Notes under the pieces: model-generated
The model's input: only the letters and a program-made list of their open reading frames with translations
What the model was told of the DNA's origin: nothing
Databases searched by the model: none
Part shown: positions 1 to 64,000 of the stretch, one piece after another
Layout of the letters: each line of letters begins with the position of its first letter
Numbering within the stretch: the stretch's first letter is position 1
Made by a program: the position numbers and the translations under genes
From: Amylostereum areolatum
Lineage: Eukaryota > Basidiomycota > Agaricomycetes > Russulales > Stereaceae
DNA length: 64,000 nt
Direction of reading: 5' to 3'
Assembly: GCA_012932865.1 (NCBI GenBank)
Contig: SAXG01000122.1
Location: 16,740-80,739, forward strand

Positions 1-1441
1 AGGAAAGACCCGGAGAATTCGTGTACACAGAGCACACTCGAGATGTGCTTTGGGTCTGATTTATGGGGGGTCGGGGCGAGGATGAAATTGAGGGGGGACT
101 TGTTGGGCATGGATATATTCAATCGGATGAGTATTACAAGTAGGCACAGAGCAAGCAGATACTTACAAAACTGGAAGCTGGGAAGGCGCGCAGCGCCGTT
201 TTCACTGGTGCCGTCATGCAGGCTTACCATCATCGCGCTTTGCGTCCGTGCACCTACCTCCCTCTATGGATGAAACCTGGCGGATGCCCCACGAAAACAG
301 TCAGCAGGAGCGCATCGTACTGATGGCGGGTGTCAGAGGTAGGGTATCGTGATGGAAGATGGCGCGGACGGAGGGCGATATGACGATGTATATGACGGCG
401 CGGAACGTGGGGGAAATGAGGACACGAGGCCGACGTATGGCATCAGCCTGGGACAAGCGCGGGGTAGGGGTAAGGCGTGCCAGTGTGTATCTCAAAGAGG
501 GGCGCTTCTGTGTGGATTCAACGTTCAGTTGTAGGGTGGAAGGGCCACAGCGGACATACTCAGTACTGATGCGTGTTCGCCGCCACCGGCCGACCGGTAT
601 GTTTCGCCGCTCGGTATTTTGGACTTGTATATATTACGTCCACGTTCTGCGGGTGGGTGTTTGGAGGAAATCAACTCAGTTTGCGAGCGAGATAGCACCA
701 GGCTACTTGATTCTAGGGGCGCGGACTCACTAGGGGTTCAGGGTGTTCGAGTGCATATTATTAGAATCGGGGATGAATGTCCATGATTATCGACTCGGAA
801 TCGTGGGCGGCTTGACCGAGCGTGAGTTACGGGATGCGCTCAGGCGGTTCAAAGTTGTCCAAGCCAATTATAAGCTCAGGGAGCACATGGCTACGCGCGG
901 GGTATGTCTCTAGATAGTAGATTAGATACGGGTTGATATGGGGCGCGGGTGAGATAGAGTTGGAATAGGAAGAATTGGCTGGATCGGGAGGGCAGGAGGA
1001 TTCGAGTGCATGTGGTCGCGGAGTGAGGATAGAGAGCGTAGCATGCGGGGAGAGACAAGATGGGTAAACTGGGAGGACTTGCCGCGGTCTTTGGCGGAGA
1101 ATTGGCGGAGTGACTGGGCCAGGCGAAGCAGCGACAGCGTGGACGGTGTACCATGTGTTACTGCACAGTCGGGGGCGGCAAGTGAATGAATGTACGTAGC
1201 CCGAAATATCGAAGGCGTCGAGTCAACGTTCAACTTGAATAAAAAAAACCCAGGTCGACTTGTACTTGAGTTCTGCGCACCATCTGCGTCCACGTGCTCC
1301 ACCCTCTTCACGCTCCCCATCTCCTCCTAGCCAACCAACCAACCAACCAACCAACCAACCACTGGTGCGTTCTTCCCCTCTCTTTCTCTTTCCTCCTATC
1401 GCTCACCGTATCTCACACCCCACCCTCCAGTCAACCACACC
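1..1441. other. Region without a supported gene; (CCAA)n microsatellite
   Basis: I see only short open frames on both strands and none has a recognisable protein motif or convincing splice structure. The end of the stretch is the 5' leader of the dynein light chain gene. It contains a perfect tetranucleotide microsatellite, 7.5 copies of CCAA at 1331-1360, about 80 bp upstream of that start codon, in a pyrimidine-rich leader of the type common upstream of highly expressed fungal genes. Confidence 0.5.
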
Positions 1442-1901
1442 ATGTCCGAGAAACTCGACGCGCCCACCTCCTCCTCAACTGACACCTCCGGCATCGGCGC
1501 CGCCAACGGCCCCAAAGCCACGATCAAGAACGTGGACATGACCGAGGAGATGCAGCAAGAGTCCGTCGATATCGCCTCCGCCGCGCTCGAAAAGTACAAC
1601 ATCGAGAAGGACATCGCCGCCCAGATCAAGAAGGAGTTCGACAGACGCCATGGCCCGACCTGGCACGTCGTCGTCGGCAAGAACTTTGGGAGCTATGTCA
1701 CCCATGGTGAGCGTTCTATCCATCCATCTACTCGCGTTCCTTCTCCATGTGCTCTCCAATCCATGCCACTTGGCCATGTCGAGCTCGTTGGACGCGCGTT
1801 GCTCCAACGCCGGGCTGACGCTTTTTTTTCGCCCCGCAGAAACCAAACATTTCATCTACTTCTACGTCGGATCGCTCGCCATCCTCATCTGGAAATCATA
1901 A
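1442..1901 (+). CDS. Dynein light chain, LC8 (DYNLL) type
   Basis: Two exons, 1442-1706 and 1840-1901, give 108 aa. The intron starts GTGAGC and ends CAG and is in phase 1. The last ~88 residues are a complete LC8 domain: the [13 protein letters not shown] helix, the [17 protein letters not shown] helix, the nearly invariant [18 protein letters not shown] strand region, and the HFIYFYVG...AILIWKS terminal strands. LC8 is a homodimeric hub that binds short linear motifs; it is a subunit of cytoplasmic dynein and also acts outside it. An N-terminal Ser/Thr-rich extension of about 20 residues precedes the usual 89-residue core. The start is the first ATG after the leader and is the only one upstream of the conserved part. 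The gene converges with the Axl2-like gene downstream. Confidence 0.93.
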
Positions 1902-2609
1902 TCGCATCGCTCTCCACGGCGAAGGATCGCGCGCGTAGAAGGGGGGAAGGAGGGGAAGGAAGGCTATGGAGGAACGGAGGGGCGCGAGGAGGAACCGACG
2001 TGCGTAAACGCGTCGCCACGCCGTTGTCTCTCTCTCCCCATCTCATCCGATATCCTCCCCATCGACTCTCCCCACCAACGCCCCTCGCCGCACGCACCAA
2101 CACACTCTGTCCATATACATGTTTTCTTGCCCATTCGTTCTCTGTTCAATAGTATCTCACGTCGCGCGTTTTCGTCTCCTTTCGATGTGCCCCCCCTTCG
2201 ACCCTCTTCGACCTGCAAGTCTTCATTTCAGCCGCGTGGCAGTCGTGCGTGCCAGGGAGCGCGCGTTGCGCACGACCCGGCCGTGTGTCCCGTGCCCGTT
2301 CCAGGCTCTATTCCCGATGCGAAACCATATGGAACAGCCAACACCCTCCCACGGACGGTTTCCGTCCATAAAGTGTAGCGATGGGTTCTATTGATGACAG
2401 TATCGTACAGTATAGGGCGATGGGCAGTAACAGGTGTTCTCCTTCTAGGGTATGTAAACGATGAATACAAATCAGCAGCGTCCATACATCCACGCAAACG
2501 CGATCCGAAACAATCTAGTATGTGAGTATTCAACCGTCCGAGCACCAGCCCCGAGTCCGAGTCCAAGGAGAAGGGTCTGCGAAAATCTCTCCGCAAAACG
2601 CTCGCCAGC

Positions 2610-5587
2610 TCACCCACCACGCACCACGACCTCGACCACGGCCCTCCCCACGCAAACGCCCCCACTCTCCCCCTCGAACATCCCCACGCTCACGACGCCC
2701 ACGTCTCCAGCCCGCGGCACGCCCCAAAACTTGACCGTATGCTTGTGCTTCTCCGCAGCGACGCCCTTCGGCGCGTCCAGATCGGCGTACAAGAACGCGG
2801 GCAGCACCCCGCGCTTCCCGCCCCCGAGGTCCATCCTCCGCGCGACGAGCGTCCCGCCGCGCTGCGCCACCACGCCCGCGGGCGTGAGGTGGACCCGGAA
2901 CCGGAACCGCTCGCCGACGCGCACGAGCACGCGCAGGACGTCCTCGCCGCCCGGCGCGCTCCCGACGCTCGAGCGCGAGCGCGGGCCGCCGCGGTGGGAG
3001 GACTCGAGGGAGGAGAACGAGCCCGAGGGCGAGCGCACGCTCACGCTCAGGCGCGCGGGCTTCCGATCGCGGTCGGCGTCCTTGTCCTCGCCGAGCGCAC
3101 TGACGTAGCGCATGCCGTCGCTGAAGTCGTCGGGCGCGGGCACGGCGGGGACGACCGCGGCGGACTGGCTGACGATGCGCTTCCCGCCGCGCCGAGTCGG
3201 GGGCCCGACGTCGTCCGCCACGGCGGTAGGCAGCCCGGGTACGGGGACGCGCGCGGCGTGCGTGAACGGGACCAGGCGTGCGGCGTCGTCGGTCGGAGGG
3301 TGGGGGTACGATTGCGCGCTGAGGCTCTTCACGCTCGTCGCGCGGGCGGCGCGGTGCACGACCGCCTCGGTGGCGTGCGTGCGCGTCGAGGACGAGTCGG
3401 ACGCGAGGGAGACGCTGTCCACGGACGCGTCCACGGACGCTCCGCGCGGGTTCCGCGGGCCTCTGGGGGACTTGGGCGGGGCGAAGTCCGCGCGGCGGTG
3501 CGGGATGGAGCGCTCGGCCGTGGAGGACGAGGGCGATTGGCGCAGGCTGGAGGGTAGGCCGGAGAACTCGGACCCGAGGGGGAAGGCGGAGAGGGGCGCG
3601 AGGGCGGGGGTGGCGGGGAAGTGGGCCGCGGAGGAGTCGCGGGAGGAGGAGATGAGGACGGGGCGGCCGATGGTGATGGTGGGCCGGGTCTTGCGCGTGC
3701 ATTTGTCGCTCACTTGGCGCATGGTCGAGCGGAGGCGGGCGAGGAATTCGGCTTTGCTGAGCTGGCCGGGGCTTTGGGGTCCGTCGCCGGTGGGGGAGGT
3801 GACCGAGGCGGAACGCGTGAGCGTGCGCTGGAGGCCGAGGCCAAGAGCGCCGTATCGGTCTGTGGAAGGGCCTGCGGAGGGATTGCCTGTGGGGGAGGAT
3901 GTCGAGTATCAGTACGAGCGCGTATGGAGGATGGAAGGATCGCACCAAAGCTGTCTAGAGAGCCCATCGATCCAGGTTGCGAGCTGGTCCAGCCTTTCTC
4001 GGCGTCCCGTGGCTTGTTTTCTATGCCGTACCACGCCCGCTCCTTTTCCGTGAACGACTTCAGGGCCTCCTCTCCGTCGAGCGCCGTGTCCTTGTCCCGG
4101 GTACACCTTTTGCAGACCGCGAGGGTCACAGCGAGACCGAGCGCGCCGCCGATGAGCCCAAAAGTGATGACGAGCCCGAGGACGAGCCTCTTGCGCGCGG
4201 CGGGGGAAAGCGGACCAGAGCGACCGCCTTGGGTTGGCTGCGAATCTTTGAAATCGGCCGGGGTCAGCGAGATCGGCAGGCTTGCGTGCGAGGTGGAGTG
4301 CGTGATGCGGGAGTAGGCCGTGAAGGAGATCGTGATATGGCTGTATCCCGACACGTCCTTGGGGATCGTGCCCGACAGGACGGTGGCGCCGGCGTCGAAG
4401 TGAAGGTACTGTCCGGCCTCGGCGGGGTCGGTGGTGGTGGTGAGGTTGACGTCGGCCAGGCTGGTTTGGTTCGAGAGGTAGCGGCCAAGGCTGAAGCTGA
4501 CGTCGTCGCCGGGGCTCTGAAGGATGGGGTCGAGGTTGGGCTGGGTGAAGAAGGGGGGTACGGCGGCGAGGCGAAGGTTTGTGTGTAAAGTTTGGTTGAA
4601 ATTTGTGGTGAGCGTCGCGGGGAGGGATGCGCTTGCGTTGGAGGGAGAGCCGGACGCTTTTCCGCTGAGCCGACGGGCGGTTGGGTCGTAGGAGAGCCAG
4701 TTGGAGTAGGTTGAGGTGTCGACGGACAGGGAGACGATGTCGGAGGCGTTGATGTTTTTTCCATCCACGAGAACGCCTTCGAAGTCGAAAGGCGAGTTGA
4801 GCTCCACGTCGAAGTCGGATTCGGAGGTGATGTTGATAGTGGGAAGAGACCCTGTGGCCAGAGATAGCTCGTGGGCGGCGACGATGACGTTGAACGGGAG
4901 AGCGGCTTCGGTGTATCCTCGCTGGCCAGATGCGCGCAAAGACAAAGCAAAGGTGTGCGGGGTCACAAGATCGTTCGGATGAGGTACGATGCCGTTGAGG
5001 GTGATCTCCTTGGTGTCGAAGTACATCCAGGGCGGTAACGGAGAGCCGTCGGCCTGAAGCGCGTCGTAGTACACGTTCTTGGGGCCCGCGAACGTGTCGT
5101 AATCGAAGCCGATGCTGAAGGACCAGTTGGAGGGCACGCGAAGGGAAGGGTTGTCCGTGGCCAGAGCCGAGTTGGGAGCGAGGAGGAAGACGGAGGAGAG
5201 TGAGGGGTTGTCCGGTTTGAACTGGTCGTTGACGGCCGTGCTGAGGATGGGGGGAGGATAGGGCGTTGCGCAAAGGGTGACCCAAGAGGAGGCGGTATCA
5301 GAGTCAGGATCCTGGGCGGTGATCTTGATCCTGGGGGTGCCTTCGTCCTGAGCGGCGGGTGTGCCATGCAGGGTGCGAGAGGAGGGGTCGAAGGCGAGCC
5401 AAGGGGGCAGAGAAGAGGCAGTGTAGGCGAGCGGGGCAGCAGAAACGAAAGTATCCGGGGAGAACGACCAGGAGAACGGGGAGTTGACGCGGGCGATGGG
5501 CGGGAGCTGGTCTTCGAGGGGAAAGCCGACGGAGAGCGCGCGAGCGAAGGCGAGGTGGGCGAGGAAGCAGTAAAGAATGGCGTACAT
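2610..5587 (-). CDS. Axl2-like cadherin-domain transmembrane protein
   Basis: Two exons, 5587-3946 and 3886-2610, encode 972 aa. The 59-nt intron (3887-3945) has donor GTGCGA, a CTGAT branch site and a CAG acceptor; removing it joins two long frames exactly. Residues 1-18 form a signal peptide (MYAILYCFLAHLAFARA). The ectodomain holds repeated dystroglycan/cadherin-like (CADG) modules, seen as the recurring patterns PPWLAFDPSSRTLHGTP, PPWMYFDTKEITLNGIVP and NWLSYDPTARRLSGKA. One membrane segment lies near residues 466-491 (LVLGLVITFGLIGGALGLAV) and is followed by a Cys/Lys stop-transfer stretch and a ~470-residue Ser/Pro-rich cytoplasmic tail. This is the layout of Axl2, the yeast axial bud-site marker at the cell cortex, so a role in polarity or wall-membrane signalling is likely. 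I infer the role from architecture only. A second ATG in frame at 5761 lies upstream of the signal peptide and I rejected it. Confidence 0.85.
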
Positions 5588-5930
5588 AGCGATGACCTCT
5601 TGCCAATGCAACGTCGACGGCGGCGGACTCGATGTCGACCAGCGACGGGGATGCGGGCGGGACGAAGGGAAAGAAGATGAGTAGATGAACGTGAACCGTC
5701 GGTATTCAACAAGTCCTCCCCGCCGTCGCGGCCGCGCCCGCCTCCCGCCAAATACACCCAAACAACGCGTCCCACGTACTCTGTCTTCTCACCCGCTTCT
5801 GTTTCATCAATGTACATACATAAATACATTTCGTATCTGAACCACTGTGCGAGAAACTGTGTTTTGAGGAGCTGGGTACGGGCCCAATTTTTGCAGGATT
5901 ATGGGTATCAAGTGGGGCTTGTCTGCCATC

Positions 5931-6030
5931 GGCTCAATGGTCTAGTAGTATGATTCCTGCTTCGGGTGAGAACTCATGCGCGTCGCGTGTAATATGCAGG
6001 AGGTCCCGGGTTCAATTCCCAGTTGAGCCC
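5931..6030 (+). tRNA. tRNA-Pro (CGG) with a 28-nt intron
   Basis: The acceptor arms GGCTCAA (5931-5937) and TTGAGCC (6023-6029) pair perfectly over 7 bp, with discriminator C at 6030. The A box (TGGTCTAGTAG) and the B box (GGTTCAATTCC) are intact. The anticodon stem CCTGC/GCAGG encloses the loop TTCGGG-T, putting anticodon CGG at 5963-5965. The intron is 5967-5994, at the canonical position one base 3' of the anticodon, leaving a 72-nt mature tRNA. A T-tract directly follows the gene and should terminate RNA polymerase III. This tRNA decodes CCG. Confidence 0.93.
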
Positions 6031-6561
6031 TTTTGACCCTTTTTAAAAGTTTGGCTTCCCGGAGTCCGAGACTCCGAGGCTCAGAGTTCTAACTTCTCGA
6101 GCACTCCTTTCCACCTTTCCACCTTTTCGCCTTTCCACCTTGACCTTCTGACACGCGTCTCCCGTTTTTCATCTATGAATTGGTGTCCAGCGGACGCTGC
6201 CGCTCCCAATGATGCGGATGTGCGTAACCTATACCTCGTAGATCTTCTGTGTCTCTTAGTCGATCGCAACTCACAAAATTGAAAAGACCAGGGCACCGCT
6301 CTTCGTCCACCTCCTTGTATTGCCACAATGCCACCTTTTATCGTGGTGGAAGAACGACCTCTGCGCACGGTGCTCTTCCTCACGCCAAAGAACATAACAT
6401 CATTGAGCCGCTGTCCGTCGGTTGCCACGCCATTCCGGGCCACGAGTGTTCGGTGCGGAGATCTTTTGTCTTCGACCCTTTGTCTCTTTTCTCTGCAACC
6501 CGTCTTTGTCTCTACGACTCGGAGGCACCACTTATGTGGCCCGCTCCACCCATCGCATGGA
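6031..6561. other. Intergenic region
   Basis: Between the tRNA and the TATA box of the secreted-protein gene I find only short overlapping frames in several phases. None resembles a known protein or carries good splice signals. I read it as promoter and spacer sequence. Confidence 0.4.
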
Positions 6562-6569
6562 CTATAAGA
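6562..6569 (+). promoter_or_regulatory. Probable TATA box of the secreted CBM19-like gene
   Basis: The sequence CTATAAGA lies about 200 bp upstream of the ATG at 6767 and is followed by a C/T-rich leader. It is the only good TATA-like match in this intergenic region. It fits, but this is a pattern match only. Confidence 0.4.
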
Positions 6570-6766
6570 GGCTGTCTGCAAACGATGTCGGGCTCTCCCA
6601 AGTCCAACCCACGAATCGAGCCCTGTCTCTCAACACTATATCTCCAGTTCCTCGTCCTTGCCTAACGCTCCCTTGACTCTTCGAGCTGCGCCCGCCCCTT
6701 CAATCGACTCATAACTGTCCTTCACCCACCCTAGCATCCCTCATTCGCCCCACTCAACGCATCACC

Positions 6767-8304
6767 ATGATCGCCTTCACTGCCATCCTCCTCGCCCACG
6801 GCCTTTTCTCCTCCGCCCAAGCAGCGCCCCTCGCCCACTCCAAGCGCATCGCGCAGAATACCGTCGACGCCAAGACCAAATGGGAAGCCGCATGCGTGCG
6901 TCGCCTCCTTTCTTTCCGGGATAGATGACTGATACGGGCGGCGCATTCGACAGGACACCGCGGGCGGCGGCGACCAATGCAACACCATCGCCGTGAACGC
7001 GATCGGAACCCTCCTCGCCGCCGCCGACGCGTGCGCCCAACAGAACAGCGCGGATCAGATGATTGACCTCGCCAAGCAACTCAACAACGACCCCGACATG
7101 ATCAAGCTTGCGCAGATCTTCGCGCAACAGCCACGGAACACGGTGAGCTATCCGTTTCTTTCTTCCTTGGGTGCTGTTGGGAGGGGGTGTGGGGCACTGC
7201 TGATGCTGTGTGAACATGGGTGGGATATGTTTGCGATGGGTGGGGTACTTCGGCTGGAACGGGGCCAGCGATGAGCGAGCAGCCTACACCCACCATCCTT
7301 GCGCGATGTTCACCGACCGACCGCTCATCTTTCTTTCTCTCCGTCTTCCTTCCTTAGCCCACCTCGCAAAGCGTGCTCTACTGCCAATCCGCGCCCAAGA
7401 ACGCCGAGCTCAACGGCCTTTTCCAATGCCAGTTCCAAGGCGCGGACGCGACCACCTTCGTGGGCGGCGTGCAGGTCGGTGGTGCCGGTACCATTCCGTT
7501 CGGGATGAGCGCGGCGCTGAGTCCTGCGGGGTCGTGCCCTGCACACCCCGACGGGCCCATCGCGGACGGGTCGCAGCTCGTGGACCAGGTGGTTTCGCCC
7601 GGCCAGGTCTCCTCGTCGGGCTCCGGCTCGTCCAACTCAACCTCTCCTTCGGACTCAAGTGCAACTGCCACCGCATCTGCCCCCGCATCCACCGCCACCG
7701 ATGCCTCCGACACCTCAGGTTCCACCGACTCCACCGACTCTTCCGACTCTTCCTCCACGTCCACGTCTCCCTCTGACGGCGCCAGCACCACTGGCTGTGA
7801 CGATGGTGACGACTCCGGGGCGGACGACGGCTCCGACGACCCCTCCACGACAGACTCTAGTTCGGCCTCCGTCACCACCACCGCCGCCGCCGCCAGCTCA
7901 ACGGCCACTCCCACCTCATCCTCCGCTGCCTCCTCCAGCGCCTCCAGCGCCTCCTCCTTCCAGCTCCAGAACGGCCAAGACGCGCAGGCCCTCAACAAGA
8001 AGTTCGCCGCGTTCACCGCCGACAGCACCTGCCAAGGTGCGCATTTCTTTCCCCTTTCCTTTTGCTTTGACGTCGGGTCGCTAATGGACGGACGTGTGCA
8101 GAGGGCGACCAGGCCTGCGTCGACGGCGGCTTCGCCCAGTGCGTCGGCGGCAAGTTCGCAGTCACCCAATGCGCCGGCGGCACAACCTGCGCCGCGCTCC
8201 CGCTCGTCAACAAGGCCGGCACGAGCATCGGGTGCACGACCGAGGCCGATGCTACCGCGCGCATCGCGGCGACGGGCGCGCAGGGTGGGTTGACTGGCGC
8301 ATGA
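6767..8304 (+). CDS. Secreted protein with Ser/Thr-rich linker and C-terminal CBM19-like domain
   Basis: Four exons, 6767-6895, 6954-7142, 7358-8036 and 8102-8304, encode 399 aa; every junction keeps frame. Residues 1-19 are a signal peptide (MIAFTAILLAHGLFSSAQA). Next comes a ~140-residue cysteine-containing domain that I know from many basidiomycete secreted proteins of unknown function. A long low-complexity Ser/Thr/Ala/Asp linker follows, likely O-glycosylated. The C-terminal domain has regularly spaced cysteines (CQEGDQACVDGGFAQCVGG ... CAGGTTCAALPLVNKAGTSIGC), the pattern of the chitin-binding CBM19 family. It is therefore probably a wall-associated or extracellular polysaccharide-binding protein; no catalytic domain is visible. 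The second intron (215 nt) is long for this locus. Confidence 0.8.
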
Positions 8305-8715
8305 GCTTTTACGCCCTCCCTCCCCATGTCCTCCTGCTTCCTTTTCCTTTCTCCTATCTATTTGAGTGCGCGTGGGCACGGTCGTCTTCGTTGACGAAGA
8401 TGGGCTTTGCGGCTGTTGTACGACTCGTGGCATCTGTATCGATAGCAATGCAATCTGGAACTTGTTTCTGTTGTGTGTGTATAAGACCGACCACGACGTT
8501 GCACGTACTGTGCGTCTCAGTGTGAGGAGTAGCACAGAGCACTGCTGGGAGGAGGCCGGCGGCACGGGGGTCCATGCGCCGGGTCCGCTGTCGAGCACGG
8601 CGTTCTGACTGAAATTGCACTCATGGCACCGTCACAGCCGCGAGCGTGCACTCTAGCCTATCGTTCTCACATGCTCCTCCAGGATACTCCCTAGATTTTG
8701 CCTGCGACTCTCAGC
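8305..8715. other. Intergenic region
   Basis: I see no supported gene here. The stretch lies between the stop of the secreted-protein gene and the first ATG of the next multi-exon gene and presumably holds the 3' UTR and a promoter. Confidence 0.4.
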
Positions 8716-11700
8716 ATGGTGAGAGAATCGATACCATGTCGCCGCCAGCGACGTCTGCTAATCACAGCTTCGCACCAGGAGGGCCCATCTCCCTCGAAGC
8801 AGGACACCCGCCGCTCGGGCGACGTCCACTCCATCCGCTTTCTGACCTCCTTCCTCCATGGGTTCTGCGTCGACAAAGCTGCCCCCACGGGAACGAGAAA
8901 AAACTCTGGTGCGATCGAGCCATTCGTGCATCTCGCCAACCTGCTCGATCTCGGGGATTCCTCTTTTACGGGACTCGCCGTCACGGGAGCCGTTCGCGCC
9001 CACTCGACCGAGGTGGCGATCGTGGTTTCCTCCAACTCTGGCACGTCCCAAGATACGTCGCGTCGCGTCCCCAGGGACGACGACGACATCCAACCACCGC
9101 CTGGTACGAAGCCCTTCGACATCGTCACGCTGAATCCCAGCAGTCTCCGGTCTGTCGATCTCACTGATCCACCAAGGTGAGCACTTCCGGTCTGACTGAC
9201 ATCGCACATTCGATCCTCACCGTCGCGCCACCAGCTCTGCACCGGGCATCCAGAGGCACGCGGAGGATCTCCTCGCCGTCTTCACGAACAAGGAGAAGCT
9301 CAACATCAAACCGTCCACTCTATACCCTTGGATCGTTTTCCGCTGCTTCCGCAAGCTAGCGCACCGGATCCGGACGGCCACGAAGGAATGGGAGGATGGC
9401 CACGATCCTATCGCGGACATGAGGAAGTGGGAACCTTCCAACAACGAGCCTTCGAAGCTATGGACGCCATCGTGAGACCTGCGTGGTGCTCTAGCGCTTA
9501 TAGCCCGACTGTCTCCGCTGTCCCGACCCTCGACGTGCACTAAATTGCCCTCCGATGTGTCGTCCGAGGACGACACTCATTCGCTTGCACTACATTTGGC
9601 CGAAGAACTGCGAAACGCTGCTGCCAGTGGCCAATCAGAGGTACGTAGCACTCCTTTGGTTCTTATTTCTCCTCGTGTGCTCAGCCATGCCTGCCGTGTT
9701 TAGGCCATCGCGAGAGCATTGCGACGCATTCTGGACGAAGTTCACTGGACATCTGCTCTTAAGCGTAGTGACGTGAGTGGCCTGTTGATCATTCTCTGCC
9801 CCCTTGGTTTCCCCTCGATATTCTCAGTACTTATGACTTTCGACAGGGGGGGCGTGCGCTCTCAAACGAGATGAGAACATGCGCCAACGGCCGACGAGAA
9901 GACCGCGCACTACAGGACATTGTGGCGAAGGCTCTCGACACGGCTTCAAGTCAGATCCGGGACGCCCAAATACAAGAGGTGGAAGACCGTTGGTGGAAGA
10001 CCGCACCCATGCCCGATGTACCCGACACCCTCACCCTCCACTTCCAAGACGTCTCTCTCGCCCACGCCCACAAGGCGCGCCACCTGGTCGAAGTATGGCC
10101 CGCCGAAGATGTCCAGTGCGCTCCCACTGAGCCCTTTCAACACGTTTTCCAGCGCTTTCGCGTGCAGGTGAACAAGAAGCACCGCCACCCCTTCCTGCCC
10201 ACCATCAGTTTCGACGCGCTCCTCGGCTCGGACAAACTCTCCTTCGCCGATTCCGGCAGGCTTTCCGTGGCTGAAATCCTCCCAAAGCTATCCCAACCGA
10301 ACGTGGTCCCGTACGTGCGCAACGACGAGGACGACCGTCGCACTCAAGGCGACAGCCCGGCGTACAAGATCGACGTTTGGAAGCGCACGCTTCCGTCGTG
10401 GTGCACGACGCCGAACCATTGGATCGAGCCCACCCCGCCGCCCGGCTTCGCACAAGGCAAGACGCCCACCACGCTGTCGCAATACTACATCAAAGTCCCG
10501 ACGCTCCTCATCCCCGGCAATGGACGCAACATCCTCCCCACCACCACGAAACCCAACATCATCGCCCGCCACTTCTTCCTCCCCGTCCACGACATCTACA
10601 CGACATCTACCTTTTCTCTTCAGCAAGAAGACGACCTCGTTCCCTTCTCCGGCAAACTCATTCCCGGCGCCCTTTCTCTCGACCAAGCCCGCGCCTTCCT
10701 CGGGCGCGTCGTTCAGTGCTCCACCAAACCTCCCCGCCCTTCCGACGCGGAGCCCGCAGGCAAGCGGCGCAAAGTGAACACGTGCGCGGCGCAGACGGTC
10801 GGGATCGCGTGGGAGCTCGAGACCGACGCCGAGGGCACACCATCCAAACTGCACTGCTTCACCGCGCACGCGCGCACGCACTCGGACTGGGTGCTCCATC
10901 TGAGCGCGCCACTCTCGAGGCGGAGCGCGCACAAACCGGCCCCACGGTCGCCGATGATGGTGCGGGAGCAGTGGTGCGAGTGGGTGGGCCTCGCGACGCT
11001 GCCGGCGGACCGCAGGGCGGTGGAGGAGGCGCGCGTGCGCACGGCGGTGGGTGGAGAGGACGACGAGGGCGAGGAGAAGACCGACGGCGCCTTGTCCTTC
11101 GACCAGTGGTACGAAAAGACGAAGGCCTGGATCGCGACGCTCAACGGTGAAAACACGGTGCCAATCGTCCAAGTGAGTACCTTCATCCCGTTCTCGCGCG
11201 AGTCTGACCCACGCGATCCAGGTCGGACCAGACGGCGCGTTCGTCGCGGGCGACCTTGGGTTGGCCAAAGGCGCGGACGACGAGTTCGAGGCCCATATCG
11301 ATGGTGCTAAACCCGGCGTGTGGCGGATGTTTGTGGAGGATCGGGATGCGCATGTCGAAGGCGCGGGGGACGAACCGCAGACGTTGGTCCTGGGCCGCTT
11401 TGACTGGGCGCAAGAAGGGTCCGTGGACTACGATGCCATGCCCGCCAGCGTCGCCGCTGGTGCGCAGCCGACGTCCGACTGGGAAGACGTTGGGTCGTTC
11501 AGCGCCGACGCCGGCCTCCCGTGCTTGTTCTCGAAACACGCGCTCGACGCGCTGCTCGCGTGCGGGACGGATTGGGAGGCGATGTTGGAGACGTTCGTCG
11601 ACGACGAAGACGAAGGCTTTGTGTTCGTGCCGGGTGGCGTCGTCCGTGAGTGTCTTTTTCGTCGAGTTGTGCGTGCTGGAATGCTGACTTGTGGGCATCT

Positions 11701-11796
11701 GTAGTAAGAGGCGACGATGGGGGCTACACGGTTGAGGGGCGGCGTGACGAGGACGGTCTGTTGGTCGAGATCAGGCTTGTCATGAAGAATGTATAG
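8716..11796 (+). CDS. Uncharacterised multi-exon gene with one in-frame TGA
   Basis: I do not recognise the family. Exons 8716-8718, 8779-9176, 9235-9640, 9704-9772, 9847-11172, 11222-11645 and 11705-11796 join in frame through seven good GT-AG introns or exon boundaries and would give 905 residues, but codon 214 (9473-9475) is TGA. Frame stays open on both sides of it, and no donor/acceptor pair I could find removes it. The first intron would begin directly after the ATG; keeping it (60 nt) also stays in frame. The N-terminal part is helix-rich (SIRFLTSFLHGFCVDK; TLYPWIVFRCFRKLAHRI). The middle has a basic KRRKV stretch, and the C-terminal ~190 residues are acidic and Trp-rich. No signal peptide or membrane span is visible. 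It could be a cytoplasmic or nuclear protein, or a young pseudogene. Confidence 0.6.
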
Positions 11797-13842
11797 CTAG
11801 GAGGAGGGTACCCCAGGATACCGTGGCATTGCTAGCTAGACCAAATGCAGGGCTTTGGTCCCTGCTACATGATGATTGATGGTTCTTTTTGTTTTACAAT
11901 GCACTCGTGTGAAGTGTCAGCGCGACGTCGCTTTAGTTGGGTCGATCCTACTAAGCCTTGACCTTGACAACACACATGCACCAGTCTCGTACCGTGCCCA
12001 GGCGTTAGAGGAGAGGCTCGGAGAGCTTGTGCTAGGTTGGGAGCACACCCTTGCTCACACCGGCGGGTAACGCACACGTCCGTACTTGATTGGATTTGGG
12101 GGAGTCGACGAGCTTGGAAATGGACTCGGATGGAGTCAAGCACAGCCACTGACCAATTCAATTCTCCTTGATTCATCCCACCACGAAAGGCAGACCGCGA
12201 TTGGCTCTGTCTCTCCGTTTCTGTTCTATATCTTCGCATACATCCAAAAATCCAATGCCATCAAACCATCCACCATCTCCCCAGTCAAGACCTCATTTCG
12301 ACGAAGGAGTCAAGCCCGCGCTCCGCCAACGCCCGCGATGTCTACCCTCCTTCCTCGTCACACCACTGCTTCTTCATGCCGACCAAAGTCTCAGCAAGCG
12401 ACTTTTCGGAAACTCGCTATGAACATACATTGACCTTGTCCGATGCTCCCATGAACCCTCAACGATATGATCGAGTCGATGGAGACGAACTCTTACAGTG
12501 GTGCGTTTCTTGCTTTCCTCGGTCTACCGGGCGGTGACGGGCTGACCTCCTTCGTTATAGTCAGTGCATATGCGCAAGGGAAGCAATCCTGCGGCGCCGA
12601 AATCTCGAACCTTTTCAGCCATGGTTACTCTCTGAACGTCGCGGGCTTCATGCGACTCGTCCCCACGCGTTCAAACTCAACATCGCCATCGAAACACTTT
12701 CCATTTCCGCGCATTCGCTGCTCTACAGCCCCTCGAATATGAAGAATGGCGTGATTCCCCGGAACGCATGGCCTGTTCGTCGTAGAGGTGGTTCCTGTTG
12801 ACGCTGTGAGGAAACCAGTGGGCATTGGGGTTAGATACTATGGTGTCGTTTCGGGTGGGTCCTCTTTCGTGCTCCTGATGCGTAAATCGATGCTCATACC
12901 TTACGTGGTGCATTCGCTTGATGGCCCAGACTCACAGTGCCATACATACCTCGGCAAGGACGCCCTTTCCATCAAGGACGAATCTTAACATCGGCTTTGC
13001 TGAACGTCCCGGTGCGCTTCGTCGCTGGTTCCTCTATATCTATGCTGAGTTTCTGTAGGTCTCGTCGAATGGTTTACCTTTATCCTAGCTCGGTCCACAC
13101 CTTTCTCCCGGCGCTCAAAGCGTGGATGGGCGGCTGCAGAGTTCTGTTAAGGCCGGAAGACAGATGGTGGGGCACGGTTAGGAGGGACACGTGAAGGCTG
13201 TTTTTCCTGTGAGTGTTTGCTCTTTGGATACATTCGGGCGTTGCTGATAGTCCCGTTGATACTGGCGCAATATGCGTAAGTAAGAAGTGTGTAAAGTTGG
13301 TTCGATCCCCATCTCCTTGGCTAACGTACTCGCTCAGAGGTTGGTCACGATCAAGAGGCCGCGCTCGAACCGCAGCATTCTGATTCAAGCCCGTCCCGAG
13401 TGCGTTCTCGTTCGACACCTGGTTTATCTGTTCTGACCCTTTTCTCAGCGTGTCGCTCACAAAATATCCTGTCGTGACCTTGCCTGGTTCCTCTTCGAGG
13501 CTTGTCCGCTCCCGGACCCTCTACTACTGTAGCCACATCAATGTAACCCAGACCTTGTTGCTCCGCCGTCATCATCGGGACAAGATAGCTTACTACCTTT
13601 TGCACGCTATGATCATCGTGGATTACAGGTTGGTTTGACGAAGCTTGACGCGGCCTGGCGAAGGGAGAAAAGTCTCAGATTCCGATTCAGTATCGCACAA
13701 CTCGTTCTTGCGGAAACGGCGAGGTCATCCAGACCATCTTCTTGACGAACAAGTGCGCTGAACTCGAGAATAGCACGAAGAGACGAACGACACAGAGAAT
13801 GTATTTGCTAGCTGCGGTTACAATTTCGAAGATACTCGCCGT
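11797..13842. other. Degenerate region without a supported gene
   Basis: I find no intact gene. On the plus strand from ATG 12451 a possible broken gene can be traced: one short exon, a good 60-nt intron ending near 12560, then about 60 codons that shift frame near 12750 and continue in another phase to about 12850. No family is recognisable, and the frame breaks suggest decay. Confidence 0.3.
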
Positions 13843-14085
13843 TCACAAGCGTTCAAGCATATACAAATCATACTCCTTCTTAATAAGTTCCAACCCGCCC
13901 ACACTTGCCCAATCGATTCCACCCTTCATGTTAATAGCTCCGGGATACTTCACCTGCCCTTCCCTCCCAGCCCAGTCGAAGTCGATAAGCATGGCTGGCT
14001 TATTGGCTTTGATGGGGGCCAAGACGTTTGAATGGCGTAATTCACCAAAGACAAGTCGAACTAGTACCTCAACCGTGTTCTTTCA
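13843..14085 (-). pseudogene. Fragment of a Crinkler-like kinase domain
   Basis: On the minus strand this reads ...LVFGELRHSNVL, a short variable link, MLIDFDWAGREGQVKYPGAINM, and ends ...EYDLYMLERL and a stop at 13845. It aligns residue for residue with the end of the kinase-like gene at 15260-17304 (VFGDLRLPNIM ... LVDFDWVGREGQAKYPASINM ... EHDLYMLKNL). Upstream of 14085 the similarity breaks up with stops and frame changes. In the catalytic-loop position the aspartate is replaced by glutamate (GEL for GDL). It is an inverted, 5'-decayed paralogue about 1.2 kb from the intact copy. Confidence 0.75.
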
Positions 14086-15259
14086 TCCGACCCCACACCA
14101 GCTCGCGATAGGTAGATTCGGGGGTATGCCTTGTCTTCATCTTCGCGTGTGCCACCATACCCATACTGACGACAACCTTACAAGGTGTTTACGGCGGTGC
14201 TAGTCCGTTATTTCGCCGGTTAAGAAGGCGGGGAAGGGCAGATTTTGACAAGTCCACTGGAAATCCCGCACAAAATATGACTGACGAAATGGAACAGTTT
14301 CATCCGACGGATACCTCGTGAGCAGGGAAGAACCCGAGATCACTCGGTGGAGTGAATAACAAGGAACCTAGGATTGCTCGCATAGGCAGTCATTGTTTAC
14401 GGACACGGAGACATCGATAATCAAGAACTTCAAGCGGGATGCACACGGTTGAGGAGCGTGGCGCTGCTTCTGTATCACAAAAGCAGGGCGGTGTTTAGAG
14501 CGGTCCTATCGACTTACTTATTTTTGAGTGTCTATATAGGTTGGGAGAAATAGCTCAGATTCTTTCAGATGCCGAACAACATTTCGCTATCTTTGTGGGT
14601 TGGGCGTGGTGCCAATGCCGGGTATTCAGGATGAGGAGGGGGGCGCGGTAGCCTGTGTCCGAGTCAGAACTCTGTATCATCGTCATCATGGGTCAAGATA
14701 GGACAGACATAAAACAAGGGTATGGATTAAAAAAGACAATAGTACATAGAGCCTCTGATTCGATAACTTCCATCGACCTCTCTTGTACTTCGAGAAGGGA
14801 ATAATCATGCGCTCGCCGTATCTCTGGATGTCCGCGAGTTTGCCAAGAGAAATGAGACCCTCTTATTTCGACTACGAGCTGGCGCTACCCAGACTGTCCT
14901 GAACGAGGCGCCACGATACTTACGGCGGAGAAAGGCTGCATCAGAAACCCTTGGAGTCCTGGACAGCTTTCCTTGGGCACTAGTTTTGTCTGTTGGAAAC
15001 ACGTAGAGATCTTGATAGTCAACGGATAATCAAGAACCCTTTCCCCAGTCACGAAGGCAGGTCAAGACCAAACTCAAAGTGGAACAATCAGTCCGGGGGT
15101 TCGTGGCCGCGTGAATGTGAAACAATAAAGAACTGAGTCGTCGACCTTCGGATCCCATGCAAATACCAACAAATAAGCGGGCCTCTGGTAGCTCATAACA
15201 AGACGAGGATCTGTAGAGCGTATGGTCAATTTACTATAACCCCAATTCCCAGTTCCGCT
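14086..15259. other. Region without a supported gene
   Basis: The stretch between the two kinase copies holds only short frames. It may include decayed upstream sequence of the inverted paralogue and the promoter of the intact gene, but I cannot align it with confidence. Confidence 0.4.
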
Positions 15260-17304
15260 ATGGCCCTCTTCCTTTACGCCTCTCCATTTGTCCGAGGGAT
15301 CAAGAACGTCAAGATAGAGGCCGATTGTACTGTCGGCATCCTCCGCGAACTACTGTTCAACAGACACAAGGGGACCTTCAACAGAAACGACGTCACAGAA
15401 CTGGATGAGATCGTGCTCGTCCCATTGGTAAGCTTCTCTTTGTCTACGTATCCCATCAGTCTTCGCCTGTCCACGTACCAACATGATACTGCCCATCAGA
15501 ATCCTCAGGTCGCCATACAGCCCACTCAGTCTCAAACTGAGAAAGACGTCTATGCAGCCGCGAACAAGCTGCTGAACAACTACACTACACAATCGATACC
15601 CTTTGACCACGATTTGGCGATCACCGCATTCAATGTCAACGACAGCCACGTAGTTGCCTATCTTCTCACGGTTCCCCGCGCCCGTGGTGAGTGGCAGACC
15701 GATATCATGCACCGTTGCCATTGAACTCATACGATAACAGAAATCATCCCCGAACTTGATCCCGAGCCTTCAGCTCCCGCTTCCGCCATTGCCGCAGCTT
15801 CTGGGTCCACTGATAGGCTAAAGTCGCTGGAAATAGGTGGGGAACATCATGTTTTTCAACTTTGGGGGGTTGTATTTATGCTCGTCCCCCTAGCACACCT
15901 TGTGGCGATCCGCAACGGCGTGGCGGGTCTCGCACCCTCGGAAGTGTCGAAATCCGAAACGACGTACAAGAAGGAGCAGATCATTCACCCGCTCTATAAC
16001 GGCCGGCCTGACGATTTACATGGCCCGCCCATCGCTTTGTACCATCCCGTATTCGCCAAACTCAAAGAGCAACTCAACAGCATACCAACCATCGTTCCCA
16101 CCCAAGAAGACTTGCGGCTGACGCGCGACCTCTTCAAAGCCGCGTCGCTTTTATTCAACAGCGAAGATGAGCGTCTCGAAAAAATGCTCCCCCTGGTGGA
16201 GGCCTTGCTCGGCGATATCACAACTAGGAACAAATTGCAACAAACAGAGTCTCGTGCTGCTGGTGACAGTATAACCCTCATTAATCTCGGCAAGGTGTCA
16301 GCGGTAACTGCTTATATGGAGTGGAAACCTGAACTGGGGATCGGAGGCGACGGTGGTCTCCAGGTGGGACTCACATATAGGAAGCACGTCACCCAAGAAC
16401 TGGTACGTTCTTATCCCGCGGAGAAGACTGCTTGTAGCTCATCCATTGTACTTAGTACAAACCGATACGCGACTTGACATCCTGTCCTTGTATCCTGTTC
16501 GTCTTCGCGGGCGCCCACTTCTGCGTCTTTGGCGCGATGATCACCGACGTCGTCGTCATCCAGCCTTTCACCGAGTTTGTCCTCCTGGGCGGGACGCCTG
16601 ACGAGGATGAGCGTGTCATCCATATCGCTAGCACCTTTCGTGTGCTCCGCGAGGCTCTGGCGACTTTGGAAAGCGATTATCGCGCCCTGTCTCTCAGTGG
16701 TCCTATCCAGGCAGCTCGTCTTTTCCCCAATCCCACCTTCCTTGACCCGAACCAGACCCCCCCAAACCTTTCTTACACGGGCCGCCTAGACTATTACGGC
16801 AGGCTATCGAAGAACTACCGCCAGCCCATCTTCATTGCAGAATTGAACGACAGCAGAACTGTCGTTGTCAAGTTCTGCAGGTCCTACAACGCGGACGCAC
16901 ACGAACTGTTGGCTAAGGCGGGGCTCGCGCCCGCGCTGCATTTCGCCGCACAAGTCCGCGGAGGTTATCATATGATTGTCATGGACTATCTGGCAAAGAA
17001 GGATGCATACGAGGCTTCCAAAAGCAATCCTCTTCATCCAGGGGTTCGGCAGAGCGTGGAGAAGGCCATCATGCTTCTGCATGAAAACGGCTTCGTGTTC
17101 GGTGACCTTCGTCTCCCAAATATCATGGTTGACGCTAACCCCCCAGCCGCCTACCTCGTCGATTTCGACTGGGTCGGGAGGGAGGGACAGGCGAAGTACC
17201 CTGCAAGCATAAACATGTCCAAGGATATCAATTGGGCTCCGGGCGTGGGGCCTTTGGCGACGATTGAGAAGGAGCATGATTTGTATATGCTCAAGAACCT
17301 ATAG
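15260..17304 (+). CDS. Crinkler-like protein with C-terminal divergent protein kinase domain
   Basis: Five exons, 15260-15427, 15500-15686, 15741-15836, 15894-16402 and 16456-17304, give 602 aa with all phases consistent. The acceptor of intron 1 could also be 9 nt downstream. The first ~60 residues (MALFLYASPF...DELDEIVLVPL-like) look like the small ubiquitin-like header domain of Crinkler (CR) proteins. The C-terminal ~180 residues are a reduced kinase fold: VVVKFC with Lys459, a catalytic loop FGDLRLPNIMV with Asp537 and Asn542, and DFDW with Asp556 in place of DFG. The usual HRD histidine is absent, as in other fungal Crinkler-type kinases. Crinkler-like proteins in fungi are proposed effectors or conflict proteins that act in host or own nuclei. 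Function here is inferred from architecture only. Confidence 0.7.
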
Positions 17305-17554
17305 CGGCTGAGGATTTGACAGTTGTTAGTTTTTCCTTCTGTCTCGCTCTTATGGCCGTCGTGTCTATGTAGTCTATGTGTACCTGAAATCCGGAACATC
17401 GTTTGTGTTATACCCACATCTGTCTGCGAAGCAGTTAGGTCGCACGCGTCGTTATCCATCACAAGACGAGGTCAGCATGTCATATTATTTTCGACTATAT
17501 AATCTACAGAGCAGAGTGCAGGACTGGTAGGAATGAGCACGAGCACGATTCGAA

Positions 17555-18377
17555 TCCAAGGCGAACACGCCTCGAGCTTGAGACCTTGCGCATCATCAGC
17601 ACCCCGGAGTACCGATCGGCGGGAGCTCGTCTCGTACACGGCGTCGCCGAAAAGTACATTAATGTCGAGTGACGAGTCATTAGCAGAGTCATAAACCCGG
17701 ATGGAGGGGAAAGCAGGGGAAATGTCACATCCTCAAGGGAGCCCGCCTTGGTCTTGTTGGAGAACGTGCTGCGACTACATAGCGGCGGGTATAAGCACCG
17801 GCAGAAGAGGGAGGAGGAAGGGATACGATGGCGGCAACGGCGTTGGTGGGGACGACGAGGGTGTGGTATCCCACGCTCGCGAACGCGTGCGACGAGATTT
17901 GGTTGAAGATGATATTGACGAAGACGTTGCACCCGACGATGGTCCCAGAGCCTTTCGCGCGCTGCAGATTCTGCCCTCGTGTCGCGTCAGTTGACTTCGC
18001 CCATCGTTCGATGCGAGATAGTGGGAGGGGGCGGATGTAGACGTAGTGGGCGAAGTTGAATCTGTAGAGAGTAGTTGGGCGCGGGCGTGGGTTAGTGACG
18101 AGGTGATGGGGAGGGGAGGGGTACGCACATGATGCTGAAGCAGAACTTGATGAACACGATGAAAAAGCCCTGGCCGACGGTGTTGTCCGGATTTGCATAG
18201 TCCCGTGGTCAATCCCATGATTAACGTCGTGTCGTACGCGATCGCGACGGCGGAGATTCACAGCATCTGCAGGACCTCGCGTCAAGGCATAATAAAGAGA
18301 GAGTCAAGACAGAAAGAATACACCGCACCGTCTTAAGACCTCATTTGTCGACATAGAGAAGACCGATGACATTCACC
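17555..18377 (-). pseudogene. 3' half of a sugar-transporter pseudogene
   Basis: Reading the minus strand from 18377, the sequence follows the MFS transporter gene at 44750-47142 through NVIGLLYVD, the segment before KSDNTVGQG, the QRAKGSG...NIIFNQIS stretch and the last exon (LFGDAVYETS). Equivalent introns are recognisable. It carries lesions: the DRWGRKK motif is broken by a stop, and a one-base insertion shifts frame before NTVGQG. The other half lies 21 kb away at 39590-40010 in the same orientation, and the two join at a transposon insertion point (see 18380-39587). Confidence 0.85.
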
Positions 18378-18379
18378 AT

Positions 18380-18401
18380 CAGGAAAACCCTCTTGTGCTA
18401 A
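18380..18401 (+). repeat. Left terminal inverted repeat of the outer element
   Basis: The sequence begins CAGGAAAACCCTCTTGTGCT. Its inverted partner is at 39566-39587, with 20 of 22 positions identical; weaker similarity continues further inward. Confidence 0.85.
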
Positions 18402-18914
18402 GCCGAGATAATTACACGCAATGTACACTAATTCACGGATTCACAAATGTACTTACCCCCCCCTTATTTACTGCAACATTAGGAGCTAATCCAAGCAAAG
18501 ACTTGGCATCTGCGACGGATCCGTCCACACGAGATCTATTCCCGATCTCTTTCGGGGTAGCCCTTCCCCACTATTCCTTTGCTATTCTTCAGGTATTCTT
18601 GCGACAATTCACACTTAATTCACACCAGGAAGTTATGCAAGAGAGCTAGGATATCCCATTGCTAACAACTATTAGAGCGGCGGATCCGCCACGAGTAGCT
18701 AAAAATAGAAGAGATAAATATGTACTAGTCGCCGTTGGCGATGATAATGAGAGATTACGGAACTGTAGGGAGCAGTGGGGGTAAGGAAATGACAGGAGGG
18801 TATGCAGAGGGGCAAAAAAACAATGTACAGTGCGCAAGCGGAGGAGTATGATGAGCAGGTCGGAGATGGGAAGCAGGAGCGGGGTATCGGGGATCATTGA
18901 TGTGGTGTAGCCAT

Positions 18915-21525
18915 CTACTCGAGGGCGTCAAGGTCGATGACGGCCGCCATTGATGGCGTGGACGAAGGCTGAGCTTGTGGTGCTGATCCACTGGTGCAAG
19001 TCCTGATATGAGAGCCCAACTCATGAATACCATACAGGGGTACATACAAGGCGGCTACCCACAACTCGTGCATCATCTTATGGTACAGAGCGGGGCGGTT
19101 ATCCTTGATATGCTGGAGGGTTGCGATGTGGCCGTGATAGGCGTCCATGAACATATTCGCCGAGAACTCTACTGGACGACGTTCACCCGAACGCCACTCG
19201 TAGAGAGAAGCGTACACCTAGTGCGAGGATGTGAGTATCATTCACGAGCTGTATATGACAGGTACCCATACGCACCGCTGTGAATATAAGCGCCACCATC
19301 GATGGTGGCATCTCGAGCTCTCGCTCTTGAGTCTCCGGGTTGACCGTGTATGGGAAGCGAGCCATGTGACGCTGCACGAATGAGTTGATTCCGGTGCCTC
19401 CATAAAGCTCCTTCGCGATGGTGGTACAAATCGGGTGCCGATACGGCTGACCCTTACGAAGCGACCCAACCAAACCACCCTACCAAAAAAACTGTGTATC
19501 AGCAGATGAGAATTAGGAGACGGCAGAAATGGAAAACCTGGCCAGTGTGAGGATATGTATAAGCGTAGTTGTTGAGAGCGTCTTCTGCGGCCTGGCCTGC
19601 TTCAGCACCTGGGAGGCCGAGATGGTACATGGTGACGGCATGGGTATCGCTCAGGCTCTTGACTTCACCTCGGAACAGGCTGATGCGAGCAGTAAGCTAG
19701 CACTTGTTAGTCAGTGGTTATAAAGATATATTGGACGTAGCGACGTACAATCGGGGCTATTGCGGCCACATAGTCGCTATCTTGACACACACGACGGCGA
19801 ATCTCGGCTGCCACTGGACGACCAGCAGTTGCCGAAACAAGTGCACATCGGATAAACCGCCCTCGCTGTTCTGCCATAGGGAATGCATCGACGAGAACGA
19901 TGTCGCCATGAAGGACTTCAACAGACTGCTGGATAACGGCACGTAGCGTAGGATTTTGTTTTGTGATCTTGAGACGACCGCCATCGTGGACAAGGTCTGT
20001 GACGGCATTGTATGCAGGTGTTGATTGTGTTGGAGCCGGGGGAGGGAGGTGGAATGTGCCCGAGCCCGCAGGTCCCGCAGCATCAGAGACCATTGGGTCG
20101 TTGAGACCAAAAGCACCGAGACCAGCGACGTTACCAGGAGGGATCTGAGCCGACGGGTAAGGGGCCTGGGATGACCGAAGACTCGGGGGAGCTTGAGACG
20201 ACCGTTGGCCACTGGCAGGGGGAGCTTGTGACGACGGAAGGGGAGCTTGTGACGACGGAAGGGGAGCTTGAGACGACGGAGGGGGAGCTTGAGATGGTGG
20301 AGGGGGAGCTTGCGATAATGGATCAAAGAAGTCGGGGTTCACGTAGGTTTCCATCATTGAAGGGAGCGATATGGCAGACTAGACACCGAGAAGAATATAA
20401 GCATAGGAAGAAGAAGAAGAACCCGTGTGGTATACCTCAAGCCCGGATGCAACGGAGAACCTTGGATGTGCGACATGCAGGAGCATCGGGTGTTCTTCAG
20501 CCATGGATGTGTTTGGAGCCGTTGCGTCGCAGGCTAACCCAGGAAACATGGCAGGGCCGGGAGTGATCTCTGATGCCAATGAGCGTGCGAGCTGCTGGTT
20601 GTGTCGAGCAGCATCAGGCCAGAACTGGGGACGCTGAGGGACATTGAGAACTGATTGCTGTCACAGATACAACAATATTGACGCACCTCTAACTCGATGG
20701 CCGCTTTGAACTTGGTGGGATGACTCGAGGCCAGCGCAATGAGTTCATCGGCATCGTGTTGACCGTCTTGAGCGAAGTCAAAATCCTCGTCTTCATTGTT
20801 GTCGTGATCATCTATGTCAGGTACGATTTCTTGATCAACGTCCTGCTGAGTGTGTGAGCAAAAAAAAACTGTACGATCCAGATTGTATCTTACCGGAAGC
20901 ACGAAAGGACCGACATTGGCGGCAAGCAGTGACCCAGAGACGTGGGAGTCACTGTACCCTCCACGAGATGGGGGCATATCTAAGTCGTTGGATAGGTCGA
21001 TGCGGGGAGGTCGAACACGATGCTCCGGAACAGCTGATGAGAAAAGAGTCAGCGGCCGTTGAAAAGCAATGCACGTGCTGTAGATTGCTCACCTGCAGCT
21101 GCCTTTGTTCTCTTCGAGGACTGAGCCATAGCATCTAGTGTCTGACTGCACGAAGTGTCGCCAACACTATCCAGGTCTGACTTGCGCTTTCGACCACGGC
21201 GTACTGGCTCTAGATGTTATGATCACAGGTGAGTTTTCGACATTGAAGATTTCAGTGAGGAATTATAGCTCACCAATAGGCGCGACAACACTGGTTGCTA
21301 GGATAAGGTGGGAGTGAAGAAATGTGAGTCGCTACTTCTCGTAGAGACTCTAGATGACTTACCATTGGTAGGAGGGGCTGAACTTGCTGCAGCTTGCTCT
21401 GCACGGTTCCGTGAACGTGTTCGGGCGGCGCGAACCTGCGGCGATTCCACCGACGGGTCGCTAGTGACGAGAGCGTTAGCTTTCGCTTTCGCTTTTGCCA
21501 CTGCCTTCTTCGGTTTAGGAGCCAT
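18915..21525 (-). CDS. DUF6532-family protein encoded in the outer element
   Basis: Ten exons: 21525-21363, 21297-21274, 21209-21093, 21033-20894, 20845-20687, 20633-20436, 20378-19749, 19696-19538, 19479-19276 and 19217-18915. They give an intact 698-aa protein; exon 2 is only 24 nt. The N terminus is Lys/Ala-rich (MAPKPKKAVAKAKAKA) with further basic patches, suggesting nuclear or DNA-associated location. Residues ~268-345 hold a SQAPPP/SSQAP low-complexity repeat. The C-terminal ~300 residues match the DUF6532 pattern: RISLFRGEVKSLSD, PYRHPIC, and PPSMVALIFTAVYASLYEW before a helical end. DUF6532 proteins are abundant in mushroom-forming fungi; their role is unknown. Its ATG lies 7 bp from the end of the inner transposon, so the native promoter is now displaced to about 28.5 kb. 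Confidence 0.85.
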
Positions 21526-21829
21526 AAGAGTACATCAGCAATTTGTCGGATTTTGTTTTGGTATTTAGAAGGGTTGAGACCATATTTGAGGTGTTGCAGT
21601 GTTGGTGCTGGTTGAGAGGTTGGGTAAACACGCACCAACTCAGACACGTACTCAACAGAACATCAATATTGCATCAACTCGTCAAGTCTCTATGCAATAG
21701 AATAACCGCATTCACAACATGTCATCACTTACCAACATCATCAGCAATATTCCTGCAACTCGAACTCTCTCGAAAATTTCACAATGGGCACCAACTTGCC
21801 TCTCAACAAGCTCCAAGTACCAAATTTGA

Positions 21830-24800
21830 TTAATAAGTACAGTACAACATATCAAAACTATCGTGATCTGCCCATTTATTAAGGTAAAACAAACGGTACC
21901 AGTTCAGCGTATCAGAAAAGTGCATGTCAGGATGAACCGGATCAGAATTGAAGATAGGGAGGATGTGCGCCGCACGGCGTATAGTATCCAAGTGAATCAC
22001 TTGGACCGCTGGGCCCACCGCTAGGCAATGTGTCCGGCCACAGGACCCACATTCCTGTATCTGCATCCGGCACAGAATCGACGCGGGAAAACCACTGTAC
22101 GAGTGCGCAAGTGAATGTTGTACCAGCAAACTTGAAGGAGAAGAAGAGCATTGTGCGTGCAACTTCAATACCCTCTATACCCTCGTTATTGGAGTCCACA
22201 CTGACGAGGATGCAGTCACGGCGTGCCCCGTCTTTCCTCCATGATGGTGTTGACCGTATGTACTCGCGCCGCATATCACCCAGGCCGGAAGGATCAGAAG
22301 CTGCACGGAATAGCGCCATAGCGGAATGAAACACCTGCACGCGGTCACGAAACCAGTTGGCTCACACGGAGCACTGTTGCTGCGTCGGGAACAGGTTCGT
22401 CTGTAAGCTGATGGCATAGAAATGAGTATACGAGTGCTGCGCAGGTTCGGAACGCCAATTGAGTGGCCAAGGTCGTCGATCCGTTTGGGATATTTGCGCT
22501 CTGGATATCAGTAATGCGTGAGCTAACCTCCAAGGATGACTATAAGTGGTACTTACGAGGTGTCCTGGCCATTACGACCCGGTTCGTTATGTTGCGGTCT
22601 TGCACGGGCCCACCGTCAATACCTCTCGGTACCTCGTCGACTTTGCCCACCGCAGGTGGACCTCCGGATGCGGGATCGGCACCCTCGCCTATACCCTCCT
22701 GTCCCCCCTCCTCATCCTCACCCTCCTTACCCTCCTCATCCAGCGCGGCCACCATATCCTCGAGCCATCGGAATACCCATCCAAGCAGAGAACCATGCAG
22801 CATTCCCCGCTGCTTGAGGTCTACCTTCGCAGCCGCCATTTTATCGAGCCGCTGGTTTATCAGCAACATCTGCCCAAGGGCTTCGAAGCGGTTAGAACGG
22901 CGCCATGGTTCCTTCACTGCCTTAATGTGCTTCGCCTCCGTGATTGAGGTGCACAGGCCATTGGGCGCTCCGAACCACTCGATAAGTTCGCGGTAGTGCT
23001 TCATCGCGTGCTGTCGGGGGAGGGAAAGGCCTTCTGGACCCGGGGGACGGACACCGTACGTCTGGAACACGGTGCGGTACTCATAAAACCGCTCGAGAGC
23101 TTTGTCGAGTTCATTGAGGTCGGTCTCCGACAACTCGGACCGTCGCGCAAGGTAGCAAAAGTCGAGGTACGCAGATATCGCGCGCACCATGTCTCTTGGG
23201 ACGTGGCCTTCGATAGCATTAACGTACACCTACAATATCGTAAATTTATCAGCAACCGTAAGAGCAAAATCAAACACGGACCGCTTACCTTCATTAACGC
23301 CTTGGAATCGTCTCCGGTCCACTGCTTGAAGTTCCGTCCCTGGTGAAAGCGCCGAAGACCCGTGAACGTTGGCGCGAGAGATATTCTTCACGAGATTGTT
23401 AGTGGCATGCAGGTAGTCCAAGTGACATATTTGTACTACATACCTTCGGTCAATGTCATCCATGATTTCTCTTGCCTTTGCCGCCCCATGCGTGATCACT
23501 AAATACTCTCCAACCCATGTTACGAGGTGGTCCTTGAACCCCCCCTTGATCAATTGGTGTAAGAGGTCCATTGACAACAACTCGTTGATGTCGGCGCGGG
23601 GGAAGCTATCTGTGAATGGCTGGTGGTATATTTTGTTAGTGTTGTTGATGGTGTCCCGATAAACATTACATGGGCTCACCACAATGTCCCCCACAATTCC
23701 ATACCCATCCCATAGCTCGGCAAGTGACCAGAGGTCAACAGCCTTTTCGCGATGCTCTCGTGATCGACGTAGCGCCGGGCCCCCGTCTAGGTTGTCGGGA
23801 GGTGCCGTACACCTACCAAAGTCACGTCAATGATACTCCGGACCAGTCCAAGACAAAAGGTTACCTTGGGCACCAATTCTGGACCACGCAGGAGAGGAGG
23901 ACTTGCTCGGGGTAATCGGCAATGTAAGGCCCAAACCCGTAGATGGCCCGACGGTAATGGCCATCGGGGCACATCACGATGTCGGGCACGGTCATATGGT
24001 GCTTGAGAGGTTCAAAGATTGTGGCTAGAGATGAATGGAAGAGCTTCCGCCGAAATTTGCGGAATAGGGGTGAATTTCCGCCCTGCCTATTGACTGCAAA
24101 GTAAGCCGGATGCCACCAGAATGATACCTGACGACACACCTTTCGGAACAGAAAGAAATGCGGTGAGGGTAACGGAGTTACGGTGGGCGCGGCGGACGTT
24201 GTTGTGGACGTTCCCCACAGATTGATACAGCGGGTAGTAATCGTTTTGCCCCGTGGCGACCGAGACGGTCGTCTTGTCGCTGCCGGAGATGATGGGCACG
24301 AACATGCCGCCGTGAGTTTGCGGATCTGCCGCAATATCATCCTGTACGCCGAGACATCAAGTTAGATGTAGACCCGCCGATAGAAAACGGAAACAGCATA
24401 CACATTGTTTCCATGCCAAATTTGCGGACATGAAATCCTTGAAAGTTCTCTTGCGGGGCTCTTCTCCGTCCTGGGGGTTGGTGAACTCGCGATAAGGTGC
24501 AGAGTCCCACTCGCCGTTGAAATCGGGGTTGGATATGTGTTGCCGCGCGATGGTGAGAGGATTCCGAGTCCACACCTCGAACTCCTCATCCATCCATTTG
24601 GGAACATTCTCCGCTGGCCGCTCTCCCTCATAGCGCACGACGAAGCACTGCCATGGCGCATCTCCCGCCCCTGATCGCATCAATTGCATCCTCCATCGCG
24701 CGGTTGGTTGCGAAAGGCGGTCCTTTCTCCCGATCTCCACCACTAACCATGAGACATAACGCCGCAAGGATTTGAAAGAGTTGGTCGATGCGGTGTTTCC

Positions 24801-25318
24801 CCAGCTGGACCTCTGTGAAGCAAAAGTCCGTCAGCTCATAGCCGAGGCGGTCGCCAAACGGGGTCCAGTCATCCGGTCGGTTGTCTTTCGGTGGAGGCGG
24901 AGTGTCGGGGGGAAGGTCTTGTCCATGGGCATCACACGGAGTACCTACATTGCTAAGTTAGAGAAAGTAGAAGGGCTGTGAAATGAATCGCGCACCATCG
25001 AGAATGGGGTGATACACCCTATCACGTCCAGGCAGATCACTGTCAGTTATCGATGTCGTCTTGAGGGCCGATGTTGTCGTGGTCGTGCGGTCCTTCAAAC
25101 ATCGCTTCGAACTCGTCGTACATGTCGTCGTCGTTGTCGTCGTCGCCATGGGAAAAAGGACCTTGGGGTGGTGGTTCGTCGCCTTCGTCGGAGTCCTCCG
25201 CATCGGAGTCGTTGAAGGTTAAGTGCATCGTGTTCTTGTGTCTGGTAAGCCCGGAGAGAGAAGTAAAATCGGAACGGCTGCATGTTGAACAGGTGTAGCG
25301 GTTGTAATTGTAAGACAT
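21830..25318 (-). pseudogene. Plavaka-type transposase, decayed copy
   Basis: From the ATG at 25318 it begins with a C2H2 zinc finger (CSTCSRSDFTSLSGLTRHKNTMH), then an acidic stretch, YHPILDG, DDWTPFGDRLGYELTDFCFTE, the KW-DEEFEVW region, VPIISGSDKTTVSV, GFGPYIADYPEQVLL, DLLHQLIKGGFKDH, FKQWTGDDSKALMK, and ends with the HLDTIRRAAHILPIF...NKWADHDSFD tail. These blocks correspond in order to the intact copy at 28842-32147. About eight or more short introns can be placed. At least three single-base insertions break frame, near 25040, in a G-run near 24690 and in a CCC near 22010. Removing one base at each restores the protein, so this is either slightly decayed or affected by sequence errors. 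Confidence 0.85.
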
Positions 25319-25494
25319 AGTTGTGCAAGAACGTAGATCTGGAATGTGGGTGGTGAGTGTTCAGTTTGCGTTGCAAGAGCGTGGGCAAATGGACTTACAC
25401 AACAAAAAACACGCCTCTGCCACGTCAGGGCCTTCTCTTGACCAACACAACTCCTCACGCTGCATGTCCTCGTCGCCCGCCTCCATCTTCAACT
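25319..25494. promoter_or_regulatory. Divergent promoter of the inner element
   Basis: Only 176 bp separates the start codons of the minus-strand transposase and the plus-strand accessory gene, so the two must share a bidirectional promoter. I see no strong TATA box. Confidence 0.45.
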
Positions 25495-27932
25495 ATGCCT
25501 CCTAAAGCTAAGAAACCCGTCAAAACCTCTACTACCAAGACCACAGAGAGCGCTCCCTGTGTTCCAACAAAAAAACGTACCGCCCGCAAAGCTTCCTCAA
25601 CGGTCGAGCCGAAGGTTACCTCTATTAAGAAGCCCATCCCGTTGAAGGTGTTGTCCAGTCCTGACATTGATGCTGATGACTCGGTCGGCGCCAACGGGCG
25701 AGCCAAACGTGGCAGTGGACAAGTGGACTACCATGCCCTTTCTGGGAAAGGGAAACGTAGGCGAAGTGGTGCAGAAGTTGCCGCCGCAAAGGAGGCAAAG
25801 CTCCAAGAAAGTCTTGATGCGGAGGCTGAGCGAGAGGCCCGAATCGACGAGTTCGCTGCCTTCGAGAGTACGGCTGAAGAACGGCATGCCAAGGAAAAGA
25901 GTGAGGCCAGGAGACCCCCCCATCGTGTTCCGATCCAAAGTCACCCGTACGCCGCATTATTTGGGATCTTCAGATGATGAGGACGGCGGCGACAACGGTA
26001 GCAACGACAATGGTGGCCTGAGCGAAAAGGTGAGGTCTGTTGCACTTTCAGTTCGCAGTTTTCTCACGACGGCCTTAGGGAGAGTCCTTACCTGAGTATG
26101 GGGGAAGCACAGCAACCACGCCGTACTCCACTGAGGCAGAGGTGTACGACGAAGATGAAACGGAAGACGATTCGGACGGCGCCCAAGGCGTCAACAGGAA
26201 GAAGAAGTCGCGGTCCGTAATTGTGGGATTTTTCGTCACGCTATCCCTTGCAGGGCTGAATTATAGCAACGGTTGTGGGTAGGATTTGGAGCCGGAGAGC
26301 GAGGAAGAAACGGCAAGTGTCGACGAAGACACGATGGAGGTCGATGAAGAGGAAAGCAAACCTGCGCGGCGCGTGAAAAAAGGTGTCCAAGTTCGGAAGG
26401 CGGTGGACCGCTCACGCGATGATGCAAAGTTGCTTTCACCTCCCATCATCGAGTCCCCTTCCACCGCAAGCTTGCCCCTTGGTCGAAAACGTGCAGGGAC
26501 CGCAACAAAGAACCCAAGGTAAGTATTATCTACGGTTCATTGCAAAATTGATCACTTACATCGTCATTGTCGTAGCGAATCCTCCGCGAAAAAGACTAAG
26601 AAGGACATGAAAGCGGATGCAGGTGCGCGGCCTGGCTTTGGTCAAGTAAAGCCGGCTGGCAAACGTCCCAAGCCTGCTCCGCTTGCATCTTCGGATCAAG
26701 ATACATCTGACGAAGGGGTTCGCGCTCACTATGGCGGTTTGATCGACGACGACGACGACGAAGAGCCTGAACGCAACGAAGTCCACGCCTCTCTTAAAGC
26801 TGCGAAGGGGACCGGTGAAAAATCGAAGGTACGTACTCGCCGCCTGCCTCTCGAGATCATACCCAGTGTGGTTGCCTAGTCCATGGCCAATGTCGGGCCA
26901 AAGGTAGCGGCGTCCGTCGTCATACGCGAGAAGGCCACAGTCAAGGATGTCTTCAAGCTTTCCGACCTCCCCGCCGCTCTCCAGAGCCTATGGAATGTCT
27001 ACCATGCAACACTCATATCATACATTGGCTCTCGCAACGACATGGCCAGCCCATTCATCATCAACGACGTCCTCGTCATCATCAAGTTAGTTTTCAATCA
27101 GGTCTACACTGGCTCGTTCGCATACACGAAGAAAATCGGCCCCAAAGAGGTTGTCTACGAGCTAGTAAGTACCTTCCCTCTTTGGACACACTATGCTAAA
27201 TCACACTCTTGTAGTCCCACAATTGCATTCGGAATTGGCGCACGAAGTTTCGCGTACAGAGTACCGCTGTCGTCGGTGAATTCTTCAAGAGTTTCAGTGG
27301 CCCTCAAGCAATCTGCGATTACGTCGACGGCGTCGTCCCTGAAGACGACGATCTCGACGACATCCCCTTAACGTTTCATTGGCGGCAATACGACAAACAG
27401 GTAAGTACATTGTCAGTCCCATTTGCATTCTGTTCTAACTTTGCGTAACGCTATCCTAGGGCAAGAAGGGTAGTTATGAACACCCTTCGACACTGAAAAT
27501 CTTAGCCACCCACCTTCAAGCAACTGCGTCGGCCAACACAAGCTGGTTTGAAGGACACGACAGACCGATACAGGCCCTTGTTATGGCCCTCGTTGCGGTG
27601 CGTACTGTATTCATATATCATCCTTATCTTTATTGACCTTTTTCAGCACGAGCGCGGCCTCGGACTGTGGCGGACCGGCTCATGGGACGAGGAGAAGCAG
27701 AAGGCCCGGATGAGCGAGGAAAACTGGGGCAACGCCTGCCGCCAGCTATTTCACCGCGGTCTCGACACTTCCAAAAGCGAAGTGGTCCAAGATCATGCAA
27801 GGTGCGGAGGTGTACAACTACTCTGCTCGTGCTCGCCGTGGACTGGCCTCCGCCGCCCATGCTTCCGGTTCTGGTTCATCGCGCAAGGGTAAAGCGCGGG
27901 AGGTTGTGGAGCTTTCGGATGACGACGCGTGA
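25495..27932 (+). pseudogene. Plavaka-associated accessory protein, frame broken twice
   Basis: Eight exons can be followed: 25495-26029, 26079-26216, 26283-26518, 26576-26828, 26880-27164, 27215-27400, 27460-27597 and 27647-27932. The protein starts with a basic MPPKAKKPVKT tail, continues with long acidic/basic low-complexity sequence, and has a conserved globular C-terminal half (DLPAALQSLWNVYHATLISY, VVYELSHNCIRNWRTKF, STLKILATHLQATASAN, HERGLGLWRTGSW, PKAKWSKIMQGAEVYNYSAR). I know similar proteins only as unnamed neighbours of transposases in Agaricomycetes; function unknown. Frame is lost by one extra C in a C7 run at 25915-25921 and one extra T near 27768; deleting one base at each restores a full reading frame. 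It is therefore either a near-intact pseudogene or an intact gene with base-call errors. Confidence 0.7.
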
Positions 27933-28535
27933 GGCGGTACTGTCCGCTCCCACCAAGGTAAGTTCCTGTCTCGCTCTGCTTATCTCATTCTAATCTTCAT
28001 GGTAGCGGCTATATGAACGGTCACGCCGGGAAGGGTCTACGCTGCGTCGGGGATGGGGGATTTGAATGCCTACGCTATATATATTGTTTCTCGCATGTTG
28101 ATAACTGTTATGACCATTATGATACCTACGCCTACCAGATCACGAGTAGTTACATTGTTTCAAATGCAACCTGGTTATGATCCAATTGGTGCTTTGCGCA
28201 TGGGTTTCACATTGTGTTAAGGTTGTGTTGGACATTAACTGCCTGCTAACATGCATTCTGGTTGAAGATATGTTTGGCAGTAAGTTCTTGTATGCGTTGA
28301 ATGGAAGTTGGGCACTGGTTATATGTGCATTGACTATATGTTGGGTATGTGTAGCCTGTTGAGCAATCAGACATGGCCTGGGAGCCTGTTGGCGCATTGG
28401 TATGTTTTGATCATTTCGTGGTGTTTCGCGCGTTGTACAACGCTGTAACTAAGAAAAACACGCCTTAACATGTCGAAACAAACTTCGACAATTTGCTGAT
28501 GTAGCGGCACAAAGGGAAGTGTGTTGAAGGAGGGA

Positions 28536-28543
28536 TATAAAAG
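28536..28543 (+). promoter_or_regulatory. TATA-like motif upstream of the intact transposase
   Basis: TATAAAAG lies about 300 bp upstream of the transposase ATG and 35 bp inside the outer element from the inner insertion point. It is the best core-promoter match in this spacer. Confidence 0.35.
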
Positions 28544-28841
28544 AAGGGAGGGGAGTATTAGAAAAAGATGCGTAGAGGGCAGTGGAGGGAATGGGATGGC
28601 GATGAGATGAGAAGGTATGTGTTGGCGTATATATGTTCTCCCCCCACTGGTGCTGATTCCGTTGTTTGGTCTTTAGGTAGATTTTCAAAATATGTCAACT
28701 TAGTGCATTTGCGCAACTTAGATACTGACTCACAATGTGGTGCCCTAAGTCAAACTCTTTCACTCCCGTTCACGATCCTCCCCTCCAACGTGCAACACGT
28801 TGATACTCCAGGCTCGCAAACTCTCTCCTACCCTTGTTTCC

Positions 28842-31800
28842 ATGGCCGAACGTCGTACTACGGGGTCTGGACCTCTTCAAAGACCACAGTGCCCTGGATG
28901 CAATCGCATTTTCGAGCGACCAACCGGTCTTTCGCAGCATCTCGCAAAAAATGCGCGCATGGGTGCGAAAGCAAATCCGCTCTGCCGCTCAGCATATTTC
29001 TCCCTACCAGATGCTGCAACCATTGAGCCCGAGCCCATAGACACACCCGGGCCCCAGGCTCCAGAATGCGTGTTTCCCCCCGCCTTTGAAGGCGACTTCT
29101 TCGGCCACGACTACCATGAAGACGACTTTGGTGTCGAGATGGACATTGACACCGACGCCCCTGACGACCCTCTCATGCCCGGGCTTGAGAGCGACGAGGA
29201 CGAGGACGAGGACGAGGATCAGCCGGAAGAGGATGAAGGCGATGATGAAGTAGATGCGGAACTGTACGCTGAGTTGGCGTCCACGCTCTGGGAGCCAACT
29301 GTCAATCCGAATGTAGCTGCAGCCGGTACCGACACCAGGACTCGGACAAACCCTGTTTCACACCAAGGCGAGGATCCTGACCTGATGCCAGCCACAGAAC
29401 AACCCCAACAACGTTCTTCCACATTCCCGAACTCCGACCCCATCATCGTTCCGTCTCCCCTCAAGATGGCCGGTGCGCCGCTTTCTCAAGTGCGGTCAAC
29501 GTCAGAATACGAGAGCCAACGCAAGTCAAACAACATGCAATCTGGAAACATCTGGGCGCCATTCGAGAGTAAGATCGACTGGACGATGGCTTACTGGGCG
29601 AAGATGCGAGGGCCGTCATCCATGGCCATGACGGAGTTACTGCAGATGGATGAGGTTCGTCGCACATACTATTTTATTTCTTTGTTGTTATTCACGGCTG
29701 TGTTTGATGCATAGGTTCCTCAGCGGCTCGGGCTATCATATCAGACAGCCGGACAGCTGAACAAGATTATCGATCAGGAGCTGCCAGGTCGTCCAAAGTT
29801 CAAGACCGAACAAGTTCACATCGGCGGTGAAACTCTCGACGTGCACTACAGGGACATTATACCGTGTATCAGGGCTCTCTTCGGCGATCCAGAATATGCG
29901 AAACACTTGGTATTTGCTCCCGAACGCCGTTACCAAGATGTAGACCAGACTGTACGGACTTACGATGAGATGAACACTGGGAAATGGTGGTGGAACACTC
30001 AGGTATGAGAACATTAGTAGCTCTTCCACGAGAGGTAGCACATCTAATGGGCTATCTTACAGATGACTTTGGAAGCGTCAAAGCCAGGCGCAACGCTCAT
30101 CCCTGTTATCATCTCCTCTGACAAGACTCAGCTCACCGTCTTTCGAAACAAGACTGCATACCCTGTTTACATGACCATCGGGAACATACCCAAGGACATC
30201 CGCCGGAAGCCCTCGCGTCGTGCCCAAATCCTCATCGGTTACCTGCCCACATCCAAGCTTGAGAAGATGGAGAACAAGACCGGCCGCCGCCGCGCACTTG
30301 CAAACCTTTTCCATGCCTGTATGCGCAAGATCCTAGCTCCGCTGACGGTTTATGCGAAGTCGGGCATTGCGATGGCGAGCGGTGATGGGACATGGCGCCG
30401 CTGCCACCCGATCTTCGCAACGTTCGTCGGAGACTATCCCGAGCAAATCCTTGTTGCAGGCGCCATGTATGGTGACTGTCCCAAGTGTCCCGCCACATAT
30501 CTTGAGCTTGGCGAGGAGACAGATTACCCTCTCCGAGATGTGGACACCGCACAAAATGTGTATGACCTCGCCGACAATGATCCATCCGCATTCCATGGTG
30601 CCTGTCGCGATGCACGCCTCAAACCAATCTTCCACCCGTTCTGGGAGGACCTCCCCTACACCAACATTTACGCATCGATCACTCCCGACATCCTTCATCA
30701 AATGTACCAGGGCGTCATCAAGCATGTTGTAGCATGGATCACGGATCCTCAAGCATTTGGTCCCGAAGAGATCGACGCGCGGTGTCGCCGAATGCCTCCC
30801 AACCACAACGCGCGGCTCTTCACAAAGGGTATCAGCAGTCTTACCCGTGTTACAGGGACGGAGCACAAAGACATATCCCGTATTCTGATGGGACTCATTG
30901 TGGATCTCCCTCTACCGGATGGGCAGGACCCTGCGCGTCTTGTACGTGCCATGCGCGCGATCCTCGACTTCCTTTATTTGGCCCAGTACCCGCTGCACAC
31001 ATCGGAAACCCTCGTTGCCATGAACGAAGCACTGGACCGCTTCCATGAAAACAAGGATATCTTCATCGAACTCGGCATCCGCACCGACTTCAACTTGCCG
31101 AAACTGCATGCCTGCCGTCATTATTCGTCAAGCATCGAGCTTTTTGGCACAACCGATAACTACAATACCGAACAGTCCGAGCGCCTACATATCGACTTCG
31201 CCAAGGACGCTTATCGAGCAACTAATCGTAGGGATGAGTATCCTCAGATGACGACGTGGCTCGAACGCCGGGAGAAGGTTCAGTGTCACGCTGCCTTTGT
31301 TGAATGGCAACTCGCTGGCTGTCCGGACCCTAACATCTCTGTTGATGCAGCAGACCATGCGCGCGTGCAAATGACAAAGCACCCCACTCTACCTGCCGTA
31401 CATTTCGACACACTCAGCAATGACTACGGTGCTGTCGACTTCGCTGACGCTCTCGCCGATTTCCTTACTCAACACGCCCATCCACATCTCAGTGCAGCAG
31501 CAGCTCGCACTCGGGCAAACAACCTCCTCATCCCGACTTCGAAAGTTCCCGTTTATCATGGCATCAAGCTTTGGAACGATCATGGCCTTCACAGACCTGG
31601 CCAGGTTCAAGATACTCGTGAAACGGTTCACGTCCGGCCAGCGCGTAAAGACGCTCGTGGAAGGACCGTTCCTGCTCGCTTCGACACGGTCCTGGTGAAA
31701 GTGGGTAGCAATCAAAGTAGTGGGATATCTGGTACGTCGTACGGCTATTCTGCTGCCTGATGTACGCTCAAATTTTCTTCCGTATCAGGGTTTCGTGTTG

Positions 31801-32147
31801 CGCAAGTGCGCGTCGTCTTTCACTTGCCCACAAAAGCCCTTTCACACATATTCCTCTCCAAAGACGTTGCGCCACCTCCGAAACACCTCGCCTACATTGA
31901 ATGGTTCAGTCCGTTTACGGAACCTGAATCAGACTCTCTCATGTATCGTGTTTCTCGTTCTGTTCGTCAGGGTCAGCGCGTTGCGGAGGTCATTCCTGTC
32001 GAGCGCATCGAGCGCAGTGTACAGCTTTTCCCCCGCTTCGGACCTACAGCTCCCCGACATTGGGATAGCTTCAATGTTTTAGATCTCTGCAGTTCTTTTC
32101 GAGTCAACCCCTTCTTAGATCGGCATACTTATTCTACTATATCTTGA
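28842..32147 (+). CDS. Plavaka-type transposase, intact copy
   Basis: Four exons, 28842-29654, 29715-30002, 30063-31731 and 31789-32147, encode 1042 aa without interruption. An N-terminal zinc-finger-like motif (CPGCNRIFERPTGLSQHL) is followed by an acidic domain (residues ~75-150). Then come the conserved Plavaka core (ATLIPVIISSDKTQLTV; PVYMTIGNIPKDIRRKP; GDYPEQILVAGAMYGDCPKCP; DILHQMYQGVIKHV; YNTEQSERLHIDFAK) and the C-terminal RVVFHLP...YIEWF...RSVQLFPRFGP region. Plavaka transposases are cut-and-paste enzymes distantly related to CACTA. This is presumably the enzyme of the outer element and perhaps acts on related ends. A TATA motif (TATAAAAG, 28536-28543) lies upstream. The start chosen is the ATG just before the zinc finger. 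Confidence 0.9.
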
Positions 32148-32382
32148 AAACAATCACTGGTGATATTTGTGTGCGCGGAAGGAGCGTGGGAACCGAGACA
32201 GCAGGCATTTGAAGTAAGCGCGCGAGTGTTTGGATTACAAAGGTCGATTAACAGGCTCGGATCTGTCCCATACTGTACATCTGGGCTTATATTAGTCCTA
32301 ACTATGGAACAAAAATATGTCTAGCGAAAAAAGGATAACAAAATGAAGCTAGAGAGGTTCAAAGTGGTCCAAAGCTGCTGAA

Positions 32383-32397
32383 TCATGTGACTCATAC
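32383..32397 (+). repeat. Target-site duplication of the LINE (left)
   Basis: TCATGTGACTCATAC occurs here and, identically, at 38189-38203. It flanks the A-rich tail of the LINE on this side. Confidence 0.95.
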
Positions 32398-32569
32398 TTT
32401 TTATTATTATTTTTAAATACATTTATATCCCGCGTCAAGTACCTATGACTAAATGCGGCAGTATGGAAGTAAGGAAGAAGGGTGGGCTGTACGAGTAGGA
32501 CAAATTATATGTGGGTCGTAGAATTGCTGGGAGGGTATGATGAAGTCATGAAAGGAAGTCCGATAATAG

Positions 32570-35500
32570 CTATCCTGGGTCCACGTCGTCTGGTTCGGGG
32601 GGAGGGGGGGGAGGCTCAATTGGGGCTACCTTGGCAAAAGCGCGCGTAGCGCCAACGAACTTTGCAAGGGCCGACAGACCCGTTTGAGTGCCTAGGATGA
32701 AAGGAGTGGATAGGGTGCGCGAGGCGGTGCGAAGGTGGTGTCTTTGATCTTTGAAGAGAGGGCAATCGGCAAGGATGTGGTCTCGGGTTTGGACGGCAGC
32801 GTTGCCGCACGGGCATGCAGGGGATTCAGTGGGTACAAAGCGGGCGTAATAATCACCACGGAAGCCATGGCCAAGGATGGTTTGTATGATGTGGGTATGG
32901 ACGTCGCGGGGGCCGTCAAAGTTGCGGTGAAAGGGGGAAAGGTTTGTGGAGGGAGGATGTCGGAGGGCGACTGACGCGAGGTTGTGGTGAGGGCGTGCTG
33001 CCCAATCAGATCGCCAGGTTTTCAGCGCTCGGGACTTCGCCTTTGCGCGTGCCCAGGAGATGGTGGAGTGGATGAGGGGCGTACCGTAGACACCCTCCTT
33101 CGCGATTGTGTCTGCCCGCTCGTTCCCAACAATGCCTTTATGTCCCGGGACCCATGCAACCTCAACCACCAGTGTCTCCGAGGCATTGAGAAGGGTGTCG
33201 ATGTGTCGGCGGAAAAGGATGGATGCGGCTTGCGCAGGATGGTCGGCTGTGTCGGTAATGGAGGTGACGGTGGCTTGATTGTCGGATAGGAAGAGGATGC
33301 GCGTGAGGTGTGGGTGTCGTGCGAGGAGGTTCACGGCTGCAGCGGCGCTGCCTGAAAGGGCAAGCATCTCTGCATCGTAGATTCCCGCGCATCGCCCGAG
33401 TCCCCAGCGCCCAGCTCGGACCTCATTTGCACCGAGGTATGCGACGTAGCCCGCACCCGTGCGGCGATGCCCATTTGCACTCCGTCGGGAGCCATCCGTG
33501 TAGATGGCAAGGACCGTCTCGTCTCGGGAGATGTTCCCAAGCCGCACCTTGAGTCTATTGGCATATTCGTTACGTTCGTGCCGGGTAGCCCTTGGATTAG
33601 GGATTGTGGTGAGTAGTCTTTGCCCCCACGTGTGACGACGGGACCAGGGAGGAGTATAGTACGGAGAGAGGCGTTCGGATTTGGGATGTGTAAGTGTAGC
33701 TAAGTGGTGAATAATGGTAGGGGGATTTTTAGAATTATTATGGATAAAAAGCGGAATAGGAACGTCAGGGGAGTGCTCTTCCCAGGAAGGGGGGGTGCGT
33801 GCAAGAACCTGAGAGGTGGATGGAAGGGTGCGGAAACGGATGGCGGCGTTGGTCGATAGCCATTGGAGTAATTGCGGAATAGGGAGAATGGCACCTATAT
33901 GGTGCATCTCGGCAGACGGTGTGGTGCGGAAAGCACCAAGGAGCCAGCGGAGGCCCGCATTTTGAGCGCACTCCAGTGGCTTGATGAGGCTTTTCTGTTT
34001 TTTGCCTGTGTACCATACCGGGGACGCGAACGTCAACACCGGGAGTACCACGGTCTTGTAGAGAAGCCGGGCATTGACTACGTTGAGGCCGCGTATTGTG
34101 TTGGCGAGTATGTGTAGCCCCGCAACCGTCGATAGGGCGCGCGTGGCCATTGTCTTGATGTGAGACTTGAAGGAAAGTTTCCTGTCAAAGTATACACCGA
34201 GCCATCGCATGACGACAGCTGGACGCACCGTACGTGCAGGTGAGCCGGGTGGGAGGATATTAATGAATGGGTCATTGGCTGGGTTTGCCTTAGACCGGGT
34301 GAAATGGATGAGTTCCGTCTTGCTTGCATCAACATCGAGCCCGAGGGCACGGAGCCGGTCAACCACGGTATTGAACGCGGCCGACAATCTGGCTATGTTT
34401 CCTTCGAGTGTGCTGGAAGCGGCCAGTAGGAGCACGTCATCCACATAAGCTTTGAGGTCTGTGTTTGCGTGATTGTCAATGGAGGAGAGGAGAGAGAATG
34501 TGTATATGGTGGAGAGGATAGGAGAGAGGGGGGAGCCTTGAGGGATGCCTACACCGGCGATGGGGATGGGATTGCTGAGCTGGCCGTCGATACGGATAAT
34601 GACCTGTCGATCTGTCAGGAAGGATCGGGTCCAGTTGACGACCTCGGGCGCGAAACCGAGGATCTCCATTGTGCGAACGAGTCGCGCATGATTGACATTG
34701 TTAAAATAGCCCTTGATGTCAATCGCTAGCGCGGACGCAACGAGGCCATTTTTCCATGCTGCCTGGATATCGTGCGTGAGCGAGAGACACGCATCAATCA
34801 CTGATGATTTGTCTCGGCCTCCAAATTGGTTGGTGGGGACGAGCTTGAACTTTCCGACCTCGTAAGTAATTCGTCGTGCCATGACCTTCTCGAGGAGCTT
34901 GCTGAGGCATTCGAGCAACGCGATGGGGCGATAGGATCTAGGATCAGACATATCAGTTTTGCGCGGCTTCGCTACAACTGCTATCACGGCAGTTTTTAGC
35001 CTGTGCGGATGGGTGCCGAGGCGGAGGCAAGCGTTGAAGAGCTCAACGAAGAATTCGGGTGTTTCGTCGAAGGCCCACTTGATGAGGCGCCATGTTACAC
35101 CGGATTCACCGGGGGCTGTCACATTAGATGTGTCGCGCAGTGCGTCACGGACTTCTTCAAGGGTAAGGGGAACAAAAACACGTACTGGGCGGGGTGGTGG
35201 GTCATCTGGCTGATCAACCTCCACATGAGGTGCATTGTCGGGGAAGAACGACGCTGCAAAAACCTGGCTCTGCACCTCGGGTTCAGTGACAAGTCCTTGG
35301 GGTGACCGAGTCGGGGGAATGCGCTTGTTGCGCTTTCTGCTCGCCCATCGGCACAGTCCCCATACTTCCATTCGTGCGGTTTTGTTGATTATGTCCGTTG
35401 CCCAGTTCCTTTTGGCCGAGCGTACTGCAGCACGGAAGTGAGCGTGTGCCCGATGGCGTGCATCTGGTACCGTGGCGTATCGTACTTCGTGCAAGGCTTG

Positions 35501-36508
35501 ATCGCAATCGTCATTCCACCACTTTGCACGCACTAGAGGGCGGCGCGCGTGGGCGGGCATTACCTCGGCAGTTGCGGCAAGAAATGCGTCCAGGAGAGCC
35601 ACTGCGCCTCGATTCGTGTCGTCGGCTGTTACATATTGTTGAGGAGGAGGTTCAGCACGAACACTCGCGAGGTATGAGTCTTGCCACTCCTTTTTCTTCG
35701 ATGGGTCAATACGACGTCCGGGTTCGGGCAACGGTTCCTCCGCTGCAGCAAAATCTGGCGGGCATATGGACCAAGTGATGCCATTGTGGTCTGACCCAAA
35801 GGCCATCTCCTCTTGACAGGTCCATTCGCGAACGAAGTCGACATCTGCAGCGGCAAAATTGACAAGGGTGAGATCTATAATAGAATCAGCCTGGTTAGTT
35901 TGTCCGCGACGTGTAGGCACCGAGAGGTCATTCTCAATTGAGAATGCGTTCCCTGTCATCCATTCAATGAGCTCCACCGCTGCTTGCGTTTCCGCGCGGG
36001 GTGGGCCATTCTCAAGGGCCCATGTAGGGTGATGCAAATTAAAGTCCCCCGCCACGACGGTTGGGACAAGTGGGTCGAGCTCTGCATCGCAGAGTCGCTG
36101 AATAGATACAGCATCGCGACCCGGGCCGGCATTATATACATTAATGAGGTCGAAGGAAATGTTACCGTATTGGAAAGAGTTGACCATGATGTCGGATGAA
36201 TTGATGATATCCGGACGCGGTCGAACCGCGAGATGTTGAATTCCTTTTCGTACAAAGGTGGTGACGCGAGGTTTCGTGCCGTTCGCCGGAGCGTCGGGCG
36301 TGAAAGCCTCCCATGCAGGATTGGAGACCGTTCCCAGGACTTCGGCACCGTCGGGCTCCGTCGAGGAGCGGGAAATACCTATGCGACTATACCATGGTTC
36401 TTGAAGAAGCATGATGTCGAAATCTGTCAAGCTATTTAGTATACCATGCATACGCACATTCGAGTGCGCCACATTCAGCTGGAGAACGCGGAGCGGGCGG
36501 AGAGTCAT
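32570..36508 (-). CDS. LINE ORF2: endonuclease, reverse transcriptase, RNase H
   Basis: An uninterrupted 1312-aa frame starts at the ATG at 36508. An apurinic-type endonuclease domain opens it (VLQLNVAHSN, LLQEPW, VVAGDFNLHH, SDHNGITW). The reverse transcriptase has LLECLSKLLEKVMARR, AIDIKGYFNNVNH, GIPQGSPLSP and the catalytic AYVDDVLLLA near residue 687. RNase H begins near residue 1003 (YTDGSRRS) with the DNQATV and GHKGIVGNERAD blocks. A cysteine-rich motif (CPCGNAAVQTRDHILADC) lies near the end. All catalytic motifs look intact, so the protein could be active. The start codon overlaps the ORF1 stop as ATGA, which suggests translation by termination-reinitiation. An in-frame ATG at 36691 lies inside ORF1 and I rejected it. 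Confidence 0.93.
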   Translation of the reverse strand: MTLRPLRVLQLNVAHSNVRMHGILNSLTDFDIMLLQEPWYSRIGISRSSTEPDGAEVLGTVSNPAWEAFTPDAPANGTKPRVTTFVRKGIQHLAVRPRPDIINSSDIMVNSFQYGNISFDLINVYNAGPGRDAVSIQRLCDAELDPLVPTVVAGDFNLHHPTWALENGPPRAETQAAVELIEWMTGNAFSIENDLSVPTRRGQTNQADSIIDLTLVNFAAADVDFVREWTCQEEMAFGSDHNGITWSICPPDFAAAEEPLPEPGRRIDPSKKKEWQDSYLASVRAEPPPQQYVTADDTNRGAVALLDAFLAATAEVMPAHARRPLVRAKWWNDDCDQALHEVRYATVPDARHRAHAHFRAAVRSAKRNWATDIINKTARMEVWGLCRWASRKRNKRIPPTRSPQGLVTEPEVQSQVFAASFFPDNAPHVEVDQPDDPPPRPVRVFVPLTLEEVRDALRDTSNVTAPGESGVTWRLIKWAFDETPEFFVELFNACLRLGTHPHRLKTAVIAVVAKPRKTDMSDPRSYRPIALLECLSKLLEKVMARRITYEVGKFKLVPTNQFGGRDKSSVIDACLSLTHDIQAAWKNGLVASALAIDIKGYFNNVNHARLVRTMEILGFAPEVVNWTRSFLTDRQVIIRIDGQLSNPIPIAGVGIPQGSPLSPILSTIYTFSLLSSIDNHANTDLKAYVDDVLLLAASSTLEGNIARLSAAFNTVVDRLRALGLDVDASKTELIHFTRSKANPANDPFINILPPGSPARTVRPAVVMRWLGVYFDRKLSFKSHIKTMATRALSTVAGLHILANTIRGLNVVNARLLYKTVVLPVLTFASPVWYTGKKQKSLIKPLECAQNAGLRWLLGAFRTTPSAEMHHIGAILPIPQLLQWLSTNAAIRFRTLPSTSQVLARTPPSWEEHSPDVPIPLFIHNNSKNPPTIIHHLATLTHPKSERLSPYYTPPWSRRHTWGQRLLTTIPNPRATRHERNEYANRLKVRLGNISRDETVLAIYTDGSRRSANGHRRTGAGYVAYLGANEVRAGRWGLGRCAGIYDAEMLALSGSAAAAVNLLARHPHLTRILFLSDNQATVTSITDTADHPAQAASILFRRHIDTLLNASETLVVEVAWVPGHKGIVGNERADTIAKEGVYGTPLIHSTISWARAKAKSRALKTWRSDWAARPHHNLASVALRHPPSTNLSPFHRNFDGPRDVHTHIIQTILGHGFRGDYYARFVPTESPACPCGNAAVQTRDHILADCPLFKDQRHHLRTASRTLSTPFILGTQTGLSALAKFVGATRAFAKVAPIEPPPPPPEPDDVDPG

Positions 36509-38173
36509 GACTCCATGACATCGGGGTTGGGCACCGCGGGATGGGCTTGCGCTACGGCGGGAGCACTGTAGTTGCGTCGCATTGGACACTCGATTGCATC
36601 TGCCATATGATCTCCTTTGCAGTTGATGCACTTGGGCGGGTGGTTGCATCCCTGCGTCTCCGGGCGATTTTCTTTCCGGCAGCCTAGGCACTTGTCCCGG
36701 TGCTGACCCTCGTCGTGAGGTTCACCGCATCGACGGCACTTGGGCGCAGACTTGCAGCCGGTGGCAAGGTGCCCGAGACGCCAGCAGCGCGTGCATTGTC
36801 GAAGCCGAGGTTTGTCCACCCAACGCTTCGTTCGCACTGGCGCGCCAAACATGTAGATCGGGGTCTTGAGGAGGGATTTGAGGATAGATCCGTCGGGGTC
36901 TTCAAAAGCGAACGAGACTGACGACTTGAGTCCGTCGATGGTGTTTGCAGGTCGAATCCACCGCGGAAGTTGGGTAATGTTGAGTTTTGCTACCTGGGGA
37001 TTACGGAGTAGGGCTTCTTGAAGAGTTTCGTCAGAGAAAACGGGGTCATCGGGTAGAGAGCGAGTGAAGACACCCGAGAGAATGATTTTGGACCACGGTG
37101 TGTCGCGCGAGATGGTTTGATTGGACGGTAGATCCAGCGCGGAGCGAATGGATGGGAGGTTGTCCTGAATGAGCGGAACGGACGTGTGTGGGGGGAAGGT
37201 TAGAACGATGTTGCCCGAGCCGTTCCAGTGCGAGCCGAGGACTTGTAATCCTTTGGCCGTAGGAACTGTGGCCAGGCGCTTGTTGACTCGTTCCGAGATG
37301 AGGAAAGGGTGTGTACGGTCACTTGGGTCCGGGGGGTGTCCTTGATAGCGGACGATGAAGCGGATCGGTTCAGGTTGACGCGACGAAGGTTTGGCAGTTG
37401 TGGGTGGGGAAAGGTTTGCCTTCGGTGTGGAGCTTGCTGCGGCCGCATACGACATGGCACGGTTTGACGCACCCTGCGACGCGGAGGGAGCAGGAGCCGA
37501 AGCACCTCCGGGACGGCGATCCGTGTTGTTGGGGGTTTGGCGTTCGAGATGAGACAGGCGAGATTGGACAGAGTTGAGGGAGTTGTGCATGGATTGGAGC
37601 ATGTTGAGGATGGTGGATTCGGTGGGAGAGGGTCGGGAAGGGGTGTGTTGAGGGGTGGACGGACTCAGGTCGTGAGCGGCCGGAAAGTCGTCGCGTGCCA
37701 TGTCAATGTCGTCTTCGTTGGGATCGCCGTCTATGCACTCGCGAAGCGAGTACTTTACCGCTTTGAGTGCCCGGGCGCTATCGTCGTCATCCTCAAGGTA
37801 CGGTACCGCCATGCTAATGGCCCGCAAGAGGCCCTGGCAGAGCTTGACCCAATCGGATAAGTCATCGAGAGCGTCTTGTTCTCTGGCCTCATGGAGTACT
37901 TCGTGCGCAACCCTAAAGGTCACGAGGGCTGGCGAGTCGACGGGAACTACGTTGTCGCCGGGGAACCCGGCGGACGGAGTTTGTTCATGGGAGGGGGTGG
38001 AAATGGGGGGGGGCCTCGAAGGGACTTTGGCCGTTCGGAGCCGAAATCCTTCGCCGCTCTTCTCCTGAGGGAGACGCCGCTCGCTTCAAAGAGCGCTGTG
38101 ACGTCGAAGAAGGAGGTTCCGGTGGCGTATGAGCAGTGGAGAATTGAGTTTGGGGTGGGGATGGTGATGGCAT
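36505..38173 (-). CDS. LINE ORF1: gag-like zinc-knuckle protein, frame broken in a C9 run
   Basis: The main open frame runs to the stop at 36505-36507 and includes a ~100-residue N-terminal helical region, a Ser/Pro linker, an RNA-binding-like middle part, and cysteine knuckles near the C terminus (CTRCWRLGHLATGC, then further C/H motifs ending CINCKGDHMADAIEC). This frame has no suitable ATG at its 5' end. A Pro/Ser-rich N terminus starts at ATG 38173 in another frame (MPSPSPPQTQF...). The two join exactly if the C9 run at 38008-38016 (minus strand) had eight Cs. So this copy has one extra base in a homopolymer: a mutation or a base-call error. ORF1 proteins package LINE RNA. Confidence 0.85.
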
Positions 38174-38188
38174 GAGGGAAAGCTGTCG

Positions 38189-38203
38189 TCATGTGACTCA
38201 TAC
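38189..38203 (+). repeat. Target-site duplication of the LINE (right)
   Basis: TCATGTGACTCATAC, identical to 32383-32397, directly next to the 5' end of the LINE. Confidence 0.95.
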
Positions 38204-39565
38204 GGCGGCATCAACCCGCTCAACCTGTCCTTGTTAATGCTCTCTCCTTGTCTTCTTCCCATCCCACACTTCCTCTGTCGCCTCTACTCTCGATACGTGT
38301 CCACGTCGCTCACATTGATTGATGTTCTCAATCTATCACAGGAGAGAAGTGAGGGCAGGGACGTGAACGAGGGTGCTGGTGGGGGGACCGGAGGAGAGAG
38401 GATGTGTTTGAACAATGAACGCAACAAATGTCACTGTCGTGTGCGGCCGTGGACGCACAGACGCTGCAAGAGCAGGGAGGATTGGTGCGTAAATTCCTTC
38501 TGATCCGACACGGAAATACTCGTTGTGTTCTCCACTCAGTCATGTCCCCATCCCTCCCTACGGCTGAATCACCTTCCAGCGCGGCCATCGTCACGTCGAC
38601 CCCGCCACGATGAGGAGCGTGTATGGCTCATGTGCCCCTCCCTCGAACGCCCCGCCGCACAAGTCGTCATCGTTTGGCCCGCGGTGTCCGTAGTGCTTTT
38701 TGCACTCGCGTCTCGTCTCGACCCCTCCGCAAGGACATCAGACGCGTTAGCACTCCAACGCCCAAACCGGTGTTCCCCTCTTCACGCACGTATCACTATC
38801 ATGCTCGTCCTCCCCTGTCCTGTCGCCACGCGCCTCCTTCTCCCTCTTGCTCCGCGTACCCCGACTACACGCCCGGTCGCCGCTTTCCGCGCATCGCGCG
38901 GGAACGTGCACTGGGCGTGCATGCGCCGTGAGCGGTCGTTCATGCAGGAGCGTGGGCGTGGATGCGGGCGTGCGGGCATGGCTGAGGGCGGGCTCGATGC
39001 GTAGAACGCGATGAACACGATCATTGCGTGCAATGCACGTACAAACGATGTCCGTCACGTAGGATGGCGCTGTCGACGAGGGCGGGACACTTCCCTCCGC
39101 ACATGCATGCTACTCCGCGTGCGTACACACACCCCTGGCCCTGGCTCGTCGTCTCCCAACGCACTCCGAGCTCTGGAGGGCATCGAGGACAAGTGGAAGT
39201 GCGGTGATCTCGTTCGCTTGAGGGCAGCGCCGTGGACTAGCAGGCAGGAATGGGTCGAGTAGCGGACTGCGATGATAATGATGTACTTAGTCAATTCCAC
39301 ACTGCTATCCCATCGAAATGTCTATTGAAAACTCTCGCAAACCTATGTCTCATCGCGTCGCACACACCCCAGATCAATTCGGGCTTCTCCCTGACAAACC
39401 CTCGAGCAGAGGCGAGAGCTCTCGTCAAGTCCGATGTCGCCTCTCGTGGCTCTGCATCCAACGCCAACCGCCGTCTGACCGCCGGTCCGAGAAGATTATG
39501 AGCTATAACCCTCCGTTAGTTTGATTTACAGGGCGCATATAATTTACACCACCTTTATCCAGGTT
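38204..39565. other. Distal non-coding part of the outer element
   Basis: This 1.4 kb lies between the LINE and the right inverted repeat of the outer element. I see only short frames with no recognised domain. Confidence 0.45.
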
Positions 39566-39587
39566 TTAGCAGGAGAGGGTTTTCCTG
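39566..39587 (-). repeat. Right terminal inverted repeat of the outer element
   Basis: On the minus strand it reads CAGGAAAACCCTCTCCTGCT, the partner of 18380-18401. AT follows at 39588-39589. Confidence 0.85.
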
Positions 39588-39589
39588 AT

Positions 39590-40010
39590 GACGGCGGGGA
39601 CGATCAGGTCTGAAAAATGGTGAGTATGGCCGGCAAGGATGGGATGATAGGTGGCGAACCGTAGATGCCAACGAGCAGGGAGACCTGCGAGGATGAGGGT
39701 CAGCACGCGAGTTCAGGCGATCAATCGATCAAGGCGCACCGTATGTCTACAACGTCGTGCGATCTATCATACTTAGACCGTCAGAATCGCCTTCTCCGAG
39801 ATGAACGCGCAGAAGACCCGATCTGTAGACCCGATTCGGCGCCGTCGCACGGAGAACGAGAGTGAAGAAAGCGCACAGTTGACCACGTTAATGAACGGCG
39901 GCGTGCGGGACGAGCATTGCGGCGGCGACGACGGCGAGGCGCTCGAAGGCCAAGAGCATGATGTAGAGATGGGGATAGTAGCAGTCGATGGGAGGACCCG
40001 GTGCTGGCGT
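39590..40010 (-). pseudogene. 5' fragment of the split sugar-transporter pseudogene
   Basis: On the minus strand the sequence follows exons 8-11 of the MFS transporter at 44750-47142: FINVVN then an intron, a decayed copy of exon 9, the small exon VSLLVGIYG (here with a GTCTCCCTGCTCGTTGGCAT core), an intron, then DLIVPAV, where the outer transposon interrupts it. Anything upstream of about 40010 is no longer alignable by eye. The continuation is at 18377-17555. Sequence up to 40491 holds no supported gene. Confidence 0.75.
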
Positions 40011-40491
40011 CCTCTGGCTCTTCAAGTACCAGTGATTTTATACTTCGACGAGCGACCGCCAGAGATGTCCAAATTTCCTTGTGGAATTTGAGTTGGGCAT
40101 GCCGTGCGACATACCCGCCTCCTCACGATGTCGACCTGCGGGGAAAGGGATTCAATGCCGCCCCGTCTTGACGGTAAGGAGACCAGAAAGTGCGCTTTGG
40201 AGCGTCCGTGGGACGGCCTGTTGACCAGACGCCGAGAGAAAGCAACGCTGACTGCCGCTCGCAGCCTATCAGTTTCACAGGTGTTCCTTTTCGACGCTGT
40301 CGGAGGCACGAAGTTCACTGCCCAGGGAAGACAGGGGAGGTACATGCATGTGTAGTCAGAATCGGTGGTGCATGTAGATTGGTTCCATGAGAGCATGTAT
40401 AGATCCAATTTAAGGATGAGGACGGACTCACGACCATAGATTGCGAATAAATATTACAATGTCGAGTCCATCGTCCCCACGCTCGCACACT

Positions 40492-43400
40492 TCACACACT
40501 TGCCACCTTCACATCCCCTCCCACCTCAACCTCTTTCAGCGCGCCCTCGCGATCCACCCTCTGTACCATCCACCTCCCCTCCACTCTCCCACTCACCACC
40601 TCTACCTTCACCCCTTCTACCCCGCCCCAGACCCTCACCACCGCCGCGATCTCGCCCGGCTTCCGACTCTCCGGGATCCTCACCTCGACATCCATGCCCT
40701 CCACAGGGTTCACCAAAACCCTCACCGCCCTCGCATACGCGTACGCCGCCGTCTTGCGCGCCCCGAACTCCGTCCCGCGCACCAATACCGCGCCCGGCCG
40801 CAGCAGCAGCGGCACGCTCGTGAAGTCGTGCGTCTCGACCACGAAGCCCGGGCCCACGCGCACGCGCCCGTCGAGCACGCCGTACCACCGTCCGCGCGGA
40901 ACGTAGTACTGCACCTGTCCGTCCGCGTTGAACACGGGCGCGACGAGTAGGGACGGTCCTAGCATGTACTGCGTGTCGAGCGTCCAGGCCGCGGGGTCCT
41001 CCGGGAACTCGACCAGCATTGGCCGCATCATGGGCACGCCCGTCGCATGCGTGTCGAGGGCGGTGGCATACAGGTATCTGACGTGACGTAAGGGCCAGAC
41101 CATAAAGCGATGGGACGAGGGAGGACGTACGGCATCAGAGACAGTTTGACGTGCACGAACTTGTTCAGCACCCGATCCGCCTCGCCCGAGTCGTCCAGCA
41201 GCCACGGCACCTGCACACGCCCCACGATCATGATTCATCAGCCCCTCCCTCCGGTGACAAATCAGAAGGAGAGAATAAGAAAAACGCACTCGGAAGCTGC
41301 CGCTGCCGTGCAGGCGGGAGTGGCTCGAGAGCGCGCCGAACGCGCACCACCGCTTGTAGAGCGCCGGGTCGGGCTTGCCCTCGAACCCGCCGATGTCGTG
41401 GGCCCAGTAACCGAACCCGCACAGGCCGAGGCTCAGGCCTCCCCGGAGCGTTTCCGCCATCGCCTGGAAGGTCGACATCGGGTCGCCGCCCCAATGCACC
41501 GGGAACCGTTGGCCTGGACCAACCGTCAGTGAGAATAAGGAGAGAGGAGGGAAGAGAGGAGAGAGGAGGGAGGAAAGGAGAGAGGGAGAAATGAGACGCA
41601 CCGCCCGCGGTCGTCGAGCGCGCGAAGACGATCGCCTCGTGCTTGCCCAGCGTCTTCTCTATGATCTCGAACGTGTACTTGTTGTATAAGAACGCGTAGT
41701 AGTTGTGCATCTTCTCCGGGTTCGAACCATCGTGGTACACCGCGTTCGTCGTCGGGATGCGCTCGCCGAAGTCGGTCTACGGATCGGTGGGTTGAGCTCG
41801 CGTAGGGGCGGACAGGACGGTGGCGAGGGGAAAGGGCGCACCTTGAAGACGTCCACGCCCATGTCGATGAGCGCCTTCAGCTTCGACTGGTACCAGTCGC
41901 ACGCCTGGGGGTTCGTGAAATCGATGAAGGCCATCCCGGCTTGCTGTTGTCGTGTCAGAGACGGCGATGCGGAAAAGTAAGAATGCTCTCACCCAGAAAT
42001 CCCACTGCCAGACGCTCCCGTCCGGTTTCTTGATGAAGTAACCTACGAAAATGTGGATTCAGGTTCGTACGACGGGGGCGAAGGAGACTATACCACTCTC
42101 GACGCCCTCGTCGAAGATGCTGCTCTCTTGCGCAATGTAGGGGTTGATCCATACACAGATCTACAGCACACGAGCACCGTCAGCCTCCACATAGCACATG
42201 ACACACAGCACTCCCGCGAGACAAGACATACCTTGTACCCCCTCTCCTTCAGCCGCCTCAGCTGGCCCTCCGCGTCCGGAAAAAACTCCTTGTCGAACTC
42301 GAAGTCGCACCACTGAAAGCCCTTCATCCAGAAGCAATCGAAATGGAAGACCTCGACGGGGATGTCGCGGTCCTCCATGCCCTCAAGGAACGTGTTCACC
42401 GTGCGCTCGTCGTAGTTCGTCGTGAACGACGTCGAGAGCCAGAGCCCGAACGTCCACGCGGGCGGGAGCGCGGGGCGCCCGGTGAGCATCGTGTACCGCT
42501 CGAGGATCCTCGCGGGCGTCGGGCCGTGCACGATGTACACCGAGAGCGACTCGAAGGGCACTGCGATGTTCACGCGCGTGGTCCCTAAAAGAGCATGCCG
42601 TGTCAGCGTCGCCCCGTTCGCAGAAAAATACAGAAGCCGTACGTTCGCTTTGCACCTCGAAGCTGACGAAGCCGGGACAGGCCACGAACATGCCGTACCC
42701 GCGCGAGCTGAGGAAGAACGGCACGTTCTTGTACGTGAGCTCGGAGGACGTCCCGCCGTCCTCGTTCCACATATCCACGTTCTAACCCATCCACGAGCAT
42801 GATCAGCTTCCACCCCCAACCGACGAGGGCACGCCCTCAGCGAAAAACCGCGCACCTGCCCATTCTTAACGAACGGCCCGAAGCGCTCCCCAAGCCCGTA
42901 CACCTTCTCGCCGACGGCGAGCTCGAACTGGAAGGTGAACCAGCGCTTGCCCTTGTCCGGGTCGACGAGGGACTTGTTCGGGTGTCCGGCGCTGGTGTCG
43001 ACTTTGACGTAGCCGACGGAGCGCCAGCCGAGGCGGGTGAGAAGCTGGTCGGGTGCGGGGGAGAGGCTGGTCGGGGCGGGGCTGCCGTGGGAGGTGATGT
43101 CGATGTTGAACTTGTGAAGGCTGGTGTCGATTGCGACGGAGAGGGTGCTGGTCGCGAGACGAAGCTCGGTGGCGGATTTGGACGTTGTTAGGCTGTCTTG
43201 GCGTTCGGAGTTCTAGGGGCGAGGTTGAGAAATGAAGACAAGGATAGAGATGGGGAAAGAAGAGAGACTGGAAGAAGCGTATGGGGTGACGAGAACGATG
43301 GGTGAGCGCATATACGCAGCTGCACCGTCCTGGATGTTGGTTGGATGCCCTCTCTCCCTCGCACAAAGCGCACCCGTTGCGACCACTTTCGCAATGTGGA

Positions 43401-44137
43401 TGCATGGCGTCTCCGCTGTTCGACGCCTCGCGCTCAAGCGTCTCCAGCAATATAGATGAACCATGGGTGTATGGGTCCTGGGTAGGTCTGAGATGAGTCT
43501 TGCCAACGATAGCCTCCTTCAGAGGCCACATTAACACGAGAAACGGCTTCCTGAGGGCCAAATAAGAGGAAAACGAGGTGAAAAGAAGGAAGAACAAATG
43601 GTGAGTTACTGAGTACACGGCCTCCAACCGTGCACGATCCGAAAGTCGCCCCTATATCTCAACTTCGGGCAATATAGCTCCGTCTAGCCAGCTCAACCGC
43701 ACGTTCGACCACATATGTAAAATCGTCGCGAAGAAAAATCCGACGAACGACCAGGGTAGGGAAACGAGAACGACACGAAACAGAGCGTACGCACCAGCTT
43801 CTGGATGTCCACGTCCGGGAAGATCTCGTACTCCGGGCCCGCAAGGGATTTATTCTGAGCCTTCCAGTGGTATCCGGTAAGGAGAAGGACGTCGGGAAGA
43901 GGAGAGGAGCATTCGAGGGTGATGGTAGGTGTGTTGAGGGTGTCCCCGCGGTGGTTGAGCGGTTTCGTCGTCTGGTGTACACGACGATGAATAGCCAGCA
44001 AAACGACAATGTTAAAGAGGGCGCACGGCTACACAGCGAATGCTGTCGTCTTTCGCTTCGCTCTTGACGATCTCCGTGGCCCAGTCGATGATCACATCGG
44101 GGGCCGGCCACCACATTCCCTTGGAGAATTTGACCAT
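40492..44137 (-). CDS. Alpha-xylosidase, glycoside hydrolase family 31
   Basis: Twelve exons (44137-44033, 43971-43795, 43212-42856, 42781-42643, 42584-42232, 42160-42094, 42042-41993, 41943-41842, 41776-41602, 41513-41290, 41210-41131, 41077-40492) give 804 aa in one consistent frame. The family core is complete: YGLGERFGPF, FGLWLSTSFTTNYDE, VFHFDCFWMKGFQWCDFEFD, WINPYIAQESSIFDEG. The nucleophile is Asp452 in KTDFGE and the acid/base Asp519 in HWGGD, with HDIGGFEGKPDPALYKRW and LLSSHSRLHGSGSFRVPW following. The WMKGFQWCDF and HWGGD signatures point to the alpha-xylosidase branch, which removes xylose from isoprimeverose and xyloglucan oligosaccharides. No signal peptide is seen, so it is probably intracellular. 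Intron 2 is 582 nt while the others are 45-80 nt. It is divergent from the sugar transporter, which suggests joint regulation. Confidence 0.93.
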
Positions 44138-44749
44138 GGTTGGGGCGGTGGGTGGGTGAGAAGGGGTAGAGATGGGATAATAATGAAGGGGACATCTCGG
44201 GCCTTCTTATCGGAGGGGTTGTCGATTTTGTCCGGTGTGTTCGCCGTCGCCGTTGCGTTCGAGTCTTCGAGCACGCTCAGGCGTTCGCTGGCGCGCTAGA
44301 CGGGAAGGGCGGCACCGGTAGGCCGTCGGCCCGCCCGCCAAATGAACAACCTTCTGACTTTCTTCTCAGTCAACTCTGTGACTCTGTCCTCTTTCAATCT
44401 CCTCCCCCTCGCCCCGCCCCCTTAATTCTCCTTCTCCGAGTCCTCTGACCTCTCAGAAATGAACAAGAGCACATTTTATCGACATATTTCGGTCTTTGGG
44501 TCCATCAAAATGTCCCCCCCCCGCGCCGAGTCTGCGGTAAACCACTGAGGACTGAGTGAGTACACCACCTCCGAATCGTCGTCTCCCCGGCTGCCCAATT
44601 TCCCCGAATATTGACCCCTGGTACGCGCCTTATCCCCAGAATCTTTACCCCTGTCATGTGCGCTCGACGCGTCGTGTCGGACTCGTATATAACCCGCGCG
44701 TGCTCGGCCAGCGGATGCCCTGCTGCTTCTCTGCACGCACCCTCGCGCC
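44138..44749. promoter_or_regulatory. Divergent promoter between alpha-xylosidase and sugar transporter
   Basis: The 612-bp spacer separates the two start codons. On the transporter side a TATA box (TATATAA, 44686-44692) lies 58 bp before the ATG. A C-rich tract (44400-44422) could bind zinc-finger regulators such as a carbon catabolite repressor, but that is inference from base composition. Confidence 0.55.
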
Positions 44750-47142
44750 ATGGCCGGAAAGGATCTCACCATGCGCGCCCCCGCCGCCAAGTTGACTTTG
44801 GTGCGTTCCCCGTACGTTTGCTCGTCAAGTCGCTCACTTCACCGTGCAGTATACATTCAACTGCGCGATGTTCGCCGCCGTGGGCTCGCTTCTATACGGC
44901 ATCGACTCCGGAATCATCAGCACGACCATCTCCCAACCCACGTACCTGAAATACTTCGCGCCCTACACCGGTGCGTATGCCCTCACTCTCCCGTCGTGCA
45001 TCATCTGACCTTGTACGATAGCGGACATCAGCGGCGCGGTCGTTTCGACCTTCGGTGCCGGTTCGTGAGTGGCCTCAACCCGCGCTCCCCGCCGCCCTCT
45101 GACATCCAACCAGATTTCTGGGCGTCATGCTGGCCAGTTACACCGCCGACGCGTGGGGACGGTACACACCCTTCTCATTCCTCTCACTACGTGCACTCAT
45201 CTAGCCCTCGTCCACAGAAAGCGGACCATCCAGTTCGCCGCCGTCATCGCCCTCATCGCCGGCGCCATTCAGGCCGGATCCGTGCACATCGCCATGCTCA
45301 TTGCAGGCCGCATCCTGGGCGGCTTTGCCGTCGGCATGATGAGTACGTCCCTTCTCGAACGAACGAGCCACTCACGACCGACCGACGCAGACATGACGAT
45401 CCCCATCTACAACTCCGAGATCTCGCCGCCGAACCGCGTACGTGCACCCCTCTGGCCAACACCACACACCGCGACATCTGACATGCACGCGCGCACTTCA
45501 TCTCCACAGCGCGGCCTGGTCAGCGGGCTGCACGCGCAGTTCGTCGGGTTCGGATTTGCCGCCGCCAACGTTCGTCCCGACCCCCGTCTCGTCCCTCCCT
45601 TCGCTGACCGCACCGCACACAGTGGATCGGCTTCGGCTGCAGCTACGCCAAGGGCGCCTTCCAATGGCGCTTACCGCTCGCTGTCCAATGCATCCCGGCC
45701 CTCGTCCTCATCCTCGGCTCCGCCTTCCTCCCTTACAGCCCGCGCTGGCTGCTCGAACGGGGCCGGGAGGACGAGGCGCTCGCCGTCTTCACCAAGCTCA
45801 ACGCGTCCGCCGGCATCCCTGACCTGTCCGCCGAGGACGCCGCCGCGACCGATTTTGGACAGATGCGCGAGCAGATCCGGCGCGAGCGCGAGGACCGCAG
45901 GTCGTTCCGGGAGGTGTTCGCGGGCAAGGGCGCGAGGAAGCGGTTGTTGCTGGCCGTGCTCGTGCAGGTGTTCACGCAGCTGTCGGGCATCAACGTGATC
46001 AACTGTGCGTGCTCTCCTCCCTTCCCATCCTCCGTCCGACTCATGTTGCTGTCGCTGTGCGTGCAGATTGTACGTCTGTCGCGGGTACATGGTCGGTAAG
46101 GGGCGATGTTGACGGGCTGCGATAGACCAGACGACGCTGTACAGAGGTGTGGGCATCACGGGGCACACGGTGCGTTTCCATCCCTGCTCGTCTCGATTCG
46201 CGTGCCAACGCTCGTCCTCGCAGGTCTCCCTCCTCGCTGGCATATACGGTTCGTCCCAGTCCCTTTCGACCTGCCCCATTCTCACCCTTCGCCAGGCCTA
46301 GTCGGCCCCGCCGCCAACGTCATTTGTCTCCTCTACGTCGACAGATGGGGCCGCAAGAAGGTCCGTGCTCTGTTTTTCCCCCCTTGCGTCGTGTTCTGCC
46401 AACGCGGGGCCTGCAGACGCTGTGGATCTCGGCCATCGCGATGGCGTGCGACATGGCGCTGATCATGGGCTTGACCGCGGGCTACGCGAAGTCGGACAAC
46501 ACCGTCGGCCAGGGCTTCACCATCGCGTTCATCTTCTGTTTTAGCATCATGTACGTCCTCCTGACCACGCCCTGCGTGTCCTCGTCACGGTTGCCGACCC
46601 ATGCCCGCGCCGTCCAGCTACTCCCTCGGCTTCAACTCGATCCACTACATCTACGTCCCCGGTGCGTCCCCCCTCCGCATTGTGCCGCATCGAGCGATGG
46701 GCGACATCGACTGACACGACGCGCGGACAGAGATCATGAACCAGCAGCAGCGCGCGAAGGGCTCCGGGATTTCCGTCGGCGCCAACGTCCTGATCAACAT
46801 CGTCTTCAACCAGATCTCGCCCCGCGCGTTCGCGCGCGTCGGGTACAAGTACTACGCCGTCTTCGTCTCCACCAACGCCGTCGCCGCCATCGTGTACGTC
46901 ATATCCGCCCCCTTTCCGTCTTTGACTTAGGGGGATTCGCAGCGTATTCTTGTTCTTCGTCGAGACCAAGGGGAAGTCCCTCGAGGGTGCGCCGCCTCAT
47001 ATGAGTCTGCGACCCGCTTTCCTGACGACCCTCACGCACAGATATCAACGCGCTCTTCGGCGAGGCCGTGTACGAGACGCGCGAGCTCCCCGTCGATCAC
47101 GAGCACGAGGTGCTGGAAGACGCGCGGGATGTCAAGGCGTGA
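44750..47142 (+). CDS. MFS sugar transporter (sugar porter family)
   Basis: Sixteen exons, the smallest 25 nt (46224-46248), join in frame to a 498-aa protein. Exon ends are 44800, 44970, 45064, 45161, 45342, 45437, 45569, 46004, 46169, 46248, 46360, 46550, 46661, 46893, 46986 and 47142. Sugar-porter signatures are all present: YGIDSGIISTTI in helix 1, DAWGRKRTI and GRILGGFAVGMM, YNSEISPPNRRGLVSG, SPRWLLERGREDEA, QLSGINVINYYQTT-like in helix 7 (here INYQTTLY), DRWGRKKTLW, and VPEIMNQQQRAKGSG followed by FFVETKGKSLED. Twelve membrane segments are expected. Substrate cannot be read from sequence, but divergence from an alpha-xylosidase suggests uptake of xyloglucan-derived sugars. Its paralogue in the window (17555-18377 plus 39590-40010) is dead. 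Confidence 0.93.
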
Positions 47143-47690
47143 CCGTGGATTTCTGATTCTCTTACATACGCCCTGCGTTGTACATTACCTCTGCTGTCGG
47201 AGATGCGATGGTGCGAAGGATCGGCCGCGGGGGCTGCAACCTTCAAGAGCTTCAAGGCTCTGGTTCGGCGCTATCCGCTCTCGCGGAAAGCCGCAATTCG
47301 ATGGGCACGAAAGCGAGATGCGCTTCGAATTCCTCCCCACGATCGACATCCCAGCCACCACTAGATGCGACCGAAAAGTCATCGTGGAGTTGTAGACGAT
47401 GTTGTATGGCATAAAAACCCTCGGGCATCTTCATTCGCTCCACCTGCCGAGCCCTCAATCGAGGCTCGATTGCTTTGCATGCGACATTACATAAATCTGT
47501 GGACGGACGACTTTCCAGCGGCGGCCACTTACTTTCGAGATCTCAGCCTGGAGACTCTGAAGTCGTCGGCCATCAAGACAACGTTGTCGCGCAGGGACGG
47601 GGGTGAGGATTGTCGGCTTTGAGCATCTAGGTTTTCGTGAAAGTACGATATCTGGAACACCTCGCTACACCGACTACGTTGAAACGACGG
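47143..47690. other. Intergenic region
   Basis: Between the transporter stop and the target duplication of the 9.3-kb transposon I see no supported gene; it presumably includes the transporter 3' UTR. Confidence 0.4.
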
Positions 47691-47696
47691 AGCGGC
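47691..47696 (+). repeat. 6-bp target-site duplication (left)
   Basis: AGCGGC directly precedes the left inverted repeat; the same six bases follow the right inverted repeat at 57040-57045. Confidence 0.85.
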
Positions 47697-47819
47697 TATG
47701 GCGCATATACTGTGTAAAAAATCGAACTCGTTGTTTTTCGTCGGAGGTGGTTGTGGCCTCGAAAAATCATGCCGAAGTTGAGGGAGGCGACAAAATCTGG
47801 GCCGAGGTGAAATGTCTCT
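47697..47819 (+). repeat. Left terminal inverted repeat of the 9.3-kb element
   Basis: It aligns with the complement of 56914-57039 with only two or three differences up to AATGTCTCT, where the arms diverge. Confidence 0.92.
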
Positions 47820-48024
47820 CTGAGAGTTCTGCCGACTCGGTTGTGCTATGTAGATGTTGGCGGAGGTCCTCGGTGGGGTTTTTTCTCCTGAAGTGGTGGG
47901 AGTGAGTTTGAGACGGAGGATAGGAGCGTGCGCGTAGACTACCAGTGTTCCGTGGTTCACGTGCGTCGTGGGCCGCGGTACTAAGGGGAGATGGGTTTCT
48001 CTCTCAGTCTCCTCGACATCCTCC

Positions 48025-49744
48025 ATGGCTTCATCTACCCCCGAGGACCCCCTTTTCCCCCCTATTGAGAGCCGGGGCGTGCACAACTTTCTCTTGGAGG
48101 CTCACAACATCATGACTGAGGCTCGTTTCATCATTCAATCCCTTCCAAATGCGGAGCGCACAGCGGTGGAGAGGATCTGTTTACAGCTCGACGCTACCAA
48201 TCGCATCCTTATGGGCCTTGTGGATCCCCTGACATTGGAGGATGAACGCCATGCACTCATAGACTCTGTCGACACCATCCTCAGTCCTCTCCGCCGGTTT
48301 CTCGAGACAGCCGCTGAAGCGGATGATGCACCCGAAGTCCCTCGTGTCTTTACCGGGAATAGGGGGCGTCCAGCGTACTCTCTCGACCTCAGGCGTGCTC
48401 AACAGCTTCATGCGATGGGGAACTCATGGGAGGATGTAGCAAAGGCGATGGGTGTTAGCAGAAAAACCTTGGACAACCATATGCGGAGAGGGGGCCTCTC
48501 GTCGGCACGCCCAGCGTACACGGACATCGACGATGATGATCTAGACGAACTTGTCAGGGAGATCTCACATGAACACCCTTTCGAAGGCTCTGTAATCCTG
48601 CGTGGCCATCTCAAATCGAGGGGTGTCAACGTATCGGCGAGACGCGTCCAGGATAGTTTGCGTCGGGTGGATCCGTTGGGGACCTTGACTCGGTGAGTGG
48701 TAATCTTCTCTACCAGGCATTGTCGATCAATGCCCGGACATTCTGTGGCTTACATATACTCAGGTGGTCGGGGATTATCAAGAGGCGTGTATATCGCGTC
48801 CGTGGGGCAAACGCACTGTGGCACATGGATGGGAACGAGAAACTTCGCCCGTGGGGGTTCTACATTCATGGTTGCATCGACGGCCACTCACGGCTCATCA
48901 TCTACCTGGATTGTCGCCTTAACAAGAAAGCGGAGACAGTGAAATCAATATTTCTCGATGCAGTCGCTCAATATGGATGGCCGAGCCGGGTTCGCGGTGA
49001 TTTTGGGACGGAGAACAATGCCGTGGAGGTCGTGATGGTTGGGAAACGCGGAGAGGCTCACAGAGCATACCTTCGAGGCCGGTGCGCTTACTGCTGCATC
49101 AGATTGACTTACAACTTAAGTATCACGCTCACAGATCTCTGAACAATATACGTATTGAACGTTTGTGGCGGGACGTCCGCAAGGGAACGATTGAGACGTT
49201 CCGGCAAATTTTCTTCCATCTCGAGAAGTGTGGGCTACTCGACGTCGACGACGACATCCACATGGATTGCCTCAAACTCGTTTTCCAGCCACGCATACAA
49301 GAGTCTTTGAATCGAACTATCGACGCATGGAACCATCACAAGGTCCGCACAGCTGGAAACCGTACTCCGGTGGCCATATTCGAGCTGAGCCGAGAGGCGG
49401 CGATGCGAAGGGGCTACTGGACAGGAGACCCAGGCGACTCGGTGGAGACCGCTTCCGACCCACTGTATGGTGTTGAAACGGATGCTCCCCATCCGCCAGA
49501 GGAGGAGGTCGAGGGGGAAAGGTTGGACAGAGAAGAGATGGAGGATGACGGTGATGATGACTATGATGGTCTTGCGGAGGCAAGAGAGCTGCTGTCAGAC
49601 ATGGACCTGACAGCAGATGATGGAAACTGGGGGATTGATGTGTATTGTGAGGCTGTCCTGAAGCTGACCTCTCGCTTGGCGGCGGAGTCCCAGGATGAGG
49701 ATGCTGAGTTGGACCACCACTCGAGTTCGGGTTCGAGTACATAA
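48025..49744 (+). CDS. Integrase-core (DD35E) transposase
   Basis: Three exons, 48025-48692, 48764-49081 and 49135-49744, encode 531 aa in frame. A helix-turn-helix-like segment lies near residues 125-170 (LRRAQQLHAMGNSWEDVAKAM). The retroviral-integrase-type core has Asp245 in LWHMDGNEKL, CIDGHSRLIIYLD, Asp302 in RGDFGTENN, and Glu337 in NIRIERLWRDV, so the spacing is D-D(35)E. The C-terminal ~100 residues are acidic. It should cut and join the ends of the 9.3-kb element. The start is the ATG in front of SSTPEDPLF; upstream codons in frame have no ATG. Similar integrase-core proteins occur scattered in fungi and animals; I cannot name the exact family. Confidence 0.88.
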
Positions 49745-49916
49745 TGTTTGTTTTATTTTGGCATTAATACAGAGAGAATACGGTGTATATACACACTATA
49801 GACCTCATCAAACCTTCCGAGGGACATTCTGAGGATCAGTTCGCATAGGAGGGGCGAGACTTGGTGAGTTGGGAGACCATTGTGACACTGTGACACCGTG
49901 ACATTGGGATCGGGTG

Positions 49917-50037
49917 GTGGTATATTCTAAAACTTGGGGCTCCTGCAGTTAAGCTCTGATACTGTTTTGAGGACAAGATATACTGAATGGATACATTATG
50001 GCTCATATGGATTGTACCATTACTGAGCCATTCAGGT
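49917..50037 (+). repeat. Dispersed ~110-bp repeat, copy 1
   Basis: It shares GGGGCT-C near the start, TTAAGCTCTGA, and GATTGTACCATTACTGAGCC near the end with 57899-58014, and more weakly with 58110-58215. It lies inside the 9.3-kb element, downstream of its transposase. Confidence 0.65.
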
Positions 50038-50562
50038 GTAACGGCGGGAAACATTGGAGGAGCAAGATCATGTGACCTGTGCATGCACAAAGCAACTTTC
50101 CTCATAGTTGAAGCAGTGGCACAACTTTATGGTACCTTCTTTGCTGGACTTATTTTTGGCCTGTACGTATACCTGGTAGGGTCTCATATCCAGAAAATTT
50201 AGAGGATATGAGTGCATTAATTGATCTCTGTAATCCAAAGTATGTGTACCACTCCCGTGTCCCGCGCATGCTGACAAAGCAGGTCTCCAAGTTTGCGCGA
50301 GTTCCCCCAATCTGTTCACATAGCTCAGAATCCAACCACCAGAAATCCATGAGACGTATGTCAAGGATTCACAATGATATGGAGTATATAATGAGCCAAA
50401 AAAATCGGAAAACGATCCAAAAAATCTTCCTTCGTATCAATTCCGTCTTCACTACTACACAAGAGACACGCGTACCGCTCTAACAGAATTGTATACATTA
50501 ATTATGTTGTACTCGTTCGGAAATACAGGAAATACATGTTGCTATCTCGCATAAGCCTTCAG

Positions 50563-53500
50563 CTAAATCGCTCCAAACCTCCGTGCTTGATCGAGTAAGA
50601 CAGCCATGATATCGCTCGTCATTTGTTCCCAGTGCGATGACCGAAAAGCACCAGCAAGTGCGATCTTGTCAGGATGATAAAGCTGGAGTGACATGACGGT
50701 AAGTTCAAGTGCATCAATCCGTGAGCATTGAGTGGAATTGAAGGGACAAATAGGATCTAACGCACTTTTGCAAGACGACGGAACTGCGCCTTCTTCGAGA
50801 GAACTTGCATATCACTTGTAGCTGGACGTTGATTAGCAGGAAGGCCGGGTACTGGGAAATCCCTCAAGAGTGTTGATACAAAGGAGTCCCAGCGCACAAT
50901 GTTCCGAAGAGCCTGAACTCCTGCCAACTGAACTGCTTCCCACTTCGTCTGACTCACAGACGCTCTCCTCGCGGTTTGCGGCGATCGTCGAGACGAGTGT
51001 CCAGATGCTGAAGTAGATGGAGGACGGCAAGCAGAATGCTTAGCCTTTTTCCCACCAGGCGAAGGCTTCGTTGACGACCGCGTTTGTTGGCCGGTCTTCT
51101 GTGGGTGCTCACCATCAGACTCGTCTGAGGATAAGCTCATCCATGGGCCTTTTGACTTGTGGCCAGCACCCGGACGTGGTTTTTTGTGGTAGTATTGTGG
51201 GCCGGAGGGACGTCGTTTTGCGCGGGCCGTTTTGTGAGGAGGATGAGTACTCGTGTCCGGCTTCTTGCCCTTCTCCCGGCGTGCCCGATAGGACGAGGAT
51301 GAGTCTGAATCTGAGCTAGCATGGTCGTCGATCTCGATGGGTCGGTGTGAACTCCCTGGCTGCGAGTCAAACATATCTGTGATATCTGATATATGTTGTG
51401 AGTTCTGGTATCGTTTATGAGTTATACAATCGATAACTCACCTGGCTCATCCTCCCACCCCTGATTTCTCTGGTGTTTATGTTCCTCCCACTCTCGTTTC
51501 AGGCTTGAATCTGGAGGGTGATAAAGATACTAGTCAGGATATATGAACCATAAAACTGTACAGCAGAGACGTGACAAACCGCTCCCTAATTCCTCATTGA
51601 TATCAAATGGTTCTGGAGACCGTGCGTCTGCTGATTCTCGAGGAGCAAACCCCTCATTTGACGGTGTAGGGCTTCCTGGATAGAAAAGGGGAGAGCTTGG
51701 AGGGGGGCTCTTCGCTTGGTATGTCGATGACATATGGTTTGTATGGGGCGGGAGCGGCGACAGTGGTAGCATAGTAGATGGTTCGGGAGAAATAGTTGTT
51801 CTGCTGTGTACAAAGTTGAAAGAAGTGAATTAGAGCATACATATCGTAGTCTAGATATTGCCTACGTCGTCTTCTTCTTCCACCCTCCCTTGGACGCAGA
51901 CTTCATCGATGCCGCTTCATCACTCATTCCTGCGCTTACGCCACCCGTCTCCTTGCTGCGGGTGAAATGCTGTCGTCCCGCTTGAGATGAACGGTTGTTT
52001 GTATTCTCTTCACTGTGTCCCTAAAAACGGTAAGCGACAGGGAATAAAGCACCTTCAGAAACTACGAACCGGCTCCGGGGATTTTGAGGCTGCGAAGCGG
52101 CGACCATTTTTCCGATAATTTTGAGGTGTCTATTTGAACGTTGGTTAATGCTATCCAATAGATACAAGTGACTCGGGTTGGAAGACTGACCTTGTAATAA
52201 CTCTGGAGTTTCTTGATTAAAGCCTTGATGAATTTGCAGAGAGTCGCTTCACATTCGCCATAGTTCGGGCCGTCGAAGGTGTCGTAAAAAGCTTCAATGA
52301 TAGTGGTTAGGAAATGTTGGAGACCCCACTCGCCGCCTTGCAGTGCGTCGTGCTTGATCATCTTGTGGTTTGATGTGTGACCAAAGTGAGTATTGAGCGC
52401 CGTGGTCAAGGATTCAACGGTGCAGTGCTTGTCTTGCAGGTTGAGGGCATGTAGCGTTGAGTTTTCCCAAGCCGCGCGCGTGCCCATCTACAAACTCGAT
52501 CAGAAAGGAAGCCAGAGACAAGACATACGGAACTGAGGAACTGAACCCACCGGCAGTTTGGGTGGGGAACGATCCCCTTTGTGAATTTCGATACGAAGAT
52601 CACGTACAACCGGAGGGTCATACAAAGACCTGTCCGTCGACTTGCGGAACCATCTCACTATGGCGAGAAGGGCAGACGAATACGGAACAATTTGAGCGAT
52701 GAAATCACCTGGATCCGAGAGCTGCGCAAGCACAGCATACAAGCGAGATAGTATGTCGACGATGGAATGGATACCATATGGGCCAAAAGCGACTTCGGAG
52801 ACTAGCAAAGATTTCCAGATGGTGTCTGACACTCCACTTGCTTCTTCATCCGCAGCCAGCTGGATACGATTTGGCCAGAGGAGAATGAACTTGATACTGT
52901 CGAGAAGCTTGTGGACTGGGTACGCAAACAGCTCTTTGATTTCTTCAGCTGACACCTGCTTGGGAAGGTTTTCGATCTCGAGGGCAACAATCTGGACCGC
53001 ACGAAGGGATTTGTCGTATTCCGGCATCATGGTCGTCTTCTCATCTTGAGGCCACTGTGAAAGAGAGGTGAGGTATGCGGTGAGTGCATGCATCCACGGA
53101 CGACAACTGAGGGAGACAAACCCAATAACAGTCCTCCTCACGTGCCAATGGCGGCGGGTTGATATTGAGCATAAGGCGCACCAGACTGGCGTGGCTTTCA
53201 GGAAAACCTGTCGAAGGGGCCTCGGAAGATCCTGACCCAGTCTTGGGGATTGCGGTTGCTGCGGGACTCCTGTCCGTGGTCCGAGTCTTGTTCTGGATGT
53301 CATACTTGAAAATAAAGGTCAGTATACACAGAAACCGTGATGATGATATAACCTACATCCCCCGAGATTGTATCATTGGCCATTGTCGAAGAACCACCAT
53401 AGACGGATGGTGATTTGGGATGGGTAGGTGGATGCGCGTCTTTGGGTTCATCGACCTGTTCGATACCCGCCAGAGGTCAGCATCAGGGACTATCCATATA

Positions 53501-56205
53501 TAATGAAACAACGTACCATTGCAATTTCACCCTCCTCATCTCCGCTCTCGTCATCTCCACCCTTGCCGTCTCCGTCCTTATCATGTCTACCCACATCCTC
53601 CCCACGCTCCTTCCCGCCCTCGTTCTCCTCGTTGTCCTCACTACCACTTGAACTCAATCCATCGGATATCTCTTCCTCGCTCTCGTCTTCCGATTCGTCG
53701 TCTAACTTCTTTGAGTGCTTGGCCTTGAGCGAATCGCCTTTGGAGTGCCAAAAATCGAGGTCTCGGTGCCCTTGTGCGAGGGCGATGAAGATGACATTTT
53801 TCCATGCTTTTCCGGCACCCTTGATGTTGGTGTTGAGCGCCGAATTCCTGTAAGTGATGTGTCTAATGTCAACACAGCACTGGCAAGGATGAGAACAATC
53901 AACGTACTTGTAGAGCATATCGGCATCTAGCTTGATAGCGCCATCGAAGGCACCAGGTGGATAAAGACGCGTACCGGAAACACCTTGATGGGAGCGCGCA
54001 TCTAGGAGAACCCATGATCGAATGTCGAGGTGGGTGCTGAAGGTGGCTGAAATGGTGTCCATCACAGTCCCGTGAGTCGCATCCAGCGGGAATGCCAATG
54101 TCCGGACAAAATCTTGTTTATGGAGGGAAAATAGCCTGTCCAATAGTATAAGAAGAGAAACAGAGAGGATACCGAAAAGACGCACTGGTTAACACTTGGT
54201 CTACTGCACCGAGACGACGGCCTTGTATGCACCCAGATCGTCGCCGGAATCAACACGACTGTGAACGACATCGTCTTGCCTGGCTTTTCTGCCGACGCAG
54301 ACATCCCTCGTCCTGACTTTGTCGATTTTGACGGGCCTACGGACGGCTCGCGAGACTTGCTGGACGTCTTCGGTTTTTTGTACTTGGAATTCTCCCGTGC
54401 CTTTCCCTTCTCTTCCACGCCATCTGCCTCGCGCTGCTTGCGTTTTTTCGACCCTGGGATCTTGGCTGCTGCATCTTCTTTCGCCTACCATGCTATGTAA
54501 ATTGCATCAGCAATATCACACTTTTTGTTGGGGTGTTGCCGACGGTTTCGGCTCTGTTGCCGGTGTTGGGGTGTTGATGGCAGTTGTCAGGCCCGGCCGA
54601 GTTTGGCAAACCCGGCAACTCCCCACAATTCCGGGGCAATTCATCGATCGCACTTCCCGGCATCAAATTTTGATCAGAAGGGAAATTGAGCCGGCCCTAA
54701 ACTGCGTTTGACCGTGAGACTTTCTCCTTTCTCATATTTCCCTGCCACGACGCGTCTTTCCTTCCTTCTCAACCACCACCATCCCTTCACCACCGCCGTC
54801 GCCACCGTTGTCCCCCTCACCGTTGTCCCCATCGTCCCCCTCGCCGCCTCGTCACCGCCGCCATCGCCACCTCATCACCGCCGCTGTCACCATCGCATCA
54901 CCGCCGCCACGCCACCATCGTTCCCTTCGCCGCCTCGTCACCGCCGCCACGCCACCATTGTTCCCTTCGCCGCCTCGTCACCGCCGCCGTCGCGGCCCAG
55001 TCACTGCCGCCCTCGCCACCTCGTCACAGCCGCCCTCGCCGCCGCATCACAGCCGCCCTCGCCACCTCGTCACCGCCACCCTCACCATTGCGTCACTGCC
55101 GCCGTCATCGCCCCGTCACCGCTGCCGTCGCCATCTCGTCACCACCGCTGTCGCCATCTCGTCACTCCCGCCGTCGCCACCTCATCGCCATCTCGTCACT
55201 CCCGCCGTCGCCACCTCGTCACTCCTGCCGTCGCCGCCGCCGCCGCCGCCGTCATGGCCACCCTCGCCGTCGCCACCTCGTCACTCCCGCCCTTGCAGCC
55301 CTTGTCACCAGTGCCGTCAGTGCCTCGTCACCCCCGCCGTTGCCGCCTCATTACCCTAGTTACATGGTCTTTTCATTATCTATATTATACTTTTCCTTCT
55401 CTACTTCGTGTAGCTCATGTAGTATGTACCACTGATCAATAATAATGATATTGATTTACCCATTAAAATGTTTGGATATGAGCAATATAAATTAAATATA
55501 AGTATTGAAATGTGTTGTTGTCATGTACTTGAGCCTAAGTTGTACCCAAATGTATGGTGAATTGGACACTAGTTGGCTCAACTCCGTGACAGTTGTCCAA
55601 CCAGACATGGCCTGGGAGACTGTTGGGGTGTTGGGGTGTTTTGTGTGTTTTTGCGAGTTTTGAGTGTTGGACAACTCCAAAACAGGCTCAAGCAAGCCCA
55701 AACAAAATGTGTTAAATTGCTGATGTGGCTGCTATGACTGAGTAACCAGAAGACGTACCTTGGCGGCAGGATCAAACGGGGTGAACCCTCCACGCTCCCG
55801 AGCTTCCCTCTGTTGCGCGTGGCTCAAAAAAGAGGAACGAGAGGCATTGAGTGTCTCCCTTGTTGCACTTGGAGTACGAGCACCTTGAGTTGAACTAGAA
55901 GCGGTCGGTTGCTGTGGCTCTCGGCGGTCAGCGCGCTGTTCCGGCCCCTTCTACGCAACCGTGTTAGGATCGCGTGGAAACAGCAGTAGCATGCGAATGC
56001 ATACCTTAGAAAGACGGTGCCAAATTGCTGGGTGGCCGCAATATGCACACAGGGTGGTGCCGGGTATCTCCCCTGTCGAGGACTCAGGTATAGTGGCTGG
56101 GAAAAAGGCCTCGCATGCCTGCGTAGAGTCTATGTCAATAACCAGGCAGTCTCCCATACGACACGGCCCCAGATCATCTGGATGGACCAGCCACGGATTC
56201 GCCAT
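50563..56205 (-). CDS. Large partner protein of the 9.3-kb element, function unknown
   Basis: Fifteen exons (56205-56005, 55950-55759, 54484-54186, 54135-53908, 53847-53517, 53455-53357, 53304-53122, 53054-52551, 52487-52191, 52129-52070, 52020-51866, 51803-51580, 51510-51442, 51376-50766, 50682-50563) give an uninterrupted 1190-aa protein. I do not recognise the family. The N terminus has a small zinc-knuckle-like motif (CAYCGHPAIWH). Residues ~130-200 are Lys/Glu-rich and nuclear-signal-like. A globular region follows (SFTVVLIPATIW, LFSLHKQDFVRTLAFPLD, GHRDLDFWHSKG), then a long acidic Asp/Glu/Gly tract, a helical domain (EYDKSLRAVQIVALEIENLP), and a basic Ser-rich C-terminal part ending RSSHWEQMTSDIMAVLLDQARR. 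Its position between the inverted repeats implies a role in transposition or silencing evasion. Intron 2 has been enlarged to 1274 nt by an inserted element. Confidence 0.8.
54505..55725. mobile_element. 1.2-kb non-autonomous element related to the inner Plavaka-type element
   Basis: Ends are CATCAGCAATATCACAC at 54505 and, inverted, CATCAGCAATTTAACACA ending at 55725; 28 bp match with four differences. TG flanks both sides (54503-54504, 55726-55727). The end sequence and the subterminal CAGACATGGCCTGGGAG block are shared with the element at 21533-28501, so that family's transposase probably moved it. It contains no gene. It sits in intron 2 of the 1190-aa gene; without it that intron would be about 51 nt, the usual size here. 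Confidence 0.83.
54780..55350 (+). repeat. GC-rich minisatellite inside the 1.2-kb element
   Basis: Imperfect tandem units of about 22-24 bp built from CCTCGTCAC-CCGCCGTCGCCA variants fill nearly half of the element. Because the unit lacks stops, long low-complexity Pro/Ser/His/Arg frames stay open in three phases; I do not read them as genes. Confidence 0.8.
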
Positions 56206-56913
56206 GACGCCGGACGAGACGAGAGGATAGAGAAAAGACGGCAGAAGGGAGGAAGATAGGAGTCCGCGCTCTCGACCAACAAAGCCGTCGGAACCGCCGA
56301 AAAAGAGGAGGCAGCGGCCCCGCAACTCCTCTCCCACGCTCTTCCCTAATTGCCGGCCGCATTCCATGAATACATACAGCCAGGAGTCCTACATTTCACG
56401 TCGCGAGCGGAATATTGAGCGAAATTGCCCAACAATATCGCCCGTGAACAGAAACAGCGGCACCCACTGGTAGCCATCCATCTCAACCCAAAACCGTGAC
56501 AGCAGCTCTGGAGACAGGCAAACACAGGCAAGAACCACGTACCAAGACGTCCATGATCCAAGTAGAGTAGTACCCCACTTGGCCGATGGCAGGAGATAGT
56601 ATCCCAGCCGCTACAAAGACCAAAACACATCTCACCCGGCCACAGGCAGTGACCATCTGATATCCCACCATGGCAAAGAGAGACAACTCGGCGAGACATG
56701 ACAAGAGAGGGGCCGTGGTGCTCTGTCAGTGTCTGAAGCAAACCATAAGGACGCGTGTCGCGAGCCAAGTTCAAACACTGCCCACTTCGGGCTCGATTTG
56801 GGAGCGTGAGACCTCCGCGCAAACCGCCGTGTGAGGCGACCTCAGATCAAATTTGCGGGAGACCAACCTCCGCCAACATCTAAATCCATCGCCGTTCAAC
56901 CTCGGCCGAAATC
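56206..56913. other. Upstream region of the partner gene within the 9.3-kb element
   Basis: It should hold the promoter and leader of the minus-strand 1190-aa gene. A minus-strand open frame at 56346-56822 (cysteine-rich, 158 codons) has no recognisable domain and I do not count it as a gene. Confidence 0.4.
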
Positions 56914-57039
56914 ACAGAGACATTTCACCTCGGCCCAGATCTTTGTCGCCTCCCTCAACTTCGGCATGATTTTTCGAGGCCACAACCACCTCCGACAAAA
57001 AACAACGAGTTCGATTTTTTACACAGTATATGCGCCATA
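56914..57039 (-). repeat. Right terminal inverted repeat of the 9.3-kb element
   Basis: Its complement matches 47697-47819 almost perfectly, starting TATGGCGCATATACTG. Confidence 0.92.
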
Positions 57040-57045
57040 AGCGGC
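57040..57045 (+). repeat. 6-bp target-site duplication (right)
   Basis: AGCGGC directly follows the right inverted repeat and equals 47691-47696. Confidence 0.85.
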
Positions 57046-57261
57046 TTCGGCCGCTGAATAAGCAATGTCAGAGCGACACAACTTCGCGGTGAGCCTTGGA
57101 ACGTCGGAACGACGTAGCGTTCGCGCTCACGCGCAACGAGTCGCCCTCGTCATGTCGTAGCGTCGCAGCGTCGCAGTGACAAAACGACAAAACGACAGAA
57201 TGACGCCCTCCATATATATATATACACCTTCCAGCTCTTTCCCTCTCCCTTCGTCCCCGCT

Positions 57262-57495
57262 ATGTCTATTGTCGCTGTCATATCCTCCTTTATTTCTCGC
57301 CCTGACCTCGCTGATGCCCTAACCGTCGACTCGTTTCTTCTATTCTTCCGCCTTGTTGTTCACCTCAAAGATCATCTTTCGTGGCACCGAGCGCCCTCGT
57401 TTCCTGGTCCCCCCCTTCACCTTCCGTCTGAAGTCACCGGGGTGGTGTCTGTCCTCGAAATTGTCCAAAGATGTAATGTGTTTCAAGATCAGTGA
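57262..57495 (+). pseudogene. 5' fragment of a KDZ-associated CxC5-type gene
   Basis: The frame opens MSIVAVISSFISRPDLADAL, continues FLLFFRLVVHLKDHL and a PGPPLHLPSEV turn, then stops. This resembles the helical N-terminal region of proteins that carry the CxC5/CxC6 cysteine clusters found with KDZ transposases. None of the later domains follows within reach. An alternating AT tract (57211-57224) lies upstream at TATA distance. It may be the remnant 5' exon of a copy truncated downstream. Identification is by pattern and tentative. Confidence 0.45.
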
Positions 57496-57898
57496 GTAGA
57501 GGGACAACTTAAGACAATGCATGGTGCATACTGCGTAATTGTGAGTGCCAAGCGCACTTGGCCGTCGATCTTGTCTCTGTCGTTGATATCGTTAGGGGAA
57601 TGGCCATGGAGTTGACGTTGTAGCTGTAGCGGTAGATGATGTCAGGAGGGTTGAGGGTGAGATGGAAGATGTGGGGAGGTCGATGGAGAGGATCGATTCG
57701 GGGGTGCTGGACAAGGATAAGGGAAGCGATATTGAGGGAGGGGTGGGGAGGTGTAGCAGACAACGGCGGAGATGTGGGGCATAGAAAGGTGGGGGGCGGA
57801 GGCTGAGGAAGTGGACATCGAGGGAGAGGAGCACACATGACGCACACTCAGTGCGTGCTGTCACGGTGTTACAAGATGTACACAAGTCGCCGCGGGGC

Positions 57899-58014
57899 CT
57901 GGTTCTAAAAGGCGGGGGGCTTCAACGGTTAAGCTCCAATAATTTGGGAGTTCATAATGGAACATATACTCACATTCCTGCGCTCACCGATTGTACCATT
58001 ACTGAGCCGTTGTG
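57899..58014 (+). repeat. Dispersed ~110-bp repeat, copy 2
   Basis: It reads GGGGCTTCAACGGTTAAGCT and ends GATTGTACCATTACTGAGCC, matching copy 1 (49917-50037) at both ends with a variable middle. Confidence 0.65.
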
Positions 58015-58109
58015 CTACAGTAATGTGAAGGGGTGCTCCCGCGCAAGACGCGTCTCACGGAACGTGCACGTGACTCGACCGAAAACACCTCGAAACACAC
58101 CAGCGCTTG

Positions 58110-58215
58110 AACCTAAACCTGGGGCTCCAACACGTTAAGCTCTGAAACACGAGAATTAGGTAAGTATATATAATCTTCATAATATAAAGTAAGCTGAATG
58201 TACCAGTATTGAGTT
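58110..58215 (+). repeat. Dispersed ~110-bp repeat, copy 3 (degenerate)
   Basis: It starts CCTGGGGCTCCAACACGTTA, keeps TTAAGCTCTGA, and ends TGTACCAGTATTGAG, a weaker match to the other two copies. Confidence 0.5.
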
Positions 58216-61200
58216 GTTTCGATTGGATCTGGGGGAGTCCAAGGGATAGAGAACGCGTTGGGTCCAGTGATGCGTGATCGAATCTGTTGAATCTCCAACT
58301 CCTTCATGCTTCCTTCTATCCATTTTTAGCACCGCCGTTTCTCACAAACTCTACACCAATATCATGCTCTTATTTCTGTGTCATCTTTCTTTCCGGATGC
58401 GAAATCGCGAGTGCGTCATCAGCGGCCTTCAAACATTCTTGTCTAATGCGCAGGCAGACTGGGGCCTTCGAAATGAGTCTCTGGTACGACGCGACTCACT
58501 TGAACCGAACTTTGTCGACCTCTTCTATGGCTGGACAGACCACGACCTCGAGATCCACAAGTCCACCCGACCTTTGACCACCATTTCCTCACCCGCGCCG
58601 CTGCTCGCCTGCCTCTTCTTTGTCTTGCCTGGACTCGCGCGCGTGAAGGCGACCCGCAAAACAGCGGGAGCAACTCCGCGTCGCTCCAACTGTGCAACCG
58701 GCATGATGCTCGGGTGTGCGCCAGGCTTGCCTTCGACGACATTGCTCCCGCCACCCCCGCCACTGAGCCGGTCCAGTGCTCGCCCGCGTGAGTCGGCGTC
58801 GGAGCGGTCTTGGTTTTCGAGCCAGAGGAACGGTGTGCCGAGAAGAGGAGAGGAGTCGTGCTCTATGAGGAAGGCGCTGCGCTCGGACTGAGGAGCGTGC
58901 CGCACTTGAGGAAGGTGCGGCCTGGGGAGATGAGTTCGAAGGGGAGGGAGATCGGGCATGTTGCGTTGGAGCACCAACGAGCGCGAGGGTCTGCGCGTGC
59001 GGTGGAAGGAGGCGTTGGAGAGACGAGGGTGACTGGGCATGGTGTCAGGATCAAACCGTTGGATAAGAGGCGGGGCTTACATTTCGAAATGAGGGCGTGG
59101 ACACCCTTGAGAGATATGCATTCGGATCCTTCGCATCGGGCAGCTGATCAGGTCCTTGGGAGAAGCAGGTATGCCTTGGGGGGGGTCGGGGCAGCGGTTG
59201 GGATGACATGTTGATCGGCTTCGAAGGTGGAGAGAGGGTGAATGACGGATGAGAACCCACCTCGACCATGCGCGAACGAGTCACACGAACGAGAACCTTG
59301 ACGGAGGTGAGCAACCTCAGTCTCTAAATGAACCGGTATGATTCAGTCCAGCGATTCATCGCACAATGCCACGCAAAGACTGTGGCCTATGAACGACATA
59401 AAAAGCAATATATCAAACCTTCATGTAGTTTTTCGACACGTACTTCTTGTAGAATGAAGGGTGTCGAATAAGCTTGAGGATGTAGTTGAGCATGAGGTTG
59501 GTGGTAGGGATGAGCGCGTTTCGGGTGGTAGGAGGAGTAATGCGCCAAATTCGCCGTCTGAGGAAAGTTATGAGACACGAAAAGTCCGTAAGGAGAAGAA
59601 ACATATCCAGTCCTCATGCCCAAGCATCAACCGCGCCAACCAAATCGAAGCGGCGGCAAGCAAGGAGGGTGGCATCAGGGTTTAGTGGTCGAGAGCTCTA
59701 GGGCGAACATTGACATTTTGTCCTTGTAGACAGCGATTCGAGCATGTGTAATGGGCCCATCTACAGTCAAAAAGTCAGTGAATGGAGGTCGATAACAACC
59801 ATTGACCTGTTGCCTGTTGCGGAGAGATGCTACAGGTAGGTCAGAGGCCTCAGAATGTGAATTTGACGCCCTGAGTATGTTCCCTCCGCCCGACCTCCCT
59901 CAACTCAACACCTCCGGACGAAATGCGTAGCCGGCCGCATGACATGGTGTGAACATGCGCGGACATCAATGGATGATGGCCTCTTGGGGAAAGCACAAAA
60001 ACGGCATGGCGGGGTGTCTAGACGCAAACGGGTGAGTACATCATGTCGACGCACTCAAATGGACTTACCTCCGACCCATCCACGTCCCTTTCCCCATCGA
60101 TTTCACCCTCGTCTTGATGGGGAGAGCCCCCGACGCGATGTTCAGTGTACGGCGACGGTCGCGAGCGCGGCGCCGGGCAAAGTGCCCCCCTGAATGCCCC
60201 CAAGAGCGAGACATTCTGCATGCGACCCGTGTCCTCTCCTCAATCACGGCACATAGCAGCGGCAGAGGAGAACAACGGGTTGATCGAAAGCACTGGTGGT
60301 GTCAGCAACGACTAGTGCGACAGCACCAAGTTACGACACAGCTGACTAGAAGATGAGGACGACAGAGGGGAGCCGATCAGACACGGCGACAGACGAGGGA
60401 AAGCAAGCAAAGTCGGTAGAATTGACTAGCTCGAGATAGGGAATATGTACAGCGAGAGGGAGCCTTATATACATGAGGGAGGAGAGACTTAGGTAAGCAA
60501 CCAATACACGGCAATCAGTAAGCAGACCAAGTATAAGTAAGCAGTCGTATGTAAAAGAGACACAGCATGAGTCCGTACTGTACAGCATGAGTCAGGGGAA
60601 AGGAGTCAGACCCGGGCCGAGATGAGTCACGTGGGCGGGTGGGATATAGATGAACCGGGTCCGGGCCAAAGTGGAGCGGACCGGTGATAAGCCCAATAGT
60701 CCTAAAGCGTGTAACCGATGTAAAGTAAAAAAGAAAATTATGACACGTTCATGACAGGTGGCTAGCGGGGTGAAGGTAAGTACTCATCAAGTCCGGTCAT
60801 ACAAACGTAGACTGATGTTCTTCTCCATCCACCCTTCCTCTCAAGTAAGGCCTTCGCGCACCAGAGCTCCCCCGCCCTACGTGACACGAGGTGTCCGCCC
60901 GTGCGGTGCAAACGGCAACTGCGTCGGTCATGTGTTTGCGTGAAGGTGAACGTAACATGATACCCCCTAAAGAGACGCGAGTGCGGTAAGCAATCCTCCT
61001 TTTTGACGCATAAGAGAGGTGACAATGATGATTACGAGTGATGAGTGGTGGGATAACACCTGGAACAAGGTGAGTACAAGCCATTCGTGTCTGAGAGAAA
61101 GTGCTCAACGACGATGATGCACCCCACGCGGCGGCACCACGCTCCCCCCCCGAGACATCCCGTCAGGACTCAGAACTGCCAACACCCTCATCGTTACCGT

Positions 61201-62061
61201 GAGGATCGTTCGCCACGGGGCCGGATCCTTGAACTTTCGAGGTGTGTAGGGCCCGTGACCGGGTGACCGAGTCCTGGACGTCAACGATACCGTATGTGAA
61301 GTCATGCCCTTCTTGTCCTGCGCGTACGGGTGGGACGGCTCGCCACAGGTCTGAGCCTGTGAAATTGAGGCTCTTTACGATTTTTTTTTGGTTCGCAGAA
61401 CGTGTGCCGGGGAGGACATGCGAAGGGATGGAGACGGGGACGGCGTGCAGGCGTTGGAGGCGGTACTCGTCACTCGTGGGACAGCTGAGTGGTGAGCGCG
61501 TTCGAGGAGAATTCTGTTCAGGCTGGTGCTCATGGATCACGGAACTATTCATGTACAAAACCGTGCGACACGAACTTGTACCGTGAAAGTCTTAAAGAAT
61601 GTATCAAGATTGTAACCCAACGTGCAGATGAGCGATGACCGCGGCCCTCATGAAGGCTCCCAAACTCCCCAACCACGAGCTTCAAACGCCACCTTCTCCA
61701 ACCCAATACAACCATCTTCTCGTCCGACGCCGAGTCCGAGCCCTCTGCATTTGCGTGTGCGGAGGGCAGTGGCACGCCCATGCACTCTGCCTCCGTCTGT
61801 TGACGTGAAGGTCCCGTACACGTCTTCGCTGTCCATAGCGTTGAGTTGAGGATACAGGGTAAGGTGAGGTTGAATGTGAAGAAATATATGAAGGAGCCTG
61901 TGGGGCGGGTGGGGGGGGGGGGGGTTGGGCGGTCAGCCTGGGATGGGAGAGGGGACAGAGAGATGACACACCAATGAAGAAGACAGATATCCTTGTGTCC
62001 AGCCTCGTGTCAGGACATTATAGGCCAAAATAAGTCAGAGGAACGTCATAGGGATGAGCTC
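58216..62061. other. Region without a supported gene
   Basis: Several medium open frames occur on both strands (for example 58274-58891 plus, 58525-59040 minus, 61163-61558 minus) but I recognise no family and cannot join them by good splice sites. A 13-codon stretch at 60703-60742 reads KACNRCKVKKK, the start of a Zn2Cys6 cluster, and then meets a stop within a few codons. The rest appears non-coding or decayed. Confidence 0.4.
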
Positions 62062-64000
62062 GCTTGCTCAAGGTCTTTGATGATCGCATGGTTTCGTAGC
62101 TTGATCATCATCCAAAAAGAAATCAAAACACTCCTTTCGCATCTCGCGCACTATCGCCTGGTAGCCACCGAACCACGCCTTTGTCATCTCCGTGCAGACG
62201 AGTTGAAGCGCCGGTGGCCGTTCTCCACCAAGTCTGGAAACATGGCCGGGTTGCAATACTGACCGCAGAAGTCATCAGACTCTTTATGTGGTCTTCATGT
62301 GAAAGACGTCCACAGGAAGTGCGCACTTGTCGAAGTAATCATCATGCACATATTGAAGGTGCTTCAGAGACTGCACGTGTGTCGTAAAGATGCAACGAGG
62401 AAGGGAAGCAGGCGTCGGGAAAACCGGCGCAAACAATCTGCAAATGAGATTCAGCGGGACGAGTTGGTAGATAAGGATGATACAACTTACCCGAGCACCA
62501 TGATGGCCTCCGACCCAAAGAAAGTGGCACGGGAAAGCATGAACGCAAGAGCAATGCCAAGCTGCTCATTGTGCGTGCGGTGTCGACCGAACCGTGCACG
62601 AGGTTTGGAATTGCCGGAATCAGGCTTTGTTGGGCATCCGCTGCCACCACCCTCATCAACTTCCCCATCCTCGTCGACATGTAGCAGCTCCTCCGTAGTG
62701 TTCTCGCCCTCATCCTCTACACGGACAAGCTTGAGACGTGAGAACGTCTGAAGCTGAAAGAGAGCGGAATGCCCAGCCACATCTTCGAGGTACGATGGGA
62801 CGGCTCGGTGCACGTACGAAACCCAGGGGTGGTGGATATGTCACAGCCGTCAACAGCGCAGAGTCCATCCATGTCGGAATGGTCGTTGCAGAACCGTGCC
62901 CTTTGGCTCGGGAGATCACCCTGGCAGTTACGAACTTGACAGCAGGGGCGGCCAACCGTGACGCCGTCCATCACCACAGCACGGATGAAGCTACAAGGGT
63001 TATAACATCAGCAAATAAGTCATGCAGAGGAGATTACACGGAGTACAGAGTGTCGTCATCCTCTCTGTAGGCAGCATCGGTCGCATACGTGACTCCAGTG
63101 TTCGACCCGGGCCTACCCTGGCCTTGTTCCGTTCCTGTAGAACGGGATTCAAGCGCTCGGCTTGATCGCCTTATTCTCCAGCACCAACGGATACCCTCGC
63201 TCGTCATACTCCCGAAGTAATGCGTAGAGGAAAAATGCGTCCCCCAACCAGAACAGGCGTGAGAGTCGTAGCGATTGACCATTCCGGGGGAAAGCGGCTT
63301 GAAGAATGTGCGTGTTCGAGGTGTAGATTCGCCCCTTATTTGTAGCTGACACCTAGTATCGGCAACCGTGAGTACAGGTGTGAAGGAAAGCAAAAATCAT
63401 AGACGCACCATGCAAATACATATGACCATGTGAAGTGGTCGCACAGAGAAGTCTCCAGATTGCGTGTGTCGCAACATGAATAGCCGGTGGTACGCCTGCG
63501 TAGTGAACACGCAAGTGCGATGCTCGTGGATGTAATATGTTGGGTAATAGCGTGCATAGCATTCTACTTGGTCAGATTCACGGACTCCGTGGACAGCGGA
63601 TAGTGAATACATACTTCGACAATTTGCTGAATACGACACAGCGGGTACAGGCCCAAAAATCCTTCGAGAAGTAGGTGACATGGATAGCGATAATATGCGA
63701 CAAGTCTTGAGGATCGGGAGGGCGCCCTTGCCGAATGTGCACGCAACGTGGGTCAAGGCACGTACGAGTGGGGGGATAGATGTTGTAGAATCCTGTATAT
63801 ATGGTCAGTGTTAACGGTGAATAAGAAAGATACTGCTACGTACCAATCCCCAAAGGTACTCCGTGTTGAATGAATAGGTCGAGTAAGTCGCCACCGCTGC
63901 CGGCAGGAGGAGCGTGGTCCCAGCAAGGTTGCGGAGGATTGACCAACATGCGCCGACTACATCAGGGGAGTGAAGAGAGAGCGCGGAAGATAAAAAGTCG
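62062..64000 (-). pseudogene. KDZ-associated CxC5/CxC6 gene, decayed, runs off the window
   Basis: From the right edge the minus strand reads a CxC5-like stretch (DLLDLFIQHGVPLGI, then TRTCLDPRCVHIRQGRPP, YYPTYYIHEHRTC, YAGVPPAIHVATH, VSATNKGRIY, LFWLGDAFFLYALLREYDER). Next comes the CxC6 zinc-chelating motif (VVMDGVTVGRPCCQVRNCQG, RFCNDHSDMDGLCAVDGC), an acidic linker, and the C-terminal part YCNPAMFPDLVENGHRRFNSS followed in another frame by TKAWFGGYQAIVREMR and FDFFLDD. Frame changes at several points, at least one near 62200, so the copy is broken. Such proteins accompany KDZ transposons in mushroom-forming fungi and may capture or guide the transposase. The 5' end lies beyond 64000. Confidence 0.75.

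Follow-up and report, generated by a model that had tools for sequence, protein, structure and literature searches.

Which kind of mobile element occupies a 9.3-kb locus in the basidiomycete Amylostereum areolatum, and what does the second of its two genes contribute? The locus lies within a stretch of 64,000 nucleotides (the window, referring throughout to the whole stretch that was analysed) of contig SAXG01000122.1. The original prediction, made from the letters alone, saw in it a recently active two-gene transposon that fitted no known superfamily and might represent an undescribed group. In our reading, the element is very probably an autonomous IS3EU DNA transposon, an assignment that rests on termini, target-site duplication (TSD), domain and architecture rather than on a reference tree. 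Its limits are as follows.

47697..57039, no strand assigned: complete element, very probably IS3EU, 9,343 bp, termini TATGG..CCATA (inverted ends, second copy, empty sites)
47691..47696, plus strand: left TSD AGCGGC, single copy in the empty sites L068 and L069
57040..57045, plus strand: right TSD AGCGGC, single copy in the empty sites L068 and L069
47697..47819, plus strand: left terminal inverted repeat, 123 bp
56916..57039, minus strand: right terminal inverted repeat, 124 bp

The inverted ends are identical at 122 of 123 positions, with one 1-nt gap (97/98, the gap, then 25/25). A repeat scan of the window returned arms of 98 nt with 99% complementarity, which extend past this gap to 123 bp; under uniform base composition, about 1e-49 such arm pairs would be expected by chance. 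The insertion target of the window copy was a dispersed host repeat (window positions 47636-47696 and 57040-57340). A genome search matched the left flank exactly up to the insertion point on C172, C101, C180 and C54, and over 40 bases that end short of that point on C105, while the right flank matched C172, C101, C105 and C180. Three flank-repeat copies from these five places were examined. Two of them, L068 and L069, are clean empty sites, having a single AGCGGC, no element, and 92% identity over ~280 bp across the junction; the third, L070, differs at the junction and offers no clean site. Because L068 and L069 read through with a single AGCGGC, the boundaries and the duplication of the window element are correct, and the limits, the near-identical inverted repeats of ~123 bp and the perfect AGCGGC duplication of the original prediction all stand. 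Scans of the window for tRNA and Rfam families returned nothing.

The first gene encodes the transposase.

48025..49744, plus strand: transposase gene, splice model with exons 48025-48692, 48764-49081 and 49135-49744, 531 aa

The product matches the integrase core PF24764 in the Pfam scan (E value 1.8e-65), and the catalytic residues D245, D302 and E337, as well as the 531-aa splice model, are exactly those predicted. The D/D/E columns are present in 36, 37 and 37 of 37 aligned transposase sequences, helix-turn-helix-like matches occur at about residues 116-156, and a homologue with 58% identity shows an integrase fold. Related transposases number 264 at E≤0.001, with Agaricomycetes, other fungi and animals among the matches listed (the best 120 of the 264); the tree of homologues is made up of members without transposon family names. 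Of the 39 pattern matches that the transposase alignment returned from viral contigs none is a relative, and a plasmid collection, queried with 61 bases only, gave no match. Over about residues 130-345 the protein is collinear with the helix-turn-helix plus DDE arrangement of the bacterial IS481 and IS3 transposases, with scores of 52.8 and 36 bits that lie far below the family cut-offs of 224 and 160.

A second copy of the same family (family 1) was found at L009 (703-8835). It has 99% identity to the window copy, is flanked on both sides by the TSD CAAGGA, and retains both reading frames; 1,221 bp of the window copy are missing from it. Together with the exact empty sites, this copy bears out the recent activity that had been proposed. 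Two short non-autonomous derivatives lie on C104 (L010, 583-2093), one inside the terminal repeat of the other, and have ~290 bp and ~230 bp of terminal sequence in common with the element; the TSD of the inner one matches at 5/6 positions and the outer one has none. One further element end is present on C34. A transposase search of the genome also revealed a second family of three diverged full copies.

C129, 68645-77787: family-2 copy, TSD TGCGTG
C111, 225449-239139: family-2 copy, 13.7 kb, TSD TGATGA
C113, 133676-159338: family-2 copy, 25.7 kb, TSD CATCTG, read except for 1,019 internal bases

Identity of the family-2 transposases to that of the window is 57-60% for most of exon 1, 71-74% for exon 2 and 64% for exon 3; on C111 a 1-bp difference splits the match to the first exon. 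Similarity among the three copies stops at TATGG/CCATA ends and perfect 6-bp repeats, and the copies on C111 and C113 are longer because they hold extra internal sequence. The ends of family 2 are short and imperfect, so the long inverted repeat is not a general feature. In all five full-length elements of this genome the termini are TATGG..CCATA, the 6-bp TSD is perfect, and the two genes occur together in convergent orientation, which agrees with the expectation that further copies would have the same ends and the same gene pair. More distant IS3EU-like transposases (26-44% identity) are present on 13 contigs (C45, C24, C156, C133, C13, C66, C161, C170, C117, C150, C95, C2 and C56), none of which gave a partner match with an 804-aa query. 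The one such region that was read, the copy on C161 (L067), is interrupted by other sequence, judged by eye to be possibly a hAT-type gene, and on C117 a weak TET/JBP match lies ~10 kb from the transposase.

Several integrase-type groups were considered for this element. Polintons carry a family B DNA polymerase beside the integrase; they are ruled out, as Pfam scans of both modelled proteins show no polymerase and most of the element is taken up by these two genes. IS481EU (TSDs of ~4, 15 or 25 bp; TG..CA-type or TNT..AYA ends) is ruled out by the 6-bp duplication and the TATGG..CCATA termini. Ginger1, which has a 4-bp TSD and an HHCC domain, and Ginger2, with a 4-5-bp TSD (PMC10045372; this and all later articles are cited from excerpts), are ruled out by the 6-bp TSD and by the lack of an HHCC pattern in the transposase, which has a single Cys among its first 244 residues. 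The IS3EU superfamily, in Repbase since 2013, is described in the excerpted text as having in its complete families always TA..TA termini, usually 6-bp TSDs, and no HHCC motif (PMC10045372), and the rust IS3EU elements have TAYGG..CCRTA ends with 6-bp TSDs (PMC12730594). The Amylostereum elements agree in ends and duplication, which is further secured by empty sites for the window copy. As is characteristic of IS3EU transposases, the first catalytic Asp (D245) lies within 100-300 residues of the N-terminus of a DDE protein that has no HHCC. IS3EU has been named before in the Agaricomycetes, in Ganoderma (PMC8955403) and Phlebopus (PMC12411881). Our literature search returned no paper that joins any two of rva_4, PF24764 and IS3EU. 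From comparison with published descriptions rather than with Repbase entries, we conclude that the element represents a new IS3EU family and not a new superfamily.

The second gene, here termed the partner, was modelled as follows.

50563..56205, minus strand: partner gene, 15-exon model, 1183 aa, open in the second copy, with relatives in family 2
Minus strand: exons 1-8, 56205-56005, 55950-55759, 54484-54186, 54135-53908, 53847-53517, 53455-53357, 53304-53142 and 53044-52551
Minus strand: exons 9-15, 52487-52191, 52129-52070, 52020-51866, 51803-51580, 51510-51442, 51385-50766 and 50682-50563
52191..53044, minus strand: predicted helical middle domain, exons 8-9, the part best conserved between the two families
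56017..56163, minus strand: putative N-terminal zinc module, C-x4-C ... CxxCGH-x4-H, Cys/His columns common to both families
50668..50676, minus strand: HPD motif (YHPDK) in a C-terminal J-domain-like stretch, common to both families, local match weak

The introns of the model are GT-AG and the gene is convergent with the transposase. The prediction of an intact convergent gene is thus right as to orientation and open frame, although its length, given as 1190 aa, becomes 1183 aa in 15 exons, with one intron uncertain. In the second copy (L009) the partner has an open frame of 1186 aa and the same splice sites except for one base inside a donor; the sole exonic indel between the two copies, of 9 bp, keeps the frame. 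The doubtful intron is 53141-53045. The donor of exon 7 does not agree in phase with the start of exon 8 that family 2 suggests (WP), and therefore either another acceptor is used or a frameshift is common to both copies.

The 1,221 bp that L009 lacks are a nested insertion in intron 2 of the partner, a feature absent from the original prediction.

54505..55725, no strand assigned: nested Plavaka-like insertion, 1,221 bp, termini CATCAGCAAT..ATTGCTGATG, in partner intron 2, absent from L009
54503-54504 and 55726-55727: 2-bp TSD (TG) of the nested insertion

The insertion leaves the coding exons of the partner unbroken. It contains a GC-rich 23-bp tandem array and has no ATG-started reading frame of at least 100 aa. 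A genome search with its first 260 bases gave 29 matches, one of them the window itself; 23 of the 29 cover the whole query at 94% or more. PlavakaB elements have CATCA..TGATG ends and 2-3-bp TSDs (PMC12730594), and the ends and the TG duplication of the insertion fit this pattern.

Relatives of the partner are confined to the elements themselves. With an 804-aa query comprising the N-terminal and middle parts, 17 matches were obtained in this genome (24/24 candidates scored), all on the five element contigs and within the elements, and the same query found no host paralogue. The middle domain matches all three family-2 copies (tblastn E value 1e-18 to 4e-19; 30-38% identity), and apart from this predicted helical middle no part of the partner shows firm conservation across families 1 and 2. 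Both families have the Cys/His module and the YHPDK motif in matching order, with local matches that are weak when taken alone (E value 0.14-0.73 and 0.059-0.10, respectively); a 168-aa C-terminal query matched family 1 and not family 2, and hand-picked blocks of the two families align at 30% identity. The Pfam scan of the partner returned no significant family, the best being DnaJ (E value 0.064; 13.8 bits against a cut-off of 27.8), and that of the family-2 blocks gave nothing up to an E value of 10. With DnaJ below its cut-off and the HPD in both families, the C-terminus would be called only J-like. An identity as an alpha-kinase is ruled out by the lack of a kinase match in Pfam and by the genome search, in which none of the four alpha-kinase matches, and likewise none of the 27 Tet_JBP matches, lies on the five element contigs. 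Residues 200-800 of the partner found no homologue in the protein collection among the 7,988 scored candidates that share most words, a list that acidic low-complexity stretches may have filled; a two-sequence alignment of the hand-picked blocks found none among 6,899 candidates, and the same alignment found nothing up to an E value of 10 among solved structures. The missing homologues in the protein collection may be due to rapid divergence and to gene models that are fragmentary. The predicted structure of the middle domain is all-helical with low confidence (pLDDT 49).

Selection on the two genes was estimated within each family, the family-2 values referring to nine coding blocks rather than to whole genes and carrying no significance test. 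Relative to C129, dN/dS is 0.14-0.40 in both blocks of the partner's middle domain, which contain no stops, 0-0.09 in the N-terminal block with three synonymous changes, and 0.30-0.59 in the C-terminal block; a short beta-like block shows no constraint (1.0-1.4, with few changes), and for the last 32 codons the changes are too few for an estimate. Between C111 and C113 both middle blocks have a dN/dS of 0.58, with 8 and 3 changes. For the family-2 transposases, also relative to C129, exons 1 and 3 give 0.10-0.22 and exon 2 gives 0.88-1.44 with few changes. The two family-1 copies yield 0.92 for the partner (44 changes) and 1.22 for the transposase (5 changes). The partner was thus probably under constraint in the past, of which the young family-1 copies, with dN/dS near 1, give no sign. 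Set against length, the transposase shows 5 changes in 531 codons and the partner 44 in 1183; gene conversion or differing histories could explain the lower divergence of the transposase.

Beyond the ends, the duplication, the empty sites, the second copy, the intact frames and the integrase core, all read directly from the DNA, the mode of transposition may be outlined from established DDE chemistry. The N-terminal helix-turn-helix of the 531-aa transposase would bind the long inverted ends, and the RNase H-fold DDE core would cut the element at TATGG/CCATA and join it to target positions separated by 6 bp, with host repair filling the gaps to leave the 6-bp duplication. The second, convergent gene would encode a co-mobile accessory protein comprising the putative Cys/His module, the helical middle and the C-terminal HPD motif. 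Tentatively, this protein might assist the transposase complex or help the element to evade host control; its HPD motif could serve to recruit Hsp70. Somewhat more doubtful is the broader proposal that it forms a new accessory class, a J-like helical co-factor with a Cys/His module, required for transposing or for evading silencing, whose evolution was coupled to that of one Agaricomycete IS3EU lineage and which replaces the alpha-kinase of the rust IS3EU elements.

These readings compete with others. That the element stands for an integrase-type superfamily of DNA transposons not yet described could appeal to a partner without a significant Pfam family or a homologue in the protein-collection searches, yet the termini, the 6-bp TSD, the type of transposase and the counter-oriented second gene are published IS3EU features, and the 264 related transposases, with the distribution given above, likewise speak against it. 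We consider an undescribed superfamily so improbable that, with termini, TSD and transposase all of the IS3EU type, it may be set aside; the same features leave the earlier view that the element fits no known superfamily unsupported, and with it novelty at that level, the partner protein alone being unmatched. What remains of interest is this partner. Quite possibly it is not an accessory transposition factor and is instead a passenger or a captured gene whose role is protective, silencing being one threat that it might counter. A protective role has been proposed for the TET/JBP genes of other fungal transposons, fungal IS3EU elements carry extra genes such as alpha-kinase and TET/JBP (PMC12730594), and Styx carries GATA, CCHC and DUF3577 genes (PMC10853768). 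Against a passenger stand the lack of a host paralogue in this genome, all 17 matches being within the five elements, and the presence of the gene in both families despite strong divergence, so that any capture would be old.

The junction of exons 7 and 8, which needs an unusual acceptor and where the family-2 WP start is out of phase, together with the dN/dS near 1 between the family-1 copies, would be expected if the partner were dead or wrongly modelled, with a common frameshift near 53135, and the transposase alone mattered. We regard this as improbable, as the 1183-aa GT-AG model is open, the second copy is open as well (1186 aa), the only exonic indel keeps the frame, and family 2 has a low dN/dS in the middle domain.

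The locus provides a complete and recently mobile Agaricomycete IS3EU element whose empty sites are exact and which shares its genome with a second family, so that ends, genes and target choice are directly testable; the pair of families could also help to answer why IS3EU elements keep a large second gene. Movement of IS3EU-type elements in present-day fungi is documented by Styx, which is derived from IS3EU, has 6-bp TSDs and accounts for 32 new insertions in a pedigree (PMC10853768). Like the 7.9-kb Styx of Zymoseptoria, the element described here combines an integrase-type transposase with a 6-bp TSD and recent activity; Styx differs in having four genes (transposase, GATA, CCHC and DUF3577) and 36-bp inverted repeats, and its excerpted description contains no partner resembling the one found here (PMC10853768). 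GingerRoot of clubmoss shares the 6-bp TSD and mostly TA..TA ends, and the two have been united, by their transposases, in a single superfamily, IS3EU/GingerRoot (PMC10045372), although its host group is not fungal. Close parallels in plan are the TET+ IS3EU elements of rust fungi and truffle, which also have a second gene opposite the transposase; the Pucciniales families among them share the 6-bp TSD and the TAYGG..CCRTA ends, and the inverted repeats of the TET+ fungal elements exceed 30 bp, as in family 1 here, whereas those of family 2 are short and imperfect (PMC12730594). According to the same excerpt, all TET+ IS3EU families have an alpha-kinase gene oriented opposite to the transposase, with the TET/JBP gene between the two (PMC12730594), in contrast to the Pfam-unrelated partner of the Amylostereum elements. 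This comparison suggests that no single conserved protein is encoded by the second gene of IS3EU elements, and that fungal lineages differ in the partner that they carry in the same counter-oriented place.
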